Source: Planctomycetota bacterium (GTDB taxonomy: Bacteria; Planctomycetota; Phycisphaerae; SM23-33). From it: 32,604 bases of DNA. The notes under the pieces were generated by a model. It was not told the DNA's origin. It saw only the letters and a program-made list of their open reading frames with translations, and did no database searches. Both the position numbers and the translations under genes were made by a program. Positions 1 to 32,604 of this stretch are shown here, piece by piece (positions within the stretch are counted from its first letter, which is position 1; the number at the start of each line of letters is the position of its first letter). The stretch is from the NCBI GenBank assembly GCA_029553505.1, contig JAKPKY010000139.1, forward strand, positions 1 through 32,604. Direction: 5' to 3'.

Positions 1-1
1 C

Positions 2-520
2 TACGCCGCCAGCAAGGTCGCCTGCGAGGCCTACATGCGGGCCTACGCGGGCGTCTTCGGCATGGAGACGTTCTGCCTGCGGTACTTCAACGTCTTCGGG
101 CCGCACCAGGACCCTCACGGCGCGTACGCAGCCGTCATCCCCGCGTTCGTCAGCAAGCTGCTGCGCGGGGAAAGGCCTGTCGTCTACGGCGACGGGGAAC
201 AGAGCCGCGACTTCTGTTACATCGAGAACGTCTGCCGGGCCAACTGGCTCGCGGCGACCGCGCCCGCCAAGGTCTGCAACGGACAGGTGGTCAACATCGC
301 CTGCCACCGGGCAACCAGTCTCAACCAGATTTTGGACCAACTGGGCAAGCTGCTCGCCTGCGACGTGCGGGCGGACTACCAGTCGCCGCGCGCCGGAGAC
401 GTCAAGGATTCGCTGGCGGATATCTCGCGCGCAAAACAGACCATCGGATATGAACCTGTGGTATACTTTGAGGAAGGTTTGACGCGGGCGATCGATTGGT
501 ACAAGGCAAATCTGGGATAG
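2..520 (+). CDS. NAD-dependent sugar epimerase, 3' part only (extended SDR)
   Basis: The reading frame is open from the window edge, so the N-terminus with its NAD-binding glycine motif lies outside. The first residues visible are the SDR catalytic motif Tyr-Ala-Ala-Ser-Lys (YxxxK). It is followed by LRYFNVFGPHQDP and by YGDGEQSRDFCYIENV, both typical of UDP-glucose/UDP-GlcNAc 4-epimerases of extended SDR type (GalE, WbpP and relatives). The family interconverts nucleotide-sugar C4 epimers in the cytoplasm. The exact sugar cannot be told from this fragment. A sugar transferase, ATP-grasp ligase and HAD phosphatase follow on the same strand, which supports a role in surface-polysaccharide precursor supply. 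About 170 residues remain here, roughly half of a normal enzyme. Confidence 0.88.
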   Translation, partial: YAASKVACEAYMRAYAGVFGMETFCLRYFNVFGPHQDPHGAYAAVIPAFVSKLLRGERPVVYGDGEQSRDFCYIENVCRANWLAATAPAKVCNGQVVNIACHRATSLNQILDQLGKLLACDVRADYQSPRAGDVKDSLADISRAKQTIGYEPVVYFEEGLTRAIDWYKANLG

Positions 521-523
521 CAA

Positions 524-615
524 AACGGAAAGCGGAAAACGAAAAGCTGAAATCAGAAAGTGCATTGCCTCAGTAGCGTAGTTTCAGCTTTCAGCGTTTC
601 GCTTTCAGCTTTGCT
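524..615. repeat. Inverted pair of heptad arrays between epimerase and sugar transferase
   Basis: The left array at 524-558 is five 7-bp units of the type AACGGAA / AGCTGAA. The right array at 581-615 is five 7-bp units of the type CTTTCAG, the reverse complement of the left consensus. The two arms could form an imperfect stem across a 22-bp spacer. No coding or promoter signal is obvious in this 173-bp gap. Confidence 0.75.
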
Positions 616-693
616 TTCGCCCCGCATTTCAGGAATCGGCGCCCTTGGCGCCAGCGCGACGCATGCCGGAGTTGAGCGCCCGGCGAGAAGAAG

Positions 694-1362
694 ATGCTCA
701 AGCGTCTGTTTGACATCGTGTGCAGCCTGATTGCCCTGGGACTCCTGGCGATCCCCATGCTGCTGATCGCGCTGGCGATCCGTTTGACCAGTCGCGGACC
801 GGCCCTCTTTTGCCAGCGCCGCGCCGGCTGGAAGGGCAAGCCCTTTACCATGCTCAAGTTTCGGACGATGCGCGCCGAGGCGGATCCCTACGGCGAATCC
901 CCGCGTGAGGGAACGGATCCGCGCCTGACCCGCCTCGGGCGATTCCTGCGGGAAACGAGCCTCGACGAGCTTCCGCAACTGATGAACATCCTGGCCGGAC
1001 AGATGAGCCTGGTCGGCCCGCGCCCGCTGTATGAGCGCCAGGCCGCCCTGTGGAACGCCCGGCAGCGCCGCCGCCTCGAGGTGCGCCCCGGACTGACCGG
1101 ATATGCCCAAGCCTATGGGCGCGGATGCATGACGCACGAGGAAAAGATCGAACTTGACGTGGAATACGTGGAAAAGCAGAGTATCGGGCTGGATTTGCGG
1201 ATCATTTGCCGAACATTTCTAAACATTCTGGGCCATCGGGACGACATTTATGAGAGGCAATACAGCCTGACTCATGAAAGGGAGAGCGACGTCCCGGCAG
1301 GGACCGATGGGGTTTCGGCGTCCCAGGGCGAGGCGCGGAGAGCGAGCAATTCCGAAACATGA
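694..1362 (+). CDS. Undecaprenyl-phosphate sugar phosphotransferase (small monotopic PGT)
   Basis: This 222-residue protein matches the bacterial sugar transferase family (PglC/WcaJ catalytic domain), which moves a sugar-1-phosphate from a nucleotide-sugar onto undecaprenyl phosphate and so starts repeat-unit assembly at the inner membrane. One hydrophobic re-entrant segment lies at about residues 5-30. The hallmark motifs follow: KFRTM, the Asp-Glu dyad within [15 protein letters not shown], and RPGLTG. Its size fits the minimal catalytic type without the extra transmembrane domain of WcaJ/WbaP. The last 30 or so residues are polar and not conserved. The stop codon ends 1 bp before the likely TTG start of the next gene, so the two are probably translationally coupled. 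The sugar donor is unknown. Confidence 0.93.
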
Positions 1363-1363
1363 G

Positions 1364-2374
1364 TTGAACATCCTGTTCACATGCGTCGGTCGGCGCGTGG
1401 CCCTGATGGACGCCTTTCGGCGTGCCATGGCCAAGCTGGACTGCGCGGGAAAGATCATCGCCACGGACGTCACATCGTCCTCCCCGGCGTTCCAGCGGGC
1501 CGACGTGGGTTGCATCATGCCCTCGGTGGGGCGGATCGAATACATCCCCTCGCTGCTGGGGATCGTCCGCAAGCACCGCATCGGGCTGGTAGTGCCCCTG
1601 ACCGACCTGGACCTGCGCAGCCTCGCCCGCCAACGCGACCAGTTCACCGGCGAAGGATGCACCGTCATGATCGGCAGCGAACCGGTCGTCGCCCTCTGTC
1701 GCGACAAGGCGCGGATCAATTCGCTGCTGACCCAGGCGGGGCTGTCCACCATTCGCACGTGCACCCTTCGTGAGTTCCGCACCCAGCCGTTTTATCCCTG
1801 CTTCGTCAAGCCGGTCCGCGGATCAGCCGGTGTGGGCGCGGGCGTCATCAACAACGAAAAGGAACTCACCGCCCACGTGGCGACCTATGGCGACCTGCTG
1901 CTCGTCCAGGACTACGTGCCCGGGCAGGAATTCACCGTGGACGTCTATCGCAGTCGCGACGGACAGGTCCGCTGCGTCGTGCCGCGACAGCGCCTCGTCG
2001 TTCGCAGCGGCGAGGTCGAAAAGGGCGTGACCGTCCACGATCCGGAACTTATCGAGGCGACGACCAAGCTCGCCAGCCTGCTGGACGACATGTGGGGCGT
2101 GTTCTGCTGCCAGTGCCGCCGGCCGGGCGGAAACGGCGGGGCGCCGCGATTCTTCGAAATCAATCCGCGTTTCGGGGGCGGATCGGTGCTGTCCATCGCC
2201 GCCGGCGCCGACCTCCCGCTGTACCTGCTCCAGGAAGTCCTCGGACAGCCGATCACCGCCACCGTCGGCGAATTCACCGATCACCTGCTCATGCTGCGAT
2301 ACGACGAAGCCGTCTTCATGCAGGTTGACGCCATCGACAAGCTGTCGGGCTTCAACCAGCCCATGTTCCGGTAG
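1364..2374 (+). CDS. ATP-grasp ligase (carbamoyl-phosphate-synthase-like), surface-glycan locus
   Basis: ATP-grasp protein of about 336 residues. It opens with NILFTCVGRR, a common N-terminal signature of the CPS-like ATP-grasp family, and I place the start at TTG 1364 just before it. An upstream ATG at 1274 would overlap the previous gene by 89 bp and add about 30 unconserved residues. Later motifs are FVKPVRGSAGVGAG (ATP-binding loop), QDYVPGQEFTVDV, and FFEINPRFGGG (metal and ATP ligands). The family joins a carboxylate to an amine or other nucleophile with ATP hydrolysis. Here it sits between a polysaccharide-initiating transferase and a HAD phosphatase. A role in making or attaching an amide-linked glycan substituent is an inference; the substrate is not known. 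Confidence 0.85.
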   Translation: MNILFTCVGRRVALMDAFRRAMAKLDCAGKIIATDVTSSSPAFQRADVGCIMPSVGRIEYIPSLLGIVRKHRIGLVVPLTDLDLRSLARQRDQFTGEGCTVMIGSEPVVALCRDKARINSLLTQAGLSTIRTCTLREFRTQPFYPCFVKPVRGSAGVGAGVINNEKELTAHVATYGDLLLVQDYVPGQEFTVDVYRSRDGQVRCVVPRQRLVVRSGEVEKGVTVHDPELIEATTKLASLLDDMWGVFCCQCRRPGGNGGAPRFFEINPRFGGGSVLSIAAGADLPLYLLQEVLGQPITATVGEFTDHLLMLRYDEAVFMQVDAIDKLSGFNQPMFR

Positions 2375-2397
2375 CGAGTCTCGAAGCATCCTGAATT

Positions 2398-3090
2398 ATG
2401 CCGGCACACGACGCGACAACTCGCGCGGTCGTTTTCGACCTCGACGACACGCTCTACCCCGAGCGCCAGTATGTCCGCAGCGGGTACGTCGCCGTGGCGA
2501 AGTTCCTGCGCATCGAGACCGGGCGCGGGGAGAAGTACGAGGACTGGCTGTGGCGGCGGTTCCTGGAAGGCGAGACCGGCGGGGCCTTCGACGCGCTCAA
2601 CGAGGCGTTCTCGCTGGGCCTGTGCCCCGACCGCGTCGGACAACTCGTGCGCGTCTACCGCGGGCATCACCCCGACATCCGGCCCTACGAAGGCGTCGCC
2701 GGGCTGCTCGACCGCCTGCGCGGGCGAGTCCGCCTGGGGCTGCTCAGCGACGGATTCCTTCCCGCCCAGCAGCTCAAGCTGGACGCCCTCGGCCTGACTG
2801 GGAAATTCGATGCTGTCCTGTTCACCGAGACGATGGGGCGGGAATGCTGGAAGCCCTCGCCGAAGGGTTTCGTCACGCTGGCGGAAAAACTGGGTGTGCT
2901 GGCGACCGGATGCACCTACGTGGCCGACAATCCCGCCAAGGACTTTCTCGCGCCCAACCGTCTGGGGTGGAAAACGATCCAGCTTCGCATGCCGGGACAG
3001 GTGCACGCCGACCGCCCGACGGAGCCCGGCGGACAGGCCCAGATCGTCGTTGCCGGGCTGGACGACTTGGAAACCGCCCTGGGGGAATGA
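2398..3090 (+). CDS. HAD-superfamily phosphatase
   Basis: A 230-residue haloacid-dehalogenase-type hydrolase. Motif I is FDLDDTLYPE, with nucleophile Asp14 and acid/base Asp16. Motif II is LLSDGF, motif III the lysine in WKPSP, and motif IV YVADNPAKDF with the metal-binding aspartate. A helical cap of about 80 residues lies between motifs I and II, as in C1-capped phosphatases (phosphoglycolate / N-acylneuraminate-9-phosphatase type). Such enzymes dephosphorylate small sugar or acid phosphates in the cytoplasm. It starts 23 bp after the ATP-grasp gene and its stop codon abuts the hicA start, so it probably ends the polysaccharide operon. Pairing with the ATP-grasp gene suggests the two act on the same intermediate. 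Confidence 0.88.
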   Translation: MPAHDATTRAVVFDLDDTLYPERQYVRSGYVAVAKFLRIETGRGEKYEDWLWRRFLEGETGGAFDALNEAFSLGLCPDRVGQLVRVYRGHHPDIRPYEGVAGLLDRLRGRVRLGLLSDGFLPAQQLKLDALGLTGKFDAVLFTETMGRECWKPSPKGFVTLAEKLGVLATGCTYVADNPAKDFLAPNRLGWKTIQLRMPGQVHADRPTEPGGQAQIVVAGLDDLETALGE

Positions 3091-3276
3091 ATGAAATATC
3101 GCGATTTAGTCAAATTGATTGAGACGGACGGGTGGCATCTGGCAAGGCAAAAAGGCAGCCACGGCCAGTATAAACATCCGACGAAGGGGGGGCTTGTGAC
3201 CATTCCGATGAAATTGAACAAAGATGTTCCACCGGGTACACTCAATAGCATATTAAAGCAAGCCGGACTAAAATAA
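3091..3276 (+). CDS. hicA: HicA-type mRNA interferase toxin
   Basis: A 61-residue protein with the HicA fold signature. The KGSHGQY stretch carries the catalytic histidine of this double-stranded-RNA-binding-like ribonuclease family, and VTIPMKLNKDVPPGTL is the usual second half. HicA cleaves mRNA in the cell when not bound by HicB. The ATG immediately follows the TGA of the HAD gene, and hicB follows 10 bp downstream. Its codon use is clearly AT-richer than its neighbours, which hints at later acquisition. A run of seven G lies at about 3185-3191 inside the gene. Confidence 0.92.
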   Translation: MKYRDLVKLIETDGWHLARQKGSHGQYKHPTKGGLVTIPMKLNKDVPPGTLNSILKQAGLK

Positions 3277-3286
3277 GAGGGAAGAC

Positions 3287-3505
3287 ATGGCTAAGAAATA
3301 TCTCGTCATCCTCGAACGGGGCGAAGACGGAAGTTATAGCGCCTATGTTCCCGATCTTCCCGGCTGCGCTTCCTGCGGTAACACTCTGGACGAAGTGAAG
3401 AAGTCCATCAAGGAAGCCATCGATTTCCATATCGAGGGCTTGCGGGAAGAAGGATTGGACGTCCCTGAGCCTACGACGAACTGCGACTTCGTCGAAGCCG
3501 CTTAA
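3287..3505 (+). CDS. hicB: HicB-type antitoxin, short form
   Basis: A 72-residue partner of the HicA toxin just upstream. It has the HicB core: YLVILERGEDGSYSAYVPDLPGC, then a helix rich in Glu and Lys (TLDEVKKSIKEAIDFH). This partly degraded RNase-H-like fold covers the toxin active site. The protein ends soon after the core, without the C-terminal helix-turn-helix or ribbon-helix-helix domain that longer HicB proteins use for autoregulation. Repression of the pair, if any, would need another factor. A good ribosome-binding site (GAGGGAAG) lies just before the start. Confidence 0.92.
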   Translation: MAKKYLVILERGEDGSYSAYVPDLPGCASCGNTLDEVKKSIKEAIDFHIEGLREEGLDVPEPTTNCDFVEAA

Positions 3506-3535
3506 AGGCTGAACACGGGTGTTCCTTCCGCGCGT

Positions 3536-4009
3536 TCACGCCTTCCGGATCGTCTCGACGAACTGTCGCATCGCCTCGGAGCATTCCCCGGCCTTGACCT
3601 TCCGGTCGATCAGTTCCAGCGTGGCGACGGGCGGTTTGCCCAGCGCCGCGGTCATGTCGCGGAAGGTCTTGGCGGCGCCGCTTCCGCCCAGGGTGCAGAA
3701 CAGCGCCGCGCTGGCGATTTCCGCGGCGTGCTCGGTGAGATAAGTCCGAATGGCCGGTGCCATCGTGAACGCCCAGACGGGCGTGCCAACGACGACCAAG
3801 TCGTACTCCGCGGGTCGGCGCGAGACCGGCTCGATGACGGCGAGTTTCTTGAGCAGGGCGTCCTTTCCCCCGCCCATTCCGCCCAGCACGCCGTGGCGGT
3901 CTTTCGTGTCGTGAATTTCCTCGACGTCCGCGCCCAGCGCCGCGGCCAGCTCGGTCGCCGCCCGCCGGGTCACGCCCGTCCGCGAATAGAACACGATGAG
4001 GATCTTCAT
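3536..4009 (-). CDS. Flavodoxin-like FMN protein
   Basis: A 157-residue single-domain flavodoxin. The N-terminal strand ILIVFYSRTGVTRR is the FMN-phosphate loop. VVVGTPVWAFTMAPAIRTYL is the usual isoalloxazine-contact region, followed by FCTLGGSGAAKTF. The family carries electrons or acts as an NAD(P)H-quinone or protoporphyrinogen-type oxidoreductase; the exact partner cannot be told. Its ATG overlaps the TGA of the upstream gene (4178-side neighbour ending at 4006) by 4 nt, so both are cotranscribed on the minus strand. It converges with hicB across a 30-bp gap containing a small hairpin at 3511-3524. Confidence 0.88.
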   Translation of the reverse strand: MKILIVFYSRTGVTRRAATELAAALGADVEEIHDTKDRHGVLGGMGGGKDALLKKLAVIEPVSRRPAEYDLVVVGTPVWAFTMAPAIRTYLTEHAAEIASAALFCTLGGSGAAKTFRDMTAALGKPPVATLELIDRKVKAGECSEAMRQFVETIRKA

Positions 4010-5178
4010 GATTCACGCTCCCATCGGGCGATCTCGCCCGTCTGGAGGAATTCGTGATTCACCGCCGCCGTGGCCTTTTTGCCCGCGCCGTCCACGAACG
4101 TCACCGCGCCAGGCGAGAAGACCGCCCGCGCGACGCGCCCGAATCCGCAGGGCGTCGGGGCGACGCCCTGGATGTAGCGGACGGCCGTCGGCCGACGCGG
4201 CGAGAGCTTCACAGCCGTCGGCACGCCGGCGCGGGTCAGGGCGTTGGGGCGCGCCGAGTCGGCGATCCCCTCGGCGAAATATCCGCACACGTCCTCGAGC
4301 CCCAGGCAGCGGTTGCGCCCGTTCCAAGGCGCGTTGTGCCGCCCGCGATTGGCGATCCAGAACACCGTCGTCGGCAACATGGCGGGGTCTTTCAGCGAGA
4401 ACCACAGGAATCCTGCGCGGCCGAACACGGCGGTCGTCCACGCCGGCGCCTTGGCGGGTCGGTTGAATACGGCCAGGATGTCCGTGAATCCTTCCCGCGC
4501 CGGAAAGTGCGAGGCGTCGGCAAAGGCTTGGCGCTTCCACAGCAGCGGAACTCGCTGAAGGCGTGCGAACCGCTCCCCGAGGGCGAACGATTGGTACTGG
4601 CGGTTGCGCGGGTTGCCGCAGAGCGTGGGGTTCGTCATGCCGAAGCGGATGGGGCTGGTGGATACCAGGACCGAACCTTCCACGCCGGGCAATGCCAGCG
4701 TGGCGTGGTGCCCGAGGGGCATGGGCCCGGCGCAGCCGGCCAGCACGTGGCGGCAGTAGACGACGTCGTGTCCGTCCACGAGCGTCAGGCACTTGGTGAC
4801 GGTGCCGGGGCGGACCTTCGTGTTCATCGCGAGCGTCAGCGAGGTCGCCGGGCCCGCGCGGTCGGCGGACACGAAGGTCCATTTCGCGGTGGCGGGCTCT
4901 CCGTGGCAGACGTGTTTCTCGCCGCGGAACGGCTTGGCGTTGGCGCCGAACGGCGCGCAGAAAAAGTCGCCGCGCAGCGGGACCAGCACCGGGTCGTCGA
5001 TCTTCAGGCCTTCGCCCTGCCACGGGCTGACGTAGTAGGGTTGGACCGGCCGGGCGCTGTCGCGGCGGAACGTGACGGGCGCCATGTGCCCCCCGAGTTG
5101 CGTGACGGCGAGTTCGACGTTGCGACTGCGGATGACCCACGACGGCTGAGAGGAAATCGTCTTGACCGAGACCTTCAT
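4006..5178 (-). CDS. Conserved protein, possible galactose-mutarotase-like fold
   Basis: A 390-residue soluble protein with no signal peptide. I recognise no firm family. The opening (VELAVTQLGGHMAPVTF, then QPYYVSPWQ) recalls bacterial proteins with an aldose-epimerase-like beta-sandwich, which begin with a GGH(L/M)APV stretch. Other recognisable stretches are LPLGHHATL-like PMPLGHHATLALP and CLGLEDVCGYF. If the fold is right, it probably binds a carbohydrate in the cytoplasm; catalysis is unproven. It forms a 4-nt overlapping pair with the downstream flavodoxin. It is divergent from metG across a 278-bp gap. The fold call is tentative. Confidence 0.72.
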   Translation of the reverse strand: MKVSVKTISSQPSWVIRSRNVELAVTQLGGHMAPVTFRRDSARPVQPYYVSPWQGEGLKIDDPVLVPLRGDFFCAPFGANAKPFRGEKHVCHGEPATAKWTFVSADRAGPATSLTLAMNTKVRPGTVTKCLTLVDGHDVVYCRHVLAGCAGPMPLGHHATLALPGVEGSVLVSTSPIRFGMTNPTLCGNPRNRQYQSFALGERFARLQRVPLLWKRQAFADASHFPAREGFTDILAVFNRPAKAPAWTTAVFGRAGFLWFSLKDPAMLPTTVFWIANRGRHNAPWNGRNRCLGLEDVCGYFAEGIADSARPNALTRAGVPTAVKLSPRRPTAVRYIQGVAPTPCGFGRVARAVFSPGAVTFVDGAGKKATAAVNHEFLQTGEIARWERES

Positions 5179-5456
5179 GGACGGGAACTCCTTTCCGCAT
5201 CCATGATATGCGCGGGGAGCGCGTGGGGCAACGGGCGGTCGCGCACAAAGACGGCCGACCTCGTTATGGAGACCGGCCGCTTTGCCTTGGTGGCGCCGCG
5301 GAGAGCTGTGACCTTCCCCGCGACTCCTGATTCAGTATAGGATTCGCTCTGCCGCGCAGGCCAACGGGCGCGTGCGCTTTGGGGTGGCGGACTCGCCGGG
5401 CGAAGTGTAAGGTATCTGCCCGGACGCCGACGGATTCTGCAAAGGAAGCTTCGGAA
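5179..5456. other. Divergent intergenic region upstream of metG and the mutarotase-like gene
   Basis: This 278-bp gap must hold promoters for both flanking genes. A GC-rich inverted repeat (GGCCG near 5252 and CGGCC near 5275) lies in the middle. A TATACT-like hexamer reads on the minus strand near 5334-5339, without a convincing -35. No T-box or other riboswitch was recognised upstream of metG. Confidence 0.4.
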
Positions 5457-7016
5457 ATGACCCAGACGTATTACGCGACGACGCCGATCTACTACGTCAA
5501 TGACGCCCCGCACATCGGGCATTCGTACACGACGATCGCGGCCGACGTGCTCGCGCGATTCTGGCGGGCGCGGGGGCGCGACGTCCGGTTCCTCACCGGG
5601 ACCGACGAGCACGGCATCAAGATCGTCAAGGCCGCTGCGGAAAAGGGCATGGGGCCGAAGGAACTTGCCGATGCCGTTGTCGTGCACTTCCAGGACCTCT
5701 GGAAGGACCTGAACATCTCCCACGACGATTTCATCCGGACCAGCCAACCGCGCCACGAGAAGCGCGTCCAGGCGCTCGTCCAGGCGATGGTGGACAGGGA
5801 TGAGATTTACCAGGGCAAGTACGAGGGCTGGTACGACGAGGGGCAGGAAGAGTTCGTCACCGAATCGACCGCCCGCGAGAACGACTACAAGAGCGCGATC
5901 AACGGAAAACCGCTGGTGCGCTACAGCGAACCGAGTTGGTTCTTCCGCTTGGGCAAGTGGGTGCCGCGGCTGATCGAGCATATCGAGGCGAACCCCGGTT
6001 TCGTCCAGCCGGAAGCGCGGCGCAACGAGGTGCTCAGCAAGCTCCGCCTGGGCGTGGAGGACCTGAGCATCTCCCGCCAGGCCGAAAAGCTCGGCGGGTG
6101 GGGCGTGCCCATGCCCAACGATCCGACGCACTCGGTCTACGTCTGGATCGACGCGCTGAGCAACTACTACACCGCCTGCGGGCTGCCCGAAATCGGCGAC
6201 GAGTTCGACGGAAAGGCTGCGAAGTACTGGCCGGCCAACGTCCATCTCATCGGAAAGGACATCCTCTGGTTCCACGCGGTTTACTGGCCGTGCATGCTCA
6301 TGGCGCTCGATCTGCCGCTGCCGGAGTGCGTCTTCGCGCACGGGTGGTGGACCAGCGAGGGCAAAAAGATGTCCAAGAGCCTGGGCAATTTCATCTCGCG
6401 CGAGAAGATCGCCGACCTCTGCCGCGAGTATTCCGTGGACGTCTACCGCTATTACCTGCTGCGGTCGGTGGCGTTCGGCGCCGACGGGGACTTCTCGCAG
6501 GAAGGCCTCCAGGGTCGGTACAACACCGAACTGGCCAACGGCATCGGCAACCTGCTCAGCCGCACGGTCAACATGATCGAGCGCTACTTCGACGGGGCAG
6601 TTCCCGCGCCGGGCCATGCAGGTGACGAAGAGGCGCCGGTCCTGGCAGCCGCCGCCGACCTGGATGCCTCGGCCGAGGCGATCCTCGGCGCCTGCCAGTT
6701 CCAGGACTACCTGGAAAAGATCATCGCCCTGGCGACGGCAACCAACGTGTTCATCGACCGGACCGCGCCGTTCAAGCTCGCCAAGGACGCCTCGCAGCGC
6801 GAGCGGCTGGGGACGATCCTTTACATCTGCGCCGAAGCGGTGCGCGTGGCGCTGCTGCACCTTCAGCCGGTCATGCCGGACACCGCCGCCCGCGGGCTGG
6901 CGCAACTGGGCCTTCCGCCGGACGCCGACCTTCGCGGTGGCGCGGGGCGGTGGGGGGGGCTGCCCGCCGGTACAAAAGTCCGCAAGGGCAACGGTTTGTT
7001 CCCGAGGAAATCGTGA
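5457..7016 (+). CDS. metG: Methionyl-tRNA synthetase
   Basis: A 519-residue class I aminoacyl-tRNA synthetase that charges tRNA-Met in the cytoplasm. The HIGH signature is at residues 19-22 (APHIGHSY) and the KMSKS loop at 304-308. WFFRLGKW and VYVWIDALSNYY are typical of MetRS. The start at ATG 5457 is chosen because an AAAGGAAG site precedes it and the protein then begins directly with the first Rossmann strand. The connective domain reads GWYDEGQEEFVTEST where many bacterial enzymes have zinc-binding CxxC pairs, so this is a zinc-knuckle-less form. The C-terminal tRNA-binding (Trbp111-like) domain is absent. The stop overlaps the next start by 1 nt. Confidence 0.96.
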   Translation: MTQTYYATTPIYYVNDAPHIGHSYTTIAADVLARFWRARGRDVRFLTGTDEHGIKIVKAAAEKGMGPKELADAVVVHFQDLWKDLNISHDDFIRTSQPRHEKRVQALVQAMVDRDEIYQGKYEGWYDEGQEEFVTESTARENDYKSAINGKPLVRYSEPSWFFRLGKWVPRLIEHIEANPGFVQPEARRNEVLSKLRLGVEDLSISRQAEKLGGWGVPMPNDPTHSVYVWIDALSNYYTACGLPEIGDEFDGKAAKYWPANVHLIGKDILWFHAVYWPCMLMALDLPLPECVFAHGWWTSEGKKMSKSLGNFISREKIADLCREYSVDVYRYYLLRSVAFGADGDFSQEGLQGRYNTELANGIGNLLSRTVNMIERYFDGAVPAPGHAGDEEAPVLAAAADLDASAEAILGACQFQDYLEKIIALATATNVFIDRTAPFKLAKDASQRERLGTILYICAEAVRVALLHLQPVMPDTAARGLAQLGLPPDADLRGGAGRWGGLPAGTKVRKGNGLFPRKS

Positions 7017-7411
7017 TGGTCGAGCATCCCCGGAAAAACATCGAGCAGATCATCCGCGAGGACGGTCGCTACCCGCCCGAGGCATACGCGTTTCTCAATG
7101 AGGGCCTCGCGCGGGCGGTCAAGGAGGTCCACGGCGAGAGTTCCGCCCCGCCGGGACAGCGCCACGTGACCGGCCAGCAGATCTGCAAGTCCCTGCGCGA
7201 GCTGGCCGTCGAACGCTGGGGCATGCTCGCCCGCACGGTCCTGGCCAAGTGGAACATCCGAGAGACGATCGACTTCGGGAACATGGTCTACCTGCTCATT
7301 GAACACGGGCCCATGCGGAAAACCGACCAGGACAGCATCGAGGACTTCCGCAACGTCTACACGTTTGACGAGGCTTTCCATGCCCCGGACAAGTTCGAGT
7401 TGAAGGAATGA
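7016..7411 (+). CDS. Minf_1886 family protein
   Basis: A 131-residue conserved protein of unknown function that I match to the Minf_1886 family, seen in planctomycetes and verrucomicrobia. Recognisable stretches are REDGRYPPEAYAFLNEGL, HVTGQQICKSLRELAVERWG and IRETIDFGNMVYLLIEHG, ending in an acidic segment around FDEAFH. No membrane segment or known catalytic motif is visible. The ATG overlaps the metG stop in a TGATG junction, with GAGG placed 8 bp upstream inside metG, so it is coupled to metG. It overlaps the next small gene by 4 nt. Confidence 0.85.
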   Translation: MVEHPRKNIEQIIREDGRYPPEAYAFLNEGLARAVKEVHGESSAPPGQRHVTGQQICKSLRELAVERWGMLARTVLAKWNIRETIDFGNMVYLLIEHGPMRKTDQDSIEDFRNVYTFDEAFHAPDKFELKE

Positions 7412-7575
7412 CCGCCAGACACGACAAGAGCGCTGCCTCGCACGATCCCGAACCCGTCGACGTCGTGGAGGGAATCCCCGACCGTTCGAACCGCCGGTCG
7501 GCGTGGAAGTACTTTCTGCTGGCGGCGATTTTTCTCTTGTGGCTGGCGTTTCTGGTATACTGCCAGCTTGCATGA
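7408..7575 (+). CDS. 55-residue single-pass membrane protein
   Basis: A short gene starting with ATG 7408, overlapping the Minf_1886 stop in an ATGA junction. GAAGG sits just upstream. The protein has a polar N-terminal half (MTARHDKSAASHDPEPVD) and a basic patch (RSNRRSAWK). It ends in a strong hydrophobic helix of about 20 residues (FLLAAIFLLWLAFLVY), and stops soon after. This looks like a tail-anchored or single-pass inner-membrane protein. The tight coupling to metG and Minf_1886 and the clean positive-inside pattern argue for a real gene. No family is recognised. Confidence 0.62.
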   Translation: MTARHDKSAASHDPEPVDVVEGIPDRSNRRSAWKYFLLAAIFLLWLAFLVYCQLA

Positions 7576-7675
7576 AAGCGTCGCGGGGAAAGTCCGGCTG
7601 GAGTGAACTCCGCGCTTCGTCCGATAGTTCAACAGTGCCCCGATTTCGGATAACCCAAGGATGGAGAATCCCGCA

Positions 7676-8638
7676 GTGAAGCGTTCCGGCATGATTCACA
7701 GGCTGATTCTGGTGGCGACCCTTTCCGCGGCCGTTCTGGCCGGGTGCGAGAAGCCCGGCGTCCTGGCGTCTACGGGCGGAGAAATCGTGGTAGCCCCGGT
7801 CGGAACGCTCAGCGTCTTCCAGCTGGCAGGGCGGCTGGGGATGACCGTGGACGAGACCTCCTGCGCCAGCGCCACCCTCCACAACGAGAGCAACACGGTT
7901 CTGATCTTCCCGTCGCCCGACGCCCAGGTGATCGTCAACGCCAAACCGCTGGCGGGCGGGTGCGAGATCGCCTCCATCAGCGGGATCCTCTTCGTGCCGC
8001 AGAACCTGGAGGAGCAGATCCGCTCGCAGATGCGCGAGCCGACGCGGCGGACCATCGCGCCGCCGGACCGGCGCATCGCGCCGGATCGGCGCACGGGCAA
8101 GCTCGGGCGCGTCGTCATCGACCCCGGGCACGGCGGGCAGGACGGCGGGGCGCGCAGCGTCCTGCGGTTCAATGAGAAGCAAGTCAACCTCGCCATCGCC
8201 CGCATGATTGCCCAACGTCTCAGCGCACGAGGCGCCGAGGTCATCATGACCCGCGACAGCGACACGTTCATCGAACTCAACGAGCGGGCGGCCATCTCCA
8301 ACCGCGCCGGGGCGGACCTGTTCGTGAGCATCCACGCTGACTCGTCGGACAACGCCGCCGCCGCCGGCTTCACGGTCTACATTCCCAACTCGCCGTCCAC
8401 GCAGGCCCGCAAGGCCGGACAGGACATTGAGCGGAGCATGGGGCGCGTAGGCGCGACCAGCCGGGGGATCCGCACCGCGGGCTTCCGCGTGCTGCTGCGA
8501 ACGAGCGCCCCGGCCGTGCTGGTCGAAACTGGATTCCTCTCGAACCGCCACGAGGCCGCCAAACTGGGCGATTCCAGCTACCAACAGCGCCTGGCCGACG
8601 CCATCGCCGACGGGATCGTCGAATTCCTTTCGCGATAG
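7676..8638 (+). CDS. N-acetylmuramoyl-L-alanine amidase, lipoprotein
   Basis: Amidase_3-family zinc hydrolase that cuts the amide bond between MurNAc and the stem peptide of peptidoglycan. I choose GTG 7676 because GGAG lies 9 bp upstream and the protein then starts MKRSG-like; ATG 7661 would add five residues. A lipoprotein signal ends in LAGC with the lipidated cysteine at about residue 24. A variable region of about 110 residues, part of it Arg/Pro-rich, follows. The catalytic domain has DPGHGGQDGG (zinc His), NEKQVNL (zinc Glu), SIHADS (zinc His) and VETGFLSN (catalytic Glu). It should act in the periplasm, anchored to a membrane. It supports a peptidoglycan wall in this organism. Confidence 0.93.
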   Translation: MKRSGMIHRLILVATLSAAVLAGCEKPGVLASTGGEIVVAPVGTLSVFQLAGRLGMTVDETSCASATLHNESNTVLIFPSPDAQVIVNAKPLAGGCEIASISGILFVPQNLEEQIRSQMREPTRRTIAPPDRRIAPDRRTGKLGRVVIDPGHGGQDGGARSVLRFNEKQVNLAIARMIAQRLSARGAEVIMTRDSDTFIELNERAAISNRAGADLFVSIHADSSDNAAAAGFTVYIPNSPSTQARKAGQDIERSMGRVGATSRGIRTAGFRVLLRTSAPAVLVETGFLSNRHEAAKLGDSSYQQRLADAIADGIVEFLSR

Positions 8639-8818
8639 GACAGAGCCGCTCCCGCTGGCCCGTCGCATTCTAACTCCCGCCTTCATGGCGTGTTACGCCA
8701 TCCTTGCGCCGCGGTCTCCCAGACCTTTCCCCTCGTCTTGCGTAACAACCTGTCGCGGTTGAATTTGCCCCCCGTCGGGGAAAATCTTACGTTGCCGGGT
8801 GTGGTGGAGGGCAGTGAG

Positions 8819-9034
8819 ATGACCTATCGGATTCGCTTTCTGAACGGGCGCAACGCCAACCAGTCGGAGATGCTCATCGAGGCGGGCAGTCCCACCGAGG
8901 CCTTGGTGAAGTTCCATTGCACCCGCGGTGGCCCGGAGAAGACCACGAAACGGCGCGAGCAGGTCACCAGCGTCTGCCCCGAAGATCTTTCCGGAGAGAC
9001 GTTCTGGGGCGTGGAGAACGCGGAAACGATGTGA
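8819..9034 (+). CDS. Hypothetical 71-residue protein
   Basis: A short soluble protein beginning MTYRIRFLNGRNANQSEML. The start at ATG 8819 is backed by GGAGGG at 8806-8811. It has no signal peptide or membrane segment, one likely alpha helix (SPTEALVKFH) and two cysteines (FHC, SVC). I do not recognise a family. It stands alone about 180 bp after the amidase. A strong terminator follows 46 bp downstream, which supports it being a transcribed unit. The upstream gap has a perfect 7-bp hairpin at 8685-8701. Confidence 0.7.
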   Translation: MTYRIRFLNGRNANQSEMLIEAGSPTEALVKFHCTRGGPEKTTKRREQVTSVCPEDLSGETFWGVENAETM

Positions 9035-9079
9035 ACATCGGCCGGCGGGTGTTCCGCAGGCCTGAAGTTTCTTTCTGTT

Positions 9080-9115
9080 CGCGGGTCGGCCCGGTAAGCC
9101 GGCCCGCGTTTTTTT
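9080..9115 (+). terminator. Rho-independent terminator
   Basis: An 11-bp GC-rich stem (CGCGGGTCGGC paired with GCCGGCCCGCG, one G-T pair) closes a 7-nt loop and is followed directly by seven T at 9109-9115. It lies 46 bp after the 71-residue gene. It is the clearest intrinsic terminator in the window. Confidence 0.88.
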
Positions 9116-9141
9116 GCGCCTCCAAAACCAGAAAATACCCG

Positions 9142-9278
9142 CCACAGAGGCACAGAGAACACCGAGAAGGCAGAAGAAATAATCGACGGATTGAAAGTCG
9201 CGAATCACGAGTCGCGACTCGAGGGTTGCATGGAATGATTTTCGCCTTTTCTTCTCCGCGTTCTCTGCGTCCTCTGCG
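9142..9278. repeat. Inverted pair of 9-bp-period arrays (copy 1) with a heptad array in the loop
   Basis: The left arm at 9142-9177 is degenerate 9-bp units of the type CACAGAGAA. The right arm at 9252-9278 is three 9-bp units of the type TTCTCTGCG, roughly its reverse complement. The loop holds four 7-bp units (type GAGTCGC) at 9195-9222. The same pair of arms recurs at 24568-24644. Apart from the terminator, the 339-bp gap 9035-9373 holds nothing else I can support. Confidence 0.75.
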
Positions 9279-9373
9279 GTGGGTGGTTTTTGGGAATTCG
9301 ACGAATCCGCCGCCTGTCGCTTGCCCGCCAGCTCGCGATGTCGATAATGGCCTGCTGCGAAAGGCACGCGCGC

Positions 9374-10927
9374 ATGGCAATTCCGATCGGAACGACAGCA
9401 AGGCAGATTTCCCGCATCGCCCGTTGGACACTGACGGGCGTGGTGACGATCGGCATGCTCTCCTGGTGGTGGCCCAGCTTCGAAGCATGGGGGTCGCTGG
9501 TGGGGGGGCTGCTGGCGGTGTTCACGTTGTGGGTGCTGTGGCGCGTGGTGGCCGGCGACCGCGCCGTACCGGGCCATGCCCTGCACCTGGCGATGGCGGC
9601 GCCTGCGGTGATCCTGGTGGTCCACCTCGTCCGAGGAATCGTCCACCGCCAGGAGAGCCCCCCCGTCCTGAGCAGCGCCATGGACGCCTCCATGATCTTC
9701 CAGTTCGCGGTCCTTGCCCTGGGCGTGATGCTCAGCCAGAGCCTCCTGCCCAAGGCGACCGAGCACGCCAGCGTCCTGAGCGTCTGCGGAGGCGCGATGA
9801 TCCTCGGATCGCTGGCGGCGATTTTCCTGGCCGATCCCGGCCCGGTCCGCAGCGCGCTGGCGCTGTTGGGCTTCGCGGGAATCGCGGTCTGGCTGTCGCC
9901 GCTGTGGACGCGGGGAGGCGTGGGGCAGATTGCGCTGTCGCCCGCATTGCGCGCCCGACTGCGGCGGTTCTGCGTGGCGCTGGCCATCCTGGCGGCCGGG
10001 GCGCTGGGCACGCTGTCGCCCGAGGCGGCGCTGGTCACCGGCGCCGTCGTCGGCGGAATCCTCCTGGTGGCGGGAGGCGTCTTCCGCGGATCCCGGCGCC
10101 CGCTACTGGCGTGCGGCGCGATCCTGCTGGCCGGCGTGGCCGCCGTGATCGTTCTCTGGCGACCGGAGATGCCGTTTGCCCGCGCGTATTCCGCCGGAGT
10201 CTGGGGGCGGGGAGAAGCGGCCTTCGCGCAGATCGGCGCCGCCGAGGCAGGGTTGGTCGTCCTCGGCGCAGTCTGCGGCTGGGGCGGGTTGCTCTGGCTG
10301 GTCGGCGGAATGCTCGTCACGACGGTCTGGCTGCTGGGGCATGCCCACCGCAGCGCCCGCGGAGACCTCGGACGCGCCCTGACGTGGACCTCCGCGTCGG
10401 TGCTGGCCGCCTGCGCGATGCTGGCCCCCGGCGGGCTGTTCCTCCCGGCCGTCACGCTTTCCGTCGCTTTCACCTGGGGGCTGCTTCCGACGATGCTGGC
10501 CGGGCCCCAGACCCGCCGACCGGGCGCGATCCTTCTGGTCATCTGCGTCGGAATCATGCTCCTGCTGGCCGTCGCGAGGAACGACGGGCTGATTGTCTGG
10601 GCCGCCGGAACGTTCGGATTCCAGGAGCGGATGCTCCATGCGGGGGTGGGATTTTTCCTCGGGCTGCTGCTGGCGCTGCTGATGGGGGTGCGCAAGGTCT
10701 GGCTGGGCCTGGCGGGAATCGCGCTGGCCGCCGCGGCGGGGGGGCTGGTGGAGTGGGCACAGAAACTCGCCGGCACCCGTGCTGCCGAGTGGAAAGACTG
10801 GGGCAGTCACGCCCTCGGAAGCGCCGCGGTCCTCGTGCCGTACCTGCTGGCCATGGGCGCCCGCGGGTGCGAGTCGCGCGACGTCCGACCCAAGGAAGCG
10901 ATGACCCGATACGACGTTGGAGTGTAG
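9374..10927 (+). CDS. Polytopic membrane protein with C-terminal VanZ-like domain
   Basis: About 517 residues with roughly 14 hydrophobic segments, so an integral inner-membrane protein. I start at ATG 9374 because upstream sequence is repeat; ATG 9338 is an alternative. The last 120 residues (FQERMLHAGVGFFLG, then GGLVEWAQ and DWGSHALGSAAVLVPYLL) resemble VanZ-like domains, with the usual E-W-Q and D-x-x-x-H pattern. The middle part, with GRGEAAFAQIGAAEAGLVVLG followed by paired helices and GGLFLPAVTLS, vaguely recalls the C-terminal half of SEDS proteins (FtsW/RodA), but the key residues are not clear. Function is unknown. It converges with the gcv operon, only 9 bp apart. Confidence 0.75.
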   Translation: MAIPIGTTARQISRIARWTLTGVVTIGMLSWWWPSFEAWGSLVGGLLAVFTLWVLWRVVAGDRAVPGHALHLAMAAPAVILVVHLVRGIVHRQESPPVLSSAMDASMIFQFAVLALGVMLSQSLLPKATEHASVLSVCGGAMILGSLAAIFLADPGPVRSALALLGFAGIAVWLSPLWTRGGVGQIALSPALRARLRRFCVALAILAAGALGTLSPEAALVTGAVVGGILLVAGGVFRGSRRPLLACGAILLAGVAAVIVLWRPEMPFARAYSAGVWGRGEAAFAQIGAAEAGLVVLGAVCGWGGLLWLVGGMLVTTVWLLGHAHRSARGDLGRALTWTSASVLAACAMLAPGGLFLPAVTLSVAFTWGLLPTMLAGPQTRRPGAILLVICVGIMLLLAVARNDGLIVWAAGTFGFQERMLHAGVGFFLGLLLALLMGVRKVWLGLAGIALAAAAGGLVEWAQKLAGTRAAEWKDWGSHALGSAAVLVPYLLAMGARGCESRDVRPKEAMTRYDVGV

Positions 10928-10936
10928 TTCCACCGG

Positions 10937-12391
10937 TCATCGCGCCGGCAGCGAGGCCAGGTCGGGCTTCCGGGCGGCGAGCACTTCGTCCAGGCGCCCG
11001 ACGGGCGTGGTGGTGGGGCAGTTCGTGACGGCCTGCGGGTCAAGCTCCGCCAGTTCGGCGATCTCGATCATCGCGGCGACGAACGCGTCGAGTGTCTCGC
11101 GGCTCTCGCATTCGGTGGGTTCGATCATCATCGCCTCGGGGACCGTCAGGGGGAAGTAGACCGTCGGGGGGTGGAACCCGCGGTCGATCAGCGCCTTGGC
11201 GACGTCCATCGCCCGCACGCCGCGCGCCGCCTGATGGGCCGCCGAGAAGACGCACTCGTGCATGCAGACCTGCCCGTAGGGAAGGTCGTAATGCTCGCGG
11301 AGCTTGCAGCGGATGTAATTGGCGTTGAGCACCGCGTTCTCGCTGACGCGACGCAGGCCCTCGCGCCCGAGCATCAGCAGGTACGCGTACGCGCGGACCA
11401 GGATGCCGAAGTTCCCGTAGAACGGCGCGACGTATCCGATGGAGCGGGGCAGGTCGTAGTCGAGGCAGTACGTGCCGTCCTGCCGCCGGCGGACGACCGA
11501 GGCGGGCAGGAACTCGACGAGCTTTTCACAGACGCCCACCGGCCCGGCGCCGGGCCCGCCGCCCCCGTGCGGCGTGGCGAACGTCTTGTGCAGGTTCACG
11601 TGCAGGATGTCGAATCCCAGATCGCCCGGGCGACACACGCCCACCAGCGCGTTGAGGTTCGCCCCGTCGCAGTACATCAAGCCGTCTGCGGCGTGAACCA
11701 CGTCGCAGATCTCGCGGATGCGAGGATGGAACAGCCCCAGCGTGTCGGGGCAGGTGAGCATCAACCCGGCCACCTCGTCGGACATCATCCGGCGCAGCGC
11801 CTCGACGTCCATCACGCCGGTCTCGTCGGACGGCACGGTCTGCACCGCGAAACCCGCGATCGCGGCGCTGGCGGGATTCGTGCCATGGGCGCTGTCGGGA
11901 ATCAGCACGACGCGCTTGCGGCTGGACCGCTCGCGGTGGTAGGCCGCCATGATCATCGTGCCGGTCAGCTCGCCGTGGGCGCCCGCAAGCGGCTGGGTGG
12001 TGAAGGCCGCCATCCCGCAGATTTCGCACAGGCGGCGGCCCAACTCGTGGATGACCTCCAGCGCGCCCTGGACGAGTCGCTCGCCCTCGGGCAGTTGGGG
12101 CAGCAAGGGGTGCAGGTAGAAAAAGCCCGGGTAATGCGCGATCCGCTCGGTGGCCTTGGGGTTGTACTTCATCGTGCACGAGCCGAGCGGATAGAACCCG
12201 TTGTCCACGCCGAAATTCCTGCGCGACAGCTCGGTGAAGTGCCGCACGACGTCCAGCTCGGAGACTTCCGGCAGCTCCGCGGCGCGGTCGCGCAGCAGGG
12301 CCTGCGGAAGCTCGGCGCGGACCGGCACGTCGCTCTCGACGGGGCGCGGGCCCCGGCGGTTCGGAACCGACTTGTCGAAAATCAGCTTCAC
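10937..12391 (-). CDS. gcvPB: Glycine dehydrogenase (decarboxylating) subunit 2, P-protein beta
   Basis: C-terminal half of the split P-protein, about 484 residues. With GcvPA it decarboxylates glycine and passes the aminomethyl group to lipoyl-GcvH. The pyridoxal-phosphate lysine is Lys269 in HVNLHKTFATPHGGGGPG. Other family stretches are FYPLGSCTMKYNPK, DSAHGTNPASAA and the C-terminal MMIEPTECESRETLD. The start is GTG 12391, overlapping the gcvPA stop in a GTGA junction, with GGAGG 8 bp upstream inside gcvPA. The open frame continues far upstream, but that part lies over gcvPA and is not coding. Last gene of the operon. Confidence 0.97.
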   Translation of the reverse strand: MKLIFDKSVPNRRGPRPVESDVPVRAELPQALLRDRAAELPEVSELDVVRHFTELSRRNFGVDNGFYPLGSCTMKYNPKATERIAHYPGFFYLHPLLPQLPEGERLVQGALEVIHELGRRLCEICGMAAFTTQPLAGAHGELTGTMIMAAYHRERSSRKRVVLIPDSAHGTNPASAAIAGFAVQTVPSDETGVMDVEALRRMMSDEVAGLMLTCPDTLGLFHPRIREICDVVHAADGLMYCDGANLNALVGVCRPGDLGFDILHVNLHKTFATPHGGGGPGAGPVGVCEKLVEFLPASVVRRRQDGTYCLDYDLPRSIGYVAPFYGNFGILVRAYAYLLMLGREGLRRVSENAVLNANYIRCKLREHYDLPYGQVCMHECVFSAAHQAARGVRAMDVAKALIDRGFHPPTVYFPLTVPEAMMIEPTECESRETLDAFVAAMIEIAELAELDPQAVTNCPTTTPVGRLDEVLAARKPDLASLPAR

Positions 12392-13725
12392 AGCGACGCC
12401 TCCAGCGCGTGGGCCAGCAGGTCGATCTCTTCCTTGGTCCGCTTTTCCGTCACGGCCACCAGCAGCGATCGGTCCATGCCCTCGTAGTATCGCGAGAGGG
12501 GGAATCCCGCCGCGAAGCCCCGGTCCAGCAGTCGGCGGATGACCGCCTCGGCGCGTTCCGGCAGTTCGAGGATGAACTCGTTGAAGTACCACTGCTTCGG
12601 ATAGCGCAGCGTCACGCCCGGCACGAAAAGAAGTCGCTGCTGCGCGTAGTACGCCTTGTCGGCGCAGCATTGCGCCAGCTCGCGGAGCCCCTGCTTGCCC
12701 AGCAGGCACAGGTGCGCCAGGGCGGTCAGGGCGCAGAGCCCCTCGTTGGTGCAGATGTTGCTGGTGGCCTTTTCGCGGCGGATGTGCTGCTCGCGGGCCT
12801 GGAGGGTCAGGACGAATCCCTGGCGTCCCTGGTTGTCGGCGGTCCGCCCGACGAGGCGCCCTGGCATCTTGCGGACGTGCTCCATCCGGGCGGCCATAAA
12901 GCCCAGGTAAGGCCCGCCGAACGACACGCCCATGCCGAGGCTCTGTCCCTCGCCGGTGACGATGTCGGCGCCCATCGCGCCGGGCGTCTTGAGCAGCCCC
13001 AGCGCCACCGGGTAGCACGAGACCAGCAGCAGCGCCCCGCACGCGTGGGCGGCGTCGGAGAGGTCCGTAAAATCGTCGATCACGCCGAAGAAGTTGGGGT
13101 TCTGCACCACCAGGGCGGCCGTTCGCTCGTCGAGTTCGTCGGCGATCCGCTCGCGGTCGGGCTTTCCCACGGACAGGCGGACCGGCGTCTCGACCAGTTC
13201 GATGCCCAGGTTGCGCGTGTAGGAGCGGATCATCTTGCGATAGATCGGGTTGACCGACTCGTCCACGATGACGCGCTGTCGCCCCGTGACGCGCAGGGCC
13301 ATCATGATGGCCTCGTAGATGGCCGTGCCGCCATCATAGAGCGAGGCATTGGCGACTTCCATGTCGGTCAGGCGGCAGACGGCGGACTGGTATTCGTAGA
13401 TCGCCTGGAGCGTTCCCTGGGAGATTTCCGGCTGGTAGGGCGTGTAGGCGGTGTAGAACTCGCTTCGCGAGGCGATGGCCTCGACCGCGGCAGGGATGAA
13501 GTGGTCGTAGAATCCGCCGCCCAGGAAACTCACCAGGTGCGAGGCGTTCCGCCCGGCCAGTCTGGCCATGTGCTCGCGGGCCTTCTGCTCCGACATTCCG
13601 GGCGGAAGGTTCAGCTCGCCGCATCGCAACTCGGCGGGAATGGGCGCGAAGAGGTCTTCGGCCGTCAGGCCGATCTCCGCGAGCATCTGGCGGCGCTGCT
13701 CGTCGGTGTTGGCGATGAAGGGCAT
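12388..13725 (-). CDS. gcvPA: Glycine dehydrogenase (decarboxylating) subunit 1, P-protein alpha
   Basis: N-terminal half of the split P-protein, 445 residues. Typical stretches are FLGGGFYDHFIPAAV, YTPYQPEISQGTLQ, ASLYDGGTAIYEA, GEGQSLGMGVSFGGP and KATSNICTNEGL. It forms an alpha2beta2 enzyme with GcvPB; the PLP lysine is on the beta subunit. The ATG at 13725 sits in a TGATG junction with gcvH and is preceded by a near-perfect GAAGGAGG ribosome-binding site. Length and start match the usual two-subunit form of bacteria such as Thermotoga and Bacillus, unlike the fused form of E. coli. Confidence 0.97.
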   Translation of the reverse strand: MPFIANTDEQRRQMLAEIGLTAEDLFAPIPAELRCGELNLPPGMSEQKAREHMARLAGRNASHLVSFLGGGFYDHFIPAAVEAIASRSEFYTAYTPYQPEISQGTLQAIYEYQSAVCRLTDMEVANASLYDGGTAIYEAIMMALRVTGRQRVIVDESVNPIYRKMIRSYTRNLGIELVETPVRLSVGKPDRERIADELDERTAALVVQNPNFFGVIDDFTDLSDAAHACGALLLVSCYPVALGLLKTPGAMGADIVTGEGQSLGMGVSFGGPYLGFMAARMEHVRKMPGRLVGRTADNQGRQGFVLTLQAREQHIRREKATSNICTNEGLCALTALAHLCLLGKQGLRELAQCCADKAYYAQQRLLFVPGVTLRYPKQWYFNEFILELPERAEAVIRRLLDRGFAAGFPLSRYYEGMDRSLLVAVTEKRTKEEIDLLAHALEASL

Positions 13726-14111
13726 CAGGCCTCCTTCGCGCAGAACTCCCGGTACTGCGCCGCCTGCATGAGCCGGTCCAGGTCGGACGGATCGGCGATC
13801 TCCAACTGGAACAGCCAGCCCTTTCCGTACGGCTCGCGGTTGACCAGGCCCGGATCGTCGGCCAGCGCGGCGTTGACCTCTGTGACCTTTCCGGCGGCGG
13901 GGGCGTAGATTCCGGAGGCCGCCTTGCACGACTCGATGGCGCAGGCCTCGGCGCCCCGCGCCAGGACGGTCCCGACGGCGGGCAGGTCGACGAACGTCAC
14001 GTCGCCCAGGGCGTTCTGCGCGAAGTCGGAGATGCCCACCGTGCCCATCCGGCCCTGGACGCGGATCCACTCGTGCTGGTCGGTATACAGCAGGTCCGTC
14101 GGCGCGTTCAT
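13725..14111 (-). CDS. gcvH: Glycine cleavage system H protein
   Basis: A 128-residue lipoyl carrier protein. It shuttles the methylamine from P-protein to T-protein and electrons to dihydrolipoamide dehydrogenase. The lipoylated residue is Lys63 in AIESCKAASGIYAP; the family usually has ESVKAASD, so Val is Cys here and Asp is Gly. YTDQHEWI near the N-terminus and GKGWLFQLEI near the C-terminus are also typical. ATG 14111 is chosen because AAAGGAG stands 9 bp upstream. It lies 17 bp after gcvT and overlaps gcvPA by 1 nt. Confidence 0.96.
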   Translation of the reverse strand: MNAPTDLLYTDQHEWIRVQGRMGTVGISDFAQNALGDVTFVDLPAVGTVLARGAEACAIESCKAASGIYAPAAGKVTEVNAALADDPGLVNREPYGKGWLFQLEIADPSDLDRLMQAAQYREFCAKEA

Positions 14112-14128
14112 CGGCGGGGCTCCTTTTT

Positions 14129-15232
14129 TCACAAACCCGGAACGATGGTGCGGCAGGCGCCTTGCTTATACAGCGGTTTGTCCGCCTGCACAACCGGCAA
14201 CTCGCCGCGCGCGTGGCGGATGGACATGGCCGCGCCGCTGTGCGCGCAGGCGGCCTCCACGTAGCCCATCGCGATCGACACGCCCAGGCTCGGCGCGAAC
14301 GCGGCGCTGGTGACGGCGCCGACAATCCTCCCGTCCGGCGCGGCGATCTCCATGCCGCTTTCAGCGCGGCGGCGCGTCTCGGCGCGGAACGCGACCAGCC
14401 GGCGGCGCACGCCCACCGCCGCGACCGCCCGCAACGCCGCTGCGCCCATGAATTCCCGCCGCAGGTCCACGAACCGCCCCAGGTCCGCCTCCAGCGGCGT
14501 GGTCTCTTCGTCGATGTCCTGCCCGTACAGCGGGTAGCACATCTCCAGGCGCAGCGAATCGCGCGCGCCCAGCCCGGCGGGGCGCACCGCCTCGCGCGAG
14601 AGCAGCTCGTCGAACACGGCCGGCACGTCCTCCATCGGAAGGAAAATCTCGTACCCGAGTTCGCCGGTGTATCCCGTGCGGCTGACGATGGCCTGCCGCC
14701 CGCAGCATTGGGCGCGAACGACGTGGAAGTACGCCAGTTTCTCCAAGTGCGCATCGACCAGCGGTCGCAGCGCGGCGAAGCTGCCCGGGCCCTGCACGTC
14801 GAGTTTGCCCCAGGACTGCGAGCGGTCTTCCAGCGTGACCGAGCGGGACATGTGCCAGGCGAGCCAGTCGAAGTCGCTGTCGCGCGGCCCGGCGTTGACA
14901 ACCAGCAGGAACTCATCGTCGGCGAGGCGCAGGAGGATCGTGTCGTCGAGGATCCCGCCGCGCTCGTTGAGCAGTAGTCCGTATCGCGCCCGCCCGACGG
15001 GCAGGGCGGCGGCGTCCTGCGTCAGCAGGCGGGAGAGTTCGCCGGCGGCGTCGGAACCGCGGATGGCGATCTGCCCCATGTGGCAGGTGTCGAAGACGAC
15101 GACGGACTGCCGGCAGTGCGCGTGCTCGGCGAGGATGCCCTCGTACTGCACCGGGAGCAGCCAGCCGTGAAAGTCCACGATGCGCCCGCCAAGTCGTTCG
15201 TGGCGGTCGAAGAGGACGGTTCGCTTGGGCAC
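14129..15232 (-). CDS. gcvT: Aminomethyltransferase, glycine cleavage T protein
   Basis: A 367-residue folate-dependent enzyme. It releases ammonia from the lipoyl-bound aminomethyl group and makes 5,10-methylene-tetrahydrofolate. Family landmarks are DFHGWLLPVQYEGI (usually DFGGWEMPVQY), FDTCHMGQI, the ABC-like folate pocket GYTGELGYEIF, and GLGARDSLRLEMCYPLYGQDI with the conserved acidic residues. The start is GTG 15232, with GGGAGA 8 bp upstream; it gives MPKRTVLFDRH, close to the normal N-terminus. It is the first gene of gcvT-H-PA-PB. No glycine riboswitch is seen upstream. Confidence 0.95.
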   Translation of the reverse strand: MPKRTVLFDRHERLGGRIVDFHGWLLPVQYEGILAEHAHCRQSVVVFDTCHMGQIAIRGSDAAGELSRLLTQDAAALPVGRARYGLLLNERGGILDDTILLRLADDEFLLVVNAGPRDSDFDWLAWHMSRSVTLEDRSQSWGKLDVQGPGSFAALRPLVDAHLEKLAYFHVVRAQCCGRQAIVSRTGYTGELGYEIFLPMEDVPAVFDELLSREAVRPAGLGARDSLRLEMCYPLYGQDIDEETTPLEADLGRFVDLRREFMGAAALRAVAAVGVRRRLVAFRAETRRRAESGMEIAAPDGRIVGAVTSAAFAPSLGVSIAMGYVEAACAHSGAAMSIRHARGELPVVQADKPLYKQGACRTIVPGL

Positions 15233-15327
15233 CGGTGGTCTCCCGCTGGCGACGGACGGTCCACGCTGTAGATGGCATGATACCGCACGCACCGGCCTGC
15301 CGCCAGTTTTGCCTCCTTTCTCGCGAC

Positions 15328-15409
15328 GGGTGGCACGGGCTGCTTGCAGCCCGTGTTCCCCTTGAATTGCAGGTGCGAGAACACGGCTTGCGAGCAAGCC
15401 GTGCCACCC
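15328..15409. repeat. Twin-hairpin element between gcvT and the sulfate-activation gene
   Basis: An 82-bp element bounded by GGGTGGCAC and its exact inverse GTGCCACCC. Inside are two perfect 10-bp hairpins: CACGGGCTGC with GCAGCCCGTG at 15334-15355, and CACGGCTTGC with GCAAGCCGTG at 15382-15403. The gap 15233-15536 is otherwise unremarkable and must contain the divergent promoters. The layout resembles REP-type paired palindromes. Confidence 0.85.
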
Positions 15410-15536
15410 ACATAGAGGCTTTTTGTGCCCGGCTTCCGGTATCACGATAGATTCAGCCTTGCGAGAATCGTGCGGCGGCGGGTACTCTACCCGTCTTGTC
15501 GAGATTGCGGCCGACGGCCCGAAGGAGCGACGCACC

Positions 15537-17255
15537 ATGGCGGACGGACACCTGATCGCACCCCACGGCGGGGAACTCGTGGACCTGATGGTCTCGCCCG
15601 AGCGGGCGGCTGAACTGAAAACGCACTGCCGCGACTGGCCCAGCTGGGACCTGACGCCGCGCCAGCTTTGCGACCTCGAGCTGATGATGAACGGCGGATT
15701 CTCGCCGCTGCGGGGATTCCTCCACCGTGCCGATTACGAGTCCGTCTGCGCGAAGATGCGCCTCGCGAGCGGGGCGCTCTGGCCGATCCCCGTCACGCTG
15801 GACGTCAAGGAAGAACTCGCCCGCAAGCTCCAGCGCGGTTCGAAGCTCGCCCTGCGCGATCTGGAAGGCTACGTGCTGGCCGTGATGACGGTGGAAGACG
15901 TCTGGCAACCCGACCGGCAGGCCGAGGCGGAGCAGGTCTTCGGGACGTCCAACGCGGAGCATCCGGCCGTCGGATACCTGCTCAAGACCGCCTGCCCGTG
16001 GTACGTCGGCGGCACGATCGAGGGCGTCCGCGCGCCGCATCATTACGATTACGTCGAGTGGCGGATGACCCCCGCGCAGGTGCGGGAGAAATTCGCCGCG
16101 CTGGGCTGGCGGAAGATCGTCGCGTTCCAGACCCGCAACCCGATCCACCGCGCCCACCAGGAGCTGACGTTCCGCGCCGCCGGCGAACTGGAGGCCAACC
16201 TGCTGATCCACCCCGTCGTCGGGATGACCAAGAGCGGCGACGTGGACCACTACACCCGCGTCCGCTGCTACCAGGCGATCCTGAAGCACTATCCGCACAA
16301 CACGGCCATGATGAGCCTGCTTCCGCTGGCGATGCGGATGGGCGGTCCGCGCGAGGCGGTCTGGCACGCGATCATCCGCAAGAATTTCGGCTGTTCGCAC
16401 TTCATCGTCGGGCGCGACCACGCGGGCCCGGGCGCCGACTCGACGGGCAAGCCGTTCTACGGCCCGTACGACGCGCAGGACCTGCTCCGCGAGCACGAGC
16501 GGGAACTGGGCATCGGCATGGTTCCGTTCAAGAACATGGTGTATCTGCCGGAGCGAGACGCGTACCTGCCGGAAGACGAGGTTCCGCCGCAGGCGCAGAC
16601 GGCCTCCATTTCCGGCACGGAGCTTCGCGACCGCCTGGCCGAGGGGCGTGAGATCCCCGCGTGGTTCAGCTTTCCCGAGGTCGTCGAGGAGCTGCGCCGC
16701 ACGTACCCGCCGCGCAGGAACCAGGGATTCACGGTGTTCTTCACCGGACTGAGCGGGTCGGGCAAGAGCACGATCGCCAACGTACTGCTGGTGAAGCTGC
16801 TGGAGATGGGGGGCCGGCCAGTGACGCTCCTGGACGGCGACATCGTGCGCAGGAACCTCTCCAGCGAACTGGGCTTCTCGCGGGAGCACCGCGACATCAA
16901 CATCCGGCGGATCGGGTTCGTGGCGTCGGAGATCACGAAGAACGGCGGGATCGCGCTGTGCGCGCCGATCGCCCCGTACGACGCGGTGCGCAAGGAGAAC
17001 CGCCGCCTGATCTCGGCTGGCGGGGGGTACATCCTGGTGCACGTCGCCACGCCGCTGGAGGTCTGCGAGCAGCGCGACACGAAGGGCCTCTACGCCAAGG
17101 CCCGCGCGGGGCTGATCAAGGAGTTCACGGGCATCAGCGACCCGTACGAGCCGCCGGCGGACGCGGAGATCGTGCTGGACACGACCGACACCACGCCCGA
17201 GGAATGCGCCCAGCAGATCATCCTGCACCTGGAGAAGGAAGGCTACATCGGCTGA
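15537..17255 (+). CDS. Bifunctional sulfate adenylyltransferase / adenylylsulfate kinase
   Basis: A 572-residue fusion that makes APS from ATP and sulfate and then phosphorylates it to PAPS. Residues 1 to about 390 are ATP sulfurylase: FSPLRGFL, the active-site QTRNPIHRAHQEL, and FIVGRDHAGPG. Residues from about 395 are APS kinase: Walker A GLSGSGKST, then LDGDIVRRNLSSELGFSREHRDIN, and CAPIAPYDAVR. The start ATG 15537 has GGAG upstream. This is the N-terminal-sulfurylase, C-terminal-kinase order. No PAPS reductase, sulfite reductase or sulfate transporter is next to it, so PAPS may serve either assimilation or sulfotransfer. Confidence 0.96.
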   Translation: MADGHLIAPHGGELVDLMVSPERAAELKTHCRDWPSWDLTPRQLCDLELMMNGGFSPLRGFLHRADYESVCAKMRLASGALWPIPVTLDVKEELARKLQRGSKLALRDLEGYVLAVMTVEDVWQPDRQAEAEQVFGTSNAEHPAVGYLLKTACPWYVGGTIEGVRAPHHYDYVEWRMTPAQVREKFAALGWRKIVAFQTRNPIHRAHQELTFRAAGELEANLLIHPVVGMTKSGDVDHYTRVRCYQAILKHYPHNTAMMSLLPLAMRMGGPREAVWHAIIRKNFGCSHFIVGRDHAGPGADSTGKPFYGPYDAQDLLREHERELGIGMVPFKNMVYLPERDAYLPEDEVPPQAQTASISGTELRDRLAEGREIPAWFSFPEVVEELRRTYPPRRNQGFTVFFTGLSGSGKSTIANVLLVKLLEMGGRPVTLLDGDIVRRNLSSELGFSREHRDINIRRIGFVASEITKNGGIALCAPIAPYDAVRKENRRLISAGGGYILVHVATPLEVCEQRDTKGLYAKARAGLIKEFTGISDPYEPPADAEIVLDTTDTTPEECAQQIILHLEKEGYIG

Positions 17256-17291
17256 CGCGGCGGCGCGGACGGGGCATTTGCGTCGCGCTCG

Positions 17292-19313
17292 TCAGGAGAC
17301 GCTGGCGGGCTTGGGGGCGTCGGGTTGCGATTGGTTCTGCGCCGACGGCGGATTCAGCGGCGTATATTCGGGGATGATCTTCTTGAGCTGGGCGACAATC
17401 GCCTCGCGGTCGGTGCTGTTCTGCATCGTCGCGAGTTCCTCGACGGCCGCCTGCGCCTTTTCCCACGGCGTGGGGCAGTGCTGCCAGACCATGACCTTGG
17501 GGTGGACGGTGGGGCGGATGTCCTCGCCCTCGGTGCGGAGTTCCTCGAAGAGCTTCTCGCCCGGGCGCACGCCGGTGAACTGGATGTCGATGTCTTCTCC
17601 GGGGCGGAAACCCGACAGCGTGATCATCTGCCGCGCCAGGTCCACGATCTTGACCGGTTCGCCCATGTCCAGCAGGTAGATTTCGCCGCCGGTTCCGGTG
17701 GCGGCCGCCTGGAGCACCAGTTGCGCCGCCTCGGGAATGGTCATGAAGTAGCGGGTCATCTCCGGGTGGGTGACGGTCACGGGCCCGCCGGCGGAAATCT
17801 GCTTGCGGAACGTCGGGACGACCGACCCGTTGGAGCCCAGGACGTTCCCGAACCGGACGGCCTTGAACTGCGTCTTGCAGTCCTTCTGCCCGTTGAGCGC
17901 CTGGGTGTAAATCTCGGCCACCCGCTTGGACGCGCCCATGACCGACGAGGGGTTGACGGCCTTGTCGGTCGAGAGCATCACGAACTCGTCCGCGCCGTAC
18001 TTGCAGGAGGCGTCGGCGACGTTCTTGGTCCCCAGGATGTTGTTCTTGATCGCCTCGCAGGGGTTGCGTTCCATCAGCGGCACGTGCTTGTGGGCGGCCG
18101 CGTGGATGACCACCTCGGGGCGGAAACGGTCCCAGACCGCCATCACGCGGTTGCGGTCGTAGATGTCGCAGATGCAGGCGGTCATGGGCAGATCGGGATT
18201 GGCGCGGCGGAGCTCGTTCTCGATGTCGAACAGGGGGGTCTCCGCCTGCTCGACGAGGATCAGGTGCGCCGGCTGGTAGTTGCACACCTGGCGGCACATT
18301 TCCGACCCGATGCTCCCCCCGGCGCCGGTGATGAGGATCTTGCGTCCGCGGAGGAACCGCCCGACGGCCTCGGTGTCCAGCGCGACGACCTCTCGCCCGA
18401 GCAGGTCGTTGATGTCCACGGGACGGATCTGCGAGACCATGACCCGCCCGTCGATCAGGTCGCCCACGCCCGGGAGCGACTGGAACTTCAGCTTCGTGCC
18501 GCTGCACAGCTCGATGACGCGCCGCAGTTCCTTCTGGGTGGCCGAGGGCATGGCGATGATGATTTCCTCGACGTCCTCCTCCTCGCAGATGTGCGGAAGG
18601 TCGGAAGTCCTGCCCAGCACCGGCACGCCGTGAATGGTGATTCCCTGCTTGCCCGGATCGTCATCGACCAGTCCCACGACTCGGTATCGCTCCACACGCA
18701 TGCGGTGGATTTCGCGGACGATGGCCTCGGCCGCGTTGCCCGCGCCGACCACCAGCACCCGCTGCACGCCTTCGGACGAAATGGGACGCAATTCCTCGCG
18801 ATAGAGGCGATAGCCCAGCCGGGCCGTCGAGGCCAGGAACACCGTGCCCAGGAAGTCCAGCACCAGCACGCCCGTCGGGTAGGTGCGGAAATAGGGGGGC
18901 ACCTTCAACATCGCCAGTTGCGGCAGCCAGTTGAACAGGAAGATCGTCAGGAACCCGATCAGCAGGAAAATCCACGAGGCCAGGAGGATGTTGGCGACGT
19001 CGCGGATGCTGGCGTACTGCCATCCGCCGCGGAACAGTTTCAGCCGTCCAAAAATAATGAGCTTGAGAACCACGAAGAAGGGCAACCAGGGCAGGTAGCT
19101 TCCGTAGAACCAGTTTTTCGTCCCCTCGCTGCCCATCTGGGCGATGTCGAATCGGACGAGGTACGCCAGCAGCAACGCCAAGGCGAACAGGAGGGCATGG
19201 ACAAAAAGGTTCACCGCCAGCCGGTGGCGAAGCAGGAGGGCCTCCAGGCGGGTGACCTGGCGCGCCGCTTCCGTCGCCATCGAGCCGTTGCTGTCTTGTG
19301 CCTTCTCGACCAT
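17292..19313 (-). CDS. Membrane nucleotide-sugar 4,6-dehydratase (CapD/FlaA1/WbpM type)
   Basis: About 673 residues. The N-terminal part has four hydrophobic segments (about residues 30-165). A first Rossmann-like domain starts with VLVVGAGNAAEAI (about 187). The catalytic extended-SDR domain begins with ITGAGGSIGSEMCRQ (about 328). The active-site stretch is FVMLSTDKAVNPSSVMGASKR, with Asp-Lys replacing the classical Tyr as in FlaA1/WbpM. It probably dehydrates UDP-GlcNAc or a related sugar at the inner-membrane face for polysaccharide synthesis. ATG 19313 and GTG 19316 are both possible starts; neither has a good ribosome-binding site. The C-terminal 30 residues are low complexity. Confidence 0.92.
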   Translation of the reverse strand: MVEKAQDSNGSMATEAARQVTRLEALLLRHRLAVNLFVHALLFALALLLAYLVRFDIAQMGSEGTKNWFYGSYLPWLPFFVVLKLIIFGRLKLFRGGWQYASIRDVANILLASWIFLLIGFLTIFLFNWLPQLAMLKVPPYFRTYPTGVLVLDFLGTVFLASTARLGYRLYREELRPISSEGVQRVLVVGAGNAAEAIVREIHRMRVERYRVVGLVDDDPGKQGITIHGVPVLGRTSDLPHICEEEDVEEIIIAMPSATQKELRRVIELCSGTKLKFQSLPGVGDLIDGRVMVSQIRPVDINDLLGREVVALDTEAVGRFLRGRKILITGAGGSIGSEMCRQVCNYQPAHLILVEQAETPLFDIENELRRANPDLPMTACICDIYDRNRVMAVWDRFRPEVVIHAAAHKHVPLMERNPCEAIKNNILGTKNVADASCKYGADEFVMLSTDKAVNPSSVMGASKRVAEIYTQALNGQKDCKTQFKAVRFGNVLGSNGSVVPTFRKQISAGGPVTVTHPEMTRYFMTIPEAAQLVLQAAATGTGGEIYLLDMGEPVKIVDLARQMITLSGFRPGEDIDIQFTGVRPGEKLFEELRTEGEDIRPTVHPKVMVWQHCPTPWEKAQAAVEELATMQNSTDREAIVAQLKKIIPEYTPLNPPSAQNQSQPDAPKPASVS

Positions 19314-19464
19314 CACACCATCCGAATCCCGGTGGACCGTTCTCGCTAACTCCTTGCATCGACGAGTCTATCGCCTGTCTTGAATAGCGAGGCTCGCCCT
19401 TTCCGCAGGAGCGGACCGACTTTCATGCAGCGGGTCGTATCCAGCACAGGATACCGCATTCCCC

Positions 19465-20598
19465 TCACAATCGGCTAGGGGGTTTTTGGTCCCGGTTTTC
19501 CCCGGGGGGAGGCGGGTTCCCACCCGCCGGCTGGGAGGTCGCGGCGTCTTCCGTGGAAGCCCCCAGCGAACCGGACACCTTTCCGCTGGCGGTCATGCCG
19601 CGCCAGAACGCCTGGATGGCCTCGACGACGGCGGCGTTGGTTTCCTCCGCGGCCGTTCCGCCCTGACGGGCCAGAGACAGGGACTTGTCCAAGGCCGTCC
19701 GCGCGCCGGACACGTCGCCCTCGAACCAGGAAAAACAGCCCAGCAGGAACTGCGGATCGGGATCGAAAGTTCGCTGGTCGGCATATTCCTGAAGACGCAG
19801 AATCTGTTCCTCATACTCCTGGGGCGTCCCGTAGAACCCGCGCACTTTCAGCGACACCAGCGGCAGCTCCGGCAGATACTCCAGGGCCTTTCGAAGCGAG
19901 AACGCGGCGGAATGATACGATCCCGTCGCTACGCGGCTGAGCCCCTGTCCCAACAGGCTCGCCGGATCACGCGGGGCCAGAAGCCCGGCCATGCGGTACT
20001 CGTGGAACGCATCGGCGTATCGGGCTTCCCGGAACGCCTTGTCGGCGGCGGCCATGAAATCGTGATAGGGGCCCTTCGCGTCCGGGACCAGCGAGGTCAG
20101 GGGCTCGGTTCGTTGCGGAATCTTGGTCGCGGCGCCCTCGGTGAGGGTCTTGATGTAGTCCGAAGCCGCCAGGGCGGCGAGGTTCGCCGGCATCCCGGAA
20201 GAGCCGCCGGCGAGATTCGTGTCGATCAGCGACGCGACTTCCGTGGAATACCTCACGCCGCCGGTCACCGCCGACGGCACGGGGAGGTTCGATCCTGATG
20301 CGCCTCCGCTCCGGGCAATGTTGTAACTGGCGGCGCCGCTGACGGCGCTCTGGAGCAGGCTGTTGCTGACGTCTCCGGCCCCGCCGGACAGCCCTCCCAG
20401 ACCGTAGGAATAGCTTCGGAACGTATGCCCAGGCCCTTCGAGCCCCGTGAAGGAGCCGGGATTGCGAAAATAGACAGTGGAGCGACTTTGCGCGGAGGCG
20501 TTCGCCGCCCATGCCGACAGGACGGCCCCCACGACCATTCCCAGTCGCCAAACACTGCCCGCTCCGGAGTGCGGGGCGTGATGCCTGTGTCTCTTCAT
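19465..20598 (-). CDS. Secreted protein with TPR-like repeats
   Basis: About 377 residues. A basic N-terminus rich in His and Arg is followed by a hydrophobic stretch and an AXA-type cleavage site (AANASAQS), so it is exported. A glycine/serine-rich region covers about residues 40-110. Two or three TPR-like helix pairs follow (ADKAFREARYADAFHEYRMAGLLAP, the next around SYHSAAFSLRKALEYLP). The C-terminus is a proline-rich tail. No catalytic motif is seen; it is probably a periplasmic or envelope scaffold. ATG 20625 is in frame, but it overlaps a consensus TATAAT, so I prefer ATG 20598. The role of the gene is unknown. Confidence 0.78.
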   Translation of the reverse strand: MKRHRHHAPHSGAGSVWRLGMVVGAVLSAWAANASAQSRSTVYFRNPGSFTGLEGPGHTFRSYSYGLGGLSGGAGDVSNSLLQSAVSGAASYNIARSGGASGSNLPVPSAVTGGVRYSTEVASLIDTNLAGGSSGMPANLAALAASDYIKTLTEGAATKIPQRTEPLTSLVPDAKGPYHDFMAAADKAFREARYADAFHEYRMAGLLAPRDPASLLGQGLSRVATGSYHSAAFSLRKALEYLPELPLVSLKVRGFYGTPQEYEEQILRLQEYADQRTFDPDPQFLLGCFSWFEGDVSGARTALDKSLSLARQGGTAAEETNAAVVEAIQAFWRGMTASGKVSGSLGASTEDAATSQPAGGNPPPPGENRDQKPPSRL

Positions 20599-20623
20599 CG
20601 TCCCAAAGCCCCTGACTGTATTC

Positions 20624-20653
20624 ATTATACCCGATCGTGCAAACCGATGACAG
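20624..20653 (-). promoter_or_regulatory. Candidate sigma-70-type promoter for the TPR gene
   Basis: On the minus strand a perfect TATAAT at 20629-20624 has CTGTCA (4 of 6 matches to TTGACA) 18 bp upstream at 20653-20648. It lies about 26 bp before the preferred ATG at 20598. Confidence 0.45.
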
Positions 20654-20663
20654 CGGCGCGCCC

Positions 20664-22217
20664 CTATGGTCGGGGGGAAGACTCGCTTCCGCCCAGGTCA
20701 ATCGAATACAGCATGTCGCCCGGCGCGCGTTCGATCGTGGCGATCGCGGAGAGATCCTGGGGCAGTTCGCTGGGCTGGCTCGTGACCGAAAACAACCGGC
20801 GGTCGCCCAGAATCCGCCGGAACTTTCGCGGATCAAGGGGGTAGGGCGGCAGCGGCCGGGCCTCGTACTGCACCGCCACGCGCGGAGACAGGCCTTCCAA
20901 CCGCTGGACCAGCAGCAGGGGGTGCTCGCTGGTGCTGTCGGGCAAAATCACCCCGTCGGGCGTCGCCTGCGCCAGCGCGGCGCGGGCGAAGCGTTCGGCC
21001 GAGTCTTCCTCGTGCTTCCACGGCGTCAACCAGTAACGCAGCTCATCGCGGTAGGGCAGTTCCCGCTCGCGGACCCGCTCGCCCATCTGCCGCCTCGCCA
21101 GGTCCGGCGCGACGGCGAAAAACGCCGGCTGGACGAGGATCGAGGTGAGGCACGCGGCGACGGCCGCCTTCCGCCACGCGGCGGACGCGTCGGCCAGCAC
21201 GGAAAGTCCCACGCCCGCTGCCACCGCGATCATCGCCAGCGATGGCAGGAGGAACGTGAACTGGTCGGGCACGGGATAGCGGACGTAAAAGACGATCTCG
21301 ATGAGGGTGACGGCCCCGAGCGCCGCCGCCAGCGCGCCGCCGAGCCGCCGGCGCAGGCGGATCCATCCGACGACGGCCAGCGGCAGCAGGGCGGAGACGA
21401 AATTCATCGCCGTCAGGACCGCGTTGGCTTTCCAATGCATCGAGACGGCTGCGAGGTTCGCCACCTGCCGCCCGTAGTTGCCCACCAGCGCCGAGCGGAC
21501 GGTCTCGACGATGCCCGCACGGGCCGCCTCCGGAACGATCAGCGCCAGGTAGGGCCCCGCGCCCACCACGTACGCCGCAGCCGCCACCGCGAGCGACCAG
21601 GCCGGAAGCTTCCGGCGCACGAGCAGCACGACCATCACCGCCAGGTACACCGGCAGCGGGAGCAGCGCGAAGTTGTGCACGCTCCATCCCAGTCCGCTGA
21701 CCAGCGCCAGCGCCGCCAGCGCCTGCCAGTTCGGGCGGCGGATCAGCAGCGCCAGCAGCCAGAGCTCCGCCGTCAGTCCCGCGACGCTCCAGGTGTAGAC
21801 CTCGGCGATCGTCGCCAACCACCATGGCGTGTGCGCGACGGCCAACACCGCCGCGATCAGCAGACCGATCCATCGCCTGGCCGTCAACAAGGCGACGACG
21901 GTGGCGAGGTTCGCCAGCGCCACGGCCATCCCCACGCCGCTGAAGGCGTTCAGAAGGGCGGGCAGATGCTCGGTGGAGACCGCCGCCAGGGCCCGCCCGG
22001 CCACGATGTACAGCGGATGCGCCAGCGCCAACCCGAGCTTGCCCGTATAATCGCCCGTCAGGACGCGCCACTGGAACATTCCGCTGTCCTGCCAGCTCAC
22101 GCCGCGCTGGGCCGTGCCGACGTACAGCGCCGTCGCGGCGAGAAACACCGCCGTCCACAGCCACGCCACGCGGACAGTCCGGCCGGGCGGCTCGATGGGA
22201 AGTGTCTGCGTTTCCAT
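20664..22217 (-). CDS. DUF2723-like integral membrane glycosyltransferase (GT-C fold)
   Basis: About 517 residues with 10 or more hydrophobic helices and a soluble C-terminal domain of about 150 residues. Near the first helix is WQDSGMFQWRVLTGDYTGKLGLALAHPLY in outline: an acidic residue (WQDSGMF) and later AHPLYIVAGR. This matches the DUF2723 pattern, where the Asp is the predicted catalytic residue of a lipid-linked sugar transferase. Such proteins move a sugar onto protein or lipid on the outer face of the inner membrane. Start ATG 22217 gives METQTLP; GTG 22253 is possible but adds unconserved sequence. Neither has a clear ribosome-binding site. Its neighbours are envelope proteins, in keeping with this role. 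Confidence 0.82.
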   Translation of the reverse strand: METQTLPIEPPGRTVRVAWLWTAVFLAATALYVGTAQRGVSWQDSGMFQWRVLTGDYTGKLGLALAHPLYIVAGRALAAVSTEHLPALLNAFSGVGMAVALANLATVVALLTARRWIGLLIAAVLAVAHTPWWLATIAEVYTWSVAGLTAELWLLALLIRRPNWQALAALALVSGLGWSVHNFALLPLPVYLAVMVVLLVRRKLPAWSLAVAAAAYVVGAGPYLALIVPEAARAGIVETVRSALVGNYGRQVANLAAVSMHWKANAVLTAMNFVSALLPLAVVGWIRLRRRLGGALAAALGAVTLIEIVFYVRYPVPDQFTFLLPSLAMIAVAAGVGLSVLADASAAWRKAAVAACLTSILVQPAFFAVAPDLARRQMGERVRERELPYRDELRYWLTPWKHEEDSAERFARAALAQATPDGVILPDSTSEHPLLLVQRLEGLSPRVAVQYEARPLPPYPLDPRKFRRILGDRRLFSVTSQPSELPQDLSAIATIERAPGDMLYSIDLGGSESSPRP

Positions 22218-22304
22218 GCGGAGGATTGTATCAGCCGGGCCGATCAATGCCACGATTGCTTTTGCCCGTGCCGAGGCTTACGCTTATGTACGATACACCT
22301 TGCC

Positions 22305-22390
22305 GGCCCGGTGGCGGAATTGGCAGACGCAAGGGATTTAAAATCCCTTGTCCCGTAAGGGACGTGTGGGTTCGACCCCCGCCCGGGCCA
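22305..22390 (+). tRNA. tRNA-Leu (UAA anticodon)
   Basis: An 86-nt class II tRNA. The acceptor stem is GGCCCGG with CCGGGCC and discriminator A at 22390; CCA is not encoded. TGGCGGAATTGGCAGACGC is a leucine-type D region. The anticodon stem AGGGA/TCCCT closes the loop TTTAAAA with anticodon TAA, which reads UUA. A long variable arm (GTCCC...GGGAC) and a T arm with GGTTCGA follow. Confidence 0.97.
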
Positions 22391-22418
22391 TATTCTTAGT
22401 TTCCACTCATTTTGGTTA

Positions 22419-22574
22419 TCACTTGAACCATCGAACCAGCCAGGGGAGTTGGCCTGTCCATGCGGCAGTCACGATCAAAAGGAACAAATAGAAGGGCAAG
22501 TTCAATAGGACGATTCTTCGTTGCGTTACGCCAGTTCCCCAGACAATGGATATCCCCTTGTTGCGAGCCCCCAT
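22419..22574 (-). CDS. Possible 51-residue single-pass membrane peptide
   Basis: A short frame with polar basic start (MGARNKG, later TQRR) and one hydrophobic helix (IVLLNLPFYLFLLIVTAAW), ending QLPWLVRWFK. Base composition is noticeably AT-richer than around it. An in-frame ATG at 22607 would give 62 residues. I prefer 22574 because an AT-rich TATTAT box lies at 22592-22587, about 12 bp upstream. No ribosome-binding site is evident, so a leaderless or very short-leader message would be needed. It is the only possible gene in the 340-bp gap between the tRNA and bioB. Unrecognised and uncertain. Confidence 0.35.
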   Translation of the reverse strand: MGARNKGISIVWGTGVTQRRIVLLNLPFYLFLLIVTAAWTGQLPWLVRWFK

Positions 22575-22730
22575 CCGCAGGGTCCGATAATATATGTTAT
22601 GTGACATTTTGGACGGGGGATTTCGCGGAATTGGCGGGAAAAACGGCCTTGGACCGTTGCGGCGTGGCTTTCCGCCACTCGGGTCCCTTCTGGGAAGACG
22701 GCTGGAGCCTCCAGGCCGCCCCAGGCCGGA

Positions 22731-23762
22731 TTATCGCGGTCCGCCCCGACCCCGGACCGCCCCGCGCCGCGGCAGTTCGGCTACGAGGCGCAGGCCGAGG
22801 TCGGCCACCATCCGGGCGTCCTCGTCGGCGCCGCGGCCTGCCGTCGTCAGGTAGCGCCCGGTCATGATGCTCGTCGCGCCGGCGTGGAAAATCCAGCTCT
22901 GCGCGTCGCGGAGGTTCTTCTCTCGCCCGCCGGCAACCTTGAGGTCCACGTCCGGCATGGCCAGTCGGAACAGCGCGATGACGGCGAGGATTTCCATCGG
23001 TTTCATCGGCTCGCGGTCCGCCAGCGCCGTGCCCGGAATCGGGTGCAGGAAATTCAGGGGGACGACGTCCGCGCCGACCTCGTCGCGGATGGTCACGGCA
23101 AGGTCCACGCGGTCTTCTGCCGTCTCGCCCATTCCGAACAGCCCGCCGCAGCAGACGCTCATGCCGGCCTGCCGGGCGGCGCGGAGCGTCCGCAGGCGGG
23201 AGTCGTACTCGTGCGTGGTGACGACGTTCGGGAAGAAACGCCGCGAGGTTTCGAGGTTGTGGTGATACCGCGAGACGCCGGCCTGCGCGAGCCTTCGGGC
23301 CTGCTCATCGGTCAGTTCGCCCATCGAGGCGCAGACGTGGAGGGTATCGCCGTGTGCCTGGGCGATTTTCCGTGCGGCCTCGACCACGTCGTCGAGGTCC
23401 CCCCCTGCCGGCGCTTTTCCGGAATTGACAATGCCCAAATTCGGAACGCGGTTTTTCGCCGCCTCGTCGGCGGCTTGGAGGATTTCCGCCATCGGCGTGC
23501 GGCGGAACGGCGTGACGTTCGGCGCGCCGCGCGCGGACTGGGCGCACCACTTGCAGTCTTCGGGGCAGGCGCCGAGTTTCCCGGGCACGATCGAGCAGGC
23601 GCGGACGCAGTCGCCGAAGCGGTCCGTGCGGACGCGGTTCGCCCAGTACAGCAGGTCGTGGGGATTCCGCTCGCCCAGCGTCGCCAGCTCCAGCAGCTCG
23701 GCGCGTTTCAGGCGCTCGCCGGCCAGCGCCCACTGCGAGATTTCCGCGATGCGTGGATTCAC
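22731..23762 (-). CDS. bioB: Biotin synthase, anaerobe-type
   Basis: A 343-residue radical SAM enzyme that inserts sulfur into dethiobiotin. The radical SAM cluster motif is CPEDCKWC in the expected place. YHHNLETSRRFF and NFLHPIPGTAL are BioB hallmarks, and GRYLTT lies near the C-terminus. GIVNSGK stands where the E. coli enzyme has its Cys97 auxiliary-cluster ligand. VCASMGEL and CCGGLFGMGET keep the other two cysteine positions, and LKVAGGRE has Lys where Arg260 is expected. This resembles the form found in anaerobes rather than the E. coli form. The start is GTG 23762 with weak ribosome binding. No other biotin genes are nearby. Confidence 0.92.
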   Translation of the reverse strand: MNPRIAEISQWALAGERLKRAELLELATLGERNPHDLLYWANRVRTDRFGDCVRACSIVPGKLGACPEDCKWCAQSARGAPNVTPFRRTPMAEILQAADEAAKNRVPNLGIVNSGKAPAGGDLDDVVEAARKIAQAHGDTLHVCASMGELTDEQARRLAQAGVSRYHHNLETSRRFFPNVVTTHEYDSRLRTLRAARQAGMSVCCGGLFGMGETAEDRVDLAVTIRDEVGADVVPLNFLHPIPGTALADREPMKPMEILAVIALFRLAMPDVDLKVAGGREKNLRDAQSWIFHAGATSIMTGRYLTTAGRGADEDARMVADLGLRLVAELPRRGAVRGRGGPR

Positions 23763-23788
23763 GTCCGGATGCGTTTCTTCGCGCCTCG

Positions 23789-23862
23789 GGGTGCCACCCT
23801 CAAGCGCTGTTTGCTTGAGGGTGAATGCACGGACAAGCGTACAGCGCTTGTCCGTGGCACCC
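23789..23862. repeat. Twin-hairpin element, copy A (upstream of bioB)
   Basis: A 74-bp element with ends GGGTGCCAC and GTGGCACCC. Hairpin 1 at 23795-23823 has an 11-bp perfect stem (CACCCTCAAGC) and 7-nt loop. Hairpin 2 at 23828-23856 has an 11-bp perfect stem (CACGGACAAGC) and 7-nt loop. A competing fold pairs CAAGCGCTGT (23801-23810) with ACAGCGCTTG (23841-23850). A near copy lies at 31259-31332. It starts 26 bp before the bioB start codon. Confidence 0.88.
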
Positions 23863-23889
23863 GATTGCGGCGCCCGCCCTATCGGCGCG

Positions 23890-24174
23890 TTATTCCTCGA
23901 ACGCCTTGGCGAGGTCCACCGTCTGGATCAGCTTGACGTCGTTGGACGCGGCGTGCGCGTAGTAGACGTTGAGCTTCCGCGCGGCGATGTCGACGATGTA
24001 GACCAGGTCGGTCGAACCGGACCACATGCCGTTGACCATGATGTAATCGCCCTGCTTTCCGGCGCTGGTGCCGGCCTGCGCGTCCTGGGTATAGGTGGCC
24101 AGCAGCATGGCCGCGAGGACCGCCGCCGTCGCCAGCAGAAGCACGATCGTGAGATTCTGTGGATTTTTCAGCAT
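23890..24174 (-). CDS. Small exported protein, paralogue of the gene upstream (94 aa)
   Basis: A 94-residue protein. It has a short polar start and a hydrophobic helix (LTIVLLLATAAVLAAMLLATY), then an extracytoplasmic part containing AQAGTSAGKQGDYIM. The core reads GDYIMVNG...LVYIVDIAARKLNVYY and ends in an acidic helix. The order DYI, then (V/I)VD, then R(K/R)L, then a short aromatic strand is shared with the 94-residue protein encoded just upstream, so I infer a tandem duplication. GGGAGA lies 9 bp before the ATG. Family and function are not recognised. Probably a periplasmic protein on a membrane anchor. Confidence 0.72.
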   Translation of the reverse strand: MLKNPQNLTIVLLLATAAVLAAMLLATYTQDAQAGTSAGKQGDYIMVNGMWSGSTDLVYIVDIAARKLNVYYAHAASNDVKLIQTVDLAKAFEE

Positions 24175-24199
24175 GGTTGGGGTCTCCCGGGGCTTTCGC

Positions 24200-24484
24200 T
24201 TAGAACTCGCTGGGCTTTCGTCCGAAGTCGTCGATGAGCCTGCGCCCCCGCATCGGGACCAGCTCCTTCTTCGTCTTGTCGAACTTCCAGACGACCAGGC
24301 GCCGCGTCCGCAGGTCGACGACCCAGACGGCGTCCCACTCGGTGCCCAGCAAGGCGGTCTGCACGATGTAGTCGGTGCCCCCGCGGAGGACCTGCGCGTC
24401 GGCCGTGGGGTTCTGCGTGACCACCAGGGCCAGGGCGAGGGCCAGATTCACCCCCACCAGTGCCACGAGCAATGCGGTTTTCAT
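24200..24484 (-). CDS. Small exported protein, paralogue of the gene downstream (94 aa)
   Basis: A 94-residue protein starting MKTALLVALVGVNLALALALVV, an uncleaved or late-cleaved signal helix, followed by TADAQVLRGGTDYIV. The core GTDYIVQ...AVWVVDLRTRRLVVWKFD matches the core of the next gene. The C-terminus is basic (MRGRRLIDDFGRKPSEF). ATG 24484 is chosen because GGGAGA precedes it and the hydrophobic helix starts at once. An upstream extension would run over the 9-bp-period repeat and is not coding. It lies 25 bp before its paralogue, so both are probably cotranscribed. Function unknown; the alternating strand pattern could be a small beta-propeller-like blade or pilot protein, but this is a guess. 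Confidence 0.72.
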   Translation of the reverse strand: MKTALLVALVGVNLALALALVVTQNPTADAQVLRGGTDYIVQTALLGTEWDAVWVVDLRTRRLVVWKFDKTKKELVPMRGRRLIDDFGRKPSEF

Positions 24485-24567
24485 GATCTGTCTCCCACTG
24501 AAGTACGATCCTGCCGCCCGGTACAGACACCTGTACACGGGCAACGATAGCTTCTTGAAAAACTTGC

Positions 24568-24644
24568 CACAGAGCTCACGGAGAACACGGAGAGGAAATC
24601 TTTTTCTCATTTCGCAACACTCTGCGTCCTCTGCGATCTCTGCG
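24568..24644. repeat. Inverted pair of 9-bp-period arrays (copy 2)
   Basis: Three 9-bp units of the type CACGGAGAA at 24568-24594 face three units of the type TCCTCTGCG at 24618-24644, with a 23-bp spacer between. Same unit and arrangement as at 9142-9278. It fills most of the 186-bp gap between two small minus-strand genes. Confidence 0.78.
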
Positions 24645-24670
24645 GTTCCTTCCTGTTTTCGTCCCGTCGT

Positions 24671-24877
24671 TCAATCCAGATGCGTCCGCCGGGAGTTCTT
24701 GAACCCCACGACGAGGACCCCCGCCAGGCAGACCGCGGTGTACAGCAGCGCCAGCCAGGGGGACGTTTCCTCGAGTTCCGGCACGCGGTGCCCATCGCTC
24801 GACGCCCAGGCGGTCAGCGGGCCGGCCAGCACGGCCGCGGACCACGCCACGAGTTGCATCATTCGCTTTGCGCTCAT
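24671..24877 (-). CDS. Small exported membrane protein (68 aa)
   Basis: A 68-residue protein. A signal peptide (MMQLVAWSAAVLAGPLTAWAS) is followed by a short acidic loop (HRVPELEETSP), one hydrophobic helix (WLALLYTAVCLAGVLVVGF) and a basic tail (KNSRRTHLD). The mature protein would be a single-pass inner-membrane protein with its C-terminus in the cytoplasm. ATG 24877 is chosen because it sits just before the signal peptide, and a TATAAT box lies only 6 bp upstream, leaving room for little or no leader. No family is recognised. Confidence 0.65.
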   Translation of the reverse strand: MSAKRMMQLVAWSAAVLAGPLTAWASSDGHRVPELEETSPWLALLYTAVCLAGVLVVGFKNSRRTHLD

Positions 24878-24883
24878 GCCGGG

Positions 24884-24911
24884 ATTATACATCCCCCCGC
24901 GCGGTTTGCAA
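24884..24911 (-). promoter_or_regulatory. Candidate promoter giving a leaderless or near-leaderless message
   Basis: Perfect TATAAT at 24889-24884 with TTGCAA at 24911-24906 and a 16-bp spacer. Transcription from it would begin at or within a few bases of the ATG at 24877. Confidence 0.45.
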
Positions 24912-24940
24912 CGGCAGGAGAAAATAGGCACGGCAGACAA

Positions 24941-25127
24941 TAGGCTACAGGCTCCAGACCTCAGACTTCAGGCTTACTGGTCAATTGGTCAATCGGCCGA
25001 CTGGTCCTTCGGTTTTCAATCCGCAACTCTGCTCTGCGTAGCGAAGCGCTCCGCTTCGCAGAGCAGGGTCCGAAATCCGCAATCCGAAATTCTTCCGGGT
25101 TCCCTGTTCCCGGTTCCGGGTTCCTTC
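24941..25127. repeat. Composite heptad arrays and hairpin
   Basis: Eight 7-bp steps at 24941-24996 start as CAGGCTC / CAGACTT types and drift to others. A hairpin at 25029-25066 has a 10-bp outer stem (CTGCTCTGCG with CGCAGAGCAG). Three units of TCCGAAA type lie at 25069-25089 and five of TTCCGGG type at 25093-25127. The array ends 3 bp before the stop codon of the next minus-strand gene. No gene is visible in 24878-25130. Confidence 0.75.
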
Positions 25128-25130
25128 TTC

Positions 25131-25652
25131 TCAGAGCAGTTCGGCGATGTCTCGGGCGGCGCGGGCGAAGGGTTCGGCCGGCGCGGCGAGCGTCTGCCAG
25201 CGCTGGCTTCGCGGGCGGGCCAGCGCGACGTACTCGGCCAGCGGGATCGCGCGGAAGGCGTAGTGGCGGTCGCGGAAGCAATGCACGTCCTCGAAGGGCG
25301 CCCGCCGCGGCGGGCCTTGCAGCCAGTACGCAAAGACCAGCGCCGCGCGGAAGTCGGCGCCGAAGACCTTTTCCCACTCGGCCAGGCCCTCGACGTCCTC
25401 GCGGGTGACCCAGTTCTCCCACGCGCGGGACGCGCCGCGCTTGCGCCCGGGCACGGCGTCGGGGAACTTCCGCCCCTTCACGTCGGTCAGGAGGTTCGGC
25501 CCGGACTGGCTGTAGACGAGGAAGTCGAAGCTCTTGATCTTCGCGGCCCCGAAGATGGCCTTGCGCGTCTCGTCGACGGCGACGTAGGGCCAGCCCCGCG
25601 CCCGCAGGTAGTCCTCGAACGCCGCCTCGTAGTGTATGCTGCGGTCGGCCAT
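25131..25652 (-). CDS. HYExAFE family protein, possible PD-(D/E)XK nuclease fold
   Basis: A 173-residue soluble protein beginning MADRSIHYEAAFEDYLRARG, which gives the family its name (HYExAFE). The middle carries FDFLVYS and LLTDVKGRKF. Asp43, Asp57 and Lys59, with Glu9 or Glu13, could form the acidic-acidic-lysine site of a PD-(D/E)XK nuclease-like fold. That is my reading of the pattern, not an established activity. The C-terminal part has HYAFRAIPLAEY and is otherwise unremarkable. It is last in a minus-strand run after hisS, 112 bp downstream of it. The ATG at 25652 has no strong ribosome-binding site. Confidence 0.82.
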   Translation of the reverse strand: MADRSIHYEAAFEDYLRARGWPYVAVDETRKAIFGAAKIKSFDFLVYSQSGPNLLTDVKGRKFPDAVPGRKRGASRAWENWVTREDVEGLAEWEKVFGADFRAALVFAYWLQGPPRRAPFEDVHCFRDRHYAFRAIPLAEYVALARPRSQRWQTLAAPAEPFARAARDIAELL

Positions 25653-25672
25653 GCAACCCCCTGCCGGAAAAT

Positions 25673-25757
25673 CGCGAATCGCGAATCTCGAATCGCGAAT
25701 GAAACGAACCCGCCCTTTCCGTCAGCCGACGGTAGGGTGCGTGGCGCAGCCACGCAC
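25673..25757. repeat. Heptad array and two hairpins after hisS
   Basis: Four 7-bp units (CGCGAAT, one variant CTCGAAT) occupy 25673-25700. Two perfect hairpins follow: CCGTC/GACGG at 25719-25732, and GTGCGTGGC/GCCACGCAC with a 3-nt loop at 25737-25757. The second begins 8 bp past the hisS stop, but no T-run follows on that strand, so it is not a standard terminator. Confidence 0.78.
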
Positions 25758-25764
25758 GCGGGCG

Positions 25765-27039
25765 CTACAGGTCATCCAGGCTCGCCAGCTCGCGCTGCTC
25801 GCCCGTGCGGAGGTCCTTGACGGCCAAGCCGTCGGCGCGGACGAGCAACGCCCGCGCGGCGTTGCGGCGGTTGGCTTCCTTGAGCTGCTTGCCGGCGTTG
25901 CCCCGGCGGGCGCAGCAGTAGTCGGCCGAGAGGCCCCTCGCCCGCAGGGCCCCCACCGCCTTGAGCACCTCGCCGAGCAGGCCCTCGTCGGCGTCGATGA
26001 CGAAGTAGTCCAGCTCGCCCGCCCGAATCTCCGCGGGAATCCTGCCCTTTTCGTCCAGCAGGATGCCCAGGACCACGTCGCCCATTCCGAAGCCGGTGGC
26101 GCCGACCTTCGGGCCGCCGAGCACCTCCAGCAGGTTGTCGTACCGTCCGCCGCCGGCCAAGGCCCGCAGGCTGCTCGACGCGTCGAACACCTCGTAGACG
26201 ATCCCCGTGTAATACGCCAGCCCGCGAACGACGTGGAAGTCGCGCACGCAGTATTCGGCCACGCCCATCTGCTCCAGGTGCGTGAACAGCGCGTCCACCT
26301 GCGCCAGGTGCGGCGCCACCTGCTCGTTGGGCGCGGCGCCGCGCCCGTTGTCGTGCAGGCGGTCGAACTCGTCGAAGAGGCGCATCTGTTCCTTGGTCAC
26401 GCCCTCCTTCTCGCACAGCGCCTCGAAGGCTTCCGGCGGAACCTTGGGGCGCTTGTCGATGAGCAGCAGGAACGTCTCCAGCTTGTCCTCGGCCACGCCG
26501 CCGGCGCGCAGGTGCGCCAGCACGAGCGGCCGGCTGCCGATGCGCACCTTCACGTCCTCCGGCGTCAGGCCGATCTCGCGCAGGAAGTCCACGCAGGTGA
26601 ACACACACTCGGCGTCGGCCAGCACGGAGTCCTCTCCGATGATGTCGATGTTCCACTGGAAGAACTCGCGCAGTCGCCCCTTCTGCGGGTTCTCCGCGCG
26701 GCAGAGGCGCGGGATGCTGAACCACTTGATGGGTCGCGGCAGGGTGTGGATCTTCGCGTTGACCATCCGGGCCAGCGACGGCGTGATTTCCGGGCGGATG
26801 GCCAGGCTGCGCCCGCCGCGGTCGGTGAAGTTGAACAGCTGCTCGGCGATCTCCTGCCCGCTCTTGATGGTGAACAGGTCGAGGTACTCGAAGATGGGCG
26901 CGTCGTACTCCTCGAAACCGTTGCGGAGGCTGACGCGCCGCCAGGCGTCGGCGATCCAGTTCCGCACGCGCATGTCCTCGGGGTAAAAGTCGCGCGTGCC
27001 CTTGACATTCTGGAATTTTGTGCCCACTTTTTCGCCCAT
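25765..27039 (-). CDS. hisS: Histidyl-tRNA synthetase
   Basis: A 424-residue class II synthetase that charges tRNA-His. It begins with FQNVKGTRDFYPEDM. Motif 1 is around EYDAPIFEYLDLF, and IRPEITPSLARMV follows. Motif 2 holds the FFQWNIDIIG stretch. The histidine-specific motif LVRGLAYYTG is present as VVRGLAYYTGIVYEVF, then motif 3 as GFGMGDVVLGI. The C-terminal anticodon-binding domain (from about residue 335) is complete. ATG 27039 lies 6 bp after the stop of the upstream YkgJ-type gene, so the two are cotranscribed. Confidence 0.96.
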   Translation of the reverse strand: MGEKVGTKFQNVKGTRDFYPEDMRVRNWIADAWRRVSLRNGFEEYDAPIFEYLDLFTIKSGQEIAEQLFNFTDRGGRSLAIRPEITPSLARMVNAKIHTLPRPIKWFSIPRLCRAENPQKGRLREFFQWNIDIIGEDSVLADAECVFTCVDFLREIGLTPEDVKVRIGSRPLVLAHLRAGGVAEDKLETFLLLIDKRPKVPPEAFEALCEKEGVTKEQMRLFDEFDRLHDNGRGAAPNEQVAPHLAQVDALFTHLEQMGVAEYCVRDFHVVRGLAYYTGIVYEVFDASSSLRALAGGGRYDNLLEVLGGPKVGATGFGMGDVVLGILLDEKGRIPAEIRAGELDYFVIDADEGLLGEVLKAVGALRARGLSADYCCARRGNAGKQLKEANRRNAARALLVRADGLAVKDLRTGEQRELASLDDL

Positions 27040-27045
27040 TTCCGG

Positions 27046-27480
27046 TCAATTCGCCGGTTTCCGCGTTCTTTTCCGCGCCTTTTTCGACCTATTTTCGTGC
27101 CTTTCGAGGGCCCTTTTCCGGGCTGCGTCGAACTTCCTGGCCCCGAGCGTTTTCCGGGCGTAACGCTCCAGTTGCTCGGGCGTCTCGAACAGTTGCTCGT
27201 ACTCGTAGTCGCCGGAGGTGTGGTCGCAGCTCTCGTGCGAATACTCCCGGCAGATCAGCGGCCGGTTCTCGTAGATCTTGCACCGCCCGTCGCGCGTCAG
27301 GTTCCGGCATCGGTTGGCGACGGCGAGGAACCAGTCGCCCTCGTCGATATGGACGCTGACGCCCTCGTGGCACAGGTACCACCGGACATTCTCGAATTCC
27401 GCGTAGGAATCCGGCTCGTCGATCTGGAAGCAGAAATACGTGCAGCACTTGCCGGCGCACGCTCGGCACTGTTCGCTCAT
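27046..27480 (-). CDS. YkgJ-type cysteine-cluster protein
   Basis: A 144-residue protein of the YkgJ (CxxCxxxCC) family, thought to bind zinc or an Fe-S centre. The N-terminal motif is CRACAGKCC, followed by the partner motif RCRNLTRDGRCKIYENRPLICREY in outline (C, C and C ligands). A DNA- or substrate-binding role is unknown. The last 35 residues are strongly basic (KKARKRTRKP), suggesting nucleic-acid contact; that is an inference. ATG 27480 has GGAG 9 bp upstream. It is directly upstream of hisS. Confidence 0.88.
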   Translation of the reverse strand: MSEQCRACAGKCCTYFCFQIDEPDSYAEFENVRWYLCHEGVSVHIDEGDWFLAVANRCRNLTRDGRCKIYENRPLICREYSHESCDHTSGDYEYEQLFETPEQLERYARKTLGARKFDAARKRALERHENRSKKARKRTRKPAN

Positions 27481-27588
27481 CGGGCGTCTCCGTCTTCGTC
27501 CATTCCATGCCAGTCTCGCGATTATAGGCAAACCGCGGCGCAATGCAAACCCCGTCGCGCGCCGGCCTGTGCGGGACGCCCCACCGCG

Positions 27589-27852
27589 CTACTCCAGGTG
27601 GTGGAAGACCATCGACTGCACCTCGACGCCGTCGATGGCGTTGAGCCCGTCGGCCAGCGCCTGGATCTCCGCGTCGGGCGCGACGATCTCCAGCACCAGC
27701 AGGCCCTGCGGGGCGTCGCGCTTCTCGATCTCGTGCAGTCCGAGGCGGGTCTTGATGTGCTTCCCGTACTTGGTCAGGAGTTTCTGGACTTCGACGGCCT
27801 CGGTGAGGCGGTCGGTGATGTGCACGCCGAGGATCGTGTGCGGAGCCTGCAT
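27589..27852 (-). CDS. TM1266-like ACT-fold protein (putative iron-hydrogenase-system regulator family)
   Basis: An 87-residue protein. The pattern TILGVHITDRLTEAVEVQ, then LLTKYGKHIKTRLGLHE, then GLLVLEI, then LNAIDGVEVQSMVF agrees with the TM1266-type family, small ferredoxin-like/ACT-fold proteins related to the NikR C-terminal domain and often annotated as iron-only hydrogenase system regulators. No helix-turn-helix is present, so direct DNA binding is not evident. ATG 27852 has GGGAGA 9 bp upstream. No hydrogenase gene lies in the window. It stands alone, 108 bp before the YkgJ gene. Confidence 0.72.
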   Translation of the reverse strand: MQAPHTILGVHITDRLTEAVEVQKLLTKYGKHIKTRLGLHEIEKRDAPQGLLVLEIVAPDAEIQALADGLNAIDGVEVQSMVFHHLE

Positions 27853-27886
27853 GGGCGGTTCTCCCGAAAAATGTTTGCCGGTCGCG

Positions 27887-27906
27887 GGGGCGCGCCGCCG
27901 CGCCCC
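27887..27906. repeat. GC-rich hairpin upstream of the TM1266-like gene
   Basis: A perfect 7-bp stem (GGGGCGC with GCGCCCC) and a 6-nt loop lie 34 bp before the start codon of the minus-strand gene. It could sit in that gene's leader. Confidence 0.5.
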
Positions 27907-27995
27907 GCACTCATTCATACCTGCCGGCGCGGGCGGGTTCAACCCCCCGCCGTCGTGGACTTCTATCCGTTCAAGAGAAAAACATACGCAAGGGC

Positions 27996-28104
27996 GCCGT
28001 GGCTTGCGTAGTCCCGCAGTCCCGAAGGGACGCCTTCCGCGGGACGAAGCAACCACGTTCATCCAATCCGCGTGGTTGCTCCGCTTCGCTCCGCAAACCA
28101 CGGC
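27996..28104. repeat. Three-way-junction palindromic element before gnd
   Basis: A 109-bp element. The outer arms GCCGTGGCTTGCG (27996-28008) and CGCAAACCACGGC (28092-28104) pair with one G-T. Inside are arm 1, GTCCCGC (28011-28017) with GCGGGAC (28039-28045), which also contains a nested GTCCC/GGGAC hairpin, and arm 2, AGCAACCACG (28048-28057) with CGTGGTTGCT (28071-28080). With the hairpin at 27887 it is the main structure in the 423-bp gap 27853-28275; a CCCCGCGCGGGG palindrome lies at about 28221-28232. Confidence 0.82.
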
Positions 28105-28275
28105 ACCGCTTCCGGCGGGAAGGTCTTGAAATCGCCGGCGAAATGCGTAGCATGAGCGGTTCCGGACGCGCCTGCGGGTCCTCAAACGCCTTTCGCGGGC
28201 GCGAAATGGGCCGGACCACTACCCCGCGCGGGGCTTTGCCCTGCCGCCCTGAACAAGGAAAAGGAGCACGTTACG

Positions 28276-29748
28276 ATGCCGGAAGCAAAGGCGGACCTCG
28301 GTCTGATCGGGCTGGCCGTCATGGGCCAGAACCTCGTCCTCAACATGAACGATCACGGCTTCACTGTCGCGGTCTTCAACCGCACGGTCAGTAAGGTCGA
28401 CGACTTCCTCAACGGCCCGGCCAAGGGCACGAACATCCTCGGCACGCACTCCATCGAGGAGTTCGTCGCCTCGCTGAAGCGCCCCCGCCGGGCCATGCTG
28501 CTGGTCAAGGCCGGACAGGCCGTAGACGACTTCATCGAACTGCTGCTGCCCCACCTCGAAGCCGGCGACATCATCATCGACGGCGGAAACAGCAACTTCC
28601 ACGACACCATCCGCCGCACCCAGTACGTCGAGAGCAAGGGCCTTCTCTACATCGGAACGGGCGTCTCCGGCGGCGAGGAAGGCGCTCGCCACGGGCCCAG
28701 CATCATGCCTGGCGGAAGCCCCGACGCCTGGCCGCACGTCAAGGCGATCTTCCAGGCGGTGTCCGCCAAGGCCGTCGATTCCGCCACCGGGAACACCGAG
28801 GCCTGCTGCGACTGGGTCGGAGAGAACGGCGCCGGGCACTTCGTCAAGATGGTCCACAACGGAATCGAGTACGGCGACATGCAGCTGATCTGCGAGGCCT
28901 ACTCGCTCATGCAGGCGGCCGGCATGACCGCGCCGGAAATGTCGCAGGTCTTCGCCGAATGGAACCGCGGGGAGCTGGACAGCTACCTCATCGAGATCAC
29001 CCGCGACATCCTCGCCAAGACCGACGACGAGACGGGCAAGCCGCTGGTGGACGTGATCCTGGACACGGCCGGGCAGAAAGGCACCGGAAAGTGGACGGGC
29101 ATCACCGCGCTGGACCTGGGCCAGCCCCTGACGCTGATCGGCGAGGCGGTCTTCGCCCGCTGCCTGTCGGCGATGAAGGACGAGCGCGTCGCCGCCTCGG
29201 CGAAGCTCAAGGGCCCCAAGGTCCGCTTCACCGGCGACCGCGCGAAGTTCGTCGAGGACATCCGCCAGGCGCTCTACGCCAGCAAGATCGTCAGCTACGC
29301 GCAGGGCTACCAGTTGATGGCCGCCGCGGCGGAGGAATACGGCTGGAACCTCAACTACGGCGGGATCGCCCTGATGTGGCGCGGCGGGTGCATCATCCGC
29401 AGCCAGTTCCTCGGCAAGATCCGCGACGCGTATTCCAAGCGCAAAGCCCCGGCGAACCTGCTGCTGGACCCGTACTTCAAGTCGGCCGTCCGCAAGGCGC
29501 AGAGCGGCTGGCGGAGGACCGTCCAGAAGGCCGTCAAGATGGGCATTCCCGCGCCGGCGTTCAGCAGCGCCCTGTCGTACTATGACGGGTACCGCAGCGA
29601 GCGACTGCCCGCCAACCTGCTCCAGGCGCAGCGGGACTATTTCGGCGCGCACACGTACGAGCGCCTGGACAAGCCCCGCGGCGAGTTCTTCCACACCAAC
29701 TGGACGGGCACCGGCGGCTCGACGACCGCCAGCACCTACACCGCGTAA
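28276..29748 (+). CDS. gnd: 6-phosphogluconate dehydrogenase, decarboxylating
   Basis: A 490-residue enzyme of the full-length bacterial/eukaryotic type. It oxidises 6-phosphogluconate to ribulose 5-phosphate and CO2 with NAD(P)+. The nucleotide-binding loop is [19 protein letters not shown] and [18 protein letters not shown] line the substrate site, and [17 protein letters not shown] holds the catalytic lysine and substrate-binding residues. ATG 28276 has AAGGAG 10 bp upstream. The next gene, a tagaturonate epimerase, follows after 9 bp, so the two form an operon. Thermotoga has a similar gnd next to uxaE. Confidence 0.96.
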
Positions 29749-29757
29749 GGGAAGCGA

Positions 29758-31230
29758 ATGACAATGCTGGACAAGCTCAAGCAGGCCGTGGCGCTCGATG
29801 TCTACGACGCGAGCGTCGCGCAGGCGGGCGGCGTGACGTACTTCCTCGCGCGGCGCGACGGGGCGAAGTTCGTCGGCTCCGTGGGCGACGGCGAGATTTC
29901 CGGCGAGCCCGTCGGACAGATCGGCGGCGAGCCCGTGATCGTCGGACCGACCGACCACGGGAACGCCCGCGCGATCCGCAAGGTCCTTCCGTGGACGGCC
30001 CCGCGCTGCCTGGGGTTGTCCACCAGCGTGGGACTGGGCGACCGCCTGGGCCTGGCCACGCCCGGGCACATCCGCGCCGTCCGCGGGACCGGACTGGCGC
30101 CGATCCTGGCCCAGCAGTCCATCCGCGAGATGACCCGCACCCAGCGCACGCCCGACGAGGTCATGGACGCCGCCACCTGGGGCGTCCTCCAGGAGGGATT
30201 CCGCGAGCCCTTCGGCGCCGACGCCGACCATCTCCAGCAGCCCGGGGACATCGACCAGACAGCCGCCGCCGGGTTCCAGATGTTCACCATCGACCCCGGA
30301 CGGCACGTGGAAAACCAGGCCGACGAGTTCCCCGTGAACCTGCTGGCCGACTACCTGGAAAAGATGGACTTCGCCGCGCTGGAAATCTCCCCGGCGGACC
30401 TGAAAAACGCGTACGTGGGCAGGACGTTCCCCCTCGACGGCGGCGGGAGCGTGAGTTTCGACGAGATCGCCTTCCTCCGCGCGATGGTCAAGTACGGCGC
30501 CGCCGTCGCGCATACGGCAGCCATGTATCGCCGCCTGAGCGAGGCCGCCCGCGGCGAGTTCGAGCTGGAGGTCTCGGTCGACGAGACCGACTCCCCCACC
30601 ACGGCGGCCGAGCATTATTTCTTCGCCAACGAGTTGAAACGCCTGGGCGTCCGCTGGGTGTCCATGGCGCCGCGGTTCATTGGGCGGTTTGAAAAGGGCG
30701 TGGATTACATCGGCAACCTGGACGCGTTCCGCGGAAGCTTCGCGGAACACGCGGCCGTCATGCGAACCCTCGGGCCCTACAAGATCAGCATCCACAGCGG
30801 ATCGGACAAGTTCAGCGTGTATCCGATCGTCGCGGAACTGACGGGCGGGCTGGTGCACCTCAAGACGGCGGGCACCAGCTACCTCGAGGCGTTGCGGGCG
30901 CTGGCGCAGGTTTCGCCGGGACTGTTCCGGGAGATCCTGGACTTCGCCCGCGGACGGTACGACGAGGACAAGGCGACGTACCACGTTTCGGGAACGGTCC
31001 AAAAGGTTCCGCCCGCCGAATCGCTGAAGGATTCGGACCTGCCGGCTTTGCTGGACCAGTTCGACGCGCGGCAGGTGCTGCACTGCACGTTCGGGTCGGT
31101 GTTGACGGCCGACGGCGGCGCGAAATTCCGCCGGCGGATGTTCGAGGCCCTCGGGCGCGACGAGGAAGCGCACTACGCGGCGCTGGCGAAGCATCTCGGC
31201 CGGCACGTGGCGCCCTTCGTCCAACGTTGA
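29758..31230 (+). CDS. uxaE: Tagaturonate/fructuronate epimerase (UxaE-like)
   Basis: A 490-residue protein that I match to the UxaE family, which interconverts D-tagaturonate and D-fructuronate at C3 in the cytoplasm. In galacturonate catabolism it replaces UxaB/UxaA by feeding tagaturonate into the fructuronate branch. Family-like stretches are VGPTDHGNARAI, HLQQPGDIDQTAAAGFQMFTIDPG, EVSVDETDSPTT, SMAPRFIGRFEKGVDYIG, and IHSGSDKFSVYP with histidines and acids that may bind metal. AAGGGAAG sits 4 bp before ATG 29758 and 10 bp before ATG 29764; the latter may be the true start. The neighbours gnd and an SDR oxidoreductase fit. Confidence 0.88.
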   Translation: MTMLDKLKQAVALDVYDASVAQAGGVTYFLARRDGAKFVGSVGDGEISGEPVGQIGGEPVIVGPTDHGNARAIRKVLPWTAPRCLGLSTSVGLGDRLGLATPGHIRAVRGTGLAPILAQQSIREMTRTQRTPDEVMDAATWGVLQEGFREPFGADADHLQQPGDIDQTAAAGFQMFTIDPGRHVENQADEFPVNLLADYLEKMDFAALEISPADLKNAYVGRTFPLDGGGSVSFDEIAFLRAMVKYGAAVAHTAAMYRRLSEAARGEFELEVSVDETDSPTTAAEHYFFANELKRLGVRWVSMAPRFIGRFEKGVDYIGNLDAFRGSFAEHAAVMRTLGPYKISIHSGSDKFSVYPIVAELTGGLVHLKTAGTSYLEALRALAQVSPGLFREILDFARGRYDEDKATYHVSGTVQKVPPAESLKDSDLPALLDQFDARQVLHCTFGSVLTADGGAKFRRRMFEALGRDEEAHYAALAKHLGRHVAPFVQR

Positions 31231-31258
31231 CGCCGACGGGAAAAACACAAAAACCATC

Positions 31259-31332
31259 GGGTGCCACCCTCAAGCGATGTCTGCTTGAGGGTGTTCGCAC
31301 GGCCAAGCACACAACGCTTGGCCGTGGCACCC
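31259..31332. repeat. Twin-hairpin element, copy B (inside the hexuronate operon)
   Basis: A 74-bp near copy of the element at 23789-23862, with the same ends and the same length. The stems are CACCCTCAAGC (hairpin 1) and CACGGCCAAGC (hairpin 2), with 7-nt loops. The change of one base in the second stem (A to C) is matched by the compensating change on the other side. It lies in the 121-bp gap between uxaE and the SDR gene, so it would be transcribed. Confidence 0.88.
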
Positions 31333-31351
31333 ATGAAAGAAAAGGAAAACG

Positions 31352-32176
31352 ATGAGCGCACAGGACAAGCTGTTCGACGTTTCGGGCAAGCGCGTCGCCG
31401 TCACGGGCGGCGCGGGGATTCTCTGCGGGGAGATGGCCAAGGCGCTGGCGGCGCGCGGCGCGAAGGTCGCCCTGCTGGACTTCAACCTCGACGGCGCGAA
31501 AAAACTCGCCGACGAAATCCGCGCCGCCGGCGGGCAGGCCGTCGCCGTGCACTGCAACGTGCTGGAGAAGGACTCCGTCGAGAAGGCCTACCAGGAGACC
31601 GTCGGCGCCCTGGGCGGAGTGGACGTGCTCGTCAACGGCGCCGGGGGGAACAAGAAGGACGCCACCTGCGCGCCCCCCACCGCGTTCTTCGACCTGCCGG
31701 CCGACGCCATCCGATGGGTCTTCGACCTCAACTGCCTCGGCACCATCCTGCCCAGCCAGGTCTTCGGGCGGCACTTCGCCGAGAAATCCGCCGGCGTCAT
31801 CATCAACGTCTCGTCGATGAACGCCTTCCGCCCCCTGACGAACATCGCCGCCTATTCCGGCGCCAAGGCGGCCGTCAGCAACTTCACCCAGTGGCTGGCC
31901 GTCTACATGTGCCAGCGACATTCCACGAAAATCCGCGTCAACGCCATCGCCCCGGGGTTCTTCCTGACCGACCAGAACCGCTTCCTGCTGACCAACCCGG
32001 ACGGATCGGCCACCCCGCGCGGGAACACGATCATCACCCACACCCCCATGGGCCGCTACGGCGAGCCGGGCGAACTCGTCGGGGCGCTGGTCTGGCTGAT
32101 CTCCGACGCGGCGAAGTTCGTCACCGGGATCGTTGTCCCCATCGACGGCGGGTTCAGCGCGTTTTCGGGAGTGTAG
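31352..32176 (+). CDS. SDR-family oxidoreductase, probable D-mannonate oxidoreductase (fructuronate reductase)
   Basis: A 274-residue classical short-chain dehydrogenase. The cofactor site is VTGGAGILCGEMAKAL (GxxGIxG-like), and VNGAGGNKKD is the NNAG equivalent. The catalytic Ser is in IINVSSMNAF, and Tyr and Lys in AYSGAKAAV. IRVNAIAPGFFLTDQNR is typical of SDRs annotated as D-mannonate oxidoreductase in hexuronate loci. The reaction would be D-fructuronate + NAD(P)H to D-mannonate. Placement after uxaE supports that, as in Thermotoga. AAAAGGAAAACG precedes ATG 31352. Substrate is inferred from context, not proven. Confidence 0.9.
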   Translation: MSAQDKLFDVSGKRVAVTGGAGILCGEMAKALAARGAKVALLDFNLDGAKKLADEIRAAGGQAVAVHCNVLEKDSVEKAYQETVGALGGVDVLVNGAGGNKKDATCAPPTAFFDLPADAIRWVFDLNCLGTILPSQVFGRHFAEKSAGVIINVSSMNAFRPLTNIAAYSGAKAAVSNFTQWLAVYMCQRHSTKIRVNAIAPGFFLTDQNRFLLTNPDGSATPRGNTIITHTPMGRYGEPGELVGALVWLISDAAKFVTGIVVPIDGGFSAFSGV

Positions 32177-32413
32177 TGGATAGTGAAGAGTGGAGAGTGG
32201 TGAGTGGTGAGTGGAGAGAACGGAGCCCCGACCGTGAGGGAGGGGTCGCCGAAAGCTGCTGAGGGGAAAGGCCGAAGGGCGAAGGCCAAAGTAGAAAGCC
32301 GAAAACAAAGAATGCAGGGCGACCAGTGGTGAGTTCAGCGTGTTTATCCGCGTTTATCTGTGTTCATCCCTGCCGATTTTTAACCCATTGTCACTTGTCC
32401 CTTGTCCATTGAA
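32176..32413. repeat. Four consecutive short-period arrays
   Basis: Six 7-bp units of GTGGAGA type at 32176-32217 (starting at the SDR stop codon). Six 7-bp units of AAGGCCG type at 32268-32309. Three 10-bp units of GTTTATCTGT type at 32342-32371. Four 7-bp units of CTTGTCC-like type at 32386-32413. These make up most of the 252-bp gap between the SDR gene and the last gene; no other signal is seen there. Confidence 0.85.
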
Positions 32414-32428
32414 AATCAGGAGCGTGTG

Positions 32429-32604
32429 ATGTCGGAACATGTGGAAACATTGAAGGGTTTCGCGAAGACGAAGGACTTTTTCATCGGCATCGACTCGGAC
32501 GGATGCGCGTTCGACACGATGGAGATCAAGCACAAGGAGTGCTTCATCCCGAACATCATCAACTCCTGGGGCCTCCAGCCGGTCTCCAAGTTCGCGCGGG
32601 CGGC
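32429..32604 (+). CDS. HAD-superfamily hydrolase, 5' part only
   Basis: The gene runs off the window after about 58 residues. Motif I is FFIGIDSDGCAFDTME, with Asp22 as likely nucleophile and Asp24 as acid/base; the second Asp is followed by Gly-Cys as in phosphatase-like HADs. The cap domain begins at KHKECFIPNIINSWG. AGGAG lies 8 bp before ATG 32429; GTG codons at 32424 and 32426 are close but less well placed. It follows the SDR gene after the repeat-filled gap and may belong to the same hexuronate or sugar-acid cluster. Its substrate cannot be told from this fragment. Confidence 0.8.
   Translation, partial: MSEHVETLKGFAKTKDFFIGIDSDGCAFDTMEIKHKECFIPNIINSWGLQPVSKFARA

What the first reader, a model, noticed from the sequence alone, without database searches (positions are those of the whole stretch)
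524..615. Intergenic arrays with a fixed 7-bp period but a different unit at each locus
Seen: perfect 7-bp phasing with degenerate units at 524-558, 581-615, 9195-9222, 24941-24996, 25069-25089, 25093-25127, 25673-25700, 32176-32217, 32268-32309 and 32386-32413. The unit changes from place to place (AGCTGAA, GAGTCGC, TCCGAAA, TTCCGGG, CGCGAAT, GTGGAGA, AAGGCCG, CTTGTCC types), yet the period does not. All are in non-coding gaps. Heptanucleotide tandem repeats (STRR) are known in cyanobacteria, but there the unit is conserved. Here the constant thing is the step size, which points to a process that copies 7-nt steps (slippage by one polymerase, or a templated end-joining activity) rather than selection on sequence. 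This locus is the clearest, because its two arrays are mutual inverses.
Basis: partly seen in the sequence, partly recalled or inferred. Interest (0 to 1): 0.8.

Follow-up and report, generated by a model that had tools for sequence, protein, structure and literature searches.

The report
Heptamer-armed hairpins at gene ends
Many gaps between genes in this bacterium hold degenerate DNA words repeated every seven letters, often as mirror pairs just past gene ends; the words recur across the genome and can be swapped wholesale between close relatives, so they are likely a mobile hairpin element rather than the trace of one seven-step copying enzyme.

Summary
The 7-bp phasing is real. In 81.6 kb of non-coding DNA from this Planctomycetota MAG, 54 lag-7 arrays pass a threshold that dinucleotide shuffles pass 0.6 times on average. 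Units are not private to a locus: they recur across the genome. The period is not fixed: 8-, 9- and 10-bp arrays fill the same kind of gap, and one gap holds 7-mers here but a 9-mer hairpin in a congener about 93% identical.

The arrays have an anatomy. 22 of 62 have an inverted partner within 200 bp (7 a direct one). They cluster at gene 3' ends, are rare in divergent gaps, and keep a constant core with variable columns. Array density differs strongly between genomes, and one word, TCCG(A/C)AA, occurs in many phyla.

Heptamer bias, with a slippage explanation, is already in print; paired inverted tandem 7/8-mers were described in Geobacter metallireducens. I judge these REP/REPIN-like hairpin modules with tandem-repeat arms, possibly moved by Y1 transposases: Y1_Tnp is in 28 of 28 array-positive and 157 of 266 negative genomes. 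That is only correlation; Y1 genes lie no nearer to arrays than other genes do. Ku end-joining does not track the trait.

The parts
521..693 (.). gap between two + strand genes (epimerase/dehydratase 3' end and bacterial sugar transferase) holding an inverted pair of heptamer arrays
522..559 (+). degenerate heptamer array, AAAGC(G/T)G type, left arm, starting just after the stop codon at 518-520
   Evidence: TRF
581..615 (-). inverted partner array, TTTC(A/C)GC type, right arm
   Evidence: fold z -3.0
9143..9170 (+). 9-bp-period array (CCACAGAGG/CACAGAGAA type), left arm
   Evidence: read; fold z -6.18 with its partner
9195..9222 (+). weak heptamer array (GAGTCGC type) inside the 9-bp hairpin
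   Evidence: 14 of 21 lag-7 identities; below the scan threshold
9252..9283 (-). 9-bp-period array (TTCTCTGCG type), right arm
   Evidence: TRF (9252-9278)
24941..24975 (+). heptamer array, CAG(G/A)CTN type; retained in congener G294 with differences only in variable columns
24976..24996 (+). TGGTCAAT-type stretch (8-bp step in TRF); G294 has CAATTGA/CACTCAC heptamers here
25026..25069 (.). palindrome between heptamer arrays; also found on two non-orthologous G294 contigs (C83, C84)
25069..25089 (+). TCCG(A/C)AA array; the word found in many phyla
25093..25127 (+). TTCC(C/G)GG-type heptamer array
25670..25700 (+). AATC(G/T)CG heptamer array, same length in G294
32174..32218 (+). GTGGNGA heptamer array; the upstream gene's TAG stop codon (32174-32176) lies at its start
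32268..32309 (+). AAGGCCG-type heptamer array, absent from the G294 gap
32342..32369 (+). 10-bp-period array (GTTTATCCGC type)
   Evidence: TRF
32386..32413 (+). short CTTGTCC-type heptamer array ahead of the ATG at 32430
   Evidence: TRF (below scan threshold)

Best explanation
The arrays are degenerate tandem 7-mers (with 8-, 9- and 10-mer variants) that often stand in inverted pairs next to gene 3' ends, and they are likely the arms of a REP/REPIN-like family of intergenic hairpins that spread and replace one another between gaps, predicted to be moved as single-stranded hairpins by Y1 (HUH) transposases. Shown here: the phasing, reuse of words within the genome, inverted pairing of a third of arrays, 3'-end placement, constant core with variable columns in three retained arrays, replacement in some orthologous gaps, and large differences in array density between genomes. 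Inferred: movement as hairpins, the role of Y1 transposases, and that tandem duplication inside an arm sets the 7-nt step.
For: Inverted partner within 200 bp for 22 of 62 arrays, direct 7 of 62, random other neighbourhood 5.0. The same bias elsewhere: 35 v 11 of 77 (multi-phylum), 39 v 19 of 142 (viral contigs), weaker in G294 (6 v 3 of 31), and 10 v 2 of 22 in array-positive phylum genomes. Arrays lie within 10 bp of a gene 3' end 18 of 65 times (null 6.9, maximum 15 in 500), but not of a 5' end (7 of 49, null 5.6). Gaps holding arrays: tandem 30 of 111, convergent 7 of 35, divergent 2 of 36. Words are reused within the genome. Gap contents differ between G000 and G294: L036:14298 has other word families and L036:3644 has 7-mers against a 9-mer hairpin (read by eye). 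Density differs between genomes: 2 lag-7 arrays in 344,514 bp from 20 TCCG-negative genomes (1 of 20 stretches), 22 in 305,028 bp from 20 positive ones (8 of 20 stretches); 7 of the 22 hold no TCCG-like word. Y1_Tnp is present in 28 of 28 positive and 157 of 266 negative genomes (p = 1.4e-6; by family 15 of 15 v 54 of 78, p = 0.0096, counted by hand). A transposase family of nearly the same prevalence, DDE_Tnp_1, gives 22 of 28 v 165 of 266 (p = 0.10). In 40 relatives (four of them also in the phylum sample), 19 of 19 genomes positive by either word v 15 of 21 negative carry Y1_Tnp.
Against: Y1 genes are not flanked by arrays beyond background: in G000 5 of its 9 Y1_Tnp matches have an array (lags 7-10) within 900 bp, but so do 38 of 83 ordinary genes of 300-900 bp; in other genomes 0 of 17 Y1 genes checked, 15 of them in array-positive genomes. 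Most Y1-positive genomes of the phylum lack the test word (157 of 185). No clean empty site or target duplication was found: apparent insertions in G294 were scaffold N runs. Array-bearing stretches of L049 match other G294 places at only about 72-88% over 90-190 bp, unlike the separate REP-like hairpins (up to 99%), so recent whole-module copying is not shown. 40 of 62 arrays have no exact inverted partner nearby. Homogeneous arrays (147 of 236) fit plain slippage. 4 of 6 clean orthologous gaps with an array in either genome have arrays in both, as do two more window gaps, so turnover is not total. The Y1 correlation is not corrected for phylogeny beyond the family count, and CACTNNC positives with one or two hits may be chance, since the reversed control also gave hits in 4 of 40 genomes.
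Confidence: 0.33

Rival explanations
1. Polymerase slippage: short tandem repeats grow by 7-nt steps because about 7 nt of DNA contact the replicative polymerase; the arrays are neutral junk tolerated between genes.
For: Lag 7 is by far the commonest step. 147 of 236 TCCGNAA arrays are homogeneous. The mechanism is already proposed for heptameric repeats and is reported in PMC4692102 and PMC4679880; the original paper was not seen.
Against: Array density differs strongly between genomes of one phylum. Adjacent units in mixed TCCGNAA arrays are less alike than shuffled, and no more alike in three other families. Unit differences have a transition share of 0.394, like shuffled bases (0.383) and unlike substitutions between the congeners (0.50-0.52). 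Core columns are held while variable columns differ (1 of 64 v 8 of 29). Inverted pairing and 3'-end anchoring are not predicted. One gap carries 7-mers in one species and 9-mers in the other.
Confidence: 0.22
2. Paired protein-binding sites: each array is a row of binding sites for a nucleoid or regulatory protein, and the inverted pair lets two protein rows meet; the conserved core is the contacted part.
For: Constant core and free columns in three retained arrays; inverted pairs. Geobacter metallireducens paired tandem octamers and heptamers were read as putative IHF/HU-type global regulator sites (PMC2700814, passages).
Against: Many word families in one genome would need many proteins. 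Arrays are rare in divergent, promoter-bearing gaps and cluster at 3' ends. Whole families are replaced in some gaps between species about 93% identical.
Confidence: 0.2
3. Templated end-joining by Ku/LigD writes the repeats at repaired breaks.
For: Could in principle give both direct and inverted copies (inference).
Against: Ku in 2 of 28 positive and 35 of 266 negative genomes (p = 0.55); not found in G000, which is 73% complete.
Confidence: 0.03
4. A reverse transcriptase writes the repeats from an RNA template, in the manner of telomerase.
For: RVT_1 is somewhat commoner in positive genomes (21 of 28 v 138 of 266, p = 0.027).
Against: 7 of 28 positive genomes have no RVT_1 match. Many unrelated word families per genome would need many templates (inference).
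Confidence: 0.04
5. Assembly or amplification artefact.
For: Most source genomes are MAGs (record titles).
Against: The test word is present in one-contig assemblies (G088, G248) and in assemblies of 3 and 6 contigs (G122, G171), in a record titled as a complete chromosome (CP087563) and in the named strain Shewanella basaltis KCTC 22121; three orthologous arrays are retained in phase in two genomes.
Confidence: 0.01

Closest known systems
Paired tandem-repeat 'global regulator binding sites' of Geobacter metallireducens (2009, PMC2700814; passages seen)
   Same: Tandem octamers (GTTGCTYN), TCTCCGTS[Y] units and heptamers (MTYCTGA), in pairs on opposite strands, at variable distance for the first two classes, multicopy in one genome; a fourth set was noted as similar to multicopy sequences in many other genomes.
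   Different: A few classes in one species, read as possible IHF/HU sites; no genome-wide lag statistics, 3'-end anchoring, orthologous-gap turnover or cross-phylum survey in the passages seen.
Over-represented heptameric simple sequence repeats in bacteria (2007 work, as reported in PMC4692102 and PMC4679880; the original was not seen)
   Same: 7 nt is the commonest long-SSR step; slippage linked to polymerase contact length.
   Different: Here the arrays are degenerate, with a constant core and free columns, often in inverted pairs; 8-10-mers share the niche.
GGGAATC / GGGGA(T/C)T heptamer repeats of Xanthomonas and Nostoc (PMC4692102; passages and Discussion)
   Same: Partly heterogeneous heptamers, intergenic, under-represented between divergent genes, some inverted.
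   Different: The paper treats one G-rich word type and its G-quadruplexes; most words here are not G-tract repeats.
TAACTGA direct repeats (Beggiatoaceae, Cyanobacteria, Bacteroidetes; PMC4679880; abstract and passages)
   Same: Intergenic heptamer arrays, patchy across phyla, origin unknown.
   Different: One fixed word, mostly just upstream of start codons, 169 direct sets and one indirect; here many degenerate words near stop codons.
REPIN / REP sequences with RAYT (Y1) transposases (PMC3116915; only the listing and start of abstract seen, the rest recalled)
   Same: Inverted doublets forming hairpins in gaps, dispersed within a genome; Y1 transposase present in every array-positive genome tested.
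   Different: Arms are tandem heptamers rather than a single REP; near-identical copies were not seen; Y1 genes are not flanked by them beyond background. REP-like hairpins also occur in this genome as separate families.

Membership tests
Cyanobacterial STRR (recalled, plus one passage in PMC4692102) | tandem heptanucleotides in non-coding DNA | tested here: met
Cyanobacterial STRR (recalled, plus one passage in PMC4692102) | a few fixed units per genome | tested here: not met
   216 distinct heptamer necklaces in 62 arrays, counting every 7-base window, so hybrids of two variants too; arrays drift between families in one 7-nt frame, e.g. L050:16072-16162
Heptameric long SSR | excess of 7-nt step over other steps in intergenic DNA | tested here: met
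   lag 7 = 54, shuffles 0.6; other lags that are not multiples of 3 or 7: 0-9
Heptameric long SSR | neighbouring units alike through slippage | tested here: inconclusive
   147 of 236 TCCGNAA arrays homogeneous, but adjacent identity depleted in the 89 mixed ones and as shuffled in three other families
Geobacter-type paired tandem sites | tandem 7/8-mers in inverted pairs | tested here: met
   met for a part of the arrays: 22 of 62, 35 of 77 multi-phylum, 6 of 31 in G294
Geobacter-type paired tandem sites | bound by an IHF/HU-like protein | not testable with these tools
   putative in the source paper too
REPIN/REP element | inverted doublet able to form a hairpin | tested here: met
   (fold z median -2.35 in 23 array gaps v -0.70 in 60 others, p = 0.027)
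REPIN/REP element | Y1 (RAYT) transposase in the genome | tested here: met
   28 of 28 and 19 of 19 positive genomes; 9 matches in G000; RAYT subfamily not resolved
REPIN/REP element | transposase gene flanked by the element | tested here: not met
   5 of 9 in G000 against a background of 38 of 83 genes; 0 of 17 in other genomes
REPIN/REP element | near-identical dispersed copies | tested here: not met
   array-bearing regions of L049 match other G294 places at about 72-88%, while REP-like hairpins reach 99%; not searched genome-wide
TAACTGA repeats | fixed TAACTGA unit just upstream of start codons | tested here: not met
   commonest words differ and placement is at 3' ends; TAACTGA itself was not searched for

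The most novel reading that the evidence does not exclude
A widespread, previously unrecognised class of mobile intergenic hairpin whose arms are written in short tandem words: a genome either runs the system or does not, each lineage has its own dialect, one word (TCCG(A/C)AA) is common to many phyla, and a Y1 transposase is the writer that keeps replacing one word set by another at gene ends.
Probability: 0.14. Interest if true: 0.85.

Novelty: new variant of a known kind. Interest (0 to 1): 0.57.

Why it matters
Heptameric repeats in bacterial gaps have been noted before and put down to slippage. The anatomy found here (inverted pairing, 3'-end anchoring, constant core with free columns, replacement including a change of period, strong differences between genomes) gives features that slippage alone does not predict, and makes the question testable: find the gene whose presence or loss switches the trait. 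If a Y1 transposase or another writer is responsible, much of the DNA between genes of many uncultured bacteria would be mobile-element sequence that is now unannotated.

Tried and rejected
1. Insertion with target duplication: BLAST of G000 against G294 showed steps of about +130-150 bp with 10-19 bp overlaps; these are runs of N at scaffold joins with repeated flanks. Rejected.

2. Universal vocabulary: with TCCG-like words removed, G000+G294 words are not shared with the multi-phylum set (cosine 0.155, null 0.184) nor with other positive genomes of the phylum (0.021, null 0.080); the pairs with viral contigs exceeded the null (0.301 v 0.259, 7 of 300 permutations as high; multi-phylum x viral 0.285 v 0.212, 1 of 300). 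With TCCG words kept, five of six pairs exceeded the null. Only the TCCG family, which was itself the search word, is shown across phyla.

3. Ku end-joining and reverse transcriptase as writers: disfavoured.

4. Y1 genes flanked by arrays: not beyond background.

5. Arrays as intrinsic terminators: in the L036:14298 convergent gap a separate T-tailed hairpin is conserved in both species while the arrays beside it are replaced (read by eye). Rejected for that gap only.

6. The first gene finder picked antisense frames; it was replaced by one seeded with Pfam-supported genes. Counts are not used.

7. One gap counted as 'array in G294 only' (L036:7951) lies in an apparent gene of G294 and is probably not an array. 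20 of 39 gaps were dropped for lack of a clean ortholog.

8. The first count of retained arrays (10 of 31 variable sites, 1 of 64 core) included two sites past the end of one array in G294; one search drops them (8 of 29).

9. Known RNA families: only a tRNA in the window.

Full report
WHAT IS IN THE WINDOW. The window is contig C243 of a 2.51 Mb, 264-contig, 73% complete genome. The phylum is taken to be Planctomycetota: G171, placed in the same phylum, has a first contig of 2,757,459 bases, the length of a record titled Planctomycetota bacterium isolate FR_30. All ten cited places show lag-7 phasing, and seven of ten are recovered without prior knowledge. They lie in five gaps: 521-693, 9035-9289, 24941-25130, 25653-25764 and 32177-32401, with small overlaps at the ends of the last one. 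Two of the gaps also carry a 9- or 10-bp array. The clearest pair, 524-558/581-615, forms a hairpin, as does the 9-bp pair around 9143-9283.

IS IT MORE THAN CHANCE. In the window plus 20 stretches of the genome (426 kb, 19.5% non-coding by a codon model seeded with Pfam-supported genes), lag-7 segments of score >=12 number 54 in 81.6 kb of gaps. The mean of five dinucleotide shuffles is 0.6; coding DNA scaled to the same length gives 3.3. Lags 5, 8, 10, 11 and 13 give 2, 9, 3, 2 and 1; lag 14 gives 29 as an overtone. 37 of 197 non-coding segments hold at least one array. The plain average autocorrelation at lag 7 is hardly raised (0.277 non-coding, 0.262 coding), so the signal is in local arrays. 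The 20 stretches were not random: several contigs were known to hold the TCCG word.

THE UNITS ARE A REUSED VOCABULARY. TCCGNAA three times in a row (<=1 mismatch) is found 41 times in the genome; the reversed control never. Three and a half repeats of CACTNNC (<=1 mismatch) are found 74 times, the reversed control twice. Outside the TCCG family, 50 pairs of the 29 G000 arrays share a heptamer, against 15.7 when the seven unit columns are permuted within each array. Some arrays pass from one word to another in the 7-nt frame (L036:13099-13201, L050:16072-16162).

ANATOMY. Of 62 non-coding arrays, 22 have an exact inverted 9-mer partner within 200 bp, 7 a direct one, and 5.0 would match a random other neighbourhood. 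Arrays sit within 10 bp of a gene 3' end in 18 of 65 cases (null 6.9; maximum 15 of 500 placements), while 5' ends show no excess (7 of 49, null 5.6). Divergent gaps are poor in arrays (2 of 36, against 30 of 111 tandem and 7 of 35 convergent). Array gaps fold more stably than other gaps against dinucleotide shuffles (median z -2.35, n = 23, v -0.70, n = 60; p = 0.027), but many non-array gaps carry other strong hairpins. A self-comparison of 167 gaps shows the recurring layout array, spacer, inverted array; read by eye, periods of 8 (L034:17007), 9 (L041:9820, L046:7111) and 10 occur beside 7.

EVOLUTION BETWEEN CONGENERS. G294 is in the same genus; aligned DNA differs at 6.4% of coding and 8.4% of non-coding sites (2,283 of 35,744 and 424 of 5,029). 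Of 39 gaps tested, 19 had a clean ortholog: 13 without arrays, 4 with arrays in both, 1 in G000 only and 1 in G294 only, the last probably a miscount inside a gene. Two further window gaps have arrays in both. In three arrays retained at the same length, 8 of 29 sites in columns that vary within the G000 array differ, against 1 of 64 in constant columns (p = 6e-4); 7 of the 8 changes are to a base already seen in that column. Lag-7 mismatches inside arrays have a transition share of 0.394 (164 of 416), like shuffled bases (0.383) and unlike substitutions between the two genomes (0.50-0.52). Other gaps are rewritten: at L036:14298 one set of words stands in place of another, and at L036:3644 the G000 gap is nearly all 7-mers where G294 has a 9-mer hairpin.

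BEYOND THE GENUS. TCCGNAA x3 exact is in 28 of 294 genomes of the phylum (25 of 210 genera); the reversed pattern is in 1 of 294. In 236 such arrays on hand the free base is A 487, C 470, T 55, G 19. In the 80 loci (13 of them from one Acidobacteria MAG), outside the searched arrays, lag 7 again dominates and inverted partners outnumber direct ones 35 to 11 of 77; for the searched arrays themselves 28 to 11 of 80. One stretch each from 20 of the 28 positive genomes gave 22 lag-7 arrays in 305,028 bp (8 of 20 stretches, 8 of the arrays in one of them; 7 of the 22 without any TCCG-like word); from 20 of the 266 negative genomes, 2 in 344,514 bp, both in one stretch. Array carriage thus differs between genomes, though positives were chosen by one of the words. 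With TCCG-like words removed, the words of this genus are not shared with other phyla above chance: dialects are lineage-specific. Contigs classed as viral carry arrays too, not examined further.

WHICH GENE GOES WITH IT. On the same 294 genomes: Ku 2 of 28 positive v 35 of 266 negative; Y1_Tnp 28 of 28 v 157 of 266; RVT_1 21 of 28 v 138 of 266; DDE_Tnp_1, of nearly the same overall prevalence as Y1_Tnp (187 and 185 of 294), 22 of 28 v 165 of 266. Fisher p: 0.55, 1.4e-6, 0.027, 0.10, for four families tried. Collapsed by family, Y1_Tnp is 15 of 15 v 54 of 78, p = 0.0096 (hand count). In the 40 relatives, 19 of 19 genomes positive by either word carry Y1_Tnp against 15 of 21 negative ones. Against a direct role: 5 of 9 Y1 matches of G000 have an array within 900 bp, no more than ordinary genes (38 of 83), and 0 of 17 in other genomes do. 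The correlation may only mark genomes or lineages that tolerate intergenic repeats.

HOW IT MOST LIKELY WORKS. The arms of an inverted pair can fold when single-stranded. Such hairpins are what Y1 (HUH) transposases act on in REP/REPIN and IS200/IS605 systems (recalled knowledge). I propose that hairpin modules with tandem-word arms are copied into gaps just past stop codons, where they do least harm, that arms lengthen or shorten by whole words, and that older modules are overwritten by new ones. Placement, pairing, reuse and replacement in some gaps are shown; movement, enzyme and cause of the step are inferred.

WHAT IS ALREADY KNOWN. Over-representation of heptameric repeats and the polymerase-contact idea are in print (as reported in PMC4692102 and PMC4679880). 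Paired inverted tandem octamers and heptamers are described for Geobacter metallireducens as putative regulator sites (PMC2700814, passages). REPINs are recalled as inverted doublets (PMC3116915, listing and start of abstract only). A text search for six such words found four papers, none on bacterial repeats by their titles, and the listings showed no other paper that describes this combined anatomy by title or abstract start; the library holds open-licence papers only.

Noticed in passing
window 31258-31333 and about 23780-23870: REP-like double-hairpin element (GGGTGCCACCCTCAAGC...GGCACCC); the 31258 copy has 12 relatives at 82-91% identity over most of its length in G294, and the family is among the deepest repeats in gap self-comparison.
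   Followed up: partly
window 15328-15409; L036:14313-14423; L049:14683-14816: Related palindromic repeats built on GGTGGCACGGCTTGC...GCAAGCCGTG with dozens of matches in G294, some 98-99% identical to the L049 copy: a recently active REP-like family, possibly the main substrate of the Y1 transposases (not tested).
   Followed up: partly
L118 and L161 (G294 contigs): Runs of N in G294 contigs are flanked by duplicated contig ends and mimic insertions with target duplications.
   Followed up: yes
L489 (G314:C6:50500-63500): Two 468-bp Y1_Tnp genes, each with one or two heptamer arrays within about 200 bp; looked at because a TCCG array lay near, so no test.
   Followed up: partly
L036:3644 v G294 C65: The two congeners end this gene differently; in G000 the stop codon lies within the heptamer array, as if the array had overwritten the 3' end (read by eye).
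   Followed up: partly
L291-L370 (IMG/VR pieces): TCCGNAA arrays and other lag-7 arrays occur in contigs classed as viral; whether these are phages, proviruses or misclassified host DNA was not checked.
   Followed up: no
window 22305-22390: tRNA gene on the + strand, the only Rfam match at gathering threshold in the window.
   Followed up: no
236 TCCGNAA arrays across genomes: The free base is A or C about equally and rarely T or G, with a two-unit alternation in mixed arrays (distance-2 identity 97 of 186, null 83.9, reached by 6 of 500 shuffles). No explanation.
   Followed up: no
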